Part shown: one piece after another, positions 1 through 64,000 of the stretch
How positions within the stretch are numbered: the stretch's first letter is position 1
How the letters are laid out: every line of letters starts with the position of its first letter
DNA from: Cryobacterium sinapicolor
Lineage (GTDB): Bacteria > Actinomycetota > Actinomycetes > Actinomycetales > Microbacteriaceae
Reading direction: 5' to 3'
Assembly: GCF_004403465.1 (NCBI RefSeq)
Contig: NZ_SOGQ01000009.1
Location: forward strand, 344 to 64,343
Length of the DNA stretch: 64,000 nucleotides
Notes under the pieces: model-generated
The model's input: the letters and a program-made list of their open reading frames with translations, nothing else
What the model was told of the DNA's origin: nothing
Database searches by the model: none
Translations under genes and position numbers: made by a program

Positions 1-53
1 TCGCCCGGGCGTGTCACACCCCGAAAGACAGAACAACCAGGCAGCATCCGTCA

Positions 54-89
54 CTGAATCAGACCCTGAATCAGGCCCTGAATCAGACG
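54..89. repeat. 12-bp tandem repeat x3 across the tyrS stop codon
   Basis: Three head-to-tail copies of CTGAATCAGRCC run from 54 to 89 and include the last bases of tyrS. Read in the tyrS direction the unit length of 12 keeps frame, so each copy supplies a further in-frame TGA. No hairpin is obvious. Confidence 0.8.
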
Positions 90-1384
90 ACGAAGACGCC
101 GGCCAGGGTCTTCTTCCCGCGGCGCAGCACGGCCACTCCCCCGGGAAGCACGGCACCCTCGATGGTCTGGTCGTCGGCCAGCACCTTCACGTTGTTGAGG
201 TAGACCCCACCCTGGCTGATGGCACGGCGCGCTTCGCTCAGACTCATGCTGAGTCCGGTGTCGACCAACAGCTGAACCACAGGGGCGTGCGGTGCGGTCG
301 TCGTGTTGGGAAGTTCCCGCAGGGCAGCTTCGAGGGTGGCCTCGTCGAGATCGGACAGCTCGCCCTGACCGAAGAGGGCGTGCGCGGCCTGGATGGCAGC
401 ATCCGTTGCGGCCCTGCCGTGAACGAGGCTCGTCACCGACACAGCGAGCGTGCGCTGGGCGAGGCGTTTGAACGGTTCCGTCGCCACGGCCTCCTCGAGT
501 TCCGCGATGTCGGCCCGGGTCAGGAAGGTGAACACCTTGAGCCGGTTGATGACGTCGGCATCGTCGGTGTTGAGCCAGAACTGATAAAACGCGTACGGGC
601 TGGTGAGGGTGGGGTCCAGCCACACCGCGTTGCCCTCGCTCTTGCCGAACTTGGTGCCGTCACTGTTGGTGATCAGCGGGGTGCCGATGGCGTGGGCACC
701 CTCCCCCTCCGCCTTGCGGATGAGGTCGATGCCGCTGGTGAGGTTGCCCCACTGGTCGCTGCCTCCGGTTTGCAGCACGCAGCCGTACGTGCGGAACAGC
801 TCGAGGAAGTCCATCCCCTGCAGCACCTGGTAGCTGAACTCGGTGTAGCTGATGCCGGCGTCGGAATTCAGCCGGGCGCTGACGGCATCCTTTTTGAGCA
901 TGCTGCCGACCCGGAAGTATTTGCCGATGTCGCGCAGGAAGTCGATGGCGCTGAGTGGGGCGGTCCAGTCGAGGTTGTTCACCAGGGTGACGGCGTTGTC
1001 ACCCTCCGAGCTCAGAAAGCGCGAGACCTGGGCCTGGAGGTAGCCCACCCACTGGCCGACGACATCCCGGGAGTTCAGGGTGCGCTCGGCTGTGGGGCGC
1101 GGATCGCCGATCAGGCCGGTGGACCCGCCGACCAGGCCGAGGGGCTTGTGGCCGGCCAGCTGCAGCCGGCGCATGAGCAGCAGCTGCACGAGGTTACCGA
1201 GGTGCAGGCTCGGGGCGGTCGGGTCGAAGCCGCAGTAGAACGTGACCGGCGGCCCAGCGAGCAGCTCGCGCAGTTCACCGGTGTCGGTGGACACCTGAAC
1301 CAGGCCTCGCCAGGAGATCTCCTCCCAGACGTCGTCAAAGGTCGGGTCGTTGGCTTGCAGGGCGAGGATGGCTGGATCTGACAC
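83..1384 (-). CDS. tyrS: Tyrosyl-tRNA synthetase
   Basis: Cytoplasmic class I aminoacyl-tRNA synthetase that activates tyrosine and charges tRNA-Tyr. The 433-residue protein has the bacterial TyrRS length. It carries the HIGH-type motif HLGN at residues 61-64, the KMSKS-type motif KFGKS at 245-249, and an S4-like RNA-binding C-terminus rich in VYLNNVKV-type sequence. The start is GTG; a TAACCT hexamer lies exactly 6 nt upstream with no Shine-Dalgarno sequence, so the mRNA is probably leaderless. It is separated from mpg and argH, its usual actinobacterial neighbours, by an oppositely oriented regulator/membrane pair. Confidence 0.97.
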   Translation of the reverse strand: MSDPAILALQANDPTFDDVWEEISWRGLVQVSTDTGELRELLAGPPVTFYCGFDPTAPSLHLGNLVQLLLMRRLQLAGHKPLGLVGGSTGLIGDPRPTAERTLNSRDVVGQWVGYLQAQVSRFLSSEGDNAVTLVNNLDWTAPLSAIDFLRDIGKYFRVGSMLKKDAVSARLNSDAGISYTEFSYQVLQGMDFLELFRTYGCVLQTGGSDQWGNLTSGIDLIRKAEGEGAHAIGTPLITNSDGTKFGKSEGNAVWLDPTLTSPYAFYQFWLNTDDADVINRLKVFTFLTRADIAELEEAVATEPFKRLAQRTLAVSVTSLVHGRAATDAAIQAAHALFGQGELSDLDEATLEAALRELPNTTTAPHAPVVQLLVDTGLSMSLSEARRAISQGGVYLNNVKVLADDQTIEGAVLPGGVAVLRRGKKTLAGVFVV

Positions 1385-1390
1385 GAGTCA

Positions 1391-1396
1391 AGGTTA
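1391..1396 (-). promoter_or_regulatory. Leaderless -10 hexamer for tyrS
   Basis: TAACCT, 6 nt before the GTG start. No clear -35. Confidence 0.55.
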
Positions 1397-1460
1397 CCAG
1401 CGCCCGTCTCACTGCCCAGGGGTTCATGGCCCGACCTTGATCGACGCATATTAAGTCTAG

Positions 1461-1486
1461 AAGCTGAATGAGAGTATATTCAGCTT
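1461..1486. promoter_or_regulatory. Palindromic operator between tyrS and the SatD-like gene
   Basis: Perfect inverted repeat AAGCTGAAT - 8 nt - ATTCAGCTT in the 146-bp divergent region. It lies about 45 bp upstream of the SatD-like start and in an AT-rich pocket unlike its surroundings. A further AAGCTT half-site follows at 1489-1494. Its position suggests an operator controlling the SatD-like gene, possibly by that protein itself, but the binding factor is inferred. Confidence 0.55.
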
Positions 1487-1530
1487 GGAAGCTTTAGATC
1501 AGTCCACCAGCTCCGTCGGAGGTCCTGCCC

Positions 1531-2226
1531 ATGTTCGTCATCACAGCCGACCAGATCGGCAGCCGCAACGATCGCGATCGAGCGGGCGAGATGATCGCTG
1601 AACTCGTGGCCGCGTTCGGCCCGGCGTTCACGCTGCCGCCCGACCAAACGGCCGGCGACGAGATCCAGCTGCTGCTGCCCGATGCGGGCACGAGCCTCGC
1701 CGCGGTTCTCGCGCTGCATCGCTCCGGCCACTGGAGCATCGGGCTCGGCATCGGCGATCTGCGCACTCCCCTGGCGGAGACGACCCGGCAGGCCTCCGGC
1801 GGCGCGTTCGTCGCGGCCCGGGCGGCCGTGACGCGGGCGAAGAAGGCCGAGGCCCGGTTCAGCCTCGAGTCCGACCCGGCGATCGACCGTGCCGTGGCCG
1901 ACCCGGCTGGTGATGGTGATCGTCCTGCCGCCCCTGCCTCCGGTCGCGCCGCCCCGTTGCTTGACACCGACGCGGTGGAGGCGCTGATCACCACCCTGCT
2001 GCTGCTGCGCCAGCGTCGCTCCCCGGAGGGCTGGGCGGCCATCGACCTGCTGGTGAGCGGGATGTCCCAGGTGGAGATCGCCGCCGAACTCGGCATTTCC
2101 CCCGCGGCCGTCAGCCAGCGCATCCGAAACGCCCTCTGGAGGGTCGACCAGTCCGCCCAGCCCGCACTGGTTAGGCTGCTGGAGAACCTCGAGCACGCCG
2201 CGACCGAAACGGACCCCTCCACATGA
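1531..2226 (+). CDS. SatD-family protein with C-terminal helix-turn-helix
   Basis: 231 residues. The N-terminus (VITADQIGSR at about residues 3-12, followed by a conserved alpha/beta region to about residue 125) resembles SatD-family proteins. After an Ala/Pro-rich linker, residues about 170-215 form a sigma-region-4-like helix-turn-helix (GMSQVEIAAELGISPAAVSQ). This architecture suggests a transcription regulator whose N-domain senses an unknown signal; no biochemical activity can be assigned. GGAGG lies 8 nt before the ATG. Its stop overlaps the next gene by 4 nt (ATGA), so the two are translationally coupled. A palindromic operator candidate lies just upstream. Confidence 0.75.
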   Translation: MFVITADQIGSRNDRDRAGEMIAELVAAFGPAFTLPPDQTAGDEIQLLLPDAGTSLAAVLALHRSGHWSIGLGIGDLRTPLAETTRQASGGAFVAARAAVTRAKKAEARFSLESDPAIDRAVADPAGDGDRPAAPASGRAAPLLDTDAVEALITTLLLLRQRRSPEGWAAIDLLVSGMSQVEIAAELGISPAAVSQRIRNALWRVDQSAQPALVRLLENLEHAATETDPST

Positions 2227-2900
2227 TCTCCTCGTCCTTCCCGATCGTGGCCTACCTCTACTGGATGACGCTCCTGGTCGTCACCTCCGGCTCGCTGGTC
2301 TTCGCCATCCTCGCGTTCCGACGCCAGAGGCTGCAGTTCGCCGCGATCGCCGCCGGCGCCCTCGCGGCGGCACTCATGATCGCCGCGCTCCCCTCCCCCG
2401 GCGGTGCGACCGTGTCGGGCGTGCTCCTCGGCATGCTGGCCCTCGGCCTCGCCGTGGTCGGCGGCGGCCCGGCGGCGCTGCTCGCGCTGCGGCTGGCCAC
2501 GAACAACTCGGTCCCCCAGGGTCAGCACGGCGGAATCCTGGTCGAGAACGGCGCCCCGGTTGCGCCCATTGCACCGGAGCCGGCTCCGACAGATGCGCCC
2601 GCTGCCGCCGGCACGGAAGACGCTCCCGGTGCGCCCGGTGCACACGGTGCTCGGGGTGCTTTCGTGCACGAGGTGCTGCGCGGCGGCTTGATGATCGGCA
2701 TCCTGGAGCGCCTGGCCGTGGCCGGGGCGATCCTGGCCGGTTTCCCGGAGGCCATCGCGGTTGTCGTGGCGATCAAGGGTGTCGGCCGGTTCACCGAGCT
2801 GGCCACTGCCGAGGCCCGCGAGCGGTTCATCATCGGCACCCTGGCCAGCCTGATCTGGGCGTGCGCGTGCGCCGCCCTGGTGCAGATCGCCCTGACGTAG
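2223..2900 (+). CDS. Integral membrane protein paired with SatD-like gene
   Basis: 225 residues with about five hydrophobic segments: residues about 8-30, 38-60, 65-90, then two after a 50-residue Pro/Ala/Gly-rich linker, the last at the C-terminus. The part after the linker carries the pattern IGILERLAVAG, AIKGVGRF and IIGTLASLIWA, which I associate with small actinobacterial membrane proteins found next to SatD genes (recollection, not a search). The function is unknown. Coupling to the upstream gene through an ATGA overlap implies that the two proteins act together, perhaps as a membrane sensor or transporter with its cytoplasmic regulator. Confidence 0.7.
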   Translation: MISSSFPIVAYLYWMTLLVVTSGSLVFAILAFRRQRLQFAAIAAGALAAALMIAALPSPGGATVSGVLLGMLALGLAVVGGGPAALLALRLATNNSVPQGQHGGILVENGAPVAPIAPEPAPTDAPAAAGTEDAPGAPGAHGARGAFVHEVLRGGLMIGILERLAVAGAILAGFPEAIAVVVAIKGVGRFTELATAEARERFIIGTLASLIWACACAALVQIALT

Positions 2901-2997
2901 TGGGCATCACGGGTGCAGCTCCGTGCCCGGCGTCGAACGGGGCGGAAGTACCAGGGCCGAGTCCGAGGACATCCGTGGCCACCAGTTGCACGTAACT

Positions 2998-3063
2998 GCG
3001 GAGAGTTTCGCGACATGCCGCTCCGGCCAGCCAGCAGAACCGGCGATTCCCGAAAATCTCCGC
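2998..3063. repeat. 66-nt imperfect hairpin at convergent junction
   Basis: Arms GCGGAGAGTTTCGCG (2998-3012) and CCCGAAAATCTCCGC (3049-3063) pair at 13 of 15 positions around a GC-rich loop. It is the main structure in the 211-bp region between the + strand membrane gene and - strand mpg. It may be a bidirectional terminator or a relative of the 85-nt hairpins, because both share GGAGATTTT. Confidence 0.5.
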
Positions 3064-3111
3064 GACACCGTGACGACGGATGCCGCGGCGCGGCCCGGCG
3101 ACGGCCCGAGC

Positions 3112-6369
<3,258 letters not shown>

Positions 6370-6383
6370 GGTTCTCCCTATAT

Positions 6384-6397
6384 ATAGATCTGTTCAA
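6384..6397 (-). promoter_or_regulatory. TTGAACA-ATCTAT motif upstream of argG
   Basis: TTGAACA, one G, ATCTAT, 14 nt upstream of the argG ATG. An almost identical TTGAACAATCTAT stands at 7436-7448 before argF. It could be a promoter part or an arginine-regulator site; it does not match the E. coli ARG box closely. Confidence 0.4.
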
Positions 6398-6429
6398 GTT
6401 TACGGATACACGGCCACGCCCGAGAGTGG

Positions 6430-6479
6430 CCGTTCCGGTCGAGAGTGACCGCTCTACCGGGCACTCTCGACCGGAACGG
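6430..6479. repeat. Perfect 18-bp inverted repeat between argF and argG
   Basis: CCGTTCCGGTCGAGAGTG at 6430-6447 and its exact reverse complement at 6462-6479, separated by 14 nt. It starts three bases after the argF stop codon in transcription order, so it may terminate argF transcripts, though no U-tract follows. Its flank (CGAGAGTGGCCGTT) resembles the hairpin at 11851-11924, suggesting a repeat family. Confidence 0.75.
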
Positions 6480-6482
6480 GCA

Positions 6483-7415
6483 CTATACGCGGGGGTTTTG
6501 GGCGAGCAGCCAGACGAGCAGCGCCTTCTGGGCGTGTAGGCGGTTCTCCGCCTCGTCCCAAATGATGCTCTGCGTGCCGTCGATCACGTCGGCGTCGACC
6601 TCATACCCGCGGTCGGCGGGCAGGCAGTGCATGAAGTGCGCGTCGGGCTTGGCGAGGGCCATCATGGCCGCGTCCACCCGGTAGCGGCCGAGGTCGCTGA
6701 GGCGGGTCGCCTTCTCCTCTTCCTTGCCCATCGACACCCAGGTGTCGGTGATGACCACGTCGACGTCGGCGACGGCGGCGAGCGGGTCGGTGAAGAGCTC
6801 GACGGAGCCGCCTGTGTGCAGGGCGATGGCCGCGGCATCCGCGACGACCGCGTCGGTGGGCGTGTAGCCGGCCGGGGAGGCGATGCGCACGTGCATGCCC
6901 GCGGTCGCGCCGGCGAGCAGGTAGGACTGACCCATGTTGCAGGCGCCGTCGCCGACGAACACGAGCGTCTGGCCGGCGAGGTCGCCGCGGTGCTCGCGGA
7001 TGGTGAGCAGGTCGGCGAGCAGCTGGCAGGGGTGGAAGTCGTCGGAGAGGGCGTTGACGACGGGCACCGTGGTACCGAGGGCCATCTCCTCGAGTCCGGC
7101 CTGACCGTAGGTGCGCCAGACGATCGCGGCCACTTGGCGTTCGAGCACACGGGCCGTGTCGGAGGCGGTTTCCTTGCCGCCGAGCTGGCTGTTCGCGGTG
7201 CTGATGATCAGCGGGCTGCCACCGAGGTCGGCGATTCCCACGGCGAAGGAGACCCGGGTGCGGGTCGAGGACTTGTCGAAGATGACGGCCACGGTCTGCG
7301 GGCCGGCCAGGGGTTTGGCCGCGAATCGGTCGCGCTTCAGCTCCAGGGCAAGGTCGAGGATCTCGGCCTGTTCGGCCGGTGAGATATCGTCGTCGCGCAG
7401 GAAATGGCGGGTCAC
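6483..7415 (-). CDS. argF: Ornithine carbamoyltransferase
   Basis: Forms citrulline from ornithine and carbamoyl phosphate. Family motifs are clear: carbamoyl-phosphate binding SSTRTRVSF at about residues 50-58, HPCQLLAD at about 131, and the ornithine-side loop FMHCLPADRGYE near residue 265. The 310 residues are normal for an anabolic OTCase. GTG start; a 37-bp gap follows argD. It is last in argC-J-B-D-F. Confidence 0.96.
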   Translation of the reverse strand: MTRHFLRDDDISPAEQAEILDLALELKRDRFAAKPLAGPQTVAVIFDKSSTRTRVSFAVGIADLGGSPLIISTANSQLGGKETASDTARVLERQVAAIVWRTYGQAGLEEMALGTTVPVVNALSDDFHPCQLLADLLTIREHRGDLAGQTLVFVGDGACNMGQSYLLAGATAGMHVRIASPAGYTPTDAVVADAAAIALHTGGSVELFTDPLAAVADVDVVITDTWVSMGKEEEKATRLSDLGRYRVDAAMMALAKPDAHFMHCLPADRGYEVDADVIDGTQSIIWDEAENRLHAQKALLVWLLAQNPRV

Positions 7416-7452
7416 GGAGTCACTTTCACTGTCAGGAATAGATTGTTCAACT

Positions 7453-8678
<1,226 letters not shown>

Positions 8679-8682
<4 letters not shown>

Positions 8683-9614
8683 GCCGGGACCACTTCGGTT
8701 CCGATCCCGCTGCCGGTGAAGACCTCGAGCAGGATCGAGTGCGGCACGCGGCCGTCGATGATGGCCGCCTTCGCGACCCCGCCCTCGACAGCGTCGAGGC
8801 AGGCCGTCATCTTGGGGATCATCCCCGACTCGAGCCCCGGAAGCAGGGAGCGGAGCGAGTCCACGTCGATGACCGACACCAGCGAGTCGCGGTTGGGCCA
8901 GTCGCTGTACAGCCCGGCAACATCAGTCAGGATGACCAGTTTGGCGGCGCCGAGGGCGACCGCGAGGGCCGCGGCGGCGGCGTCGGCGTTGATGTTCAGG
9001 GACTGGCCCGGGACATCCGTGTCGGGTGCGATCGAGGAGACGACCGGGATGCGGCCGGCGGCGAGCTGGGCGTGCACGGCCGCGGGGTCGACGCCGATCA
9101 CGTCGCCGACCAGCCCGAGGTCGACCTCCTCGCCGTCGATGACGGTGCCGCGCCGGCGGCCCTGGAACAGCCCGGCGTCCTCGCCGGAAAGCCCGGCCGA
9201 CAGGGGGCCGTGCTGGTTGATGCGGCTGACCAGCTCGCGGTTGATCTGGCCGGTGAGCACCATGCGCACCACGTCCATCGCCTCGGGCGTGGTCACCCGG
9301 TAGCCGCCGCGGAACTCGCTCTCGATGCCGAGCCGGTCGAGCATCGCCGAAATCTGCGGGCCGCCGCCGTGCACGACGACCGGGCGGATGCCGGCGTAGC
9401 GCAGGTAGACCATGTCCTCGGCGAACGCGCGCTGCAGTTCCTCGCTGACCATGGCGTTGCCGCCGAACTTAACCACGATGATCTGGTCGTGGAACCGCTT
9501 GAGCCAGGGCAGCGACTCGATCAGCGTGGCAGCCTTGACGGCCGCCTCCGCCCGGCTGTTCGTCTCGTCACCGGTGGTTGCCCCGTCGCCTGCGTTCTTC
9601 AGGATCAGACTCAA
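8679..9614 (-). CDS. argB: Acetylglutamate kinase
   Basis: Phosphorylates N-acetylglutamate, usually the feedback-controlled step. Motifs: VVKFGGNAM and [11 protein letters not shown], a nucleotide-binding LTDVAGLY, and a C-terminal [16 protein letters not shown]. The best start is TTG at 9614, giving 311 residues and a TTGA overlap with argJ like the other junctions of this operon. A later GTG would shorten it by about 25 residues. Confidence 0.95.
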
Positions 9615-10783
9615 CTCGAGTACGCGCTGTTCTCTTCGACGTAGGCGTGGGTGAGGTCGTTGGTCCAGATTGTGGCCGTCTCGGTTCCCTCGTGCAGGTC
9701 GATCAGCACGGAGACCGAGCGGGGGGTCAAGTCGACGAGCTCGCGCGGCTGGTCGGGCTCCCCCGCGGTGCAGACCTGCACACCATTGATGGAGACGTCG
9801 ATGCCGTAGGGGTCGAAGGCGGCGTCGGTCGTGCCGACCGCGGCGAGCACGCGGCCCCAGTTCGGGTCGTTGCCGAAGATGGCGGTCTTGAACAGGTTGC
9901 TGCGGGAGACGGCGCGGGCGACCGTGACGGCGTCAGTCTCGGTGCCGGCGTTCCGCACCGTGATGGCCACGTCGTGGGCGGACCCCTCGGCGTCGGCCTG
10001 CAGCTGCAGGGTGAGGTCCTGGCAGATGGCGATCAGGGCATCCGTGAACTCGGCCAGGTCGGCGGTGACCCCGCTCGCGCCGGAGCCGAGGAGGGTGACG
10101 GTGTCGTTGGTCGACATGCAGCCGTCGGAGTCGAGGCGGTCGAACGTGACCCGGGTTGCCTGGCGGAGGGCCACGTCGAGTTGCTCGGAGTCGAGCACGG
10201 CGTCGGTGGTCAGCACCACGAGCATGGTGGCCAGGCCGGGTGCGAGCATGCCGGCGCCCTTGGCCATGCCGCCGATGATCCAGCCGGCGTCGGCCACGAG
10301 CATGGTCTGCTTGGGCGTCGTGTCGGTGGTCATGATCGCCTGTGCCGCGGCGAGGCCGGCGGCGTCGGAGGTGGCCGTCTCACCCTGCAAAGCGAGGGTG
10401 GCATCCCAGACGCCGGCGGTGATCTTGCCCAGGTCGAGCTGCTCGCCGATCAGGCCGGTGGAGCAGACCAGCACCTCGCCGGCGGAGATCGCCAGGCGGT
10501 CGGCGATGGCCTCGGCCGTGGCGTGCGTGGTCTGGAAGCCGATGCTGCCGGTGTAGCAGTTCGCGCCGCCCGAGTTGAGCACGATGGCCTTGACCCGGCC
10601 GGTCTTCATGACCTGCTCGCTCCAGAGAACGGGGTTCGCCTTGCAGCGGTTGCTGGTGAAGACGCTGGCCGCGCTGGTGAGCGGGCCGAGGTTCTGCACG
10701 ACGGCGAGGTCGAGCCCGCCGGAATGCTTCAGACCGGCGGCGACGCCGGCGGCGGCGAACCCGGAGGGGGCGGTGACACTCAT
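9611..10783 (-). CDS. argJ: Bifunctional ornithine acetyltransferase / N-acetylglutamate synthase
   Basis: Recycles the acetyl group from N-acetylornithine to glutamate. The autocleavage site, where threonine becomes the N-terminal nucleophile of the beta chain, is visible as APGLATML. 390 residues from ATG 10783, chosen because it forms an ATGA overlap with the argC stop; an ATG seven codons upstream lies inside argC and lacks family similarity. Having argJ means a separate argA and argE are not required for the cycle. Confidence 0.95.
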
Positions 10784-11823
10784 GGGGCGACTCCATTCGT
10801 GCAAAGGCCCGCGGTTTCGGGCAGTCCCAGGGCCAGGTTGGCGGACTGGATGGCGGCACCGGCGGTGCCTTTGGTGAGATTGTCGACGGCGGTGATCGTC
10901 ACGACGCGGCCCACGGCCTCGTCGACGGCGAGGCCGATCAGGGCGGTATTGGCACCGAGCACGTCGGCCGTGCGCGGGAACCGACCCTCGGGCAGCACGT
11001 GCACGAACGGCTCGTCGGCGTAGGCCTGCTCCCAGGCGGCGCGCACCGCGGCCGCGGAGGTGCCGGGCACGAGGCGGGCCGTGGCGGTGCAGAGGATGCC
11101 GCGACTCATCGGCACGATCACCGGTGTGAACGAGATGGTCGATTTCGCAGCCCCCGCCCAGCGCAGGCTCTGCTGGATCTCGGGGATGTGGCGGTGCACA
11201 CCGCCCACCGCGTAGGGGTTCGCGGAGCCGAGGATCTCGCCGGCGAGGTTCGGCAGCTTCAGACTCTTGCCCGCGCCGGAGGGTCCGACCGCGAGCACCG
11301 CGACCAGGTCTTCGGGCTCGATCACGCTGGCACGGATGCCCGGCGCCAGCGCCAGCGCCACCGTGCTCGCGTTGCAGCCGGGAGCGGCGATGCGGCGGGA
11401 GCCGGCCAGCCGGGAGCGTTGCGTGCCGCCCGCCACGGGAAGCTCGGGCACACCGTAGGCCCAGGCGCCGAAGTAGTCCCCGCCGTAGAACGCCGCCCAG
11501 TCGGATGCGCTCTCGAGCCGGTGGTCGGCGCCGCAGTCCACGACGAGCGTGTCAGCCGGCAGGTGCGCGGTCAGGGCACCGGATGCCCCATGCGGCAGGG
11601 CGAGGAACACCACGTCGTGCCCGGCGAGGGTTTCGGGCGTGGTGTCGACCAGGGTGAGGTGTGCGAGCGAGCGCAGGTGCGGCTGAACGTCGATCAGACG
11701 CTGGCCCGCATTGCTGTGCGCCGTGACCGTGCGCACCGCGAAGTCGGGGTGCCCGGCCAGCAGACGCAACAATTCACCACCCGCGTAGCCACTCGCACCT
11801 GCCACCGCCACCGAAAAAGACAT
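10780..11823 (-). CDS. argC: N-acetyl-gamma-glutamyl-phosphate reductase
   Basis: NADPH-dependent reductase, first gene of argCJBDF. It has the N-terminal nucleotide loop [19 protein letters not shown], the catalytic cysteine in AAPGCNAS, and [10 protein letters not shown] where many family members have SGAGR. 347 residues. ATG follows a TAGGTT hexamer by 6 nt, with no Shine-Dalgarno sequence, so the operon mRNA probably begins at the start codon. A 34-nt perfect palindrome lies 48 nt upstream. Confidence 0.95.
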
Positions 11824-11829
11824 GTTCCC

Positions 11830-11835
11830 AACCTA
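11830..11835 (-). promoter_or_regulatory. Leaderless -10 hexamer for the argCJBDF operon
   Basis: TAGGTT, 6 nt before argC ATG. Confidence 0.55.
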
Positions 11836-11850
11836 GCGCGCCGCCCCGCG

Positions 11851-11924
11851 CGCCGAGAATCGCCGTTTGCGCCGATAATCGCCGCGTACGCGGCGATTAT
11901 CGGCAGAACGGGCGACTCTCGGCG
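11851..11924. repeat. Nested inverted repeat upstream of argC, with perfect 34-nt palindrome
   Basis: GCCGATAATCGCCGCGT plus its reverse complement forms a gapless palindrome at 11871-11904. Outer arms at 11851-11867 (CGCCGAGAATCGCCGTT) and 11907-11924 also pair, with about two mismatches. It lies between the pheT stop and the argC promoter. Candidates are a pheT terminator (no U-tract), an arg operator, or a second member of the family seen at 6430. Confidence 0.75.
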
Positions 11925-11949
11925 GGAGACGAGCTGGCGCCGGTGAGCG

Positions 11950-14484
11950 CTACTCGCGGAGGGTGGCCCCGAAGCGGGCGGCCGCCACCGCGACGCCGGC
12001 GAGCTTGGCGTCGCTGGCCTCCGCGGCGGTGAGGGTGCGGTCCGGCGCCCGGAACCGCAGCGCGAACGTCAGCGACTTACGTCCGGTCACCACACCCGTG
12101 CCGCGGTAGTCGTCGACGAGCTCGGCGTGGTCGAGCAGCGGACCGCAGCCCTCGAGCAGCGTGCGGAGCACGTCCCCGGCCGGCACGCCGGCGTCCACCA
12201 CGAGGGACAGGTCCTGCGTGGCGGCCGGCATTGTGGCGATCGGGGTGGCGCGCAGCTCGGCCCCGGCCTCCGCGAACACGGCGGTGAGGTCGATCTCGGC
12301 GACGGCGACGACCGCGGGCAGGTCCGCGCCGCGGGCGATGCTGGGGAGAAGTTCGCCGGCGTAGCCGACCGAGGTGGCGCCGGCATCCGTCGTCACGAAC
12401 AGCTCGGCGGTGCGGCCGGGATGCAGGGCCTGGTGCGAACCCTGGCGAACGGTGATCGGCACGCCGGCGGCCAGCGCGACCTGCTGCACGGCGGCGAGGG
12501 CGTGCCGCCAGCTGGCGGCCACGGGGGGTTGCCCCGGCTGGGGCCGCACCACGGCGCCGGTCAGCACGACCGCCACCGACAGGGGCTGCGGCGGGATGCC
12601 GGCGTTCAGCTCGGCCTCCAGCTGTGCACTCGGCCGCACCGCGCCGGGTGGCACGACGTCACCGCCGTAACGGATGCCCGCCACCGGCCGGAACACCAGG
12701 CCCAGTTCGAAGACGGCCAGGTCGACGATCCCACGCGAACGGTTGCGGTGTGCGATCTGGAGCAGGCCCGGCAGGATCGAGGTGCGCAGGAACGGCGCCT
12801 CCCCGTCGAGCGGGTTCGCGACCCGGATCTGCGGCACTTTCGGGCCGACGGGCAGCCCGAACGAGTTGTTCGACTTCTCCGCCACGAACGGGTACGCGAG
12901 CACCTCGGTGTGACCGGTGGCTGCGAGGGTCTGCGCGACCTGGCGGCGCAGGGTCTGCGCGTGGGTGAGGCCGCGCCCGGGCGGGGCGACGGGCAGCACC
13001 GAGGGGATCCGGTCGTAGCCGACGATGCGGGCGACCTCCTCGGCCAGGGTCCACTTGTCGGTCAGGTCGGGGCGCCAGCTCGGCGCGGTGACGCTCAGCC
13101 CGGTCTGGGTCTCCTCGAGCGAGGCGCCGATCTCGGCCAGGGAGGAGCGCACCTCGTCCCGGGTGTACTCGAGGCCGATCAAGCCGGAGATGAAACCGGT
13201 CGGCAGGTATATCGGAGCGGTGTCGGGGGTGGCGTCGTGCAGGGAGCCGAGGCCGTCGGCCTCTCCCCCGGCGAGTTCGACCAGCAGCTGCACGACGCGC
13301 GCGGCGGCGACCGCGGCCACGGCCGGGTCCACCCCGCGCTCGAAACGGCGGGACGCCTCGCTCGGCAGCTTGTGCCGGCGGGCGGTGCGCGCGATCGACA
13401 CCGGGTCGAAGTTCGCCGCCTCGATCAGCACATTCGTGGTCGCGGAGCCGATCTCGGTGCTCTGGCCACCCATCACACCGGCCAGGCCGATCGGCCCGGA
13501 CTCGTCGGTGATCAGCAGGTCTTCGGCGTTCAGGGTGCGAGTGACGTCGTCGAGGGTGGTGAACTTCTCGCCCGGCTCTGCACGTCGCACGGTGATGCCG
13601 CCGGTCAGCTTGTCCAGGTCGTAGCCGTGGATCGGCTGGCCGAGCTCGATCATCACATAGTTGGTGACGTCGACGATCAGCGAGATCGAACGGATGCCGG
13701 CAAGCTTCAGCCGGGCGATCAACCAGGCCGGCGACGGCCGGGTGGGGTCCACGCCGCGCACCGCGCGGGTGACGAACACGCTCGCGCCGACGCGACCGCG
13801 GACCGGTGCCGCATCGTGGATCGAAACCGGGAAGGCGACCGTGGACGCGTCCGCCGTCAGGGCGAGTGCCGGGTCGCGGAAGGCCGCCCCCGTGGCGTGC
13901 GCATACTCGCGGGCGACGCCGCGGATCGAGAAGGCGTAGCCCCGGTCGGGCGTGACGTTGATCTCGACGGCGGTGTCGTCCAGACCCAGCAGGCTGATCG
14001 CATCCGTGCCGATCTCGGGGTCGAGCCCGAGGCTGCCGAGCACGAGGATGCCGTCGTGCTCGTCGCCGAGGCCGAGTTCGCGGGCCGAGGCGATCATGCC
14101 GTCGGACACGTGGCCGTAGGTCTTGCGCGGTGCGATCGGGAACGGGCCGGGGAGTACGGCGCCGGGCAGGGTCACGACGACCTTGTCACCGACGACAAAG
14201 TTGTGGGCGCCGCAGACGATGCCGTGCACGGCCGGGCCGCCATCCGCCGCGAGCTCGCCGTCAGGGGCGACGCGCACCTGGCACCAGTTGATGGTCTTGC
14301 CGTTGGTCTGCTCTTCGCCGACGAGCTCGAGCACCTGGCCGACCACGATTGGCCCGGTCAGCTCGAAGCGGTGGATTTCCTCCTCTTCGAGTCCCACGCT
14401 GACCAGGGCGGCGTGCACGTCTTCGGGTGTGGTGCCCGGGGCCAGGTCGACGAACTCGCCCAGCCAGCTCAGTGGAACGCGCAT
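11950..14484 (-). CDS. pheT: Phenylalanyl-tRNA synthetase beta subunit
   Basis: Large subunit of the alpha2-beta2 PheRS. 844 residues: EMAP-like tRNA-binding domain near residues 40-160 (IVVGQVLELV), B3/B4 editing region (SEASRRFERGVDPA), B5 domain, and the C-terminal anticodon-binding fold (MPAATQDLSLVVDAGVPAG). The ATG shares one base with the pheS stop, so the two subunits are translated together. Confidence 0.97.
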   Translation of the reverse strand: MRVPLSWLGEFVDLAPGTTPEDVHAALVSVGLEEEEIHRFELTGPIVVGQVLELVGEEQTNGKTINWCQVRVAPDGELAADGGPAVHGIVCGAHNFVVGDKVVVTLPGAVLPGPFPIAPRKTYGHVSDGMIASARELGLGDEHDGILVLGSLGLDPEIGTDAISLLGLDDTAVEINVTPDRGYAFSIRGVAREYAHATGAAFRDPALALTADASTVAFPVSIHDAAPVRGRVGASVFVTRAVRGVDPTRPSPAWLIARLKLAGIRSISLIVDVTNYVMIELGQPIHGYDLDKLTGGITVRRAEPGEKFTTLDDVTRTLNAEDLLITDESGPIGLAGVMGGQSTEIGSATTNVLIEAANFDPVSIARTARRHKLPSEASRRFERGVDPAVAAVAAARVVQLLVELAGGEADGLGSLHDATPDTAPIYLPTGFISGLIGLEYTRDEVRSSLAEIGASLEETQTGLSVTAPSWRPDLTDKWTLAEEVARIVGYDRIPSVLPVAPPGRGLTHAQTLRRQVAQTLAATGHTEVLAYPFVAEKSNNSFGLPVGPKVPQIRVANPLDGEAPFLRTSILPGLLQIAHRNRSRGIVDLAVFELGLVFRPVAGIRYGGDVVPPGAVRPSAQLEAELNAGIPPQPLSVAVVLTGAVVRPQPGQPPVAASWRHALAAVQQVALAAGVPITVRQGSHQALHPGRTAELFVTTDAGATSVGYAGELLPSIARGADLPAVVAVAEIDLTAVFAEAGAELRATPIATMPAATQDLSLVVDAGVPAGDVLRTLLEGCGPLLDHAELVDDYRGTGVVTGRKSLTFALRFRAPDRTLTAAEASDAKLAGVAVAAARFGATLRE

Positions 14485-15524
14485 CAGACGGACATCCCGT
14501 ACTGCTGGCTGAACCGGACGTCGCCTTCGACCATGTCGTGCATATCCTTCACATCATTTCGGAACATCAGTGCCCGTTCGACGCCGACGCCGAACGCGAA
14601 TCCGGAATAGACCTCCGGGTCGATCCCGGCGGAACGCAGCACATTGGCGTTGACCATGCCGCAGCCGCCCCACTCGATCCAGCGGGCGCCGTCCTTGAAG
14701 GTCGGGTGCCACAGATCGAGTTCGGCGCTCGGCTCGGTGAACGGGAAGTAGTTGGGGCGGAGGCGCACCTTGGCCTCGGGGCCGAACATAGCCTTCACGA
14801 AGTGGTCCAGGGTGCCGCGCAGGTGCGCCATGGTCAGACCCTTGTCGACGGCGATGCCCTCGATCTGGTGGAACACGGGCGTGTGCGTGGCGTCGAGCTC
14901 GTCGGTGCGGAATACCCGGCCGGGCGCGACGACGTACACGGGCAGCTCGCGGGACAGCAGGGCGCGCAGCTGCACGGGCGAGGTGTGGGTGCGCAGCACC
15001 AGGTGCGCCTCGGGCGGGTCGATGAAGAAGGTGTCCTGCATGGCGCGGGCCGGGTGGTCCTCGTCGAAGTTGAGCGCGTCGAAGTTGAACCACTCGCTCT
15101 CGAGCTCGGGGCCCTCGGCGACCTCCCAGCCCATGCCGACGAAGACGTCCGCGACACGTTCCTGCAACAGGGTGAGCGGATGCCGTGCCCCTGGGTTCCA
15201 GGCGGACGCCGCCGCGGTCACGTCGACCGTTTCGGCGGCGAGCTGGGCGGTGGCCTCAGCCTCGGTGATCGCTGCCTCGCGGGCCGTGAACGCCTGCGCC
15301 ACGGCACCTCGGGCCTGGCCGAGGAGCTTGCCGGCGGCGGCCTTCTGGTTGCCGGGCACACTGCGCATCAGGGCGTTCAGCCGGGCCAGCGGGGAGGCCT
15401 CGCCGGTGTGCTCGGTGCGCACGGTTTTCAGGGCCGCGGAGTCGTTCGCGGCGGCGATGGCGGCGAGAGCGGCGGCGACGGCCGCGCTCACGACTGGTTC
15501 GGAGATCTCACTGAGGTCAGGCAC
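14484..15524 (-). CDS. pheS: Phenylalanyl-tRNA synthetase alpha subunit
   Basis: Catalytic subunit of PheRS, class II. Motif 2 is FRTDELDATHTPVFHQIEG and motif 3 GFAFGVGVERALMFR; the N-terminal coiled coil (residues about 10-90) is Ala-rich. Length 346 from GTG 15524 fits the family. The frame stays open far upstream but there it is antisense-like arginine/proline-rich sequence inside the permease gene, so a longer product is not real. TAAACT lies 8 nt upstream of the GTG. Confidence 0.95.
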   Translation of the reverse strand: MPDLSEISEPVVSAAVAAALAAIAAANDSAALKTVRTEHTGEASPLARLNALMRSVPGNQKAAAGKLLGQARGAVAQAFTAREAAITEAEATAQLAAETVDVTAAASAWNPGARHPLTLLQERVADVFVGMGWEVAEGPELESEWFNFDALNFDEDHPARAMQDTFFIDPPEAHLVLRTHTSPVQLRALLSRELPVYVVAPGRVFRTDELDATHTPVFHQIEGIAVDKGLTMAHLRGTLDHFVKAMFGPEAKVRLRPNYFPFTEPSAELDLWHPTFKDGARWIEWGGCGMVNANVLRSAGIDPEVYSGFAFGVGVERALMFRNDVKDMHDMVEGDVRFSQQYGMSV

Positions 15525-15532
15525 AAGGCCCA

Positions 15533-15538
15533 AGTTTA
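15533..15538 (-). promoter_or_regulatory. Near-leaderless -10 hexamer for pheST
   Basis: TAAACT, 8 nt before the GTG; spacing one or two longer than the other leaderless cases. Confidence 0.45.
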
Positions 15539-15544
15539 GTGGTG

Positions 15545-16465
15545 CTAGATTCCCCGGGCGCCCATCTGGTTGCCCAGGGCGGCGGGGTAGGTCACCTCGG
15601 GATCGAGGGGCTTCTCGGGCGGCGCGGTTGTCTCCGTGGTCACGCCGCCGGACTTGGAGCCGGTGCGACGGGCGATGATGCGGGCCAGCCAGGAGAGCAG
15701 CAGGTTCATCGTCAGGTAGATCGCGAACACGACGAGGAAGAAGGAGAACGAATAGCGGCTGCCGAAGAAGTTCGTCATCGAGGTGCCGCTGCGGAGCAGT
15801 TCCTCGTAGCCGACCACGAACGCGAGGGAGGTGTCCTTGAGGAGCACGACGAGCTGGGCGATGATGATCGGCAGCATCTGCCGGAACGCCTGGGGGAACT
15901 CGATCCGGAACCGGGTCGCCACGGGGGTGAGCCCGATGGCCAGCCCGGCCTCGCGCTGGCCGCGCGGCAGGCTCTTGATGCCGGCCCGCAGCGCCTCGCC
16001 GATGATCGCCCCGTTGTAGACGGAGAGGGCGGCGACGCCGGCCCAGAAGGAGCCGGTGGAGAAGACGAGGAGGATGAAGAGCATCATCAGCAGTACGGGC
16101 ATCCCGCGCACGAATTCGAGCACGACCGTGGTCGGGATCCGAATCCATTTGGTGTCGGACACGCGTCCGAAGGAGAACAGCACGCCGAGCACCAGGGCGA
16201 ATGCTGCGGCGACGCCGGCCATTCGCAGGGTGTTCAGGGCGCCACGGCCGAGGGTGCGCCAGACCTCGCGGTCGGCGAAGACATCCCACCGGGAGGCGTC
16301 CCAGAGGCCCGGCTGAACGGCGCCGTTGGCACTGGTCTTGGGGGCTCCCAGGGCGAGGATCAGCCAGACCAAGCCGGCGGCGATGATGAGGCCGGCCACC
16401 ACGGAGAACAGGCGGGAACGGAAAACGGCCTTCGGGCCGGGAGCGTCATAGAGCACGGAAGTCAT
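15545..16465 (-). CDS. gluD: Amino-acid ABC transporter permease (GluD-like)
   Basis: Inner-membrane permease of a polar amino-acid importer. 306 residues from ATG 16465, which overlaps the gluC stop as ATGA. A first membrane segment (about residues 20-45) is followed by a periplasmic stretch and the HisM-type transmembrane domain with LRMAGVAAAFALVLG, the EAA-like loop EALRAGIKSLPRGQREAGLAIGL (about 160-182) and a C-terminal segment. Substrate glutamate is inferred from gene order gluABCD and is not proven; glutamine or another polar amino acid is possible. Confidence 0.85.
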   Translation of the reverse strand: MTSVLYDAPGPKAVFRSRLFSVVAGLIIAAGLVWLILALGAPKTSANGAVQPGLWDASRWDVFADREVWRTLGRGALNTLRMAGVAAAFALVLGVLFSFGRVSDTKWIRIPTTVVLEFVRGMPVLLMMLFILLVFSTGSFWAGVAALSVYNGAIIGEALRAGIKSLPRGQREAGLAIGLTPVATRFRIEFPQAFRQMLPIIIAQLVVLLKDTSLAFVVGYEELLRSGTSMTNFFGSRYSFSFFLVVFAIYLTMNLLLSWLARIIARRTGSKSGGVTTETTAPPEKPLDPEVTYPAALGNQMGARGI

Positions 16466-17109
16466 CGGAGAACCGCCACCTTCTTCTCGACCCGCCCGGC
16501 GATCAGGCCGAGCGAGATGGTGACCAGGAGGTAGAAGGCCGCGACGGCGAGCAGGATCGCGAGCACCTCGTCTCCGCGATCGTTGGTGACCTTGCGAGCG
16601 GCGCCGAAGAGTTCGAAGACGAAGAAGGCTCCGGCGACCGAGGTGTTCTTCGTCAGGGCGATGAACACGTTGATGAGCGGCGGGATGACCATGCGCACCG
16701 CTTGGGGCATGACCACGAAGGAGAGCGTCTGAGTGAAGGTCAGACCTACGCTGCGGGCGGCCTCGGCCTGACCCACGTGCACACCGTTGACGCCTGAGCG
16801 CAGCGCCTCGGCGACGAACGGCGAGGTGTAGACGGTGAGCCCGATCGTGGCGAGCACGAAGTAGCCCGGGCTGAACTGGAGGTAGGGCAGGATGTAGGCG
16901 CAGAAGAACAGCACCAGCGTGAGCGGGGTATTGCGCACGATCTCGGTATAGACCGTGGCGAATCCGCGCAGGGATGCGACGGGCGAGATGCGCATGGCAG
17001 CGACGATGATGCCGAGCAGGAGCGCTCCGGTGCCGGCCAGAAGCAGAAGGCCCAACGTATTTCTGAAGCCCTCCAGGAACAGGGGCAGGTTTTCGATGAC
17101 TGCGTCCAC
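16462..17109 (-). CDS. gluC: Amino-acid ABC transporter permease (GluC-like)
   Basis: 215-residue HisM-family permease with about five transmembrane helices. Hallmarks are RNTPLTLVLFF, the ATPase-contact EAA loop VNGVHVGQAEAARSVGLTF and NTSVAGAFFVFELFGAARK. It pairs with GluD to form the translocation channel. AGGAGGTGAGTT precedes the ATG. It is separated from gluB by 145 bp containing a terminator-like hairpin, so it may be expressed below gluB. Confidence 0.88.
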   Translation of the reverse strand: MDAVIENLPLFLEGFRNTLGLLLLAGTGALLLGIIVAAMRISPVASLRGFATVYTEIVRNTPLTLVLFFCAYILPYLQFSPGYFVLATIGLTVYTSPFVAEALRSGVNGVHVGQAEAARSVGLTFTQTLSFVVMPQAVRMVIPPLINVFIALTKNTSVAGAFFVFELFGAARKVTNDRGDEVLAILLAVAAFYLLVTISLGLIAGRVEKKVAVLR

Positions 17110-17187
17110 AACTCACCTCCTCTTCTGTAGTGACTATCTGGGTGTCGTGCGGGTGGTGTCGTGCGGGCGATGAACGTGCGAGTGCAA

Positions 17188-17233
17188 GTAAAAAGAACCG
17201 GTCGGGGTGGCCGCTCGTGCGACCGCCCCGATC
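17188..17233 (-). terminator. Intra-operon terminator/attenuator between gluB and gluC
   Basis: In the - strand sense, an 11-bp GC-rich stem (arms 17223-17233 and 17200-17210, one or two G-U pairs) with a 12-nt loop is followed by GGTTCTTTTTAC. This is the clearest Rho-independent structure in the window and would lower permease synthesis relative to the binding protein. Confidence 0.7.
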
Positions 17234-17254
17234 AGCGGGTGCTGCCGATGCTGA

Positions 17255-18124
17255 CTAGTACCGGTTGACTGCCGGCGGCTCCGGGGTCTCGAGCACCGTG
17301 CCGGCAGTCGCTTCCCAGGCCTTCGCCCACGTACCGTCCTCGAAGGATTCTTCGAGCACATCGTTGATGAAGGTGCGGAATTCGGCGTCGTCCTTCTTCA
17401 GGCCGATGCCGTAGGGCTCCTCGGTGAAGGGGTTGTCGACGACTTCGAACTCACCGGCGTTCTGGTCGGCCAGGCCGGCCAGGATGACGTTGTCGGTGGT
17501 CACGGCGACGACCTCGCCGCTGCGGAGCGGGCCGAGGCAGTTGGAGTAGGTGTCGGTCGCGATCACGTTGTCGCTGTACGCGGCGATGTTCTTCTCCGAC
17601 GTCGAGCCGCTGACGGTGCAGACGGGCTTTCCGGCGAGGTCTTCCGGGCCGGTGATCTTGTCGGGGTTGCCGGCGAGCACGAGCAGGTCCTGACCGGCCA
17701 GGTAGTACGGTCCGGCGAAGTCGACGACCTCCTTGCGGGTGTCGTTGATCGTGTAGGTCGCGACGACGACGTCAACCTGGCCGTTCTGGATGAAGGGCTC
17801 GCGGTTGGCCGACACGGTCTCGGTCCACTTGATCTTGTCGGCGGAGATACCGAGCTTGGCGGCGATGAGCTTGCCGATCTCGACGTCGAAGCCGACCGGA
17901 TTGTTGTCCGGGCCCTTGAGGCCGAACAGCGGCTGATCGAACTTGGTGCCAATGGTGATCTCGCCGGCCTCGTTCAGCGCGGCCATGGTGGTGCCGGCTT
18001 CGAACTCGACCGTTTCCTCGACCGGTGCGGCCTCGGGCGTCTCGGCGGAATCGGTACATCCGCTCAGCGTGAGAACGCTCGCGAGGGCAATGGCCGAAAT
18101 CATTAGACCTTTAGTGAGTCTCAT
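17255..18124 (-). CDS. gluB: Amino-acid ABC transporter substrate-binding lipoprotein (GluB-like)
   Basis: 289-residue extracytoplasmic solute receptor. Signal peptide residues 1-22 end in the lipobox LTLSGC with lipidated Cys23. The mature part has family-3 solute-binding features: IGTKFDQPLFGLKGPDNNPVGFDVEIG and VVVATYTINDTRKEVVDFAGPY. Start at ATG 18124 with AGGAG 5-6 nt upstream; longer reading frames extend into gluA antisense-like sequence. The first gene of the transporter with a Shine-Dalgarno leader. Confidence 0.92.
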   Translation of the reverse strand: MRLTKGLMISAIALASVLTLSGCTDSAETPEAAPVEETVEFEAGTTMAALNEAGEITIGTKFDQPLFGLKGPDNNPVGFDVEIGKLIAAKLGISADKIKWTETVSANREPFIQNGQVDVVVATYTINDTRKEVVDFAGPYYLAGQDLLVLAGNPDKITGPEDLAGKPVCTVSGSTSEKNIAAYSDNVIATDTYSNCLGPLRSGEVVAVTTDNVILAGLADQNAGEFEVVDNPFTEEPYGIGLKKDDAEFRTFINDVLEESFEDGTWAKAWEATAGTVLETPEPPAVNRY

Positions 18125-18161
18125 GGTTATCTCCTGATTGCTGTGTAGTCCTGCACACCGG

Positions 18162-18950
18162 TTAGTGGGCAAGTATTTTGGAGAGGAAGTCTTTCGCTCT
18201 CGTGCTCTGGGGGTTCGTGAAGAACTGCTCGGGCGTGGTCTCCTCGACGATCTCGCCCTCGGCCATGAAGATGACCCGGTCGGCAGCACGGCGGGCGAAG
18301 CCCATCTCGTGCGTGACGACGATCATGGTCATGCCGTCGTTGGCGAGGTTGATCATGACTTCGAGCACCTCGTTGATCATCTCGGGGTCGAGCGCGCTGG
18401 TGGGCTCGTCAAGCAGGATGACCTTCGGGTCCATGGCGAGGGCCCGTGCGATCGCGACCCGCTGCTGCTGACCGCCGGAGAGCTGGGCAGGCATCTTCTT
18501 GGCCTGGTTGGCCACGCCGACGCGCTCGAGGAGCACCATGGCCTTCTTCTCGGCCTCGGCCTTGGACAGGCCGCGCACCTTGATCGGTCCGAGGGTGACG
18601 TTCTCCAGGACGGTCTTATGGGCGAACAGGTTGAACGCCTGGAAAACCATGCCGACGTCTGCACGCAGCTTGGCCAGTTCCTTGCCCTCGGCTGGGAGCT
18701 TGACGCCGTCGATGGTGATGACGCCCGCGTCAATGGTCTCGAGCCGGTTGATGGCCCGGCAGAGGGTGGACTTGCCCGAGCCACTCGGGCCGATCACCAC
18801 CACGACCTCGCCGCGGTTGACTACGGCGTTGATTTTCTTCAGCACGTGAAGTTCACCGTAGTGCTTGTCCACGTCGCTGATCACGACGAGAGGCTCACCG
18901 CGCAACACCGTGATGTTGGACGTCGCCGGCGCAGATTCTGTAGGCTCCAT
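18162..18950 (-). CDS. gluA: Amino-acid ABC transporter ATP-binding protein (GluA-like)
   Basis: ATPase subunit of the importer. Walker [11 protein letters not shown]-loop, signature [15 protein letters not shown], Walker [15 protein letters not shown] and H-loop VVTHEMGFA are all intact. 262 residues from ATG 18950; a TAGGTT hexamer 7 nt upstream supports that start on a leaderless mRNA, against a TTG three codons earlier. Heads gluA-B-C-D. Confidence 0.93.
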
Positions 18951-18957
18951 GTCCCCC

Positions 18958-18963
18958 AACCTA
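18958..18963 (-). promoter_or_regulatory. Leaderless -10 hexamer for gluABCD
   Basis: TAGGTT, 7 nt before gluA ATG. Confidence 0.5.
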
Positions 18964-19019
18964 GGCTAGAACAGGGACTCCCAGAACCACCCGACCCGGT
19001 GTTTATCGAGCTGTGATGA

Positions 19020-19820
19020 TCAGCTGCGCTGCGCGAACGCGCTTTCGTACAGGCAAACGCTGGCGGCCGTGGCCAGGTTCATCGATTCGGCGTGACCGTA
19101 GATGGGAACGGTAATGGTCCGGTCGACCACGGCGAGATCTTCGTCGGTCAGGCCGCGGGCCTCATTGCCGAACAGCCACGCCGTCGGAGCGACCAGGAGT
19201 CCCTCGGTGCGTGCGGCAAGCAGATCCGTGCCCTTGACATCGGCGGCGAAGATCTGCAAACCGGCGAACCGGGCACGCTCGCGCACATCCGACAGCGTCG
19301 CGCTGACGGCGACCGGAAGGTGGAAGATCGATCCGGTCGATGAACGCACGACCTTCGGGTTGTACAGGTCCACGCTGCGGCCGGTGAGGATCACGGCGTC
19401 GGCGCCGGCGGCATCCGCGGCACGGATGATGGTGCCCGCGTTTCCGGGATCGCGCACCTCTTCGAGGATGGCGATGAGCTTGGGCTCGCCCGCGAAGATG
19501 TCCTTGACCGAGGTCGGGAACTGCCGGCAGACCGCGATGAAGCCCTGCGGCGTGACGGTGTCGGCCATCGTCTCGAGCACCTGCTCGGTGACGAATTCGA
19601 GGTCGGCGCCCACCTCTTCTGCGACCTGCGCGATCTCGGGGTGTCGCTCGAGGGCGGTGGGGGTCACGAAGAGTTCGACGACGAGGTCGGGCCGGAAGTT
19701 CAGGGCCTCGGAAACCGACTGCGGACCTTCGAGGAGGAACAGCCCCGTCTCGGAGCGAGCGGCTCGATTCGCCAGTTTCGCGACGGCCCGCACACGCGGA
19801 GTACGGGGATTATCTAACAT
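19020..19820 (-). CDS. TrmH/SpoU-family RNA 2'-O-ribose methyltransferase
   Basis: 266-residue knotted (SPOUT) methyltransferase using S-adenosylmethionine. The three SpoU motifs are present: VRDPGNAGTIIRAADAAGAD near residue 122, WLFGNEARGL near 215 and IPIYGHAESMNLATAASVCL near 236. An N-terminal substrate-binding domain (LEGPQSVSEAL) is typical of the rRNA-modifying branch. Target, 23S rRNA or tRNA, cannot be told from sequence. TAAGCT lies 6 nt before the ATG. It is located upstream of pheS in the usual actinobacterial position near rplT. Confidence 0.9.
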   Translation of the reverse strand: MLDNPRTPRVRAVAKLANRAARSETGLFLLEGPQSVSEALNFRPDLVVELFVTPTALERHPEIAQVAEEVGADLEFVTEQVLETMADTVTPQGFIAVCRQFPTSVKDIFAGEPKLIAILEEVRDPGNAGTIIRAADAAGADAVILTGRSVDLYNPKVVRSSTGSIFHLPVAVSATLSDVRERARFAGLQIFAADVKGTDLLAARTEGLLVAPTAWLFGNEARGLTDEDLAVVDRTITVPIYGHAESMNLATAASVCLYESAFAQRS

Positions 19821-19826
19821 GCGACC

Positions 19827-19832
19827 AGCTTA
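19827..19832 (-). promoter_or_regulatory. Leaderless -10 hexamer for the SpoU methyltransferase
   Basis: TAAGCT, 6 nt before ATG. Confidence 0.55.
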
Positions 19833-19898
19833 CTTGCCGGGGCGGGGAGGCTGTGCCCCGCGGGGCACACGCGGCCCCCGCGAACCGGCCCCGGGCAC

Positions 19899-19932
19899 GC
19901 AAAACGGGAGCGGGCGCTGGGCCCGCCCCCGT
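19899..19932 (-). terminator. Terminator of infC-rpmI-rplT
   Basis: In - sense, GGGGGCGGGC and GCCCGCTCCC arms around a short loop are followed by GTTTTGC, about 36 bp after the rplT stop. Confidence 0.7.
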
Positions 19933-19967
19933 GAAGAGTGCGTGGTGGTACTGGTGCCGGCTGAAAG

Positions 19968-20354
19968 CTACGCGGCGACCCGGGGCGCCGACGTGTCGGC
20001 GGGCAGTGCTGCCTTGGCGCTCTCGACGATGGCCGCGAACGTGGCGGGCTCGTTGACGGCCAGCTCGGCCAGCATGCGACGGTCGACCTGGATGCCGGCC
20101 AGGGCGAGGCCCTGGATCAGACGGTTGTAGGTCAGGCCGTTGGCGCGGGACGCAGCGTTGATCCGCTGGATCCAGAGGCGACGGAAGTCACCCTTGCGTG
20201 CACGACGGTCACGGTAGCTGTAGGTGAAGGAGTGAGTGAGCTGCTCCTTGGCCTTGGTGACCAGACGCGAACGCTGACCGCGGTAACCCTTCGCGCGCTC
20301 GAGAATAACGCGACGGCTCTTGTGGGCGTTGACGGCCCTCTTTACTCTTGCCAT
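19968..20354 (-). CDS. rplT: 50S ribosomal protein L20
   Basis: 128-residue early-assembly protein of the large subunit. The strongly basic N-terminus ([21 protein letters not shown]) and [19 protein letters not shown] are L20 hallmarks. The C-terminus is slightly longer than in E. coli and Ala-rich. Third gene of the infC operon; L20 is a known autoregulator of this operon in several bacteria. Confidence 0.98.
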
Positions 20355-20381
20355 TTTCTTAGTTCCTTTAGGGGTACGGGT

Positions 20382-20568
20382 CTAGCGACCGAGAAGCTTC
20401 TTGATGACCTTGGTGTCGGCCTTGGACAGCACCTGGTCCTGGTTGAGGCGGGACTTGCGCTGGGTGCTCTTGACCTCAAGGTTGTGGCGCAGGCCGGCCT
20501 GCTGCTTCATGATCTTGCCGGAACCGGTGACCTTGAAACGTTTCTTCGTCCCGGAGTGGGTCTTCATC

Positions 20569-20576
<8 letters not shown>
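20382..20576 (-). CDS. rpmI: 50S ribosomal protein L35
   Basis: 64 residues beginning [20 protein letters not shown], the standard L35 N-terminus. I use ATG 20576, because the 11 extra upstream residues fall inside infC and are not L35-like. The start overlaps the 3' end of infC by 8 nt. Confidence 0.97.
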
Positions 20577-21195
<619 letters not shown>

Positions 21196-21480
21196 GCGTC
21201 TCTCCTCTTCTCATGCATCGTGGCTACAGCCAGGTGACGGATGTCGCCCGGAGACGAAGAGAGGAAGATCGCATCTGGATTGCCGGGGAAAACTTCCCGA
21301 ACATCACAGACGACACCCTGTCTACCCTCGAGAACCGGCCTCCTGTCGGAGTCCGGCGCCGCGAAGGCGGAGTGCAACTACCCGGTAACCTTGATGAAGC
21401 GGTATGCGCGGGTGGGAGATTATCCACTTTCGTACCGAGACTTGCATCTCGGAGCCCGGTCGAGTCTAACAGAGGAATGC
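21196..21480 (-). promoter_or_regulatory. infC 5' leader and divergent promoter region
   Basis: 285 bp without a gene between infC and DUF1844. In - sense it has several small stems, for example GAGATGCAAGTCTC, GGAAGTTTTCC and CGTGGCTACAGCCAGG on the other strand, ahead of the AGAGGAG ribosome site. Long structured leaders controlling infC-rpmI-rplT by L20 or attenuation are known, but I cannot assign a specific RNA family. A TTAGACT at about 21464-21470 is a -10 candidate. Confidence 0.45.
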
Positions 21481-21481
21481 A

Positions 21482-21829
21482 GTGAGCAACAGCAACGAGC
21501 AGGATGCAGCCCAGGCGACGCGCGATATCGCCGACGTGCCGGCCGTGGAGATCATCACGACGGCATCCGTGCACCTGATGAGCGCCGCCGCGGTCAAGGT
21601 GGGCCTGGCCGACGACCCGGAGAACCAGACCGACCTCGACGAGGCCCGCAAGCTGATCACGGCCCTCGCCGGTCTGATCACCGCTGCCGCCCCCGACATC
21701 GCGGACATGCACGCGCGCAGCCTGCGCGACGGTCTGCGGTCGCTGCAGCTGGCGTTCCGGGAGGCCTCGGCCATCCCCGACGCGATCGGCCAGGGCCCGG
21801 GCGAGAAGTTCACCGGCCCGGTCAACTAG
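21482..21829 (+). CDS. DUF1844 domain protein
   Basis: 115-residue small soluble protein, GTG start with GAGG 7-8 nt upstream. The pattern PAVEIITTASVHLMSAAAVKVGL followed by DEARKLITALAGLI is the DUF1844 signature. No function is established for the family. Its place divergent from infC is conserved in many actinobacteria, suggesting a translation-linked role (inference). Confidence 0.85.
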   Translation: MSNSNEQDAAQATRDIADVPAVEIITTASVHLMSAAAVKVGLADDPENQTDLDEARKLITALAGLITAAAPDIADMHARSLRDGLRSLQLAFREASAIPDAIGQGPGEKFTGPVN

Positions 21830-21853
21830 CGCGAACGGCTGCGGGGGATCGCC

Positions 21854-22123
21854 ATGGATCTGAGACTGCTGTTTCCGTTTCGAAAGGATGCCGGTGTCGC
21901 GCAACGGGCCACACCGGCCCGTCGGCGATTCATGTGGGGCGTGATGGTGCCCTATGCGATCACGCTTGTTCTCACCTGGATAGACGTGATCCCCCGGTGG
22001 GTGCTGTGGCCGCTTCTCGTGGCCGTCTTTCTGCTGGTCACTGTGCTCAGCAACGTCTGGGCAGGCCAGGACGCCCTCGCGGAGTTGGACAAGGACGACG
22101 TCGGCGACAACCCGATGCCGTAG
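21854..22123 (+). CDS. Small membrane protein, two predicted helices
   Basis: 89 residues. Hydrophobic segments at about 27-45 (FMWGVMVPYAITLVLTWIDV) and 48-68 (WVLWPLLVAVFLLVTVLSNV); acidic C-terminal tail (AELDKDDVGDN). A GGGGGATC ribosome site precedes ATG. It follows the DUF1844 gene by 24 bp, probably in one transcript. I recognise no family. Confidence 0.65.
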   Translation: MDLRLLFPFRKDAGVAQRATPARRRFMWGVMVPYAITLVLTWIDVIPRWVLWPLLVAVFLLVTVLSNVWAGQDALAELDKDDVGDNPMP

Positions 22124-22213
22124 GGCGTGTCCCGGCACCGTTTCCGGGCCGGGCGCAGCGAGTGGTGGGTACCCGGACCGCACGACCGCCGCTGCGCGTC
22201 CGCCGGACGTCGT

Positions 22214-22316
22214 GGCTAACTCAGGAGATCCGTCCGGTTACGCCGGGCATCGGCGCCGGTTCCGCACTGGTCCGCGGCGGCCCGCGACCGATGACGACGG
22301 ATGTCCTGAGTTGGCC
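22214..22316. repeat. 103-nt element with 21-nt inverted ends
   Basis: The arms at 22214-22234 and 22296-22316 (core AACTCAGGA...ATCCGTC) pair at 19 of 21 positions; the interior is GC-rich with its own short stems. It fills the convergent junction between the small membrane gene and nei. Nothing else recognisable is present in the 223-bp gap. Confidence 0.65.
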
Positions 22317-22346
22317 GCGTCCACGGTCGTTCGCACACACACGTCC

Positions 22347-23126
22347 CTAGGTCTGGCAGCGCGGGCACCAGTAGGTGACCCGCAGTTCGAGCTCGGTGCG
22401 GCCGAGCCGGCCCTGCTCGACCGCGGTACCGCAGCGCCGGCAGGGCTGGTCGGCCCGGCCGAAGACCCAGCTCTGCATGCCGCGCCGGGCGTTGCCGGTC
22501 GTGATCCGCTCCGTGCGGTCGCGGTTCGCCAGGATCAGCCGGCGGGCGAGTGCGACGAGGCCTGGGACATCCGTCACCTCGGCCACCGGCCGGGTCGGCA
22601 GCAGCCCGCGCAGGAAGCACAGCTCGTTCACGTATTCGTTGCCGAGCCCGGCGAGGTTGCCCTGGTCGGCGAGCGCCACAGCGATGGGACGGTCCGGCCG
22701 GAATTCGAGCCGGCGCACGGCTTCGGCCGCGTCCCAGTCGGGACCGAGCAGGTCAGGCCCGAGGTAGTCGAGCAGGGCGGTCTCCCGCGTGAGCGGAACC
22801 ACCTCGAGCAGCCCGAGTTCGAAACCTACGGCCACCCACTCCGCCGTTTCGAGCACGATGCGCGCCTGGAACGCTGGGCGGCGCCACGTGCTCCCGTGCC
22901 GATACAGGTGCCACGATCCCTCCATTTTCAGGTGCGAGTGGATGCTGGCCTCCCCCACGCGCATCAGCAGGTGCTTGCCGCGGCTGAGAACCTCGTGCAC
23001 GGTCTGCCCGGTCAGGTCGACGGTGGCGAACGCCGGCACGCGCACGTCGCAGCGGGTGAGCCGGGCGCCGGCAAGGGCCTGGTCGAGGTTCCGCGCGGTG
23101 CGGTAGACGGTGTCACCCTCAGGCAT
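22347..23126 (-). CDS. nei: Fpg/Nei-family DNA glycosylase-AP lyase
   Basis: 259-residue base-excision enzyme for oxidised bases. Starts MPEGDTV, exposing the catalytic Pro2-Glu3 pair; has the conserved SHLKMEGSW lysine loop, the helix-two-turn-helix GLGNEYVNELCFL and a C-terminal zinc finger with cysteines CRRC and CPRC. MPEGDTV rather than MPELPEV places it with Nei2-like enzymes. It overlaps the lhr stop by 8 nt, the same lhr-nei pairing as in mycobacteria (Rv3296-Rv3297, from memory). Confidence 0.92.
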   Translation of the reverse strand: MPEGDTVYRTARNLDQALAGARLTRCDVRVPAFATVDLTGQTVHEVLSRGKHLLMRVGEASIHSHLKMEGSWHLYRHGSTWRRPAFQARIVLETAEWVAVGFELGLLEVVPLTRETALLDYLGPDLLGPDWDAAEAVRRLEFRPDRPIAVALADQGNLAGLGNEYVNELCFLRGLLPTRPVAEVTDVPGLVALARRLILANRDRTERITTGNARRGMQSWVFGRADQPCRRCGTAVEQGRLGRTELELRVTYWCPRCQT

Positions 23127-26100
23127 GCAGCTTCACTCCCCGCGGGGTGATGCCGAATCCGGCCGCGAGCAGGGCGGTGCCCACCGCGGTGCCGATCACG
23201 AATACCCCGTTGACGGTCTCCACGCCGAGCTTCGGAACCCGCCCGGAGGTGACCGTGCGGGCGAGGGCGGCGGCGGCGGCCGTCACAACGGCATCCGGTT
23301 CGGTGACGGCCCCGATGACGGGCCGACCGGCCGGTTGAGCATTTCCATCGGCTCCGTCCTCGGACGCTCCGTCGAACGTGAGCACGGTCTTGCCGCCGCG
23401 TTCGACGTAGAGCACGAGTGCCCCGTCGACCAGCACGACGAGCGCGCCGGCTTTTCGCCCCGGGCGGTGCCCGGTGCCCTCCGGCAGCGGCGGCCAGGGC
23501 AGCACCGAGCCGTACGGGTTGGCCGGGTCGGTGGCGGCGAGGGTGATCGCCACCGGTTCCGGATGCTGCGCCTCGGCGACAGAGGACCGGAGCCGGTCGA
23601 TCGTGCCGGCCGTCGCGAATTGGGCGGCCCCGAGCCCCTCGATGAAGTAGCCGCGGCGGCAGCGCCCCATCTCCTCGAAGCCGCTGAGGGTGCGGTAGAC
23701 GAGGGCGAAACCGCCGGTCACGCCCTCCCCCATGACCGCACCGCGGGTGACGACCCCGTAGCGCTCCAGCAGGGTCTCGCCGAGGGCGTGCGCCCGCCGG
23801 GTAGGCGAGTCGTCGGCGGCCGGCACGATCGACCAGCGACCGGAGACGGTCGGCGGCCCTGTGCGGGAGGGCAGGGTGCCGCGCGCGGGGACGCGCCCGC
23901 CGTGCAGCCGGGCCCGCGGGGCTGCCCGGCGGGTGCTGTGCGCCGCGCGCCCGCCGGAAAGCAGTGCGCGCACGGGGGCGAAGGTGTCGTTGCCCACCAG
24001 CCCCGCCCAGACCAGGTCCCAGAGGGCGGCGGCCAGGCCGGCGTCGTCCTGGCTGCCGACGGCATCCGCGAGCTGTCGGAAGAAAAAGGCTCCGCCGCCG
24101 GCCAGGGTGGTCAGGATTTCCTGCTGCAGCGCCGTGGTCTCCAGGGGGGTGGGCAGCGGCAGGGTGAGCGGCGCGGTCTCGCGTAGGTGCAGGCTGATCC
24201 AGCCGTCGTTGCCGGCCAGCGTGCCGGCGCCGGCCCAGAGCACCTCGCCGGTGTTGGTGAGCTCGTCGAGCAGGCCCGGCCGGTAGTCGACGACGCGCGA
24301 CGGCAGCACGAGGGTCTCCCAGGCGGATGCCGGGATGCGTGCCCCCTCCAACTGCTCGATCACGGATGCGACCCCGTCGATGCCGCGCAGGCGCCCGCCC
24401 ACGTGCTGCCAATCCGGCAGGAACCGGCCGATCGTGACCTGATCGACCGGCTCGACCTCGTGCCGCAGCGCGGCCAGGGACCGGCGGCGCAGACGGCGCA
24501 GCACCTCGGCGTCGCACCACTCACTGCCGGTGCCGTGCGGGCGGAACTCACCCTCGAGGAGCCGGCGGGACCCGGCGAGCCGCCGGAGGGCGACGAGCGC
24601 CACGGCCGGGCCGAGCCCGAAACGCGCGGCCACGTCGGCGAGGGTGAACGGGCCGTGGGTGCGGGCGTACCGGCTGACCAGGTCGCCGAGCGGGTCGGGC
24701 ACCGGTTCGGTGAACACTGCCGGGACCCCCTGCGGCAGGGGGACGCCGAGCGCGTCGCGGAGCCGGGCGGAGTCCTCGATGGCCGCCCACCACTGCTGCC
24801 CGGCGAAACCGACCGGGATGATGCGCCGGGCCTCGGACAGAACCTGCAGACCCTCGGCGGCGCCCGGGGACACGGCCGGGTCGAGGCGCTCGGCCACCTC
24901 CGCGGTGGTGAGCGGCCCGAGCTGGCGGAGCAGGTCGGCGATGCCCTCGACCCCGCGCGCCTTCCGGTCGGCAGGCAGCCGCTGCAGTTCCAGGTCGGTC
25001 TGCTCGATCACGGCCGGGTCGAGCAGCTCCCGCAGCTCCACCCGGCCGAGCAACTCGGCCAGCAGGCTGGAGTCGAGCGAGAGGGCGGTCGCGCGGCGCT
25101 CGGCGAGCGGGGAATCTCCCTCGTACATGAACGCGGCCACGTAGCCGAAGAGGAGGGTGCTCGCGAACGGACTCGCGGCATCCGTCTGGGTTTCGACCAG
25201 GCGCAGGGCGCGACTGTCGATGCGGCGGGTGAGGGCCATCAGCGCGGGCAGGTCGTAGACGTCCTGCAGGCACTCGCGCACGGTTTCGAGGATGATCGGG
25301 AAGGTCGGGAAGGCGCGGGCCACGTCAAGCAGCTGCGCGGCCTTCTGCCGCTGCTGCCACAGCGGTGACCGGCGGCCCGGGTTGTAGCGCGGGAGCAGTA
25401 GCGCCCGCGCGGCGCACTCTCGGAACCGGGCGGCGAACAGGGCCGACCCGCCGACCTCGTCGGTGACCACCTGTTCGAGCTCCGCCGGGTCGAACACAAA
25501 GAGGGAACTGCCGGGCGGGTCCGACTCGGTGTCGGGGATGCGAACGACGATGCCGTCGTCGCTGGCGACGCAGGCACCGTCGAGCCCGTAGCGTTCGCGC
25601 ACCCGGGCACCCACGGCGAGGGACCAGGGGGCGTGCACCTGCAGGCCGAACGGGGAGTGCAGAACCACTCGCCAGTCGCCGAGTTCGTCCCGGAACCGCT
25701 CGACGATGAGGGTGCGGTCGGTGGGCACCTGGCCAGTCGCGGCCCGCTGCTCGGCGAGGAAGGCCAGGAGGTTGTCCACGGCCCGTTCATCGAGGCCGCC
25801 GGCCCGGCAGCGCACCCGGGCCTCTGCGACCGGGAGCGCCGAGACCTCGCGCAGGAAGGCGCCGATCGCCTCGCCCAGTTCGGCGGGCCGGCCGAGGCCG
25901 TCGCCCTTCCAGAACGGCAGCCGCCCGGGCTCGCCGAAGGCCGGCAGCACGAGCACCCGGTCGTGGGTGATCTCCTGAATACGCCAGCTCGTCGTGCCGA
26001 GGGCGAAGACGTCGCCGACCCGGGATTCGTAGACCATCTCCTCGTCGAGCTCACCCACGCGGCGACCGGTCACCTGGTCGCCGCCGACCATGAAGACGCC

Positions 26101-27813
26101 GAACAGGCCGCGGTCGGGGATCGTGCCGCCGCTGGTCACCGCGAGCCGTTGGGCACCCGGCCGCCCGGTGAGGATGCCCGTTTCCCGGTCCCAGACGATG
26201 CGCGGGCGCAGCTCGGCGAATTGGTCGGAGGGGTACCGGCCGGCGAGCAGGTCGAGGGTGGCCTCGTAGGCCGAACGCGGGAGGGAGTGGAAGGGGGCGC
26301 TGCGGCGCACGGTGTCGAACCACGCCTCGGCGTGGATGGGTTCGAGGGCGGTCGCCGCGACGGTCTGCTGGGCGAGGATGTCGAGCGGGTTGGACGGCAC
26401 CTGGAGGGATTCGATCAGGCCGGCGGCCATGCGCTCGGCCGCGACGGCCGCATGGATGAGATCGGCCCGGTGCTTGGGGAAGATCACGCCGCGGGAGACC
26501 TCGCCGACCTGGTGCCCCGCCCGGCCGATCCGTTGCAGCCCGCTGGCGACGGACGGCGGCGACTCCACCTGCACGACCAGGTCGACGGCGCCCATGTCGA
26601 TGCCGAGCTCCAGGCTGGAGGTGGCCACCACGCAGCGCAGCCGCCCGGCTTTGAGATCGTCTTCGATCACCGCGCGCTGCTCCTTGCTGACGGAGCCGTG
26701 GTGGGCGCGGGCGAGCAGCGGCTCGGCCCCGGCGCTCTGTCCGCCGGCCCCCATGACAGCGGCCGGCGGGGCGGATGCGGCAGCACCGGCGGGTACCAGG
26801 GCCGGCAGCGGCTCGGGCAGTAGCGCGGGCAGCAGCTCGTCTTCCAGTCGCTGGGCGTAGATCTCGTTGAAGCGCGCGGTCAGTCGTTCGGTCAGCCGGC
26901 GGGAGTTCGCGAACACGATAGAGGAGGTGTGCGCGAGCACCGCGTCCACGATCGCCTCCTCCACATGCGGCCAGATGGAACCGGTCTGCGGGGCGGCGGC
27001 AGCCGTCGACCCCTCCCGCACGGGAGCCGGACCGACCTGGCTCATGTCGTCGACGGGGACGACCACGCTGAGGTCGAATCGCTTGGTCGACACCGGAGCG
27101 ACGATCTCCACCGGAGCGGAGCCGCCGAGGAACCGGGCCACCTCGGCGGCCGGCCGCACGGTGGCCGACAGTCCGATCCGCTGCGCCGGCCGGGTGAGCA
27201 GGTCGTCGAGCCGCTCCAGGGAGACGGCCAGGTGCGCGCCGCGCTTGCTGGCCGCGACCGCGTGCACCTCGTCGATGATGACCGTGTCCACGTCGCGCAA
27301 CGATTCCCGCGCAGCCGAGGTGAGCATGAGGAACAGCGATTCAGGTGTGGTGATGAGGATGTCCGGCGGCGTCTTCACCAGGGTGCGGCGCTCGGCGGCC
27401 GGGGTGTCCCCCGACCGCACGCCGACGCTCACCCGGGGCGGGGCGAACCCGAGGCGCTCGGCGGCCTGGCCGATGCCGACCAGCGGGGCACGCAGGTTGC
27501 GTTCCACGTCGACGCCGAGCGCCTTGAGCGGCGAGATGTAGAGAACGCGGGTTCCCGGAACGGTGACCCGGCCGGGCTGCGGCACGGCGGCATCCGTGGC
27601 CTTCGAGGCAGCCGACGCATCCGAGGCCAGGCGGTCGATAGCCCAGAGGAATGCGGCGAGGGTCTTGCCGGACCCGGTGGGAGCCACGACCAGCGCATGG
27701 GAGCCACGGGAGATGGCGTCCCACGCCCCGAGCTGAGCCTCGGTGGGTGCGGCAAAGGCCTGCGCGAACCAGGCGCGGGTGGCCGGCGTAAATCGGTGCA
27801 GAACCTCGTTCAT
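23119..27813 (-). CDS. lhr: ATP-dependent helicase Lhr, long form
   Basis: 1564-residue superfamily 2 helicase; the long bacterial Lhr is a 3'-5' ssDNA translocase induced by DNA damage in mycobacteria. Walker A APTGSGKT at residues 44-51, DEVH box at 181-184, SAT-like LSATVRP near 210 and motif VI RIGRAGHQ near 450 are intact. Central Lhr-core/winged-helix regions follow, then about 700 residues of the long-Lhr C-terminal extension. Start ATG 27813 has AAGGATGG upstream. Operon partner nei suggests oxidative or crosslink repair. Confidence 0.94.
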   Translation of the reverse strand: MNEVLHRFTPATRAWFAQAFAAPTEAQLGAWDAISRGSHALVVAPTGSGKTLAAFLWAIDRLASDASAASKATDAAVPQPGRVTVPGTRVLYISPLKALGVDVERNLRAPLVGIGQAAERLGFAPPRVSVGVRSGDTPAAERRTLVKTPPDILITTPESLFLMLTSAARESLRDVDTVIIDEVHAVAASKRGAHLAVSLERLDDLLTRPAQRIGLSATVRPAAEVARFLGGSAPVEIVAPVSTKRFDLSVVVPVDDMSQVGPAPVREGSTAAAAPQTGSIWPHVEEAIVDAVLAHTSSIVFANSRRLTERLTARFNEIYAQRLEDELLPALLPEPLPALVPAGAAASAPPAAVMGAGGQSAGAEPLLARAHHGSVSKEQRAVIEDDLKAGRLRCVVATSSLELGIDMGAVDLVVQVESPPSVASGLQRIGRAGHQVGEVSRGVIFPKHRADLIHAAVAAERMAAGLIESLQVPSNPLDILAQQTVAATALEPIHAEAWFDTVRRSAPFHSLPRSAYEATLDLLAGRYPSDQFAELRPRIVWDRETGILTGRPGAQRLAVTSGGTIPDRGLFGVFMVGGDQVTGRRVGELDEEMVYESRVGDVFALGTTSWRIQEITHDRVLVLPAFGEPGRLPFWKGDGLGRPAELGEAIGAFLREVSALPVAEARVRCRAGGLDERAVDNLLAFLAEQRAATGQVPTDRTLIVERFRDELGDWRVVLHSPFGLQVHAPWSLAVGARVRERYGLDGACVASDDGIVVRIPDTESDPPGSSLFVFDPAELEQVVTDEVGGSALFAARFRECAARALLLPRYNPGRRSPLWQQRQKAAQLLDVARAFPTFPIILETVRECLQDVYDLPALMALTRRIDSRALRLVETQTDAASPFASTLLFGYVAAFMYEGDSPLAERRATALSLDSSLLAELLGRVELRELLDPAVIEQTDLELQRLPADRKARGVEGIADLLRQLGPLTTAEVAERLDPAVSPGAAEGLQVLSEARRIIPVGFAGQQWWAAIEDSARLRDALGVPLPQGVPAVFTEPVPDPLGDLVSRYARTHGPFTLADVAARFGLGPAVALVALRRLAGSRRLLEGEFRPHGTGSEWCDAEVLRRLRRRSLAALRHEVEPVDQVTIGRFLPDWQHVGGRLRGIDGVASVIEQLEGARIPASAWETLVLPSRVVDYRPGLLDELTNTGEVLWAGAGTLAGNDGWISLHLRETAPLTLPLPTPLETTALQQEILTTLAGGGAFFFRQLADAVGSQDDAGLAAALWDLVWAGLVGNDTFAPVRALLSGGRAAHSTRRAAPRARLHGGRVPARGTLPSRTGPPTVSGRWSIVPAADDSPTRRAHALGETLLERYGVVTRGAVMGEGVTGGFALVYRTLSGFEEMGRCRRGYFIEGLGAAQFATAGTIDRLRSSVAEAQHPEPVAITLAATDPANPYGSVLPWPPLPEGTGHRPGRKAGALVVLVDGALVLYVERGGKTVLTFDGASEDGADGNAQPAGRPVIGAVTEPDAVVTAAAAALARTVTSGRVPKLGVETVNGVFVIGTAVGTALLAAGFGITPRGVKLHA

Positions 27814-27861
27814 ACGTCCATCCTTGCTGATCCGTCTGACAGCACCCACCGCGCCCGTTCG

Positions 27862-27946
27862 AACGAATTCGACGGAGATTTTGAGTCAAACACCACTTTT
27901 GGAGCCCAAACGTGGCGTTCGGGGCAAAATCTCCGTCGAATTCGTT
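27862..27946. repeat. 85-nt hairpin element, copy A
   Basis: Perfect 22-nt inverted ends at 27862-27883 and 27925-27946, core GAATTCGACGGAGATTTTG. The stem is interrupted by 5-nt symmetric bulges, then resumes as AACACCAC/GTGGCGTT with one mismatch around a 15-nt loop. It lies between the SseB-like gene and lhr. Copies B and C are at 39450 and 63415. Confidence 0.85.
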
Positions 27947-27990
27947 AGGGGCGCGGGCCGTCCGCGGGCGGAGCAAGAGGCGCGGAGCGC

Positions 27991-28054
27991 GGGACCGGGA
28001 CGCGGACCGGGACCAGATCGAGACAAGATCGGGACCAGATCGGGACCGGGACCC
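27991..28054. repeat. Degenerate GGGACC/GATC low-complexity repeat
   Basis: Irregular runs of GGGACC, CCAGATCGGGA and similar between hairpin copy A and the SseB-like stop codon. No gene or stem identified. Confidence 0.5.
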
Positions 28055-28066
28055 GGTAGCGGCCGC

Positions 28067-28888
28067 CTAGGTGGAGGGAACCAACTGCACGGTGAGGGAG
28101 TCGACCTGGGTGGCGATGACGTCACTGGACGACCAGCGGGTCGCGAGCCGGGCGAGGGTGGCGTCGAGTTCGGTGCGGGTCAATCCGTCCACGAGTTCGA
28201 GGCGCACGACCAGTTCCGGTCCGGCGAGGCGCGCGGCCGGGTCGCCGGGCGCCAGCTCCACCCCGAGCACGCTCAGCTCGGTGGCGACGGACTCGGCGAA
28301 GGCATCCGCGACCTGCCGGTTGGCATAGCTGGGCGTCCAGGGCAGGGACTGGGCGATGGCCCAGAGGGCGGGCCGCCGAATGACGAACTCGGTGGGCGCG
28401 GTCGGGTCGAGCACGACCAGGTCGGTCTCGTCCTGGGCCGCGGCCAGCGCCACCTTGATGCCGTCGGACGGCACCGGCCGAGCCTGGGTGTTCCAGGCAG
28501 CCATCGCAACGACGGAGGAGAACACCGGCAACACCGTGCGGCCGTCGGGTCCCGCGACGGTGATGATGGAGAGTTCCTGGGTCTTGTCGACGACGAGTCC
28601 GGTCGCGGTGGTGCCCGCGTCACCGAGTTCGGTGACCAAAGGAATGAGCAGTCGGGCGGTGCGGAGGACGTCGACCACCGTTTCCTCCCCCACCTCCCGG
28701 GCGTGGAAGCGGCGCAGCGCCGCGAGCAGCGACTCCGGTGCCAGCCCGTCGTCCTCGGCGTGCAGGCTCGGCGCGAAGGTGCGACCGGCCCACGGCTGTC
28801 CGGCAGAGTCGGCGAAACCGCCCGGGGCACCCTGGCCGCCGGGGCCGCCGGGGAGGCCAGTGGAGCCGAGGTTACGCGCCCGCGACAT
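28067..28888 (-). CDS. SseB-family protein
   Basis: 273 residues. Gly/Pro-rich first 25 residues, then an SseB N-terminal-like domain (residues about 50-165, with [27 protein letters not shown] and [24 protein letters not shown]) and a C-terminal alpha/beta part. The molecular role of SseB-like proteins in actinobacteria is not established. Its ATG overlaps the priA stop by 17 nt, and an SseB-like gene after priA is a recurring actinobacterial arrangement. Confidence 0.75.
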
Positions 28889-29618
28889 CCAGCGCCTCGC
28901 CCAGGGTGAAGGCCCCCGCGTAGAGGGCCTTGCCGACGATCGCGCCCTCGAGCCCGAGCGGTACGAGTTCGCGCAGCGCGCGCAGGTCGTCGAGGCTGGA
29001 GATGCCCCCGGAGGCGACGACCGGACGGTCGGTGCGCTTCATCACCTGGCGGAGCAGGTCGATGTTGGGTCCCTGCAGCGTGCCGTCCTTGGTCACGTCG
29101 GTGACGACGTAGCGGGAGCAGCCGGCCTCCTCGAGGCGGGCGAGCACCTGCCAAAGGTCGCCGCCCTCCTTGGTCCAGCCGCGGGCGGCGAGGGTGGTTC
29201 CGCGCACGTCGAGCCCGACGGCGACGGCGGCCCCGTGCCGCTTGATGACCTGGGCCGCCCACTCCGGGTCCTCCAGTGCCGCTGTGCCGAGGTTGATCCG
29301 GCTGACGCCCGCCTTCAGGGCCGCGTCCAGCGACGCATCGTCGCGGATGCCGCCGGAGAGCTCGATCTTCACGCCCGTGACCTCCCGGATCACGGTGCGG
29401 ATGACGTCCGTGTTGTTGCCACGGCCAAAGGCCGCGTCGAGGTCGACGAGGTGGATCCACTCGGCGCCCTGGCGCGCCCAGTCGAGGGCCGCGTCGACGG
29501 GGTCGCCGTAGTTCGTCTCCGTGCCGGCCTCGCCCTGGGTCAGGCGGACGGCCTTTCCGTCGGCCACGTCAACGGCGGGCAGCAGAACGAGACGGGGGGA
29601 AGTGGTGTTCACAGTCAT
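28872..29618 (-). CDS. priA: Phosphoribosyl isomerase A (HisA; PriA)
   Basis: TIM-barrel isomerase of the fourth histidine step (ProFAR to PRFAR); the actinobacterial form usually also performs the TrpF reaction. [15 protein letters not shown] holds the N-terminal catalytic Asp; [13 protein letters not shown] and [12 protein letters not shown] form the phosphate-binding sites; the second catalytic Asp is in TDVTKDGTL. 248 residues from ATG 29618, in place of a longer ORF starting inside the hisH-priA gap. Dual function is inferred from phylogeny; no trpF is in the window. Confidence 0.92.
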
Positions 29619-29675
29619 GGGTGTCCTCGGTTGGGAGTGGTCGCGCAAGACCAGGTCAGTCAGGAAAGAGTCGGG

Positions 29676-30308
29676 CTAGTTTGTGAGAGTGCCGAGCCAG
29701 TTGTGGAGCAGACGGATGCCTGCTTCACCGGATTTCTCCGGGTGGAACTGGGTGGCCGTGAGCGGTCCGTTCTCAATGGCCGCCAGGAACGGCTGTCCGT
29801 GCTCGGACCAGGTGAGAATCGGCTTCGGGAACGGCGGCATGACGTCGAGGGTCCATTCCTGGGCGGCGTAGGAGTGCACGAAGTAGAACCGCTCCTGCTC
29901 GAGGCCGCGGAACAATGTCGATCCCTCCCCCGGCGTGACCGTGTCCCAACCCATGTGGGGCAGCACCGGCGCCGTCAGCTGCGTCACGGTGCCGGGCCAT
30001 TCGCCCAGCCCCTCGGTGTCCACGCCACGTTCGACCCCGTGCTCGAACATGATCTGCATGCCCACGCAGATGCCCAGCACGGGGCGGCCGCCCGCGATCC
30101 GGCGGTCGATGACCTCGTCGCCGTGCACGGCCTTCAACGCCTGCATGACGGCACTGAACGCGCCGACGCCGGGCACGACGAGGCCGTCGGCTTCGAGTGC
30201 CTGACGGCGGTCGCTGGTCAGCGTCACCTCGGCCCCGGCGAGTTCGAGTGCCTTGACAGCGGAGTGCACGTTACCGGTGCCGTAGTCGAAGACGACGACG
30301 CCGGTCAC
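29676..30308 (-). CDS. hisH: Imidazole glycerol phosphate synthase, glutaminase subunit
   Basis: Class I glutamine amidotransferase supplying ammonia to HisF. The nucleophile Cys is in [11 protein letters not shown] near residue 80; the His-Glu pair is in [14 protein letters not shown] near the C-terminus; [12 protein letters not shown] is the typical beginning. 210 residues. GTG start overlaps the hisB stop (GTGA). The partner hisF, and hisI, hisG, hisE and hisD, are not in the window. Confidence 0.95.
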
Positions 30309-30928
30309 AGCGCACCCTTGGTGGACGGGATGCCGGACACCAGCGGGTCGAGCGCCTTCGCCTGGCGGAACGCCCGGGCGAACGCCTTGAATTCGGCTTC
30401 CGCGATGTGGTGCGGGTCGCGGCCGCCCTGCACGGTGACGTGCACGGTCAGGCCCGCGTTGAAGGCGATGGCTTCGAAGACGTGGCGCACCATGGAGCCG
30501 GTGAAGTGACCGCCGATCAGGTGGAACTCGAACCCGGCCGGCTCCCCCTGATGCACGAGGTACGGGCGCCCGGAAATATCGACGACAGCCTGGACGAGGG
30601 CCTCGTCGAGCGGCACGACAGCGTCACCGTAGCGGGAGATGCCGGACTTGTCCCCGAGGGCCTGCTTGATCGCCTGGCCGAGCAGGATGCCGACGTCCTC
30701 GACAGTGTGGTGCACGTCGATCTCGATGTCGCCGCGGGCGCGCACGGTGAGGTCGGTGAGCGAGTGCTTCGCGAACGCGGTGAGCAGGTGGTCATAGAAC
30801 GGCACCGACGTCTGGATGTCGGACTCACCGGTGCCGTCGAGGTTGAGCGACAGGTCGATGCTGGACTCGCTCGTCTCACGCTGCAGGTGGGCGAAACGGG
30901 ACGAGGTGGTCGCTGAAGAGAAGCTCAT
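30305..30928 (-). CDS. hisB: Imidazoleglycerol-phosphate dehydratase
   Basis: Monofunctional IGPD for the sixth histidine step. The metal-binding repeats appear as [28 protein letters not shown] and the C-terminal [14 protein letters not shown]. 207 residues. Although hisC ends only 25 nt upstream, TAAACT stands 6 nt before the ATG, so hisBH-priA may also have its own leaderless promoter. Confidence 0.96.
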
Positions 30929-30934
30929 GCGGCT

Positions 30935-30940
30935 AGTTTA
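30935..30940 (-). promoter_or_regulatory. Leaderless -10 hexamer for hisB, internal to the his operon
   Basis: TAAACT, 6 nt before ATG, within the 25-bp hisC-hisB gap. Confidence 0.5.
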
Positions 30941-30953
30941 TTGCCCCGGCCGT

Positions 30954-32033
30954 TCAGGGTCGCCCCAGTGCCTCGAGGGCGACGAGGAATGCCGTGGTCT
31001 CGGCTTCGGTGCCCGCGCTGACCCGTAGGTGGCCCGGGATACCGACGTCGCGAACGAGGATGCCTTCCGCCAGCAGGGCCTCGAAGGTGGTTCGGGGGTC
31101 CTCGACCCCGCCGAACAGCACGAAGTTGCTCGCGCTGCGCCGGGGCGTGTAGCCGAGGCGGGCCAGCTCGCTCACCAGACGGTCCCGCTGGGAGCGGATG
31201 TCGTCGACCATGGCGAGCATGGCGGGAGTGTGGGCGAGCGCGGCCACCGCGGCTGCCTGGGTGAACGCTGACAGGTGATAGGGCAGGCGCACCAGTCGGA
31301 GCGCATCCGTCACGGCCGGGTCGGCCGCCAGGTAGCCGACGCGGGCACCGGCGAACGCGAACGCCTTGCTCATGGTGCGGGACACCAGCAGGCGTTCCCG
31401 ACCGGGCAGCAGGGTGAGGGCGCTCGGCTCGTCGCCCGGACCGAACTCGGCGTACGCCTCATCGACGACGACGATGCCGTCGGTGGCGTCATAGACGGCC
31501 GCAATCGTTTCCAGGGACAGCGGCGTTCCGGTGGGATTGTTCGGCGAACAGAGGAAGACGAGGTCAGGGGCCACCCGGTCGACCCATTCGACCGCCGTGG
31601 CCGGGGAGAGTTCGAACTCGGCGTCGCGACCGCCCGCAATCCAGCGCGTGCCGGTGCCGGAGGCGAGCAGCGAATACATGGAGTAGGTCGGCGCGAAGCC
31701 GAGCACGGACCGTCCGGGGCCGCCGAAGGCCTGCAGCACCTGCTGGAGAACCTCGTTCGAGCCGTTGGCCGCCCAGATGTTCTTGCGGGTGAGGCCGTGC
31801 CCGAGGTACCGCGAGAGGGCGTCGCGCAGTTCGGTGAACTCCCGATCGGGATACCGGTTCACGGTCGTGACCGCCACGGCCAGGGCCGCCACAATGTCTT
31901 CCGCCACCTCCGCCGGGATGCCGTGGGTGTTCTCGTTCACGTTGAGAGCCACCGGAACGTGCAGCTGGGGAGCGCCGTAGGGGGTAAGTCCGCGCAGATT
32001 ATCGCGGAGAGGCAGATCGTTGAGACTGGTCAC
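30954..32033 (-). CDS. hisC: Histidinol-phosphate aminotransferase
   Basis: PLP enzyme of fold type I. Substrate/PLP motifs: NVNENTHGIP, AANGSNEVLQQVLQAF, CSPNNPTGTPL, VVDEAYAEF and the Schiff-base lysine in SRTMSKAFAFAGARVGYL. I choose GTG 32033 (359 residues, MTSLNDLPLRDNL): TAGCAT lies 7 nt upstream, whereas the alternative ATG three codons earlier would sit inside that hexamer. Heads a partial his operon that lacks hisD. Confidence 0.93.
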   Translation of the reverse strand: MTSLNDLPLRDNLRGLTPYGAPQLHVPVALNVNENTHGIPAEVAEDIVAALAVAVTTVNRYPDREFTELRDALSRYLGHGLTRKNIWAANGSNEVLQQVLQAFGGPGRSVLGFAPTYSMYSLLASGTGTRWIAGGRDAEFELSPATAVEWVDRVAPDLVFLCSPNNPTGTPLSLETIAAVYDATDGIVVVDEAYAEFGPGDEPSALTLLPGRERLLVSRTMSKAFAFAGARVGYLAADPAVTDALRLVRLPYHLSAFTQAAAVAALAHTPAMLAMVDDIRSQRDRLVSELARLGYTPRRSASNFVLFGGVEDPRTTFEALLAEGILVRDVGIPGHLRVSAGTEAETTAFLVALEALGRP

Positions 32034-32040
32034 TCCCCCC

Positions 32041-32046
32041 ATGCTA
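32041..32046 (-). promoter_or_regulatory. Leaderless -10 hexamer for hisC
   Basis: TAGCAT, 7 nt before GTG. Confidence 0.5.
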
Positions 32047-32070
32047 CCGGGGCGCGTTGCCGGAGCGGGT

Positions 32071-32427
32071 CTAGAGGTCGTTCGGCAGCGCCAACCGCTG
32101 ACCGGGCTCCACACTGTCGGACGGCAACTGGTTCAGGCTAACGATCTCGGCAATCACCTCGCGCGGGTCAGACGTGGGCGCGACCTTCTCCGCCAGTTGC
32201 CAGAGCGACTGCCCCGACTGGATGGTGACGTAGTCGAAGGCCGTAGCCACCCGACCGACGGTCGTGTTCTCCGCGGCGGCGATGCCGCCGTTGAGGGCGA
32301 CGATCAGAGCCAGGGCCACGAATGGAGCGGCTGCCAGCGACGTGAAGACGACGCGACCGCGCCGGGTGAGTCGGAGCCGGGTGCGACCGGTCGCGATGGG
32401 GGCGCTCAATTCAAGTGCAGTGCTCAT
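32071..32427 (-). CDS. LysM-domain membrane protein, SOS division-inhibitor candidate
   Basis: 118 residues: basic cytoplasmic N-terminus, one membrane helix at about 27-50 (VVFTSLAAAPFVALALIVAL), then a LysM-type peptidoglycan-binding domain (VTIQSGQSLWQLAEKVAP ... SLNQLPSDSVEPGQRL). This layout and the divergent position against lexA match Bacillus YneA and actinobacterial analogues that delay division during SOS; that role is inferred. AGGAGG lies 6 nt before ATG. Candidate LexA boxes and a 10-bp leader hairpin precede it. Confidence 0.85.
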   Translation of the reverse strand: MSTALELSAPIATGRTRLRLTRRGRVVFTSLAAAPFVALALIVALNGGIAAAENTTVGRVATAFDYVTIQSGQSLWQLAEKVAPTSDPREVIAEIVSLNQLPSDSVEPGQRLALPNDL

Positions 32428-32448
32428 TTCCTACCTCCTGTGTGAAGA

Positions 32449-32482
32449 CGTATCCGGCTCTCGGCCGGGAGGGCCGGATACG
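32449..32482 (-). promoter_or_regulatory. 10-bp stem-loop in the LysM gene leader
   Basis: CGTATCCGGC at 32449-32458 and its exact complement at 32473-32482, loop 14 nt, ending 10 nt upstream of the Shine-Dalgarno sequence. It partly overlaps the first LexA-like box. Confidence 0.65.
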
Positions 32483-32507
32483 AACTTATGTTCCGAATGT
32501 ATATTCG
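32481..32507. promoter_or_regulatory. Two overlapping LexA boxes
   Basis: CGAACTTATGTTCC (32481-32494, one mismatch to CGAAC-N4-GTTCG) and the perfect palindrome CGAATGTATATTCG (32494-32507). They sit in an AT-rich stretch between the LysM gene and lexA and match the actinobacterial/Gram-positive LexA consensus. Confidence 0.7.
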
Positions 32508-32565
32508 ATTATTCGAACAATCAAGTCCTTTTCGGTTGTTTCTGAAAAGTTTCTTCCGACCCACT

Positions 32566-32579
32566 CGAATACATGTTTG
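32566..32579. promoter_or_regulatory. Third LexA-like box, nearer lexA
   Basis: CGAATACATGTTTG, two mismatches to the consensus; likely for lexA autoregulation. Confidence 0.55.
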
Positions 32580-32710
32580 TTTTATGAGCAAGACGCGGAT
32601 ACAGTTTCGATTGTTGGTTGAAACTCAATCAGGCACCCCCGACATTCGCGTGAATCGGCGGCACTCGCTGCCTGCCGCCAGCGCATCCATCGAAACGAGG
32701 AGCGACGAAC

Positions 32711-33415
32711 GTGGCGCAGAACACCAGCGGTCCCCGCGACAAGGGCGGCACCAGACGGCGCAAGAGTCTGAGCGAGAAGCAGCTTGCAATCCTTGATGTC
32801 ATCCAGCGCTCGGTCAGCCAGCGCGGCTATCCGCCGAGCATGCGCGAGATCGGCGACGCCGTCGGCCTGTCGTCCCTGTCGAGCGTCACCCACCAGCTCA
32901 ATCAGCTGGAACTGAGCGGCTACCTGCGCCGTGACCCGAATCGTCCCCGCGCCCTTGAAGTGCTCATCGAGATTCCGCAGTCGCCCGAGGACACGACCTC
33001 CGGCACCGCGGAGAGTTTTCACACCGGCGTGCAGGTGGGCGATGCCGCCATGGTCCCGCTCGTCGGCCGCATCGCCGCCGGCATCCCGATCACCGCCGAA
33101 CAGCAGATCGATGAGATCTTCCCGCTCCCCCGCCAGCTTGTGGGCAAGGGCGACCTGTTCATGCTCAAGGTGTCCGGCGAATCCATGATCGACGCCGCCA
33201 TCATGGACGGCGACTGGGTCGTCGTTCGGCAGCAGAAAACCGCTGAGAACGGTGAAATCGTCGCAGCAATGCTCGACAACGAGGCGACCGTCAAGGTGTT
33301 CCGCCAGCGCGACGGCCACACCTGGCTGCTCCCCCGCAACACGAATTTCGAGCCGATCGTCGGCGACCACGCCGAGATCCTGGGGAAGGTTGTGGCGGTT
33401 CTGCGATCGGTTTAG
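32711..33415 (+). CDS. lexA: SOS repressor LexA
   Basis: 234-residue transcription repressor and latent protease. N-terminal winged helix residues about 18-85 ([23 protein letters not shown]). The cleavage site Ala123-Gly124 lies in RIAAGIPIT; catalytic Ser158 in SGESM and Lys195 in ATVKVF. GTG start with GAGGAG about 9 nt upstream. Its target recA is about 12 kb away in this window, with a matching box. Confidence 0.97.
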
Positions 33416-33444
33416 GGTCGGAGTACTTCAACACCTCAGTGCCC

Positions 33445-33467
33445 CTGGTCTCGGCAGGCTCGACCAG
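33445..33467. repeat. Short REP-like palindromic sequence
   Basis: CTGGTC ... GACCAG with TCGGCAGGCTC between, after lexA. The sequence resembles the abundant GGTCTCGACAGGCTCGACC intergenic repeats I recall from actinobacterial genomes. Confidence 0.4.
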
Positions 33468-33510
33468 CGTCGTGGAGTCTTTGATTTGTTGGGTCGCCAT
33501 AGGGTCCTCG

Positions 33511-33548
33511 GGCCGGGCACGAAAGCCGTTTCGGGGTCGTGCCCGGCC
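33511..33548. terminator. Bidirectional terminator between lexA and metE
   Basis: GGCCGGGCACGA (33511-33522) pairs perfectly with 33537-33548; the 14-nt loop holds a smaller inverted GAAA/TTTC. Positioned between convergent genes; no long U-tract. Confidence 0.65.
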
Positions 33549-33571
33549 TGAGGGCGGGGTGGAGCAGCGGG

Positions 33572-35914
33572 TTAGGCGGGGACGGGGGCCTGCAGCCGGG
33601 CGCGGACAATGCGGGTGGCAGCGATCATGTTGTGCAGGGACTCGACGGTCTCGGCGTAGCCGCGGGTCTTGAGGCCGCAGTCCGGGTTCACCCAGAGCTG
33701 GCCGGCCGGGATGGCCGCCACGGCCCGCTCGAGCAGGTCGGTGAGCTCGGCCACGCTCGGCACACGCGGCGAATGGATGTCCCACACGCCGGGGCCGATG
33801 CCGTGGTCGAAGCCGTGGGACTGGATGTCGCCCACGACCTCCATGCGGGAGCGTGCCGCCTCGATACTGGTCACATCGGCATCCAGGTTGCGGATCGCGT
33901 CGATGACCACCCCGAACTCCGAGTAGCAGAGATGAGTGTGGATCTGTGTGGCGTCGGCCGCACCGGCCGTCGCCAGGCGGAAGGATCCCACCGACCAGTC
34001 GAGATAGTCCGCCTGGTCCTTCTGCTTCAGCGGCAGAAGCTCCCGCAGCGCGGGCTCGTCCACCTGGACGATCTGGATGCCCGCCGTCTCGAGGTCGGCT
34101 ATCTCGTCGCGGAGCGCCAGGGCCACCTGCCGGGCCGTGTCGCCGAGCGGCTGGTCGTCGCGCACGAACGACCAGGCGAGGATCGTGACCGGGCCGGTGA
34201 GCATCCCCTTGACGGGCTTGGGCGTCAGCCCCTGCGTGTACGCCGACCACTCGACCGTGATCGGTCGCGGCCGGGACACGTCACCCCAGAGAATCGACGG
34301 TCGCACGCACCGGCTGCCGTAGGACTGCACCCAGCCGTTCTCGGTGACCGCGAACCCGTCGAGGTTCTCGGCGAAGTACTGCACCATGTCGTTGCGTTCC
34401 GGCTCGCCGTGCACGATCACGTCGAGGCCGATGTCCTCCTGCAGCCCGACGACGCGACCGATCTCGGCAAGCATCAGGTCCCGGTAGTCCGTGGCGCTCA
34501 GCGACCCCCTGAGCAGCTGCGCCCTGGCCCGACGGATGTCCCCGGTCTGCGGGAAGGATCCGATCGTTGTCGTCGGCAGGAACGGCAGCCCGAGGGCAGC
34601 CTCCTGGGTCGCGACCCGGACCTCGTAGTCGCCGCGGGTGAAATCGGCCGGGATGAGCGCATCGGCGCGCTCCCGCACGGCGCCGTCCTGCACGCCGGGA
34701 GCCACCCGACGCGCGTCGCGGGCCGCGGTGGCCGCAACAAGGTCGGCCTCGATGGCGGCCCGCCCCTGGGCGAGCCCGCGGGCGAGCGTGGCCACCTGCG
34801 CGACCTTCTGGTCGGCGAAGGCCAGCCAACTCTTCAGGTCGCTGTTCAGCGCGGACTCGTCGTCGACGTCATGGGGCACGTGCAGCAGCGACGTCGAGGT
34901 GGAGACCGTGATCCGCGGCGACAGCCCGTCCAGGCCCACCGCCGTGTCGAAGGCTGCTGCCAGGTCGCCGCGCCAGATGTTGTGGCCGTCGATGACGCCG
35001 GCCACCAGGGTGGTCGTGTCCAGTCCGGGGGTCTCCGCGGGAACGGTTCCACGTACGAGGTCAAGGCCGATGGCTTCCACCGGGGTGGCCGCGAGAACGG
35101 GCAGGGCGTCGTCGAGGCTGCCGTAGGGTGCGGCGACGAAGAGAGCGGGGCGCTGGGCGAGGGCGCCGAGGGTGTTGTAGGCGCAGCGAAGGCCGGCGAG
35201 GGCATCCGCTCGCGGGGTGTCGATGCTTTCGCTGACCAGGGCCGGCTCGTCGAGCTGCACCCATTCGGCTCCGGCGGCGCGCAGCCGCTGCAGGAGGGCG
35301 GCGTAAACCGGCAACAGGTCGTCGAGGCGGTCGATTGGGCTGAACCCGGCCGGTGCCTGGTCGCTGGGCTTGCTCAGCAGCAGGAAGGTGACCGGGCCGA
35401 CGATGACGGGCCGGGTCAGGAACCCGGCCGCCTTCGACTCTTCGAACTCGCGCACGAGGCGGGTGCCGGCGAGGGAGAACGCGGTCTCTGGGCCGATTTC
35501 CGGGACCAGATAGTGGTAGTTGGAGTCGAACCATTTGGTCATCTCGAGCGGCAGGTTCTCACCTTCGCCGCGGGCGAGGGTGAAGTAGCCGGCCAGGTCG
35601 AGGTGACCGTCCGCACCGCGGAGGTCCGCGAACCGGGAGGGGACGGCACCCACCGTGCACAGGGCATCCAGCATCTGGTCGTAGTAGGAGAACGATTCGG
35701 GGATGGACGAATCGTCCCGGCCGAGCCCCAGCTGCACGAGGTGCTCCCTCGTGGTCTGGCGCAGGGCGGCCGCGGTCGCCTCGAGCTCGTCGGCGCTGAC
35801 CGATCCGGTCCAGAACGCTTCGACGGCCTTCTTCAATTGCCGGCGTGGCCCGATGCGCGGGTAACCCAAGATGGTCCCGGCGGGGAAAGCGGGAGGTGCG
35901 GATGAGATGGTCAT
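33572..35914 (-). CDS. metE: Cobalamin-independent methionine synthase
   Basis: Transfers methyl from 5-methyl-tetrahydropteroyl-glutamate to homocysteine. 780 residues, two TIM-barrel halves. Begins TILGYPRIGPRRQLKKAVE; zinc ligands appear in HTHLCYSEFG and NPDCGLKTRGY, and substrate residues in VDEPALRE. ATG overlaps the metF stop (ATGA), so methyl donor and methyl transfer enzymes are co-expressed. No B12 riboswitch is seen. Confidence 0.97.
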   Translation of the reverse strand: MTISSAPPAFPAGTILGYPRIGPRRQLKKAVEAFWTGSVSADELEATAAALRQTTREHLVQLGLGRDDSSIPESFSYYDQMLDALCTVGAVPSRFADLRGADGHLDLAGYFTLARGEGENLPLEMTKWFDSNYHYLVPEIGPETAFSLAGTRLVREFEESKAAGFLTRPVIVGPVTFLLLSKPSDQAPAGFSPIDRLDDLLPVYAALLQRLRAAGAEWVQLDEPALVSESIDTPRADALAGLRCAYNTLGALAQRPALFVAAPYGSLDDALPVLAATPVEAIGLDLVRGTVPAETPGLDTTTLVAGVIDGHNIWRGDLAAAFDTAVGLDGLSPRITVSTSTSLLHVPHDVDDESALNSDLKSWLAFADQKVAQVATLARGLAQGRAAIEADLVAATAARDARRVAPGVQDGAVRERADALIPADFTRGDYEVRVATQEAALGLPFLPTTTIGSFPQTGDIRRARAQLLRGSLSATDYRDLMLAEIGRVVGLQEDIGLDVIVHGEPERNDMVQYFAENLDGFAVTENGWVQSYGSRCVRPSILWGDVSRPRPITVEWSAYTQGLTPKPVKGMLTGPVTILAWSFVRDDQPLGDTARQVALALRDEIADLETAGIQIVQVDEPALRELLPLKQKDQADYLDWSVGSFRLATAGAADATQIHTHLCYSEFGVVIDAIRNLDADVTSIEAARSRMEVVGDIQSHGFDHGIGPGVWDIHSPRVPSVAELTDLLERAVAAIPAGQLWVNPDCGLKTRGYAETVESLHNMIAATRIVRARLQAPVPA

Positions 35915-36912
35915 GAGTACTCCTTGACAGGGTGAGAGGCAGGAAATTCGGAGACTGATGGAGCTGGAGTGGGAGTGAGCAGACCGCAGCGCTCGAGCAC
36001 GGCGAGCACGGTCTCGTGCTGGTTGAAGGCGTAGAGGTGCAGGCCGGGGGCGCCGCCGGCGATGAGTTTCCGGGCCAGTTCTGTGGCGTGACGGATGCCG
36101 ATCTCACGCTGGCCTTCCTTCGTCGGCTCCACCTCGAGCGCGATAGCCAGTTCGGAGGGAAGCTCCTCGCCGGACAACTCGAGGATGCGGCGCAGCCGGG
36201 CGGGACTGGTGACCGGCATGATTCCGGGCAGGATCGGGAACTCGACCCCCGCGGCACGGGCCCGCTGGATGAAGCCGAGGTAGTGGTCGGCGTGGAAGAA
36301 CAGTTGGGTGATCGCCAGGTTGGCTCCGGCGGCCTGCTTGGCCAGCAGCGTGTCGATGTCCTGGGTGGTCGACCGGGAGCGCGGGTGGCCGTTCGGGAAC
36401 GCGGCCACGGCGATGCGCACCTTCTCCCGCTCCCGCTTGATCGTGCGGGCGGCAGGGAGCCCCGGGATCGCGGCCTCGCGGTACGGCACCCGCTCGGCCT
36501 GCACCCGGTGAATCAGCTGCACCAGCTCCGCCGCGCTGCCCAGGTCGCCCAGGAAGGCGTCACCCTCCCGGGTGCCTTCCGGCGGGTCCCCGCGCAGGGC
36601 CAGGAAGTTCCGCACTCCGGCGTCCAGGAATTCCCGGATCAGCCGGCTGGCTTCCGCGTTGGACGAGCCGACGCAGGTGAGGTGCGCCAGCGGGTCCACG
36701 GTGGTGGTACGCAGGAGGTGGGTGAGCACGTCCAGGGAGGAACGCCGGGAGGAGCCGTTCGCGCCGTAGGTGACCGAGATGAACTCGGGGCCCGCCGCGG
36801 CGAGCCGCTTGATGGTGGCGTGCAGCGCGGAGGTGGCGGCATCCGATTTGGGCGGATACAGCTCGAACGAGAACGGGATGTTCCCGCACGCAGGGTCCGA
36901 GGTGTCAGGCAT
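35911..36912 (-). CDS. metF: Methylenetetrahydrofolate reductase
   Basis: FAD-dependent reductase making 5-methyl-THF for MetE. 333 residues with TIM-barrel motifs FSFELYPPKSDAA, FISVTYGANGSSR, LTCVGSSNAE, LALRGDPPEG and AITQLFFHADHYLGF. GAGGAG lies close (2-4 nt) before the ATG. First gene of metF-metE; the 324-bp upstream region holds a palindrome and tandem repeats. Confidence 0.95.
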   Translation of the reverse strand: MPDTSDPACGNIPFSFELYPPKSDAATSALHATIKRLAAAGPEFISVTYGANGSSRRSSLDVLTHLLRTTTVDPLAHLTCVGSSNAEASRLIREFLDAGVRNFLALRGDPPEGTREGDAFLGDLGSAAELVQLIHRVQAERVPYREAAIPGLPAARTIKREREKVRIAVAAFPNGHPRSRSTTQDIDTLLAKQAAGANLAITQLFFHADHYLGFIQRARAAGVEFPILPGIMPVTSPARLRRILELSGEELPSELAIALEVEPTKEGQREIGIRHATELARKLIAGGAPGLHLYAFNQHETVLAVLERCGLLTPTPAPSVSEFPASHPVKEYS

Positions 36913-37144
36913 TGCTCCTCATTCGACAGTTGCCAGTGGCAGGCACTGGAGGCCGGGCGGCCGCGGACCGCCAGACGAGCCAGGCGGGTGTTCGCGGGCG
37001 GGTGCCGGGCTCGGCTGTCGCTCCATGCCGCCGGTCAGAATGCCGACGGCAACGATTGAAAAGACTCTAACAAGCACGCCCGAGGCGGGGCAGGTCCGTG
37101 ACGGAATGTGTCACGAACCCACACCGGAGCGGCATGGGAGAGCC

Positions 37145-37177
37145 GGAGGAGTGCGGGAGGAATGCGGGAGGAGTGCG
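37145..37177. repeat. 11-bp tandem repeat x3
   Basis: GGAGGAGTGCG, GGAGGAATGCG, GGAGGAGTGCG in direct succession; one substitution in the middle copy. Confidence 0.8.
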
Positions 37178-37203
37178 CAAAACGGCATGCTGAAGCCCGC
37201 CGT
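37177..37203 (-). terminator. hflX terminator candidate
   Basis: In - sense ACGGCGGGC - TTCA - GCATGCCGT (7 of 9 pairs) followed by TTTGC, 33 nt after the hflX stop. Confidence 0.5.
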
Positions 37204-37236
37204 GTTACGGAGCAGCGCCGCCGAAGCCGGTGGCGG

Positions 37237-38775
37237 TCAGCCGGCGACAGCCGGCCGGACGGCGAACGGCTCGAACTGGGCCTGGATCTCCTTCGTCACG
37301 AGCGCCGTGACCTGGGTGCCGGTCTCGGCGTACAAGGTGTCGAGCACAGTGCCCTGCTCGTGCAGCACCGCGATCAGGTCGCCCCGCTCATAGGGGATCA
37401 GCAACTCAAGCTTGATCGACGGCCGCGGCAGCAGATCGGAGATGGTCGCGAGCAGGTCCTCGATGCCCTCACCGGTGCGCGCCGAGACGAAGATGCCCTT
37501 CGGCCAGAGTCCACGCAGCAGGAGCCGGTCGTCGTCACCGACCAGGTCGCTCTTGTTGAAGACGACGATCTCGGGAATCTCCCGGGCGCCGACCTCGGCG
37601 ATGACCTCACGCACGGTGGAGAGCTGGCTCGCCGGGTCCGGGTGCGAGCCGTCGACGACGTGCACGATGACGTCAGCGTCGGCGACCTCCTCGAGCGTCG
37701 ACCGGAACGCCTCCACCAGCTGGTGGGGCAGGTTGCGCACAAACCCGACCGTGTCGGTCAGCGTGTAGAGGAGGCCGTCGGCCGTCGTCGACTTGCGCAC
37801 CGTGGCGTCCAGGGTGGCGAACAGGGAGTTCTCCACCAGAACGCCGGCCCGGGTGATGCGGTTGAGCAGGCTCGACTTGCCGGCGTTGGTGTAACCGACG
37901 ATGGCGACGGATGGCACGGCGTTGCGCTTGCGGTTGGCCCGCTTGGCTTCGCGGGCGGGTTTCATCTCGAGGATCTGCTTGCGGAGCCGGGACATCCGGG
38001 TGTGGATGCGCCGCCGGTCCAGCTCGATTTTGGTCTCACCGGGGCCGCGCGAGCCCATGCCGGCGCCCGCGCCACCCACCTGGCCACCGGCCTGGCGGGA
38101 CATCGAGTCGCCCCAGCCGCGCAGGCGGGGAAGCAGGTATTCGAGCTGGGCGAGTTCGACCTGCGCCTTACCCTCACGGCTCTTGGCGTGCTGGCTGAAG
38201 ATGTCAAGGATCACGGCAGTTCGGTCGATGACCTTCACCTTGACGACATCCTCGAGGGCGCGCCGCTGGCTGGGAGCGAGCTCGGTGTCGGCGATGACGG
38301 TGTCGGCTCCCATCGCCTTGACGATGCCGGCCACCTCTTCGGCCTTGCCCTTGCCGAGGTAGGTGCTGGCGTCGGGTTTGGCCCGGCGCTGCATGAGACC
38401 GTCGAGCACGGTGGCTCCGGCGGTTTCCGCCAGCGCGGCGAGTTCGCGCATGGAATTCTCGGCATCCGCGACGGTCCCGTGCGTGTACAGGCCGATCAAG
38501 ACAACGTTCTCCAGCCGCAGCTGGCGGTACTCGACCTCGGTGACGTCCTCGAGCTCGGTGGAGAGGCTGGGCACGCGGCGCAACGCGTTGCGGTCCTCGC
38601 GGTCCTGCTGGAGGCCGTCATGACCCTCGTCGTCGTGTGACGCGCCGGATTCGGCCTGCAGGGCCTGCGCTGAGCCGCTGCGGAACAGCGAGTAGCCGGA
38701 AGCCTTGCTGTCGGCGCTGGCGAGCACGCGGGCGACCACGTCGTCGGTGTCGTCGGGCAGATTTGGTTCAGTCAT
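37237..38775 (-). CDS. hflX: Ribosome-associated GTPase HflX
   Basis: Rescues or splits stalled ribosomes under stress. N-terminal HflX domain (TYLGKGKAEEV, DTVIADTELAPSQ, GPGETKIELDRRRI) then Era-like G domain: G1 GYTNAGKSS, G3 DTVGF, G4 NKSD. Start ATG 38775 gives 512 residues; TATTGT stands 7 nt upstream and no ribosome site is present. It is divergent from a methyltransferase with its start only 41 bp away. Confidence 0.95.
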   Translation of the reverse strand: MTEPNLPDDTDDVVARVLASADSKASGYSLFRSGSAQALQAESGASHDDEGHDGLQQDREDRNALRRVPSLSTELEDVTEVEYRQLRLENVVLIGLYTHGTVADAENSMRELAALAETAGATVLDGLMQRRAKPDASTYLGKGKAEEVAGIVKAMGADTVIADTELAPSQRRALEDVVKVKVIDRTAVILDIFSQHAKSREGKAQVELAQLEYLLPRLRGWGDSMSRQAGGQVGGAGAGMGSRGPGETKIELDRRRIHTRMSRLRKQILEMKPAREAKRANRKRNAVPSVAIVGYTNAGKSSLLNRITRAGVLVENSLFATLDATVRKSTTADGLLYTLTDTVGFVRNLPHQLVEAFRSTLEEVADADVIVHVVDGSHPDPASQLSTVREVIAEVGAREIPEIVVFNKSDLVGDDDRLLLRGLWPKGIFVSARTGEGIEDLLATISDLLPRPSIKLELLIPYERGDLIAVLHEQGTVLDTLYAETGTQVTALVTKEIQAQFEPFAVRPAVAG

Positions 38776-38782
38776 CCTTTTA

Positions 38783-38788
38783 ACAATA
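38783..38788 (-). promoter_or_regulatory. Leaderless -10 hexamer for hflX
   Basis: TATTGT, 7 nt before ATG; 16 bp from the divergent gene's -10. Confidence 0.55.
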
Positions 38789-38804
38789 GTTCCTCGATGC
38801 ACGG

Positions 38805-38810
38805 TAAGTT
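38805..38810 (+). promoter_or_regulatory. Leaderless -10 hexamer for the RsmC-like methyltransferase
   Basis: TAAGTT, 6 nt before ATG. Confidence 0.55.
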
Positions 38811-38816
38811 CCCTCT

Positions 38817-39428
38817 ATGCCTTCCGACCACTACTTCACCCCGGCACCCGACAGCACCCTGAAACTCCGTCAGGTGACCGTGCACTTGCATGGTGCGGAA
38901 CACGAGCTGACCACGGCCAATGCGGTCTTCAGCCCGGAGCACATCGACACCGGCACCCAGGTGCTCCTGAACAACGCGCCGACCCCGCCGCCCGGCGGCG
39001 ATTTCCTCGACCTGGGCTGCGGCTGGGGTCCGATCAGCCTGCACCTGGCCCTCGCGTCACCCCGTGCCACGATCTGGGCCGTCGACGTGAATGAGCGGGC
39101 GCTCGATCTGGTGCGGCGAAACGCCGAGAAGCTTGGCCTCACCAACGTCACGGCGGTGCTGCCCGACCAGGTGCCCGAGCACGTGACCTTCCGTACCATC
39201 TGGTCGAATCCCCCGATCCGCGTCGGCAAGACCGAACTGCACTCCCTGCTGCGCACCTGGCTGCCGCGCCTGGAACCGGGTTCGGATGCCTGGCTCGTCG
39301 TGCAGCGCAACCTCGGCTCCGATTCCCTGCAGCGCTGGCTCGACGGCGACCTGCCCGACGAATTCAGCACCGCGCGGCACGCCATCAGCAAGGGCTTCCG
39401 GGTTCTGCGGGTCCAGCGCCAGGACTAG
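38817..39428 (+). CDS. RsmC-like class I methyltransferase
   Basis: 203 residues, the size of a single-domain RsmC/MTS-type enzyme. Motif I FLDLGCGWGPISLHLA near residue 62 binds S-adenosylmethionine; motif IV SNPPIRVGKTELH near 125 is of the N-PP-[YF/I] kind used for exocyclic amino groups of guanine or adenine. Substrate is probably 16S rRNA guanine, by similarity. Divergent from the ribosome GTPase hflX, which fits a ribosome role. Confidence 0.88.
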   Translation: MPSDHYFTPAPDSTLKLRQVTVHLHGAEHELTTANAVFSPEHIDTGTQVLLNNAPTPPPGGDFLDLGCGWGPISLHLALASPRATIWAVDVNERALDLVRRNAEKLGLTNVTAVLPDQVPEHVTFRTIWSNPPIRVGKTELHSLLRTWLPRLEPGSDAWLVVQRNLGSDSLQRWLDGDLPDEFSTARHAISKGFRVLRVQRQD

Positions 39429-39449
39429 TCGCGCCCTGGTCCGGCGTCG

Positions 39450-39534
39450 AACCAATTCGACGGAGATTTTGGGTCAAACACCCGTTCCTGAGCCGTGGCG
39501 CGCTGTTCAGAGCAAAATCTCCGTCGAATTCGTT
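39450..39534. repeat. 85-nt hairpin element, copy B
   Basis: Arms 39450-39471 and 39513-39534 pair at 21 of 22 positions, core ATTCGACGGAGATTTTG. Inner AACA/TGTT pairing is kept though the bases differ from copy A. Lies between the convergent methyltransferase and dapF genes. Confidence 0.85.
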
Positions 39535-39579
39535 CGGGACTGAACCGCGTCGCGGTCCGCGGGCGACCCCGGGCACGGC

Positions 39580-40461
39580 TCAGCCGAGGCGGAAGACCCC
39601 GTCGAAGACGAGGTCCGCCGGGCCCGAGAGTGAGACGTGCTCGCCGTCCTCGGTCGGGAACATGCGCACGCCGAGCGTGCCGCCGGTGACCTCGACCTGC
39701 CACTGGTTGGGTGCACCCGCGCCGGCCCAGTGCCGGGTGGCGAGGGCCGCGGCGGCCGCACCGGTGCCGCAGGAGAGGGTTTCGCCGCTACCGCGCTCGT
39801 GCACGCGCATCCGGATATGGCCGACGCCGTTCACGACCAGCGGATCGCCCGGCAACACGAACTCGACGTTCGCGCCGGCCGCCGGGTCCGGGTCGATCTG
39901 GGGCACGAAGGTGAGATCGACGCCGGCGAGCTCGTCGTCGTCGGCGAGGGCCACGACCACGTGCGGGTTGCCCACGTTGATGCCGAGGCCGGGCCGGGCC
40001 ACTGCCAGGTTCTTCGCCCGAACCAGCGGTTCCCCGCCGTCCAGGCGCCACCGGCCGAGGTCGACCTGATAGCCGTTCGCGCCGCGCTGCACGTCCCGCA
40101 CTCCCCCGCGGGTGCCGATGCAGAGCGTGTCGCCTCGGTCGAGCGTGGCCAGACCCTGCTCCACCAGGAACCGCGTGTACACGCGGATGCCGTTGCCGCA
40201 CATCTCGGACACCGTGCCGTCGGCGTTCCAGTAGTCCATGAACCATTCGGCAGCGTCGTCCTCGGCGAGAGCGGCCGCGCCGGCGGCCAGGCTGGTCGAG
40301 CGCACGGCCCGGATGATGCCGTCGCCGCCGATGCCGAAGCGGCGGTCGCAGATCGCGCGGATCTGGCTCGGGGTGGGCTCGATCTGCCCGTCAGGGTCGG
40401 AGAAGAGCACGAAGTCGTTCCCGGTGCCGTGGCCCTTGGTGAAGTTCAGATCAATACCCAT
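39580..40461 (-). CDS. dapF: Diaminopimelate epimerase
   Basis: Cofactor-free epimerase making meso-DAP for lysine and peptidoglycan. The two catalytic cysteines are Cys88 ([14 protein letters not shown]) and Cys231 ([13 protein letters not shown]). Starts [20 protein letters not shown]; 293 residues. TAAACT 7 nt before the ATG overlaps the miaA stop codon, so dapF seems to have its own leaderless promoter at the end of the miaB-miaA run. Confidence 0.96.
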
Positions 40462-40468
40462 GCCGTCC

Positions 40469-40474
40469 AGTTTA
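40469..40474 (-). promoter_or_regulatory. Leaderless -10 hexamer for dapF
   Basis: TAAACT, 7 nt before ATG, including the miaA TAA. Confidence 0.5.
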
Positions 40475-41476
40475 GGAGGCCGGGTCGGTCGCCCAGTGCT
40501 CGGCCGGCTGCCCCGGGTGGCCCAGGCGGGCGATCGCCTCGTCCACCCGGCCGGGCGAGTCGGAGTCGATCCAGTGGGTGTGCGGGGAGCGCTTGAACCA
40601 GCTCACCTGCCGTCTCGCGTACCGGCGGGTGATCTGCTGCGTCTCCTGGATGGCCTCCGCCTGGCTGAGGCTGCCGGTCAGTTGCCCGAGGGCCTGGGCG
40701 TAGCCGATGGCCCGGCTGGCGGTGACACCGGTCTCGATTCCACTCGGGATCAGCCCGCGCACCTCCTCGACGAGCCCCCGGGCCCACATGCCAACCACCC
40801 GGGCGTCGAGGCGCGGGGTGAGCTGGGCGCGCTGGGCGCGGAGGCCCAGGGTGATTGCGGGCATCCAGTAGACGGGTTCGTCGGGCAGCGCGGCGGTGTG
40901 CGGCCCCCCGGTCAGCTCCACGACCTCCAGGGCGCGCACGAGGCGTCGGCCATTGCTGGCGCCGATGCGGGACGCGGCGACCGAGTCCACGGCCTTCAGC
41001 CGGGTGTACAGCGCGCCGGGGCCCTGCTCGGTCAGCTCAGCCTCGAGGCGGGCGCGCAGCGCGGTATCCGTGCCGGGGAACCGGAAGTCATAGACCACGG
41101 CGGACACGTAGAGGCCCGAACCGCCGACCAGGATGGGCACGTTTCCGCGCGACACGATGCCGCTGATCGCGGCGCGGGCCTCCGTCTGGTAGCGCGCGAC
41201 GGTGGCCTCGTCGGTGACCTGGAGCACGTCGAGCAGGTGGTGCGGGATGCCGCGGCGCTCCGGAACGGTGAGCTTGGCCGTGCCGATGTCCATGCCGCGG
41301 TAGAGCTGCATGGCGTCGGCGTTGACGATCTCAGCCGCCCGGCCGGAGGTGGTCAGGCGTTCGGCGACGTCGAGGGACAAATCGGACTTGCCGGTGCCGG
41401 TGGGGCCGACGATGACGATCAGAGTGGGGTGGGCGTCCGCCGCCTCAGAACCGGTCGCCGAGTTCACACCGGGCAC
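40472..41476 (-). CDS. miaA: tRNA dimethylallyltransferase
   Basis: Adds a dimethylallyl group to A37 of tRNAs reading UNN codons. P-loop [13 protein letters not shown], then [20 protein letters not shown] and [11 protein letters not shown] are hallmarks. Start GTG 41476 (334 residues) lies 4 nt after the miaB stop; GTG 41467 is possible. The longer open frame upstream is the miaB tandem repeat read in another frame and is not MiaA-like. Confidence 0.93.
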
Positions 41477-41480
41477 CTGC

Positions 41481-43274
41481 CTAGCGCTCCCCGTCGGTGA
41501 CGTCGTAGATCGGCGTGGTGCTGGAACCGCTCGCCGCGGGCGGACCCACGCGCGGGTCGGGTAGACGCGGGTCTTGTTGGCGCGGGTCTCGTTGGCGCGG
41601 GTCTCGTTGGCGCGGGTCTCGTTGGCGCGGGTCTCGTTGGCGTGGGTCTCGTTGGCGCAGTGTGGGCAGGCCGAGGGACACCGAGCCGGGAGCCCCAGCC
41701 GCCCCGCCGTGGCTGGGCACACCGCAGGACTCCGCTTCGAGGCGATCCCAGGCGTCGCCGGCGATGGTGCGACGGATGCGCAGCGGCGCCCCGTCGCCCG
41801 AGTCGGCGATCAGGTGGAACGGGGCCGCCTGGGTGACCGTGACGGTGACCAGGTCGCCCGGCCGGGGTAACTCGGACCCCTCCGGCACGTCGAAATGCAC
41901 GAGGCGGCTGTCGAGGGCACGGCCACTCAGCCGATGAGTGTCGGCGTCCTTGCGGCCCTCGCCGTTGGCGACGAGCAGTTCGACCTCGCGGCCGACCACG
42001 GCTTGGTTCTCTTCCCAGGAGATGCGTTCCTGCACGGCCGCGAGGCGCTCATAGCGGTCCTGCACGACATCCTTGGGCACCTGGTCAGGCATCGTCGCGG
42101 CCGGCGTTCCGGGGCGGACGGAGTACTGGAACGTGAAGGCGGTCGCGAACCGGGCCAGCTCCACGACCCGCAGGGTCTCCTGGAAGTCCTCCTCGGTCTC
42201 GCCGGGGAAGCCGACGATGATGTCGGTGCTGATCGCCGCGTGCGGCATCTGGGCGCGCACCCGGTCGAGGATGCCGAGGAACCGCGCCGAACGGTAGGAG
42301 CGGCGCATGGACTTGAGGATGCGGTCTGACCCGGACTGCAGGGGCATGTGCAGCTGGGGCATGACCGACGGCGTCTCGGCCATGGCGTCGATCACGTCGT
42401 CGGTGAAGGCCGCCGGGTGCGGGCTGGTGAAACGGATGCGTTCCAAGCCCTCGATCGTGCCGGCCGCGCGCAGCAGCTTGCCGAACGCGAGGCGGTCGCC
42501 GAACTCGACCCCGTAGGAGTTGACGTTCTGGCCGAGCAGGGTGACCTCGATGGCCCCGTCGTCGACGAGGGCCTGGATTTCGGCGAGGATCTCGCCGGGG
42601 CGGCGGTCCTTTTCCTTGCCGCGGAGGGCGGGCACGATGCAAAACGTGCAGGTGTTGTTGCAGCCGACGGAGATGGAGACCCAGCCGCTGTAGCTCGAGT
42701 CCCGCTTGGTGGGGAGGGTCGAGGGGAAGGTCTCGAGGGAGTCGAGGATTTCCAGCTGGGCTTCACCGTTGTGCCGGGCGCGTTCGAGCATGCTCGGCAG
42801 GGAGCCCATGTTGTGCGTGCCGAAGACGACGTCGACCCACGGCGCCTTCTCGAGGATGACGTCCTTGTCCTTCTGGGCCAGGCAGCCGCCGACGGCGATC
42901 TGCATGCCGTCGTGGCGGCGCTTGACCGAGGCCAGTTGCCCGAGATTGCCGTAGAGCTTGTTGTCCGCGTTCTCGCGCACGGCACAGGTGTTCAGCACGA
43001 CGATGTCGGCTTCCTCGCCGTCGGCCGGCACGTAGCCGGCCGCTTCGAGCGACCCGCTGAGCCGTTCGGAGTCGTGCACGTTCATCTGGCAGCCGAAGGT
43101 GCGCACCTCATAGGTGCGAGAGCGGCCCTGCGCGTCGTGCGCGGCCTCGCTCGGAGCGATCAGAGTCGGTGCGCTCAGGGCGGCGGTAAGGAGCTCCGAG
43201 GTGCGCAGGGCCGACTGCTGCGGGTTCAGCGTCTCGGCGCCGGACAATGGGGACATAGCGGTGCTGCGGGTCAT
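41481..43274 (-). CDS. miaB: tRNA-2-methylthio-N6-dimethylallyladenosine synthase
   Basis: Radical-SAM methylthiotransferase that completes the ms2i6A37 modification begun by MiaA. N-terminal UPF0004 domain from [13 protein letters not shown] with its three cluster cysteines (FGCQ, NTCAV, GGCLA); radical [12 protein letters not shown]-terminal TRAM region. 597 residues, longer than the usual 450-500 because of an N-terminal 50-residue leader and a C-terminal tail with QRDPR repeated five times. The tail is encoded by a DNA tandem repeat and is likely disordered. Confidence 0.94.
41576..41650. repeat. 15-bp tandem repeat x5 inside miaB
   Basis: GTTGGCGCGGGTCTC repeated five times, the last copy with one substitution, plus degenerate flanking units. 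Reads QRDPR in the miaB frame, so copy-number change leaves the frame intact. Confidence 0.9.
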
Positions 43275-43335
43275 AGTGGATACCAGCTTACGCGTGGCAC
43301 CTCCGAAACCGGGCCGGGTTGCCCCGGCCCGCTTC

Positions 43336-44133
43336 CTACTGGAACCGCACCCGGGATGGAGAGCCGCCGCGGGAGGCCAGGGCGGCCTTCACCGCCACGC
43401 GAACGATGGACGAGGAATACCCCTTGCGCATCAGGAACGCATTGAGCCGGCGGTCGATGGTCTGGTCGTCGAGCCGCCCGAGCTGCCCCACCCGCTTGAT
43501 GGCGATTTCGATGGCCCGTTCCGTCTCGTCGTCGGGCATCTCGTCGAGCTTCGACAGGATGAGATCCTGATCGAGTCCGCGGCGGCGCATCTCGGCCTGC
43601 ACGCCGGAGCGCCCCAGCCCCTTACGCTCGTGGTGGCTGTGCACGATCTGATCGGCGAGACGGCCCTCGTCGATGTACGACAGCTCGGTGAAGCGCTCGA
43701 TGATCTCTTCGATCTCGTGCTCGGCGACCTCCGTGCCGGCCAGCACCGTGCGTGCCTCGGACGCCGATAGGCTGCGGCCGCGCAGACGCTGCCGCAGCAC
43801 CCCTTCGGCATGCTCGCGATCATCAGCGGCACGGGCAACCAGGCTCTCGGGGGTCTCGTCCGGGGCCTCGTCCTCGGTCTCGTCGTCGGTCTCGTCATCG
43901 CCCTCGGCGAACCTCTCGACGCCGAACTCCTCATCGCCGGCCCCGGTCGGTGCCGCCGGAGCGCCGCCGCCGAGGTACGTGACCGGAGCCAGTCGCTCGG
44001 CGGCGATGAGATTCGCCTCGGCCTCGGCAGCGGCGGGCTCGACTGCCCGTGCCGCGGCGGTGCCGCGTGCCGCGCTCTTGCGGCGTGCCGCACTCAGCGA
44101 CGCGACCTTGTCGGTCGGCTCGGGGTGGACCAT
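43336..44133 (-). CDS. recX: Regulatory protein RecX
   Basis: Binds RecA filaments and limits recombinase activity. The three-helix RecX repeats occupy residues about 110-260 ([52 protein letters not shown]). 265 residues; the first 100 are a poorly conserved Ala-rich and then very acidic region ([18 protein letters not shown]). ATG is 3 bp from the recA stop, so it is coupled to recA. Confidence 0.92.
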
Positions 44134-44136
44134 GCG

Positions 44137-45270
44137 CTACGCCCCCTTGCGTGCGGCGAGCTTGGCCTGGAGGGACTCGGCCTTCGCCGCGGCCGTTTCC
44201 TTGGCTGCCGCCGCGGTCACCAGGGCCGCCGCGGCGTCGATTGCCGCCTGAGCCTTCTTGGCCGCCGCACCCTCGGGGCTGATCCCGAGCTTGAAGAGGA
44301 TCTTCTTTTCGATCTCGTTGGCCATCTCCGCTTCGCGCAGCAGGAAATTGCGCGAGTTCTCCTTGCCCTGGCCCAGCTGGTCGCCGTCGTAGGTGTACCA
44401 GGCACCGGACTTTTTGACGATGCCGTGTTCGACACCGAAGTCGATCAGGCTGCCCTCGCGGGAGATGCCGATCCCGTAGATGATGTCGAATTCCGCCTGC
44501 TTGAAGGGCGGCGCCATCTTGTTCTTGACGACCTTCACCCTGGTGCGGTTTCCGACGGCCTCGGTGCCGTCTTTCAGGGTCTCGATGCGACGGATGTCGA
44601 GGCGCACCGACGCGTAAAACTTGAGCGCCTTGCCGCCGGCGGTGGTCTCGGGGCTGCCGAAGAAGACGCCGATCTTCTCGCGCAGCTGGTTGATGAAGAT
44701 CATGGTGGTGTTGGTCTGGCTGAGCCCGCCGGTGAGCTTGCGCAGGGCCTGGGACATCAGCCGGGCCTGGAGGCCGACGTGGGAGTCGCCCATCTCGCCC
44801 TCGATCTCGGCGCGGGGTACCAGCGCGGCGACGGAGTCGATCACGATCAGGTCGATGGACCCGCTTCGCACGAGCATGTCGGCGATCTCCAGTGCCTGCT
44901 CGCCCGTGTCGGGCTGGGAGACGAGGAGGGCGTCGATGTCGACACCGAGCTTGCGGGCATATTCGGGGTCCAGCGCGTGCTCGGCGTCGATGAACGCGGC
45001 GATGCCGCCGTTCTTTTGGGCGTTGGCGATGGCGTGCAGGGTGAGGGTGGTCTTTCCCGAGGACTCCGGGCCGTAGATCTCCACGATGCGGCCGCGGGGC
45101 AGGCCGCCTATGCCGAGGGCCACGTCCAGCGCGATGGATCCCGTGGAGATCGTTTCGACGGGGGCGCGTTCGTCGCTGCCCAAACGCATGATCGAACCCT
45201 TGCCGAACTGGCGGTCGATGGCCGCGAGGGCGGTGTCGAGTGCCTTTTCGCGATCTGCTGTTGATGCCAT
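44137..45270 (-). CDS. recA: Recombinase RecA
   Basis: Catalyses strand exchange and triggers LexA self-cleavage. Walker A GPESSGKT at residues 67-74, Walker [16 protein letters not shown] loops L1/L2 and PGGKALKF-type sequence near [11 protein letters not shown] are present. 377 residues from ATG 45270, with GAAGGAG 7 nt upstream. The C-terminal 45 residues are Ala/Lys-rich rather than acidic. A LexA box lies about 210 bp upstream. No intein is present. Confidence 0.98.
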
Positions 45271-45465
45271 GAGTGGTCTCCTTCGGTCGTGCGTTTCGGC
45301 GCCTATAGGCTGTCGCATGCGGCTACCGGGAAGACCCCGACACCCGCGTTCAACAAGGCATGTGCTCTCTGTCGATGACAAAACCCGACTGTACGCGGCA
45401 CGTCCGACACAGGCCGGAACGGACAACGGCAGTGGATAAGCCGTCTTCGACTCCTGCTGTGGAGG

Positions 45466-45493
45466 AGCATATCAAAATGCGAACACGCATTCG
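45466..45493 (-). promoter_or_regulatory. recA SOS promoter: LexA box and -10
   Basis: CGAACACGCATTCG at 45480-45493 matches CGAAC-N4-RTTCG. In - sense TATGCT follows at 45471-45466 as a -10 candidate. It lies between the DUF3046 gene and recA, giving recA its own damage-inducible start with a leader of about 195 nt. Confidence 0.72.
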
Positions 45494-45529
45494 AGGATCT
45501 CCGGTATTCCAGGGCGTGTCGGTCGACAG

Positions 45530-45751
45530 CTAGCCGCGCGCGGCGGGGAGACCGGCGCCGTACCAGCGGGCCTTCGGGACATCCGTCTCGGCGCAGAGGG
45601 CCAGCCAGACGTCGCGCGCCGAAGCACCGCCGGCCAGAGCCTGGTCGGCGGTGCATCCGAACGGAGTCAGGATGAGATCGTGAGTGAGGACTCGGCCGTA
45701 GCCGTCGCCGAACTCGTCACTCAGGGCCTGACGGAACTCACTCAGTCGCAT
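45530..45751 (-). CDS. DUF3046 protein
   Basis: 73-residue small protein beginning MRLSEFRQALSDEFG and containing LILTPFGCTADQALAGG and DVWLALC; this pattern and place just upstream of recA identify DUF3046. It has no known activity. It lies between clgR (9 bp away) and the recA promoter. Confidence 0.85.
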   Translation of the reverse strand: MRLSEFRQALSDEFGDGYGRVLTHDLILTPFGCTADQALAGGASARDVWLALCAETDVPKARWYGAGLPAARG

Positions 45752-45760
45752 GGGGTGGGA

Positions 45761-46066
45761 CTAGCGCACCATCATGCCGTCATAGTTGGCCACGAGTTCG
45801 TCGGGAACAGTGTCGGGGAACCTGTCGATTCCCTCGATGATGGCCAGACGATCGCCGACTTCCCGCATGATGACCGAGATCGGGGTCTCCAAAGCCTCTG
45901 CAACGGAAGCCAGAATCTCAGAAGACGCTTCCTTCTGGCCACGCTCCACCTCGCTCAGATATCCCAGGGCCACGCTGGCCTTGCTGGCTACCTGACGGAG
46001 TGTGCGCCCTTTCTGCAGGCGGAAGTCCCTGAGCACATCGCCGATTTCCTGTCGAACAAGAATCAT
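45761..46066 (-). CDS. clgR: XRE-type regulator ClgR
   Basis: 101-residue regulator with a helix-turn-helix at about residues 12-65 (FRLQKGRTLRQVASKASVALGYLSEVERG, KEASSEILASVAEAL). The ftsK-pgsA-cinA-clgR-recA order is that of actinobacterial ClgR, which activates clp protease genes and other stress genes. AAGGAGG precedes the ATG. A cluster of TACTTGAT-like half-sites upstream suggests autoregulation. Confidence 0.87.
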   Translation of the reverse strand: MILVRQEIGDVLRDFRLQKGRTLRQVASKASVALGYLSEVERGQKEASSEILASVAEALETPISVIMREVGDRLAIIEGIDRFPDTVPDELVANYDGMMVR

Positions 46067-46090
46067 CGGAACCTCCTTCTCGTACTGATT

Positions 46091-46122
46091 AAGTATTGCT
46101 CATCAAGTACTGCTTGATACTT
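46091..46122. promoter_or_regulatory. Operator-like inverted repeats upstream of clgR
   Basis: TCAAG-N5-CTTGA at 46103-46117 nested within AAGTAT (46091-46096) and ATACTT (46117-46122), 25-56 bp before the start. AT-rich against a GC-rich background. Confidence 0.5.
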
Positions 46123-46255
46123 TTGGCGCCCACTCGACCGGGTGGCTTCGTGTGTTGGATCGCAAGAGTACTACAACCTCGAACACCCTGACACTACCGA
46201 TAACGACTGGGCTTTTCTTGTGAATACGCTCGGTGTAACCGAGGATTTCGGGGAA

Positions 46256-46786
46256 CTATTCCACCGAGTCACGGGCTAACAGCTGCCACACAGCTTCGAC
46301 GGCCGCGGCCACCGAAGCCGCTCGAATGGCGGCCCTGTCGCCGTGCAGCCGGAGCGGGATGACCGACGCCGCTCCCCCGTGGGCGAGCCCGAGGAACACG
46401 GTTCCCGGCTCCTGGCCGCCCTGGCCGTCTGGACCTGCCACACCCGTCGTGGCGACACCGATGTCCGCGGGCCTGCCGTCGACGGCCAGCCGCAGGCGCA
46501 CACCCTCGGCCATCTGCCGGGCGACCTGCGGATGCACCGGGCCGTGCTCCGTGAGCAGGGCCGCGTCGACGCCGAGGAGGGTGTGTTTCAGCGCGGTCTG
46601 GTAGGCCACCACTCCCCCGTTGACGACGACGGATGCGCCGGGGATGCGGATGAGTTCGGCGGCCAGGGCGCCGCCGGTCAGGGACTCGGCCACGGCGATG
46701 GTGAGCCCGCGGCGGGTGAGCTCCGCGATGACGCGCGCCGTGGCAGGCGTCACACCGGCCATGTCGGCGGCCACCGGATCAGCCAC
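46256..46786 (-). CDS. pncC: CinA C-terminal family NMN amidohydrolase (PncC-like)
   Basis: Stand-alone CinA C-terminal domain; family enzymes deamidate nicotinamide mononucleotide. Contains IAVAESLTGGALAAELIRIPGAS and ATTGVAGPDGQGGQEPGTVFLGL, with the usual AESxTGG phosphate loop. 176 residues from GTG 46786, which overlaps the pgsA stop by 8 nt; ATG 46762 would give 168 residues. The full-length CinA N-domain is absent, as usual in this cluster. Confidence 0.88.
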   Translation of the reverse strand: MADPVAADMAGVTPATARVIAELTRRGLTIAVAESLTGGALAAELIRIPGASVVVNGGVVAYQTALKHTLLGVDAALLTEHGPVHPQVARQMAEGVRLRLAVDGRPADIGVATTGVAGPDGQGGQEPGTVFLGLAHGGAASVIPLRLHGDRAAIRAASVAAAVEAVWQLLARDSVE

Positions 46787-47378
46787 GGTCGTGTTGGAGA
46801 CGGTTCTCGCGGCGCGCGGCGATGAGGTAGTCGAGGCCGGTGACGACGGTGACGATGAGAGCGAGGGCCATCGCAGTCCAGTTGACCCAGTAGATCCAGT
46901 CGCCGAACAGCAGCCAGAGCGGCACGAGGGCGAGGGAGATCGCCACGGACTGCAGCACGGTCTTGAGTTTGCCACCCCGCGAGGCGGGGATGACGCGGTC
47001 CTTCAGCATGACGAAACGGAACACCGTGATGCCGATCTCGCGCACGAGGATGACGATGGTCACCCACCACCACAGCTCGCCCAGGATGGAGAGGCAGACC
47101 AGGGCTCCACCGGTGAGCACCTTGTCGGCGATCGGATCGAGGATCTTGCCCAGATCGGTGACCAGGTTGTGGCGGCGGGCGATGGCCCCGTCGATCCCGT
47201 CGGTGGCGATGGCCACGATGAACAGCGCGGCCGCCCACCAGCGAAGCGCGCCGTCCTGGCCGGCGTCGGCGAGGAGCATCCAGATGAAGAGCGGGGCGAG
47301 CAGGATGCGCACGACCGTGATCAGGTTCGGGAGATTCCAGTTGCTGGGCCGGGCGACCGGCGTGGATGGTGTGGCCAT
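46779..47378 (-). CDS. pgsA: CDP-diacylglycerol-glycerol-3-phosphate 3-phosphatidyltransferase
   Basis: Membrane CDP-alcohol phosphotransferase committing lipid to phosphatidylglycerol. The DG-x2-AR-x8-G-x3-D-x3-D motif reads from DGAIARRHNL to GKILDPIADK at about residues 63-85. Several hydrophobic helices. 199 residues. AGGGA ribosome site; starts 3 bp after the ftsK stop. Confidence 0.93.
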   Translation of the reverse strand: MATPSTPVARPSNWNLPNLITVVRILLAPLFIWMLLADAGQDGALRWWAAALFIVAIATDGIDGAIARRHNLVTDLGKILDPIADKVLTGGALVCLSILGELWWWVTIVILVREIGITVFRFVMLKDRVIPASRGGKLKTVLQSVAISLALVPLWLLFGDWIYWVNWTAMALALIVTVVTGLDYLIAARRENRLQHDRG

Positions 47379-47381
47379 GGG

Positions 47382-50309
47382 TCAGTCCCTGTCGGTCAGT
47401 TGCCAGGCGTCTTCATCGGGGGATGCGTCTTCTCCAGGGTACCCCTCCGACATTTTGGCCACCGGGTCGTCGGCATATCGTGGATCGGGCGGGCCAGGTG
47501 TGTGCTGCGCGGCGGACTGATGGGCAGCGGAGGCCTGCGCGCTGGCGGTGGCGGCGTGATGTTCGGCGTCGGAGCCGCGCAGCAGGGCCAGCACACCGGG
47601 CAGCTGCTCCACGGAGACGAGCACGTCTCGTGCCTTCGATCCCTCGGAGGGTCCAACGATTTCGCGGGACTCGAGCAGGTCCATCAGGCGACCTGCCTTG
47701 GCGAAGCCGACCCTGAGCTTGCGCTGCAGCATCGAGGTGGACCCGAATTGGGTCGACACGACCAGTTCCGCAGCGGCGAGGAGCACCTCGAGATCGTCTC
47801 CGATGTCGGAGTCGATCTCTTTGCGGGGGGCGACCATGGAGACATCCGGCCGGTAGTCGGGGCGGGCCTGCAGGGTGACGTGTTTGACGACGCGTTCGAT
47901 TTCGGCCTCGTTCACCCAGGCGCCCTGCACGCGGATGGCCTTGGAGGCTCCCATCGGCAGGAAGAGGGCATCGCCCTGACCGATCAACTTGTCGGCACCC
48001 GGCTGGTCGAGGATGACCCGGGAGTCGGTGACGCTGGTCACGGCGAAGGCGAGGCGGGAGGGCACGTTGGCCTTGATCAGACCTGTCACGACATCGACGC
48101 TGGGGCGCTGGGTGGCGAGCACGAGGTGGATGCCCGAGGCACGGGCCAGCTGGGTGATGCGCACGATCGAGTCTTCGACGTCGCGCGGGGCCACCATCAT
48201 CAGGTCGGCGAGCTCGTCGACGACGACCAGAAGGTAGGGATACGGCTTGAGGCTGCGCAGGCTGCCGGCCGGGAGCACGATCTCGTTGCTGACGACGGCC
48301 TTGTTGAAGTCGTCGATGTGGCGGAATCCGAAGCTGGCCAGGTCGTCGTAACGCATGTCCATCTCCTTCACCACCCACTGCAGCGCCTCGGCGGCTTTTT
48401 TCGGGCTGGTGATGATGGGCGTGATCAGGTGCGGAACCCCGGCGTAGGCAGCCAGCTCGACCCGCTTCGGGTCGATAAGCACCATGCGCACGTCGCTCGG
48501 CTTGGCCCGCATGAGCAGGCTCGTGATCATGGAGTTGACGAAGCTGGACTTGCCGGATCCGGTGGAACCGGCGACCAGAAGGTGAGGCATCTTGGCGAGG
48601 TTGGCGAGCACGAAACCACCGCCGACGTCCTTCCCGACGCCGATGGTCATCGGGTGGGTGCTGTTCGAAGCCGCCGGGGAGCGGAGCACGTCACCGAGGG
48701 TGACGATTTCGCGGTCGGTGTTCGGGATCTCGATGCCGATCGCGCTCTTGCCCGGGATGGGCGACAGGATGCGCACCTCGTTGGAGGCGACGGCGTAGGA
48801 GAGGTTCTTACTCAGCGCGGTGACCCGTTCCACCTTGACGCCGGGGCCGAGCTGGATTTCGTATTGGGTGACTGTGGGGCCGCGGGAGAACCCGGTGACC
48901 TTCGCGTCGACCTGGAACTGGCTCAGCACCTCGGTGATGGACTTGACGATCTCGTCGTTGGCCGCCGAGCGGGCCTTGGCCGGCGGGCCCTTGGTGAGGG
49001 TCGTGTCCGAGGGCAGCAGGTAGGGTGCGGCGGGCTGGTCCGAGGCCGGCGACACGGGGGGTGCGAGGGACAGCGGCGCGTCGGTCGACCCGGCGGCGCC
49101 ACCGGCCGCGGCCCCGTCGAGCTCGTCGAAGCCGGGCAGCACCTCGGTCAGGCCGGTCTGGTCGTCGGCCAGGAGGCCGGTCGAGGAGCCCTTCGGCAGG
49201 TCGATCGCGCCCGTGAAGCGTTTGAGGGCGTCTTCGGCCCGGAGTAGCTCTTCAAGGACCTCGGTGCCGTAGTGGTCCACGGTGGGGCCCGGGGGCGTCG
49301 GCGTCGTCTCGAGGGCGGTGTCGAAGCTGCCACGTTTGTCGCCGCCGAGCAGGGTGTGCAGCGGGTCGGCGCCGTGCGGGCCCGCGGTGCTCGGGTCGTC
49401 GGACAGCGCCCTGGCTCCGCTCGGGCTGAGCGGCCCGGCGAAGTCGGGGTCCTCCTCGCGCTTGCTGGTGTTGCGCCGCCACCAGGGCAGCACCCCGGGA
49501 TCATCGGCGTCGTCGTCGACTCCGTCGAGTTCGACCTGCACGGCCTTCTCGTGCTTGGCGTCCCTGGCGGCGGCGCGCTCCTCCGGATCGGGCAGTTGGG
49601 CGCCGAACAGCCAGGCGTAGAGCTCGCGGCTGCGTTCGCCGATGCGGTTGGGCGGGGTCTTGGTGATGATGAAGAGGCTCAGGGTGAGCAACAGGATGAC
49701 GACGATGGTGGCGCCGATCGACGTGGTCAGGTAGATCAGGGGCGCGGCGATCATCCAGCCGATGACGCCGCCCGCCAGCGCGAGGGTCTCCATGCCGTCG
49801 CTGGGGGCAGGCTGGCCGCCGAAGATGTGGCAGAGGCCCGACACTGAGACGAGCAACACGGACAGTCCGATGCCGATGCGGCCGTTGTCATGCACTGAAC
49901 TGGGCTTGCGGAACAGCCAGAGCGCGAAGAGCAGCATGATCACGGGCAGGGCGAACGCGACGCGCCCGAACCAGCCACCGAAGGTCCAGGCGTCGAGGGT
50001 CTGGGCGACGGCGTTGTTGATCAGGAACCACTCGATCACGGCGCCGGCGATCGACAGCAGCACGAGGAAGAAGGGCAGTCCGTCACGGCGCTCCTCCTTG
50101 GAGAGCTTCTCCGGGCCGAGGGCTCGGGCGGCGCCGCCGGTGACGTGGGCCAGGGCCATCCAGGACCGGACGAACAGGCTCGGCTTGACCTCCACCGCGG
50201 TGAACTTGACCGTCTTCTGGGCACTGGTACGGGCGGCGGGCTTCCGCGCCGGGGTGCCGCGCGCAGGCGTGCCGCGGGCGCGACCGTTCGACTTAGTGCT
50301 CGTAGCCAT
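47382..50309 (-). CDS. ftsK: DNA translocase FtsK/SpoIIIE
   Basis: Pumps chromosomes at the septum and activates dimer resolution. 975 residues: four or five N-terminal membrane helices within about residues 55-215, a variable Asp/Pro/Thr-rich linker to about 450, then the RecA-like motor with Walker [13 protein letters not shown] near 600 and Walker [14 protein letters not shown], and a C-terminal gamma winged helix ([20 protein letters not shown]) that reads polar sequences. ATG 50309 is supported by TACCGT 6 nt upstream. Confidence 0.96.
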
Positions 50310-50315
50310 GCGACT

Positions 50316-50321
50316 ACGGTA
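50316..50321 (-). promoter_or_regulatory. Leaderless -10 hexamer for ftsK
   Basis: TACCGT, 6 nt before ATG. Confidence 0.45.
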
Positions 50322-50431
50322 CTTCGAACCCCCGACATTAGGGTGCAGGCACGCCAAAACGCCTGCGGGCGGCGATCACCGGCGAGGAGCCGGAATCGAT
50401 CGGATGCGCGGCATCCGTCGCCCCGACCGGA

Positions 50432-52108
50432 TCAGGCCTCGATCACCAGGGGAACGATCATCGGGCGGCGGCGGAAGGCGGTGTTCACCCAGCGGCCGAC
50501 CGTGCGACGCACGATCTGCTGCAGGGCGAACGGGTCTCGCACCCCGTGTTCGGCGGCCTCGGCCAGGGCCGCGGCGATCTTCGGGCGCACGGCGTCGAAT
50601 ACGGAGTCGTCTTCGGCGAAGCCCTTCGCGTGGATCTCCGGCCCGACGATCACCTTGCCGGTGGCGGCGTCGACCACGATGATGATCGAGATGAACCCCT
50701 CCTCGGCGAGGGTGCGGCGGTCCTTGAGGTCGGCCTCGGTGATCTCGCCGACGGTGGAGCCGTCGACGTAGACGTAGCCGAGGTCGAGCTGGCCGACCTT
50801 GGTGGCCACGCCGTCCTTGAGGTCGATGACGGTGCCGTCCTCGGCCAGGAGCACGTTTCCCTCGGGCACACCGGTCTGCATCGCGAGCTTCGCGTTGGCG
50901 ACCAGGTGCCGGTATTCGCCGTGCACGGGCAGCACGTTCTTCGGTTTCAGGATGTTGTAGCAGTAGGTCAGTTCCCCGGCGGCGGCGTGCCCGGAGACGT
51001 GCACCTTCGCGTTGCCCTTGTGCACGACCGCGGCACCGAGCTTGGTCAGGCCGTCGATGATGCGGTAGACCGCGTTCTCGTTGCCGGGGATCAGGCTGGA
51101 AGCCAGGATGACGGTGTCGCCGGGACCGACCTCGATTTGATGGTCCTGGTTCACCATCCGGCTGAGCACGGCCATCGGCTCACCCTGTGATCCCGTCGAC
51201 ATGTAGACGATCTTGTCACCCGCGATGTTGCCGGCCTTCTTGAAGTCGACCAGCACGCCCTCCGGCACCCGCAGGTGGCCGAGGTCCGCGGCGATGGTCA
51301 TGTTGCGCACCATCGAGCGGCCCAGGAGTGCGACCCGGCGTCCGTTCGCGTGGGCGGCGTCGAGTACCTGCTGCACCCGGTGCACGTGGCTGGAGAAGCT
51401 GGCCACGATCACCCGCCGCGGAGCCCGGGCGATGACATCGTCGAGCACGGGGCCGATGGAGCGTTCCGTGGGGGTGAAGCCGGGGACATCCGCGTTGGTG
51501 GAATCGACCAGGAACAGGTCGACGCCCTCAGTGCCGAGGCGCGCGAATTCGCGCAGGTCGGTGAGGCGGTCATCGAGCGGCAGTTGGTCCATCTTGAAGT
51601 CGCCGGTGTGCAGCACCGTGCCGCCGACGGTCTTGATGGCCACGGCCAGGGCGTCGGGGATGGAGTGGTTCACGGCGACGAATTCGAGGTTGAACGGGCC
51701 AAGCCGTTCCTTCTGGCCTTCCCGGACCTGCAGCGTGTACGGGGTGATCTTATGTTCCTTGAGCTTCGCCTCGATGAAGGCGAGGGTCAGGCCCGAACCG
51801 ATCAGCGGGATGTCCGCGCGCAGCTTCAAGAGGTAGGGGACGGCACCGATGTGGTCCTCGTGGCCGTGCGTGAGCACGACCGCGAGGATGTCGTCGAGGC
51901 GGTCCCGGATGGGGCTGAAGTCGGGCAGGATCAGGTCGACGCCCGGCTGGTGCTCCTCGGGGAACAGCACCCCGCAGTCGACGATCAGCAGCTTCCCGTC
52001 GATCTCGAACGTGGTCATGTTGCGGCCGATTTCGCCCAGGCCACCGATCGGCGTGATGCGGAGGGTTCCCGCCGCGAGCGGGGCCGGGTCGTACACGTCG
52101 ATGGGCAC
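50432..52108 (-). CDS. rnj: Ribonuclease J
   Basis: Metallo-beta-lactamase/beta-CASP exo- and endonuclease of mRNA decay and rRNA maturation. Zinc motif HGHEDHIG at residues 81-88, with further ligands in VNHSIPDA, HTGDFKMD and a beta-CASP HVSGHAAAGE. 558 residues. GTG start with GAGGAGG 5 nt upstream, 28 bp after dapA. The dapA-rnj-ftsK order is typical of actinobacteria. Confidence 0.96.
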   Translation of the reverse strand: MPIDVYDPAPLAAGTLRITPIGGLGEIGRNMTTFEIDGKLLIVDCGVLFPEEHQPGVDLILPDFSPIRDRLDDILAVVLTHGHEDHIGAVPYLLKLRADIPLIGSGLTLAFIEAKLKEHKITPYTLQVREGQKERLGPFNLEFVAVNHSIPDALAVAIKTVGGTVLHTGDFKMDQLPLDDRLTDLREFARLGTEGVDLFLVDSTNADVPGFTPTERSIGPVLDDVIARAPRRVIVASFSSHVHRVQQVLDAAHANGRRVALLGRSMVRNMTIAADLGHLRVPEGVLVDFKKAGNIAGDKIVYMSTGSQGEPMAVLSRMVNQDHQIEVGPGDTVILASSLIPGNENAVYRIIDGLTKLGAAVVHKGNAKVHVSGHAAAGELTYCYNILKPKNVLPVHGEYRHLVANAKLAMQTGVPEGNVLLAEDGTVIDLKDGVATKVGQLDLGYVYVDGSTVGEITEADLKDRRTLAEEGFISIIIVVDAATGKVIVGPEIHAKGFAEDDSVFDAVRPKIAAALAEAAEHGVRDPFALQQIVRRTVGRWVNTAFRRRPMIVPLVIEA

Positions 52109-52136
52109 AGGCCCTCCTCGGGGTTCGGTGGAGCGG

Positions 52137-53114
52137 TTAGCGTGTCGTTCCGGCGACCTTCGGCAGGGCGCCGCCGGCCGCGGCGTTGCGGTCCGGGCGG
52201 AAGTTGGAGAAGTCGACCCCGGGGATGTTCTTGACCAGGTCGATCTCGTCTTCGATCTGCGCGGCTTCCCACTCCTCCGGGCCGACCAGAGGCAGGCGTA
52301 CCCGCGGGCTGTTGATACGGCCGAGGCCGTGCAGGATGTACTTGACCGCGACAGTACCCGGAACGTGCGTCATGCACGCCCGCACCAGCGGTTCGAGCTG
52401 TTGATGCGCCATGGTGGCCGCCTTCAGGTCCCCCGCGTTCACGGCGTCGACCATCTGGCGGTACGGGGTGGCGGCGATGTTCGCCGTGACGCCGATCAGC
52501 CCGGTCGCCCCGATCGAGAGGTGCGGCAGCACGTTGGGGTCGTCGCCGGAGAAGTACATCAGGTCGGTCTGGTTGAGCACGCGGCTGACCTGGGCCAGGT
52601 CGCCCTTGGCGTCCTTGACCGCGAGGATGTTCGGATGCTTCGCGGCCCGCAGGATCGTCTTGTATTCGATCGGGATGCCGGTGCGCCCGGGGATGTCGTA
52701 GAGGATGACGGGCAGATCCGTGGCATCCGCGATCATGCGGAAGTGGGTGAGCACGCCGGCTTGGGTGGGCTTGTTGTAGTACGGGGTGACGATCATGTTG
52801 CCGTCGGCGCCGGCCTTCTCGCTCTGTTTGGCGAGCTGCATGGCGTGCGCGGTCTCGTTGGAACCGCCTCCGGTGATGACCTTCGCGCGCCCGCTCGAGA
52901 CATCCTTGGCGACCTCGACCAGACGGATCTTCTCCGGGTCGGTGAGGGTGGACGTCTCACCGGTGGTACCGGTGACGACGATGCCGTCGGCTCCAGCGTT
53001 GATGACGTCGTCGATGTGTTGGGCAACGCCCGCCCAGTCGACCTCGCCGTCGGCGGTGAAGGGAGTCACCAGGGCCACAAGGACCTGGCCGAAGGGATTC
53101 TGAGACATAGACAC
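52137..53114 (-). CDS. dapA: 4-hydroxy-tetrahydrodipicolinate synthase
   Basis: Condenses pyruvate with aspartate semialdehyde, first step of the DAP/lysine branch. TIM barrel with GTTGETSTL, Schiff-base lysine in AVKDAKGDL, and the YYNKPTQAG loop. 325 residues from GTG 53114; TAGCCT 7 nt upstream favours this start over ATG 53108, which has neither that spacing nor a ribosome site. Confidence 0.95.
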   Translation of the reverse strand: MSMSQNPFGQVLVALVTPFTADGEVDWAGVAQHIDDVINAGADGIVVTGTTGETSTLTDPEKIRLVEVAKDVSSGRAKVITGGGSNETAHAMQLAKQSEKAGADGNMIVTPYYNKPTQAGVLTHFRMIADATDLPVILYDIPGRTGIPIEYKTILRAAKHPNILAVKDAKGDLAQVSRVLNQTDLMYFSGDDPNVLPHLSIGATGLIGVTANIAATPYRQMVDAVNAGDLKAATMAHQQLEPLVRACMTHVPGTVAVKYILHGLGRINSPRVRLPLVGPEEWEAAQIEDEIDLVKNIPGVDFSNFRPDRNAAAGGALPKVAGTTR

Positions 53115-53121
53115 GAGAGAC

Positions 53122-53127
53122 AGGCTA
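53122..53127 (-). promoter_or_regulatory. Leaderless -10 hexamer for dapA
   Basis: TAGCCT, 7 nt before GTG. Confidence 0.5.
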
Positions 53128-53165
53128 CCGGTCGGCGTGGGGCCGCGCAGCGCCGCCTCGTCACG

Positions 53166-53900
53166 TTACGGGGCGACGCGACCGTTCTTGTTGAAGGCCG
53201 CGTAGGTCAGCGGCATCAGGAGCGCGAACTGGTCTTCCATCTTCTCAGCGCACATCTCGATCTCGCGCTGCGGGAACGACGGGAAGTGGGTTCCCTCGCG
53301 CTTGGTGCGCAGGCTGAGGAAGTTCATCAGCGACCGGGCGTTCATGGTCACATACATCGAGGAGAAGATGTTCAGCGGCAACACGATGCGGGCGACCTCG
53401 CGGGCCACGCCGGCTTCGAGCATCCTCTGGTACGACGCGTAGGCGTGCGCGGAGGCCTCGCGGGTCAACTGGTCGACCAGCGCGGCCTGCTCGGCGGTGC
53501 CGGGCAGGAAGTCGTAGGCGCCGGGCTTGCCGACCTGCACGAGGTTGCGGGTGGAGGCGGGAACGTAGAAGACCGGGTTCAGCTCGCGGTAGCGGCCCGA
53601 TTCCTCGTTGTAGGAGGCGATCCGGTGCCGCATGAACTCGCGGAACACGAAGATCGGCGCCTGCACGTAGAAGGTCATCGAGTTGTGCTCGAAGGGCGAA
53701 CCGTGGCGGTCGCGCATGAGGTAGTTGATCAGCCCGGCGTCACCCGTGCTCGCCTCGGCTTCCGACTCCTCGAGCAGGGCCTTGGTCAGGGTCTGCTCCC
53801 CCTGCGTCGACACCCGTGCCGCGAACAGCACATCGGAGTCGTGGGCGCTGCCGCGCACCAGTTCAACGGTTACATCGGAGCGGAACTCGATTTCAGACAC
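53166..53900 (-). CDS. thyX: Flavin-dependent thymidylate synthase
   Basis: Makes dTMP with FAD and methylene-THF. The ThyX motif RHRxxSxNExSxR is present as RHRIASYNEESGR at residues 91-103. 244 residues. GTG start; TATCGT 7 nt upstream. It sits immediately upstream of dapA, a common actinobacterial order. Whether a thyA also exists cannot be seen here. Confidence 0.96.
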   Translation of the reverse strand: MSEIEFRSDVTVELVRGSAHDSDVLFAARVSTQGEQTLTKALLEESEAEASTGDAGLINYLMRDRHGSPFEHNSMTFYVQAPIFVFREFMRHRIASYNEESGRYRELNPVFYVPASTRNLVQVGKPGAYDFLPGTAEQAALVDQLTREASAHAYASYQRMLEAGVAREVARIVLPLNIFSSMYVTMNARSLMNFLSLRTKREGTHFPSFPQREIEMCAEKMEDQFALLMPLTYAAFNKNGRVAP

Positions 53901-53907
53901 GCTCAGA

Positions 53908-53913
53908 ACGATA
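53908..53913 (-). promoter_or_regulatory. Leaderless -10 hexamer for thyX
   Basis: TATCGT, 7 nt before GTG. Confidence 0.5.
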
Positions 53914-53967
53914 CCTGCTGCGCGCGTAACCTGTCGTCACACGAGCCCGTCCGGCCCGGGTGCCGTG

Positions 53968-53973
53968 TAGCGT
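53968..53973 (+). promoter_or_regulatory. Leaderless -10 hexamer for the thioredoxin-like gene
   Basis: TAGCGT, 6 nt before ATG; divergent from thyX. Confidence 0.5.
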
Positions 53974-53979
53974 CGCAGC

Positions 53980-54444
53980 ATGAATCCGATCTCCGCCCTG
54001 AGCATCGTGCTGGCTCTCGTTGCCGGCGCCACCGTTCTGGGACTCTATTGGCGGTTCCGTCAGGGGCGCTCCGTCTCGGTCACCCCGGGCGGGTCGGATG
54101 CGCCGAACGCGCTCAGTCCGGCGGATGTCGGCAGCCGGGTTCCGTTCGGCGCGCGGGTCACGCTCGTGCAGTTCTCCACCAGCCACTGCGCCCGTTGCCC
54201 CGGAACCCAGGTGCTCCTCGCCGGTCTCGCCCGGTCCCGCCCCGGCGTCGTGCACCTGGACGTCGACCTCACCCACCGGCGCGACCTCGCGAACCGGTTC
54301 GGGATCCTGCAGACCCCGACCACCCTCATCCTCGACGGAGCGGGACAGGTGCGCGCCCGGGTCGGCGGCGTTCCGAACCGGGCCGGCATCCTCCAGCAGC
54401 TCGACCACCTCACCGGAAGCACCCATGCCCAGCTCGCCCGTTGA
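53980..54444 (+). CDS. Membrane-anchored thioredoxin-like protein
   Basis: 154 residues: one N-terminal membrane helix (about 5-25), then a thioredoxin fold with active-site Cys70-Ala-Arg-Cys73 (STSHCARCPG) and the cis-proline TPTTLIL near 117. The CxxC dipeptide differs from classical CGPC, suggesting a specialised thiol partner. It overlaps the DUF4395 gene by 20 nt; the pair is probably one redox unit. Confidence 0.85.
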   Translation: MNPISALSIVLALVAGATVLGLYWRFRQGRSVSVTPGGSDAPNALSPADVGSRVPFGARVTLVQFSTSHCARCPGTQVLLAGLARSRPGVVHLDVDLTHRRDLANRFGILQTPTTLILDGAGQVRARVGGVPNRAGILQQLDHLTGSTHAQLAR

Positions 54445-54940
54445 CTCCCCCTCCCGGCCATCGCCGCGCCGAAACCGTCCGGACCTCGATCCACGCGGAC
54501 CCCGCTTCGGGGCAGCGATCACGGCCGTTCTGCTCCTGGTGGTGGTGTTCCTGTCATTGACCGGGGCATCCGTTGCCGCCCTCGGTCTTCTGACGGTCCT
54601 GGCGGCCCTCTTCGCTTGGGGTGCGCTCGCCGGCGCCGGGCGCCACCCCTACGGCACTGTGTTCAAGGCGCTCGTGCGGCCCCGGCTCGGCCCGCCGGCC
54701 GCCTTGGAGAACGCCGCCCCGCCGACGTTCGCCCAGGGCGTGGGGCTGCTGGTCACCCTGACCGGCGTGGTTCTCGGACTGGCCGGGCTGGCGCCTGCCG
54801 TCGGGGCCGCTGCGGCCGTCGCCTTCGTGGCGGCTTTCCTCAACGCCGTGTTCGACTACTGCCTCGGCTGCCAGCTCTACCTGATCCTGGCGCGCGCCGG
54901 AATCCTCGCCCGCGAGCAGACGGCGGCGGTCGGGAGCTGA
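54425..54940 (+). CDS. DUF4395 membrane protein
   Basis: 171 residues from ATG 54425, inside the end of the thioredoxin-like gene. Hydrophobic helices at about 29-47, 50-70, 104-122 and 124-143, and a conserved DYCLGCQLYLI with Cys146 and Cys149 next to the last helix. DUF4395 proteins carry this Cys pair, which could accept electrons from or pass them to the adjacent thioredoxin-like protein (inference). The frame upstream of the ATG is antisense-like Pro/Arg sequence. Confidence 0.85.
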   Translation: MPSSPVDSPSRPSPRRNRPDLDPRGPRFGAAITAVLLLVVVFLSLTGASVAALGLLTVLAALFAWGALAGAGRHPYGTVFKALVRPRLGPPAALENAAPPTFAQGVGLLVTLTGVVLGLAGLAPAVGAAAAVAFVAAFLNAVFDYCLGCQLYLILARAGILAREQTAAVGS

Positions 54941-55038
54941 CCGCCGCCAGGCCCCGTCCCTGATCATTCGCTGGGAGTGAACCCCACGTCGGCCGAGGCG
55001 ACAGTTAGGCTGAAGCTTCACTTTCAGGAGGCAAGACC

Positions 55039-55464
55039 ATGGCACTCACCAGCGAAGCAACAACCGTCTGGACCGGCGATCTGAAGTCCGGCAGCGGCAC
55101 CGTCACCCTCGACTCCTCCAAGACCGCCGAGTTCCCGGTCACCTGGCAGGCCCGCTCCGCCGGCACGCCGAACACGACCAACCCCGAAGAGCTCCTCGGC
55201 GCCGCCCACGCGGCGTGTTTCTCAATGGCCCTGGCCAACGGCCTCAGCGCCGGCGGTCACACCCCCGACAGCATCCAGACCACCGCGGCCGTGACCTTCG
55301 AAGCCGGCGTCGGCGTTGTGGGCAGCCACCTCCTGGTCAGCGCCAAGGTCCCCGGTCTGACCGAGGAGGAGTTCGCGGTCTACGCCGAGGACGCCAAGGC
55401 CAACTGCCCGATTTCGAAGGCGCTCGCGGGCATCGCGATCACCATCGAAGCCGAGCTGGCGTAG
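55039..55464 (+). CDS. osmC: OsmC/Ohr-family peroxiredoxin-like protein
   Basis: 141 residues. The two reactive cysteines are Cys60 (GAAHAACFSMAL) and Cys123 (AKANCPISKAL), the OsmC arrangement, which reduces organic hydroperoxides. Good AGGAGG ribosome site before ATG and its own TTAGGCT -10 candidate upstream. The neighbouring thioredoxin/DUF4395 pair makes a thiol-peroxide defence block plausible. Confidence 0.92.
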   Translation: MALTSEATTVWTGDLKSGSGTVTLDSSKTAEFPVTWQARSAGTPNTTNPEELLGAAHAACFSMALANGLSAGGHTPDSIQTTAAVTFEAGVGVVGSHLLVSAKVPGLTEEEFAVYAEDAKANCPISKALAGIAITIEAELA

Positions 55465-55480
55465 GCGCGGCCCGCACACG

Positions 55481-56371
55481 ATGCGAGTTCTCGTCTCCGG
55501 GTCGTCCGGACTGATCGGCACCGAGCTGTGCACCCAGCTGCGCGCGGCCGGCCACACCGTCACCCGACTGGTGCGCCGCGATCCGCGCGGGGCCGACGAA
55601 TTCCGTTGGGACCCGGCAGCGCTGAGCATGGACGCGAGCGCCCTCGACGGCGTCGACGCCGTGATCAACCTATCCGGCGCGTCCATCGCCCGTCTGCCGT
55701 GGACGAAGGCGTACCGCCGGGAGATCCGCGACTCGCGGGTGCAGGCCACGCGCACGCTGACGGATGCGATGGGCCGGCAGGCGACACCGCCATCCGTGCT
55801 GCTCAACGCGTCGGCCGTGGGCATCTACGGTGACCGCCCGAACGAGGTACTCACCGAGAAATCCCCGGCGGCCAACGATTTTCTGGCGAAAGTCACCAGT
55901 GCCTGGGAGGCCGAGGCCGCACGCGCCCCTGCGGCGACCCGGGTGCTCACCCTCCGCACCGGCCTGGTCATCGCCCGCGGCGGCGCCCTGAAACCGCTGC
56001 TGCCGATCGTCAAGCTCGGCCTGGGCGGCCCGCTCGGCCACGGCACCCAACACTGGCCGTGGATCAGCCTGCACGACGAGGCCGCGGCCTTCGTGCACCT
56101 GCTCACCTCGACGCTGTCGGGCCCGATCAACCTGGTCGGCCCGACCCCGGCCACCGCGAACGACGTCATCCGCGCGGTCTCGGCAGGCCTGCACCGCCCG
56201 TTCCTGGTGCCGGTGCCGGAGTTCGTGCTGACGCTCGCACTGCAGGAAGCCGCCCGCGCGCTGCTGCTCGCCGATCAGCAGATCGTGCCGGAGCGACTGC
56301 AGCAGGACGGCTTCGTCTTCAAACACCAGACCGCGGCCGAGGCCGTGGCCTGGATGCTCAGCCACCCGTAG
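55481..56371 (+). CDS. TIGR01777-family sugar-nucleotide epimerase-like protein
   Basis: 296-residue extended short-chain dehydrogenase-like protein. NAD(P) loop SGSSGLIGTEL at residues 6-16, INLSGASIARLPW, LLNASAVGIYGDR and a C-terminal DUF1731 region (PVPEFVLTLALQEAARALLLADQQIVPERLQQDGF). The family lacks an established substrate; SulA/SDR39U1 names are used. 16 bp after osmC, without a clear ribosome site, so possibly read through in one transcript. Confidence 0.88.
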   Translation: MRVLVSGSSGLIGTELCTQLRAAGHTVTRLVRRDPRGADEFRWDPAALSMDASALDGVDAVINLSGASIARLPWTKAYRREIRDSRVQATRTLTDAMGRQATPPSVLLNASAVGIYGDRPNEVLTEKSPAANDFLAKVTSAWEAEAARAPAATRVLTLRTGLVIARGGALKPLLPIVKLGLGGPLGHGTQHWPWISLHDEAAAFVHLLTSTLSGPINLVGPTPATANDVIRAVSAGLHRPFLVPVPEFVLTLALQEAARALLLADQQIVPERLQQDGFVFKHQTAAEAVAWMLSHP

Positions 56372-56398
56372 GACTGTTCGTTCGGAGTCCGCTGGGGT

Positions 56399-56836
56399 CT
56401 AGGAGCGCTCGAGGGCGATCGCTGTGCGGATGGCGCCGCGGGCTCGACGGCGGTCTCCCGAGGAGTTGTAGGCCAGGCCGAGCCTGAACCAGGCGCGCCA
56501 ATCCTCGGGAGCGGCATCGACGGCTGCCCGATAGACAGGGAATTCGGCGTCCGCGTCGTCCCGCAGGGGGCGCCCGCTCGGCCGGATCGCCAGTTCTTCG
56601 ACCGGGAGCTCGCCCTCGGCTTCGAGTCGGCGCACGAGTCGTTCGGAGTTGCGCCCGAAGCGGAGTTCGGCGACCAGCGCCCACACTCCGATCAACGGGA
56701 GCACGAGCAACGCCACCCCGATCACGATGCCGACGCCGTCACCGCTCTGCAGGAACAACACCGCGCGCCAGCCGACGAGCACCAGGTAGAACACGAGCAG
56801 TAGGGCCATCAGGCCGGCCGCGACCCGGCCTCTCAT
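56399..56836 (-). CDS. TPR-like membrane protein downstream of dapB
   Basis: 145 residues: two N-terminal membrane helices (about 5-30 and 33-57) and a soluble tail whose end (AVDAAPEDWRAWFRLGLAYNSSGDRRRARGAIRTAIAL) is one to two tetratricopeptide-like units. The ATG overlaps the dapB stop by 4 nt. The function is unknown; a protein-interaction role is suggested by the repeat. Confidence 0.75.
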   Translation of the reverse strand: MRGRVAAGLMALLLVFYLVLVGWRAVLFLQSGDGVGIVIGVALLVLPLIGVWALVAELRFGRNSERLVRRLEAEGELPVEELAIRPSGRPLRDDADAEFPVYRAAVDAAPEDWRAWFRLGLAYNSSGDRRRARGAIRTAIALERS

Positions 56837-57633
56837 CGGGCGGCCTCGGCCGTCGCGGTGGCCGCGCCCGTCTGGGCGGCCGCGCCCGTGGACGGCGCAC
56901 CCAGCCCGAGGTCGATGATCTGGTCCAGACCCACGGTGACGCCGACGGCCGTGCGGGTGGCGGCCAGCGCCAGCAGGATGCCGCGCTCGTAGGATGCGGC
57001 CGACAGGGTGTTGTGGCTGATCGTGACGGTCTCACCTGCACCGCCGAAGAGCACGTCCTGGCGGGCGAGCATCCCGTCCACGCGCAGGCTGTGCACGGGG
57101 ATGCTCGACACCTGCTGGCCGCGGGCGCGCTGGTCGGTGTGCGGCGCCGACACCGGTCCGATCTCGGATCGGGCCCGCCCGATCAGCTCGGCGGTGCGCA
57201 CGGCAGTGCCCGACGGCGAGTCGACCTTGCCAGCCTGATGGGCCTCGACGATCTCGATCGAATCGAAGAAGCGGGCGACGAGCACCGAGAGGCCGGTCGC
57301 GATGACCGACCCCATCGAGAAGTTGGGGATGATGACGACACCGACCTCACTCTGCCCGGCTAGGCGGCCGGTCAGGGCATCGATTCGGTTCTGCGACCAG
57401 CCGGAGGTGCCCACCAGCACCCGCAGGCCGTGGTCGACGGCGAAGTCGACCACGCCCTGGCTGACCCCGGGCAGGGTCAGGTCGATGACGATCTCCGCGC
57501 CGAGCATCTCGGACAGGTCACTCTTCGAGTTCAGGCCGGCGACGAGTTCATACTCCTCCGACTGCTCGACGAGACCCGAGACCAGACGGCCCATCGTTCC
57601 CGATACGCCGACGATGGCCACCCGTGTTTTCAT
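56833..57633 (-). CDS. dapB: 4-hydroxy-tetrahydrodipicolinate reductase
   Basis: Second step of the DAP branch. Rossmann loop AIVGVSGTMGRLV at residues 6-18; catalytic/substrate motif EAHQAGKVDSPSGTA keeps the first His and the Lys of the standard HHRHKxDAPSGTA while the second His is Gln. 266 residues with an Ala/Thr-rich C-terminal tail of about 20. TAGATT 6 nt before ATG. In related genomes it often adjoins thyX-dapA; here a + strand block intervenes. Confidence 0.94.
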   Translation of the reverse strand: MKTRVAIVGVSGTMGRLVSGLVEQSEEYELVAGLNSKSDLSEMLGAEIVIDLTLPGVSQGVVDFAVDHGLRVLVGTSGWSQNRIDALTGRLAGQSEVGVVIIPNFSMGSVIATGLSVLVARFFDSIEIVEAHQAGKVDSPSGTAVRTAELIGRARSEIGPVSAPHTDQRARGQQVSSIPVHSLRVDGMLARQDVLFGGAGETVTISHNTLSAASYERGILLALAATRTAVGVTVGLDQIIDLGLGAPSTGAAAQTGAATATAEAAR

Positions 57634-57639
57634 GAATCC

Positions 57640-57645
57640 AATCTA
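57640..57645 (-). promoter_or_regulatory. Leaderless -10 hexamer for dapB
   Basis: TAGATT, 6 nt before ATG. Confidence 0.55.
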
Positions 57646-57665
57646 TCAATCGCGGGGCATCGAGT

Positions 57666-57671
57666 TAGCCT
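57666..57671 (+). promoter_or_regulatory. Leaderless -10 hexamer for the GNAT gene
   Basis: TAGCCT, 6 nt before ATG; 20 bp from the divergent dapB -10. Confidence 0.55.
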
Positions 57672-57677
57672 TGGGCC

Positions 57678-58211
57678 ATGCCAGACTCTCCCGCCCTTGC
57701 CTTCAGTGCCGTGTCGGTGACGGATGCCGGCTCCATCGTGCTACTCACCCAGTACTTCAGCGACCGGGAGTCCGGCTTCCCGGCTGCGCAGGGCCGGTAC
57801 CGCACCACGTTCCCCGATCCGGCCCAGTTCCTGCCGCCGTCCGGGGTGTTCCTGTTGGTCAGCGAGCAGACGGGACCGGCCGAACGCGCTTTTGTGGGGT
57901 GTGGCGGCATCCGTCGGCTCGAGGATTGCCCGGCCGAAGCGGTGCGCTTCGAGATCAAGCACCTGTGGCTGCAGCCGCAGGTGCGGGGGCACGGCTGGGG
58001 CCAGGCCCTGCTCGCCGAGCTCGAACAACGCGCCCGGCAATTCGGCGCTGACGAGGTCGTGCTCGACACCAACGCAAGCCTGACCGCGGCCGGGGCGCTC
58101 TACGCGCGGTCGGGCTACGAGTCCTGTGCGCCGTACAACGACAACCCGAACGCCACGAACTGGTATCGCAAGAGCCTCACCCGGCCGAGGACCGGAGTCG
58201 AGACCACCTAG
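57678..58211 (+). CDS. GNAT-family N-acetyltransferase
   Basis: 177 residues. Acetyl-CoA binding motif A IKHLWLQPQVRGHGWGQALL near residues 94-113 (Q-x-x-G-x-G/W). The end carries NASLTAAGALYARSGYES, typical of small-molecule acetyltransferases. Substrate unknown. Divergent from dapB. Confidence 0.85.
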   Translation: MPDSPALAFSAVSVTDAGSIVLLTQYFSDRESGFPAAQGRYRTTFPDPAQFLPPSGVFLLVSEQTGPAERAFVGCGGIRRLEDCPAEAVRFEIKHLWLQPQVRGHGWGQALLAELEQRARQFGADEVVLDTNASLTAAGALYARSGYESCAPYNDNPNATNWYRKSLTRPRTGVETT

Positions 58212-58229
58212 CGCCCGGCCCGGTGCCGG

Positions 58230-58832
58230 TTAGAAGAGGAGCGGGTCCGGCAGACCGGTGCGCAACTCCACGGGAAGGTGGCCGGTGTCGTTGTGGGTCA
58301 ACAGGGTCCAGGGGCGGCCCGGCTTCTGGTGCAGCACGGTGAGGCCACAATTGGCCTGGTTGATACTGATCCAGCGCCAGTCCGGGGCGCCGAGCACCTC
58401 GCGCACGAACCAGGCGATGACGAAGTTGTGAGTGATCAGTAGGTCATGTCGCTCACCTCGGCGCGGCTGGAGGAACTCGGCCACGGCGTCGCCCATCTGC
58501 GCGCTGCCGGCCTCGATGTCGGCTTCAGTGACCCCGCCGAAGAACGGCGCATAGGCCGACGGCGTCTCCGGCGCCCGGCCGGAGGGGATGCAGTCGAAGA
58601 GCAACGGGCTGGGCACCGAGGTCAGGGCCGGCAATCTCTGCGCGATGATCTTCGCCGTGTCGGCCGCGCGCTGCAGCGGCGAGTGCCAGGCATCCGTGAA
58701 CGGCACGCCGCCGAGGCGCTCGGCGATCAGCTGAGCCTGGCGCGTGCCACGCGCGGACAGCGGACCGTCGGGCATGCCGTGCTCAGCGTCCTGCTGCTCA
58801 CCGTGGCGAACGAGGTAGATGTAGTGGTGCAA
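58230..58832 (-). CDS. Histidine phosphatase (phosphoglycerate mutase-like)
   Basis: 200 residues. The phosphohistidine motif is LVRHGEQQD near residue 8, with the second arginine in HSPLQRAADTA and the second histidine in LLITHNFVIAW. Cofactor-independent mutase is excluded by fold; most such proteins are phosphatases of unknown substrate. Start appears to be TTG 58832, as no ATG/GTG upstream keeps the family N-terminus. Confidence 0.87.
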   Translation of the reverse strand: MHHYIYLVRHGEQQDAEHGMPDGPLSARGTRQAQLIAERLGGVPFTDAWHSPLQRAADTAKIIAQRLPALTSVPSPLLFDCIPSGRAPETPSAYAPFFGGVTEADIEAGSAQMGDAVAEFLQPRRGERHDLLITHNFVIAWFVREVLGAPDWRWISINQANCGLTVLHQKPGRPWTLLTHNDTGHLPVELRTGLPDPLLF

Positions 58833-58945
58833 GGGGATCTCTTTCGGTCCGGCGCCACACGTCAGTGGATGGCCTCGGCACGGGGTCTCGGTGGTTCCGG
58901 GATGTGCGGGTCTGGTCGTTTACGTTCTGGTGTCGAAGAGTGTGG

Positions 58946-60301
58946 TCACGAGCGCACGGCGGCGGGCAGGATCGCGGCGAAGACGTCGTCGTCGAGCGCC
59001 CCGACCGCGGAGATGGAGAGCGGCCCGGCGGCCAGTTCGGCGGCGAGGTTCTGAACGTCCCCGGCCGTGACGCGCGCGAGCCGACGGAGGGCCTCGTCGA
59101 GGTCGATGAACTCGCCGAGGGTGATCTCTGCGCGGCCGAGCCGGGACATCCGGGTGTCGGAGTCTTCGAGGGCGAGAGCGGATGCGCCGGACAGCTGGCC
59201 CGCGGCCCGCTTCATCTCGTCGGCCGTGACGCCGTGCTCGGCGAGCCGGTGCAGCTCGCCCAGCATCAGCTCGGCCACCTGGCCTGCCTTCGCCGGGGTG
59301 CAGCCCGCGTACATGCCGAACAGTCCCGCATCGGAGTAGCCCGGCGCGAAGGAGTAGACCGAGTAGGCCAGGCCGCGCTTCTCGCGGACCTCCTGGAACA
59401 GGCGCGAGGACATTCCCCCGCCGAAGATCGAGGTGAGCACACTCATGGTGACGCGCCGGTCATCGGTGGCGAGCAGGCCGGGGAAGCCCATCAGGATGTT
59501 CGCCTGCTCGAGCGGGCGACGGACGATGGTGACCGGAGCCCCCTGGCTGAGGGCGACCGGGGCCCCCGAGCGACGGCCGACCGGGGGCGCGAAGACGCTG
59601 AGGTCCCAGCCGGCGAGGGCGAGGGACCGGGTGACGTCGGCGACCAGCACGTCATGGTCGACCGCGCCGGCCACGGTGACGACGAGGTCTTGAGGACGAT
59701 AGTTCGCCCGGTAGTGCTCCAGAACGGCCGCGTGGGAGGCCGCGCGGATCGCATCGGGGCTTCCGCCGATCGGGCGACCCAGCGCGTGATCGCCCATGAC
59801 CGCCTCGAAGAAGCGCTCGTTGGCGACGTCGGCCGGGTCGTCATCGGCCATGGCGAGCTCTTCGAGGATGACACCGCGCTCGTTCTCGAACTCCACCGGG
59901 TCGAGCAGCGACGAGGTGAGCATGTCGGTGAGCACCTCGACCGCCATCGGCAGGTCGCGGTCTTGCACCTTGGCGTAGTAGCAGGTGTATTCCTTGGCGG
60001 TCATCGCGTTGTGCTCGCCGCCGACCGAATCGAAGGCGATCGCGATGTCGAGGGCGGTTCGCTTGGCGGTGCCCTTGAACAGAAGGTGTTCCAAAAAGTG
60101 CGTGGACCCGAAGTGGCCGGGCTCCTCGTCGCGGGAACCGACCGCGACCCAGTACCCGATGGTCAGGCTGCGGCTGCCGGGAACATGCTCCGACACGATG
60201 CGCACACCGCTCGGCAGCACGCTGCGGCGCACCAAGGAATCACCTGCCGCTCGAAAGGAAAGTTCGGGCAGGTCCAGAGGGAATTCGACGGCACCGTTCA
60301 T
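58946..60301 (-). CDS. M16-family zinc peptidase
   Basis: 451-residue inverzincin (processing-peptidase-like). Inverted zinc motif HFLEH at residues 68-72 with the third ligand Glu in ENERGVILEELAM about 76 residues on; C-terminal R/Y pair in FQEVREKRGLAYSVYS. Related genes usually follow pnp in actinobacteria; here an aldo/keto reductase is upstream. AAGGTGG precedes ATG by 7 nt. Confidence 0.93.
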   Translation of the reverse strand: MNGAVEFPLDLPELSFRAAGDSLVRRSVLPSGVRIVSEHVPGSRSLTIGYWVAVGSRDEEPGHFGSTHFLEHLLFKGTAKRTALDIAIAFDSVGGEHNAMTAKEYTCYYAKVQDRDLPMAVEVLTDMLTSSLLDPVEFENERGVILEELAMADDDPADVANERFFEAVMGDHALGRPIGGSPDAIRAASHAAVLEHYRANYRPQDLVVTVAGAVDHDVLVADVTRSLALAGWDLSVFAPPVGRRSGAPVALSQGAPVTIVRRPLEQANILMGFPGLLATDDRRVTMSVLTSIFGGGMSSRLFQEVREKRGLAYSVYSFAPGYSDAGLFGMYAGCTPAKAGQVAELMLGELHRLAEHGVTADEMKRAAGQLSGASALALEDSDTRMSRLGRAEITLGEFIDLDEALRRLARVTAGDVQNLAAELAAGPLSISAVGALDDDVFAAILPAAVRS

Positions 60302-60368
60302 GACTAGTCCACCTTACGTCACGCCGCCGACACCACCCGGGCGCCTTTTCTCGGTGGTGGGCAGTACG

Positions 60369-60410
60369 GGTTCGGCAATACCGGTTCGGCAATACAGGTT
60401 CGGCAATACC
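60369..60410. repeat. 14-bp tandem repeat x3
   Basis: GGTTCGGCAATACC three times with one substitution in the middle copy, then a degenerate GGTCCG, in the gap between the aldo/keto reductase stop and the M16 gene. Confidence 0.85.
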
Positions 60411-60416
60411 GGTCCG

Positions 60417-61532
60417 TCAGACCGAGATCCGGTCCAGGTCCACCATGTCGTTGCGGGTCAGACGGATGCCGGCGGCAGCGACGAGGGCGTCGACCTGCTC
60501 GGGCCGGCTGGCGCTGGCCACCGGCGCTACGATCGGGCCACGCGCGAGCAGCCACGCGAGGGCGATCGTCGCCGGCGCCGCAGCATGCTCTTCGGCGATG
60601 CGGTCCAGCACCGCCAGCACACGAAATCCGCTGCGGTTGAGGTGCTTGGCGGCGCGGGAGCTGCGGGTGGTCTCCTCCAGATCGGCCTTCGACCGGTACC
60701 GGCCGGCGAGGAATCCGTGGGCGAGCGCGAAGTAGGGCAGCACGGCCATGCCCTGAGCCCGGGTGACGAGAGCGAGGGAGGATTCGAAAGTCGTGCGGTG
60801 CAGGAGGCTGTACTGCGTTTGTAGGGCCACGAAGCGGGGCAAACCGTTCGCGGCGAGAACCCGGGCCTCCATCAGGCGTTCGGCGGAGAAGTTCGAGGCG
60901 GCGAGGTAGCGGACCTGGCCTCGGCGCATGAGCACGTCGACGGCACCGAGGCTCTCTTCCAGCGGCACGGTCGGGTCGTCGAAGTGGAAGTGCAACAGGT
61001 CGATGTAGTCCGTCCCCAGCCGGTCGAGCGAAGCGTGCACGGCGGCGAAGATACTGCGGGAGGAGAGACCGGGGTTGTCGAGGTTCTTGCCGATCTTGGT
61101 GGCGATGACGGTACTGTCACGGGTTCTGCGGGAGCGCAGCCATGATCCGATGATCACCTCGCTGCGACCGGAGGTGTAGCTGTCGGCCGTGTCAAGGAAG
61201 TTCCCCGCCAGGTCGCGGTGGCGGTCGAGGATGCGGTGGCTGATGGCGCCGTCAGCCGTCCAGCCGAACACACTCGTGCCGAGGGCCAGCGGGTGCACGG
61301 TGAGATCCGTGTCGGCGATCGTGCGGCGGAGCGCGAGCGGGGACGCGCCGGTCACAGGGGCGGCCTGCGCAACGACCGCGTCCGGGGTCGCGGGAGGGGG
61401 CGGCAGAACCGGGTGGGACTCCTGCGGAGCAATCGGGATGGACTCGGAGATCGGAGGTCGGCCCTGTTCGGTCGGGCGAGAGGCCGGGCGGGTGGTCGTG
61501 CGGTGGGAACCATGCATGCTCGGACGCGGCAT
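60417..61532 (-). CDS. Aldo/keto reductase
   Basis: 371 residues; conserved AKR part begins near residue 68 (LRRTIADTDLTVHPLALGTSVFGWT). Catalytic tetrad candidates are Asp in DTADSYTSGRSE, Lys in IATKIGKNLD and His in LLHFHFDDP; the usual Tyr is within DTADSYT. The N-terminal 60 residues are a low-complexity Pro/Arg/Ser extension. ATG 61532 chosen for GGAGGGAGA 6 nt upstream. Substrate unknown. Confidence 0.87.
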   Translation of the reverse strand: MPRPSMHGSHRTTTRPASRPTEQGRPPISESIPIAPQESHPVLPPPPATPDAVVAQAAPVTGASPLALRRTIADTDLTVHPLALGTSVFGWTADGAISHRILDRHRDLAGNFLDTADSYTSGRSEVIIGSWLRSRRTRDSTVIATKIGKNLDNPGLSSRSIFAAVHASLDRLGTDYIDLLHFHFDDPTVPLEESLGAVDVLMRRGQVRYLAASNFSAERLMEARVLAANGLPRFVALQTQYSLLHRTTFESSLALVTRAQGMAVLPYFALAHGFLAGRYRSKADLEETTRSSRAAKHLNRSGFRVLAVLDRIAEEHAAAPATIALAWLLARGPIVAPVASASRPEQVDALVAAAGIRLTRNDMVDLDRISV

Positions 61533-61760
61533 CCGTTGTCTCCCTCCGGTTGAGCCGAGGCTATCCCCGGGGCCGAGCGTTGCAAAGGACACGCCTGGAC
61601 CGTTACCAAACCGTGCGCGCGGGCGGTCGGAACCGACCTCCGAACGAGGATAACCAGTTCCCAGAGTGTGAAGTTACAATTAGGGAGAACCGATTCTTGA
61701 GTAGCGGCCGCCCAGGCAACGTCCCCCCGCCTGCCCGAATCATCCGCGAAAGAAGGATCC
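61533..61760. promoter_or_regulatory. Divergent region between aldo/keto reductase and prfC
   Basis: 228 bp without a gene. TTACAAT at about 61675-61681 is a -10 candidate for prfC. I see no strong hairpin. Confidence 0.35.
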
Positions 61761-63380
61761 ATGACGCAGCTCGCCGGCGTGTCCACGCCCGAGGTACTGA
61801 CCGAAGCGCGCAGACGACGCACCTTCGCCGTGATTTCGCACCCCGACGCGGGCAAGTCGACGCTCACCGAGGCGCTTCTGCTGCACGCTCGGGCGATCAC
61901 CACGGCCGGCGCCACGCACGGCAAGGCCGGCCGGCGCGGCACCGTGTCCGACTGGATGGCGATGGAGCAGGCCCGCGGTATCTCCGTGACCAGCGCGGCG
62001 ATCCAGTTCGAGTACCGCGACGCCGTGATCAACCTCGTGGACACCCCCGGACACGCGGACTTCTCCGAGGACACCTTCCGTGTCCTCTCCGCCGTGGACG
62101 CCGCTGTCATGCTCGTCGACGCCAGCAAGGGCCTCGAAGTGCAGACGATGAAACTCTTCGAGGTGTGCAAGCAGCGCGGCCTGCCGGTGATCACGGTCAT
62201 CAACAAGTGGGACCGTCCGGGCGCGGAGGCGCTGGACCTGATGGACGAGATCCGGGAGCGCACCGGACTCCTGCCCACTCCCCTGACCTGGCCCGTCGGG
62301 ATCGCCGGGGACTTCCGCGGCGTGATCGACCGTTCCTCGCACGAATTCATCCGCTTCCACCGCACCGCCGGCGGAGCGAAGGCCGCCGAACCCGAGCGCC
62401 TGAGCGTGGCCGTCGCTGCCGCCGAGGAAGGCGCAGCCTGGGTCACCGCCACCGAGGAATCCGAGTTGCTCGCCGAGGAGGACCAGGACCACGACGAGGC
62501 CCGCTTCCTGGCGAACGAGACCACCCCGGTGCTCTTCGCCGCGGCCGTGCTCAACTTCGGCGTGCAGCACATTCTGGACACCCTCGTGGACTTCGCGCCG
62601 GCGGCGGAAGCCCGGGAGGACGCATCCGGTGGCCACCGCCCGGTGGACAGCGCCTTCTCCGGATTCGTCTTCAAGGTGCAGTCGGGCATGAACGCCTCGC
62701 ACCGCGACCACGTCGCGTTCGTGCGGGTCTGCTCCGGCCAGTTCAAACGCGGGATGATCGTGACCCACGCGGCCAGCGGGCGGCCCTTCGCCACGAAGTA
62801 CGCCCAGCACCTGTTCGGGCGCGAGCGCGAGGTGGCCGACGAAGCCTGGCCCGGGGACATCGTCGGCCTGGTCAACGCGTCCGCCCTGCGGGTCGGCGAC
62901 TCGATCTTCGAGATCGAACCGGTCGAGTATCCGCCGCTGCCGATGTTCGCGCCGGAACACTTCCGCGTGGTGCGGTCGGCGGACTCCAGCAAACACAAGC
63001 AGTTCCGTCGCGGCATCGACCAGCTCGACCACGAGGGCGTCATCCAGGTGCTGCGGTCCGAGCTGCGCGGCGACCAGGCGCCGGTGCTCGGCGCGGTCGG
63101 CCCGATGCAGTTCGAGGTTGTGGAGGAGCGGATGACGCACGACTTCGGCGCCGCCATCCGCACCGAGGCTCTGCCGTATCAGCTGGCCCGGCGCACGGAC
63201 CGGGCGAGCGCCGAGATCCTCGGCCACGACCGCCAGGTCGAGGTGCTGATGCGTTCCGACGGCACACTGCTCGCCCTGTTCAGCACCCCGTGGCGGCTGC
63301 GCAACACCGTGCGCGATCACCCCGAGCTGATGCTGGAAGACCTCGCCACGGGCAGCAACGCGGTTCCCGCCGCGTACTAG
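61761..63380 (+). CDS. prfC: Peptide chain release factor 3
   Basis: Translational GTPase recycling RF1/RF2. 539 residues: G1 SHPDAGKST at about 26-34, switch II DTPGHADFSED, G4 NKWDRPG, and RF3-specific QARGISVTSAAIQFEY and FMHxxDH-like NASHRDHVAFVRVCSGQF. AAGGA lies 6 nt before ATG. Single gene; hairpin copy C follows it. Confidence 0.95.
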   Translation: MTQLAGVSTPEVLTEARRRRTFAVISHPDAGKSTLTEALLLHARAITTAGATHGKAGRRGTVSDWMAMEQARGISVTSAAIQFEYRDAVINLVDTPGHADFSEDTFRVLSAVDAAVMLVDASKGLEVQTMKLFEVCKQRGLPVITVINKWDRPGAEALDLMDEIRERTGLLPTPLTWPVGIAGDFRGVIDRSSHEFIRFHRTAGGAKAAEPERLSVAVAAAEEGAAWVTATEESELLAEEDQDHDEARFLANETTPVLFAAAVLNFGVQHILDTLVDFAPAAEAREDASGGHRPVDSAFSGFVFKVQSGMNASHRDHVAFVRVCSGQFKRGMIVTHAASGRPFATKYAQHLFGREREVADEAWPGDIVGLVNASALRVGDSIFEIEPVEYPPLPMFAPEHFRVVRSADSSKHKQFRRGIDQLDHEGVIQVLRSELRGDQAPVLGAVGPMQFEVVEERMTHDFGAAIRTEALPYQLARRTDRASAEILGHDRQVEVLMRSDGTLLALFSTPWRLRNTVRDHPELMLEDLATGSNAVPAAY

Positions 63381-63414
63381 GCGCGGTTCTGCTGATTCGC
63401 CGGCCCGCAGCCCG

Positions 63415-63499
63415 AACGAATTCGACGGAAATTATGCCGGAATCGACGCCAAACCGGGAGAGAAACCGCTCTCACATCACAATCTCCGTCGAATTGGTC
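63415..63499. repeat. 85-nt hairpin element, copy C (diverged)
   Basis: Same 85-nt length; arms 63415-63436 and 63478-63499 keep the AATTCGACGG / CCGTCGAATT core, with several changes elsewhere and an unrelated interior. Lies between convergent prfC and the penicillin-binding protein gene. Confidence 0.8.
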
Positions 63500-63546
63500 A
63501 GACGCCTCCGCGGCTGAGGGGCGGGAGGATGCCGCAGGGCGCGAGG

Positions 63547-64000
63547 TCAGCGGGTCATGCTGCGCGGCGGCTCCATGAACTCGTCCCCGCCGTACTTTTC
63601 GTTGGCGATGCTCATCACGTCGGGCCACATCTGGTGCCGGGCCCTGGCCGCCTGCCCGCTCTCGAACCAGGTCTCCCGCTGGTCTTCACCGACCCCGGAC
63701 ACATTCACAACGCCTACGATCGTGGCGACCTTCGTGCTCGCGCCGGCCATCCAGGTGTCCTTGTTCTCGTCGGTGGTGCCGGTCTTGCCGATCATCGGCA
63801 CCTGTGGGTCGGTCTCGTAGTACGACGGGCCGCCCGAGCCTCTGGTCATCACCCGCTCCATCGCGTAGCTCATGCCGGCGGCGACTTCAGGGGTGACGGA
63901 CTGCGTGCAGTTCGACTGCGGAGCGGGGATCTCGGCGCCGTCTGGTCCGGTGATCCGGTCGATCACGATCGGGGTACAGGTGACCCCGTTGTTGGCGATC
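63547..64000 (-). CDS. Class A penicillin-binding protein, C-terminal part
   Basis: Partial gene, its 5' end beyond the window. The 150 visible residues contain the transpeptidase KTGTT motif (PMIGKTGTTDENKDTWMAG), preceded by VAAGMSYAMERVM and followed by ATIVGVVNVSG, as in bifunctional PonA-type enzymes. Ends shortly after the catalytic domain, without a PASTA repeat. Confidence 0.88.
   Translation of the reverse strand, partial: IANNGVTCTPIVIDRITGPDGAEIPAPQSNCTQSVTPEVAAGMSYAMERVMTRGSGGPSYYETDPQVPMIGKTGTTDENKDTWMAGASTKVATIVGVVNVSGVGEDQRETWFESGQAARARHQMWPDVMSIANEKYGGDEFMEPPRSMTR

Follow-up and report, generated by a model that had tools for sequence, protein, structure and literature searches.

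The window analysed here, a stretch of 64,000 nucleotides from Cryobacterium sinapicolor, carries three copies (A, B and C) of an inverted repeat. The initial annotation had placed them at 27862-27946, 39450-39534 and 63415-63499, each exactly 85 nt long and intergenic, and both statements were confirmed, the first by re-reading the window and the second by open reading frames and Pfam matches. The neighbours of copy A, both encoded on the minus strand (ORFs, Pfam), are an SseB-domain gene and a gene for an Lhr-type helicase; the copy lies about 12 bp upstream of the longest helicase ORF (23119-27849). An alternative ORF at 27341-27814 was rejected as the neighbour of copy A because this helicase ORF is the better gene. 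Copy B is flanked by a methyltransferase-domain gene and a diaminopimelate epimerase-domain gene in convergent orientation, and copy C follows a release-factor-3-like gene. The features are as follows, with G numbers denoting other genomes:

27862..27946, unstranded: copy A, whole 85-nt element; orthologous site occupied in G028, G009, G010, G039 and G007
27862..27883, plus strand: copy A left arm, 22 nt; 18-mer AATTCGACGGAGATTTTG without mismatch
27884..27924, unstranded: copy A interior, 41 nt; AT 0.92 in peak columns and 0.26 in troughs (L232)
27925..27946, minus strand: copy A right arm, 22 nt; 18-mer without mismatch
39450..39534, unstranded: copy B, whole element, in a convergent gap; orthologous site empty in G009, G028, G007, G010 and G003
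39450..39471, plus strand: copy B left arm, AACC variant; 18-mer without mismatch
39472..39512, unstranded: copy B interior
39513..39534, minus strand: copy B right arm; 18-mer without mismatch
63415..63499, unstranded: copy C, whole element, in a convergent gap; orthologous site occupied in G007, G028, G039 and G030
63415..63436, plus strand: copy C left arm; 18-mer with two mismatches
63437..63477, unstranded: copy C interior; AT 0.75 in peak columns and 0.26 in troughs (L212)
63478..63499, minus strand: copy C right arm; 18-mer with one mismatch

The 18-mer AATTCGACGGAGATTTTG has six matches in the window at up to three mismatches, compared with 0.01 expected. The common arm core that had been proposed for the three copies thus held in part: copies A and B carry the 18-mer without mismatch in both arms, although preceded by different bases (AACG in copy A, AACC in the left arm of copy B), and in copy C three of its positions deviate, summed over both arms.

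A search of the genome to which the window belongs (3.53 Mb, 96 contigs) with the arm 15-mer at up to two mismatches gave 131 forward and 132 reverse matches, with none for the reversed-pattern control, and among the matches listed many formed inverted pairs 62 bp apart, i.e. an 85-nt element. Chance similarity between three sequences, which the initial annotation had kept as an alternative should further copies be lacking, is therefore rejected, and the three window copies are members of a large dispersed family with more than 100 copies in some genomes. The single-contig genome G008 has 106 arm places. When 57 genomes of the genus were scanned with the 18-mer at up to two mismatches, 25 had at least one match and the reversed controls none; 19 of the 57 had matches on both strands (7 to 294 in total each), six had a single match and 32 had no match at all, so the repeat family is not essential. 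Of 398 genomes sampled across the taxonomic family, 34 had a match, and in the 29 of these that lie outside the genus the 32 matches were all at two mismatches, at most three per genome and never paired, the reversed control giving three. A scan of named genomes returned at least 94 stretches, and among the 80 matches listed 76 were from Cryobacterium and four from Glaciibacter superstes. The repeat family is lineage-limited. Plasmids and phages gave no match to the one 85-nt query used, and no Rfam family reached its gathering threshold in the window. In the papers listed, mostly open-access, on palindromic repeats and MITEs in Cryobacterium, Microbacteriaceae and actinobacteria, on phased or curved DNA and on bending at transposon ends, no description of the element was found (the accessible text of PMC12306157 included), and in the accessible portion of PMC7381226 the word 'palindromic' is used for CRISPR only.

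Each copy consists of two inverted 22-nt arms with the core AATTCGACGGAGATT around a 41-bp interior; the ends read AAC.../...GTT, and CGTC occurs inside the arm and not at its terminus. Among 241 distinct copies, some of them collected from 94 stretches found with a pattern permitting 79-91 nt only, 211 were 85 nt long, 23 were 86 nt, two were 87 nt, and lengths of 80, 84, 92, 94 and 95 nt were each found once. For the copies of the window's own genome in the stretches read (n = 44, excluding a 408-nt row in which two neighbouring copies were joined) the corresponding numbers were 42 of 85 nt, one of 86 nt and one of 95 nt, which shows that the identical length of the three window copies is a property of the family. 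The 95-nt copy of L008 and the 94-nt copy of L292 are longer by about one helical turn, an observation limited to these two copies.

A single letter predominated at arm positions 7-16, 18 and 19, where 97.7-100% of the 221 copies with a length of 84-87 nt carried it, and at position 17, where 91% did, positions 1, 4, 20 and 22 being variable. This invariance is partly a matter of ascertainment because the copies were collected through arm matches at up to three mismatches (in G008 GACGGAG was required in both arms), and the set found through flanking DNA, described below, is fairer. In 148 oriented copies a few bases immediately beyond the arms are conserved as well, mostly G to the left and [C/A]GGG to the right. 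In G008, where two of 45 rows (84 nt) were excluded as chance matches to leave 43 copies, either arm may have A or T at position 17, and 13 of the 43 copies are 86 nt long. Related interiors were also seen by eye in this genome in both orientations relative to the arms (L252-L291).

The 41 bases of the interior are variable, with a mean best identity between own-genome copies of 17.9 of 41, and what they share is a rhythm. AT content peaks near element positions 28, 38, 48 and 58, continuous with AT-rich arm segments near 18 and 68; in the 94 named-genome copies it was 0.82-0.88 at these four positions and 0.07-0.31 at 31-35, 41-45 and 51-55, and the flanks had 0.13-0.40 and no rhythm. The power at 10 bp was 7.38 in 42 own-genome copies compared with 2.80 ± 0.22 in shuffles, and 7.26 for the whole family compared with 2.43 in 424 flanking pieces, the coherent period being 10.0 bp. 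In G008 the rhythm is present but broader. Curvature predicted with a wedge model was 1.065, versus 1.020 for base-shuffled sequences and 1.012 for flanks, and by the same model 65% of 172 copies exceeded the 95th percentile of their shuffles. The rhythm is symmetric about the dyad, with AT about 5, 15 and 25 bp to either side of the centre and GC at the dyad itself. In DNA that positions nucleosomes, AT minor grooves occur at about these same distances from the dyad; the element resembles such DNA in this respect and differs from it in being 85 bp long, bacterial and enclosed by sequence-specific inverted arms. The conserved features of the family are the sequence of each arm, the spacing and the 10-bp AT/GC rhythm, the last of which was absent from the initial annotation. 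Two copies in L040, at 2053 and 2376, lie 323 bp apart with interiors alike at 38 of 41 positions and are likely a local duplication.

The inner pairing that had been noticed in copies A and B can be seen in these two copies but is not general over 42 own-genome copies. Across the dyad of these copies 293 of 840 interior positions could pair, compared with 315 ± 12 in column shuffles, and the control with swapped right halves gave 272 of 798 versus 296 ± 15. No covariation was found in the 41-nt interior. The arms behave in a mixed manner: positions 2, 3, 5 and 6 covary, i.e. the two arms agree more often than by chance, and positions 17 and 20, at which genomes differ, also agree above chance, whereas at position 4 the arms agree less than chance over the family (69 compared with 104.5), and in G008 the letters at position 17 differ between the arms in 27 of 43 copies, giving a mispair in the stem. 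The covariation in the arms could stem from variants of particular lineages, or from both arms being read by one protein. The compensatory changes in stem and inner stem by which a structured RNA would be recognised were thus missing from the interior and mixed in the arms, and the earlier suggestion of a hairpin under selection was not borne out. With an interior lacking covariation and with stem mispairs tolerated, an RNA or cruciform hairpin is unsupported as the selected feature of this family. A GC-rich stem followed by a T run, as in an intrinsic terminator, was not present at positions 39300-39700 around copy B, and the oriented flank consensus beyond the element is GC-rich without a T run.

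The position of the element relative to genes was analysed at 101 loci with a simple GC3 gene caller. The gaps bearing an element were convergent in 42 cases, tandem in 45 and divergent in eight, compared with 48, 145 and 74, respectively, for control gaps of at least 60 bp without an element at the same loci. Convergent gaps were enriched (odds ratio 3.6, p = 1.6e-6) and divergent gaps depleted (odds ratio 0.24, p = 5e-5), and the median distance was 43 bp to a stop codon and 101 bp to a start. Eighteen copies fell within ORFs, possibly through errors of the gene caller, and the orientation of the element relative to tandem genes was weakly biased (28 versus 13). The copies are thus enriched behind stop codons and above all between convergent gene pairs.

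To follow the element in place, flanking DNA was used to find 15 partner copies, which lie at five loci. They were still recognised by a 10-mer at up to three mismatches per arm, sites without a recognisable element being uncounted; rows with at least five core changes were dropped as misregistered or chance pairs, and duplicate listings were counted once. Of the 420 core arm positions in these partners four had changed; 85 nt was the length of 14 of the 15, the other being 94 nt. In 15 ortholog pairs, of which 10 were found by arm matches and some share a member, the arms were 94% identical and the interiors 72% (individual pairs ranging from 0.54 to 0.90); for the flanks the values were 76% over the nearest 40 bp and 90% farther out. 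Gaps per aligned base amounted to 0.018 in the interiors versus 0.133 in the near flanks. Arms and spacing are thus clearly constrained at resident sites.

The rhythm was equally strong at the sites of copies A and C (11 copies, the window's own two and nine reached through their flanks; AT 0.80 in peaks and 0.18 in troughs) and in 149 copies for which no ortholog was found (0.78 and 0.20). The interiors of orthologs had progressed towards independence by 72% in peak and 59% in trough columns, versus 41% in the near flanks. Short-term selection on the rhythm was not seen in these pairs: mismatches that left the AT/GC class unchanged made up 0.345 of all in interiors versus 0.342 and 0.347 in flanks, and just 0.16-0.18 in the peak columns of close interior pairs. 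Judged by the copies compared, the rhythm persists over the long run without visible short-term selection, and given the absence of class-keeping selection among ortholog interiors it may be imposed at the birth of a copy. At some orthologous sites the interiors have no visible relation, which may be due to repeated insertion, exchange between copies or fast turnover.

That the element is a dispersed MITE- or REP-like unit, one of the possibilities raised at the outset, is supported by the 131 and 132 arm matches, by the 19 of 57 genomes with several and by empty orthologous sites. Such sites were found for copy B (the five genomes listed above) and for the first copy of L031, which is absent in G009, G039 and G021 and present in G028, G007 and G030. 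Copies A and B are members of a subfamily whose interior is recognisable and which occupies many non-orthologous sites in several genomes, with some flank shared. At the empty site of copy B the BLAST ends overlap by 5 bp (G009) or 7 bp (G028), which is the single candidate for a target duplication, the flanks at other sites being too changed for one to be read. Terminal inverted repeats, non-coding sequence and many copies, as expected of a MITE, are all present. A larger element with the same ends was not noticed in the loci read, which cover part of the genome.

The sites are shared with other palindromes. A family with arms GCGAACTGTGAG, here called family B, occurs at the site of copy B in G018 and in less perfect form in G031 and G056. 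It gave 64 matches in nine of the 57 genomes (including G018, G035, G038 and G041), their arms being exact by the search pattern, and 58 of the 64 were 59 bp long. Its AT peaks lie symmetrically at 13-16, 22-26, 34-38 and 44-47, and in 58 copies 634 of 928 interior positions paired, compared with 583 ± 13 in shuffles (z 3.8). Family B therefore has a fixed length and AT peaks in common with the 85-nt family but not the absence of pairing; since its interior pairs above chance, family B may have a hairpin role at these sites, and generalisation from the 85-nt family is limited. Another family, family C (CGGACAAYTG N18 CARTTGTCCG), was found in 24 of 57 genus genomes with five matches in the window's own genome; it is palindromic by eye, and all matches listed were 38 bp long except one of 42 bp. 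Its arms CGGACAAYTG are present at the site of copy C in G009 and G010, where this different palindrome family takes the place of the element, and at the site of copy A in G042 and G044. Permissive insertion sites would also explain positions common to different families. At the orthologous site of copy B in L185 and L191 (G002, G051) a further palindrome was seen, with ends like GTTCGCGAAAGCGGG and CCCGCTTTCGCGG.

Among known repeats, small MITEs are similar in being non-coding, with inverted ends, present or absent at orthologous sites and lineage-limited; the element differs from them in that no parent was seen in the loci read, the arms are constrained after insertion and the interior is kept as a rhythm and not as a sequence. 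REPs, according to the available part of PMC3733652, are palindromes of 20-40 bp tagged GTAG or CGTC, the GTAG type being linked to RAYT transposases and the CGTC type having no dedicated transposase, and those of E. coli are gyrase targets. As far as that text goes, the element shares with REPs and BIMEs the many dispersed, palindromic, intergenic copies that are often at 3' ends, but at 85 nt and without terminal GTAG or CGTC it does not belong to them; unlike them, it has a phased interior without covariation. A RAYT gene (Y1_Tnp, PF01797) was found in none of the 57 genus genomes, the control search being positive in five of 14 known genomes, and membership among the RAYT-linked, GTAG-type REPs is rejected on this ground.

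The explanation that we favour, and to which we give about an even chance, is that the element was dispersed as a mobile repeat and is now a two-arm, phased-bend site of a putative protein. This protein, or one protein together with a general bending factor, would bind each arm by its sequence, the interior would bend around it with AT minor grooves facing inward, and both arms would close one tight loop or be wrapped on one helix face; with less certainty, at gene ends the complex might form a topological or transcription boundary for converging genes. We favour a protein site because the length is near-fixed, the interior is phased at 10 bp without covariation, stem mispairs are tolerated, the arms are held in place with rare gaps in the interiors, curvature is predicted and convergent gaps are enriched. 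The reading is weakened by the absence of short-term selection on the rhythm, by the 32 of 57 genomes without a match, by the covariation of arm positions 2, 3, 5 and 6, and by family B, which keeps its interior pairing at such sites in other species.

The main rival, and possibly the origin of the family, is a small transposon that would need its ends joined. The arms would then be the transposase-binding ends of a miniature transposon so short that a sharp bend is required to bring them together, mobility would be limited to copies that combine a phased interior with the right helical spacing, and the interior would drift after insertion. This would account for a rhythm without short-term selection, for presence and absence at orthologous sites and for the non-orthologous sites at which several genomes carry the subfamily of copies A and B, partly with common flank. 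We consider it rather unlikely: arms of resident copies are nearly invariant while their interiors diverge, the one candidate target duplication is 5-7 bp of overlapping BLAST ends at copy B, the loci read, part of the genome, contain no larger element with the same ends, and plasmids and phages did not match the single 85-nt query. A bidirectional transcription terminator or mRNA 3'-end hairpin would fit the median distance of 43 bp to a stop codon, the preference for convergent gaps and the pairing that family B keeps at the same kind of site, and the predicted folds of the three window copies are stronger than those of shuffled sequences on either strand (z -4.0 to -10.3). It is nevertheless improbable, given that the interior does not covary, stem mispairs are tolerated, the arm sequence is invariant although any stem would serve, the stretch around copy B has no terminator-like site and a hairpin gives no reason for a 10-bp rhythm. 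We assign equally little probability to a strong DNA gyrase site, which, like the gyrase-targeted REPs of E. coli, would clear positive supercoils behind genes. The location of the element fits such a role, and the available text of PMC6379681 describes a symmetric E. coli gyrase motif of 130 bp with GC phased at 10.75 bp in two 47-bp blocks around a 36-bp centre, with cleavage sites enriched downstream of transcribed operons (also discussed in the accessible part of PMC12393610). Within the limits of these sources, the element is like the motif in being symmetric, degenerate, GC-phased and situated behind transcribed genes, and it differs in period, in length and in its sequence-specific arms, which the motif with its cleavage centre lacks: the element is one block of 10.0-bp period between fixed arms with flanks free of rhythm, a comparison made with the E. 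coli motif, from which that of the genus may differ.

A broader proposal, which we regard as speculative and rather doubtful, is that the two-arm bend site exemplifies DNA-shape elements, i.e. nucleosome-like wrapping or looping sites with invariant arms, helical spacing and a sequence-free rhythm, each with a dedicated putative protein at gene ends. Given the fixed length and symmetric AT peaks of family B (though it pairs), there may be a class of such elements. An interior kept only as a helical-phase rhythm between invariant arms offers a test bed for selection on DNA shape in bacteria, and effects on supercoiling and convergent transcription are testable, as some genomes have more than 100 copies, mostly at gene ends, and members of the genus differ in whether they carry the family. 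If instead the mobile reading is true, the element would reveal a physical rule for minimum transposon size.

Near contig ends, four copies of the element are truncated (L005, L017, L033 and L038). In three of them the element passes into a similar sequence, GTCAAGCTG...GAGTCACTT, as if it had been entered by an IS.
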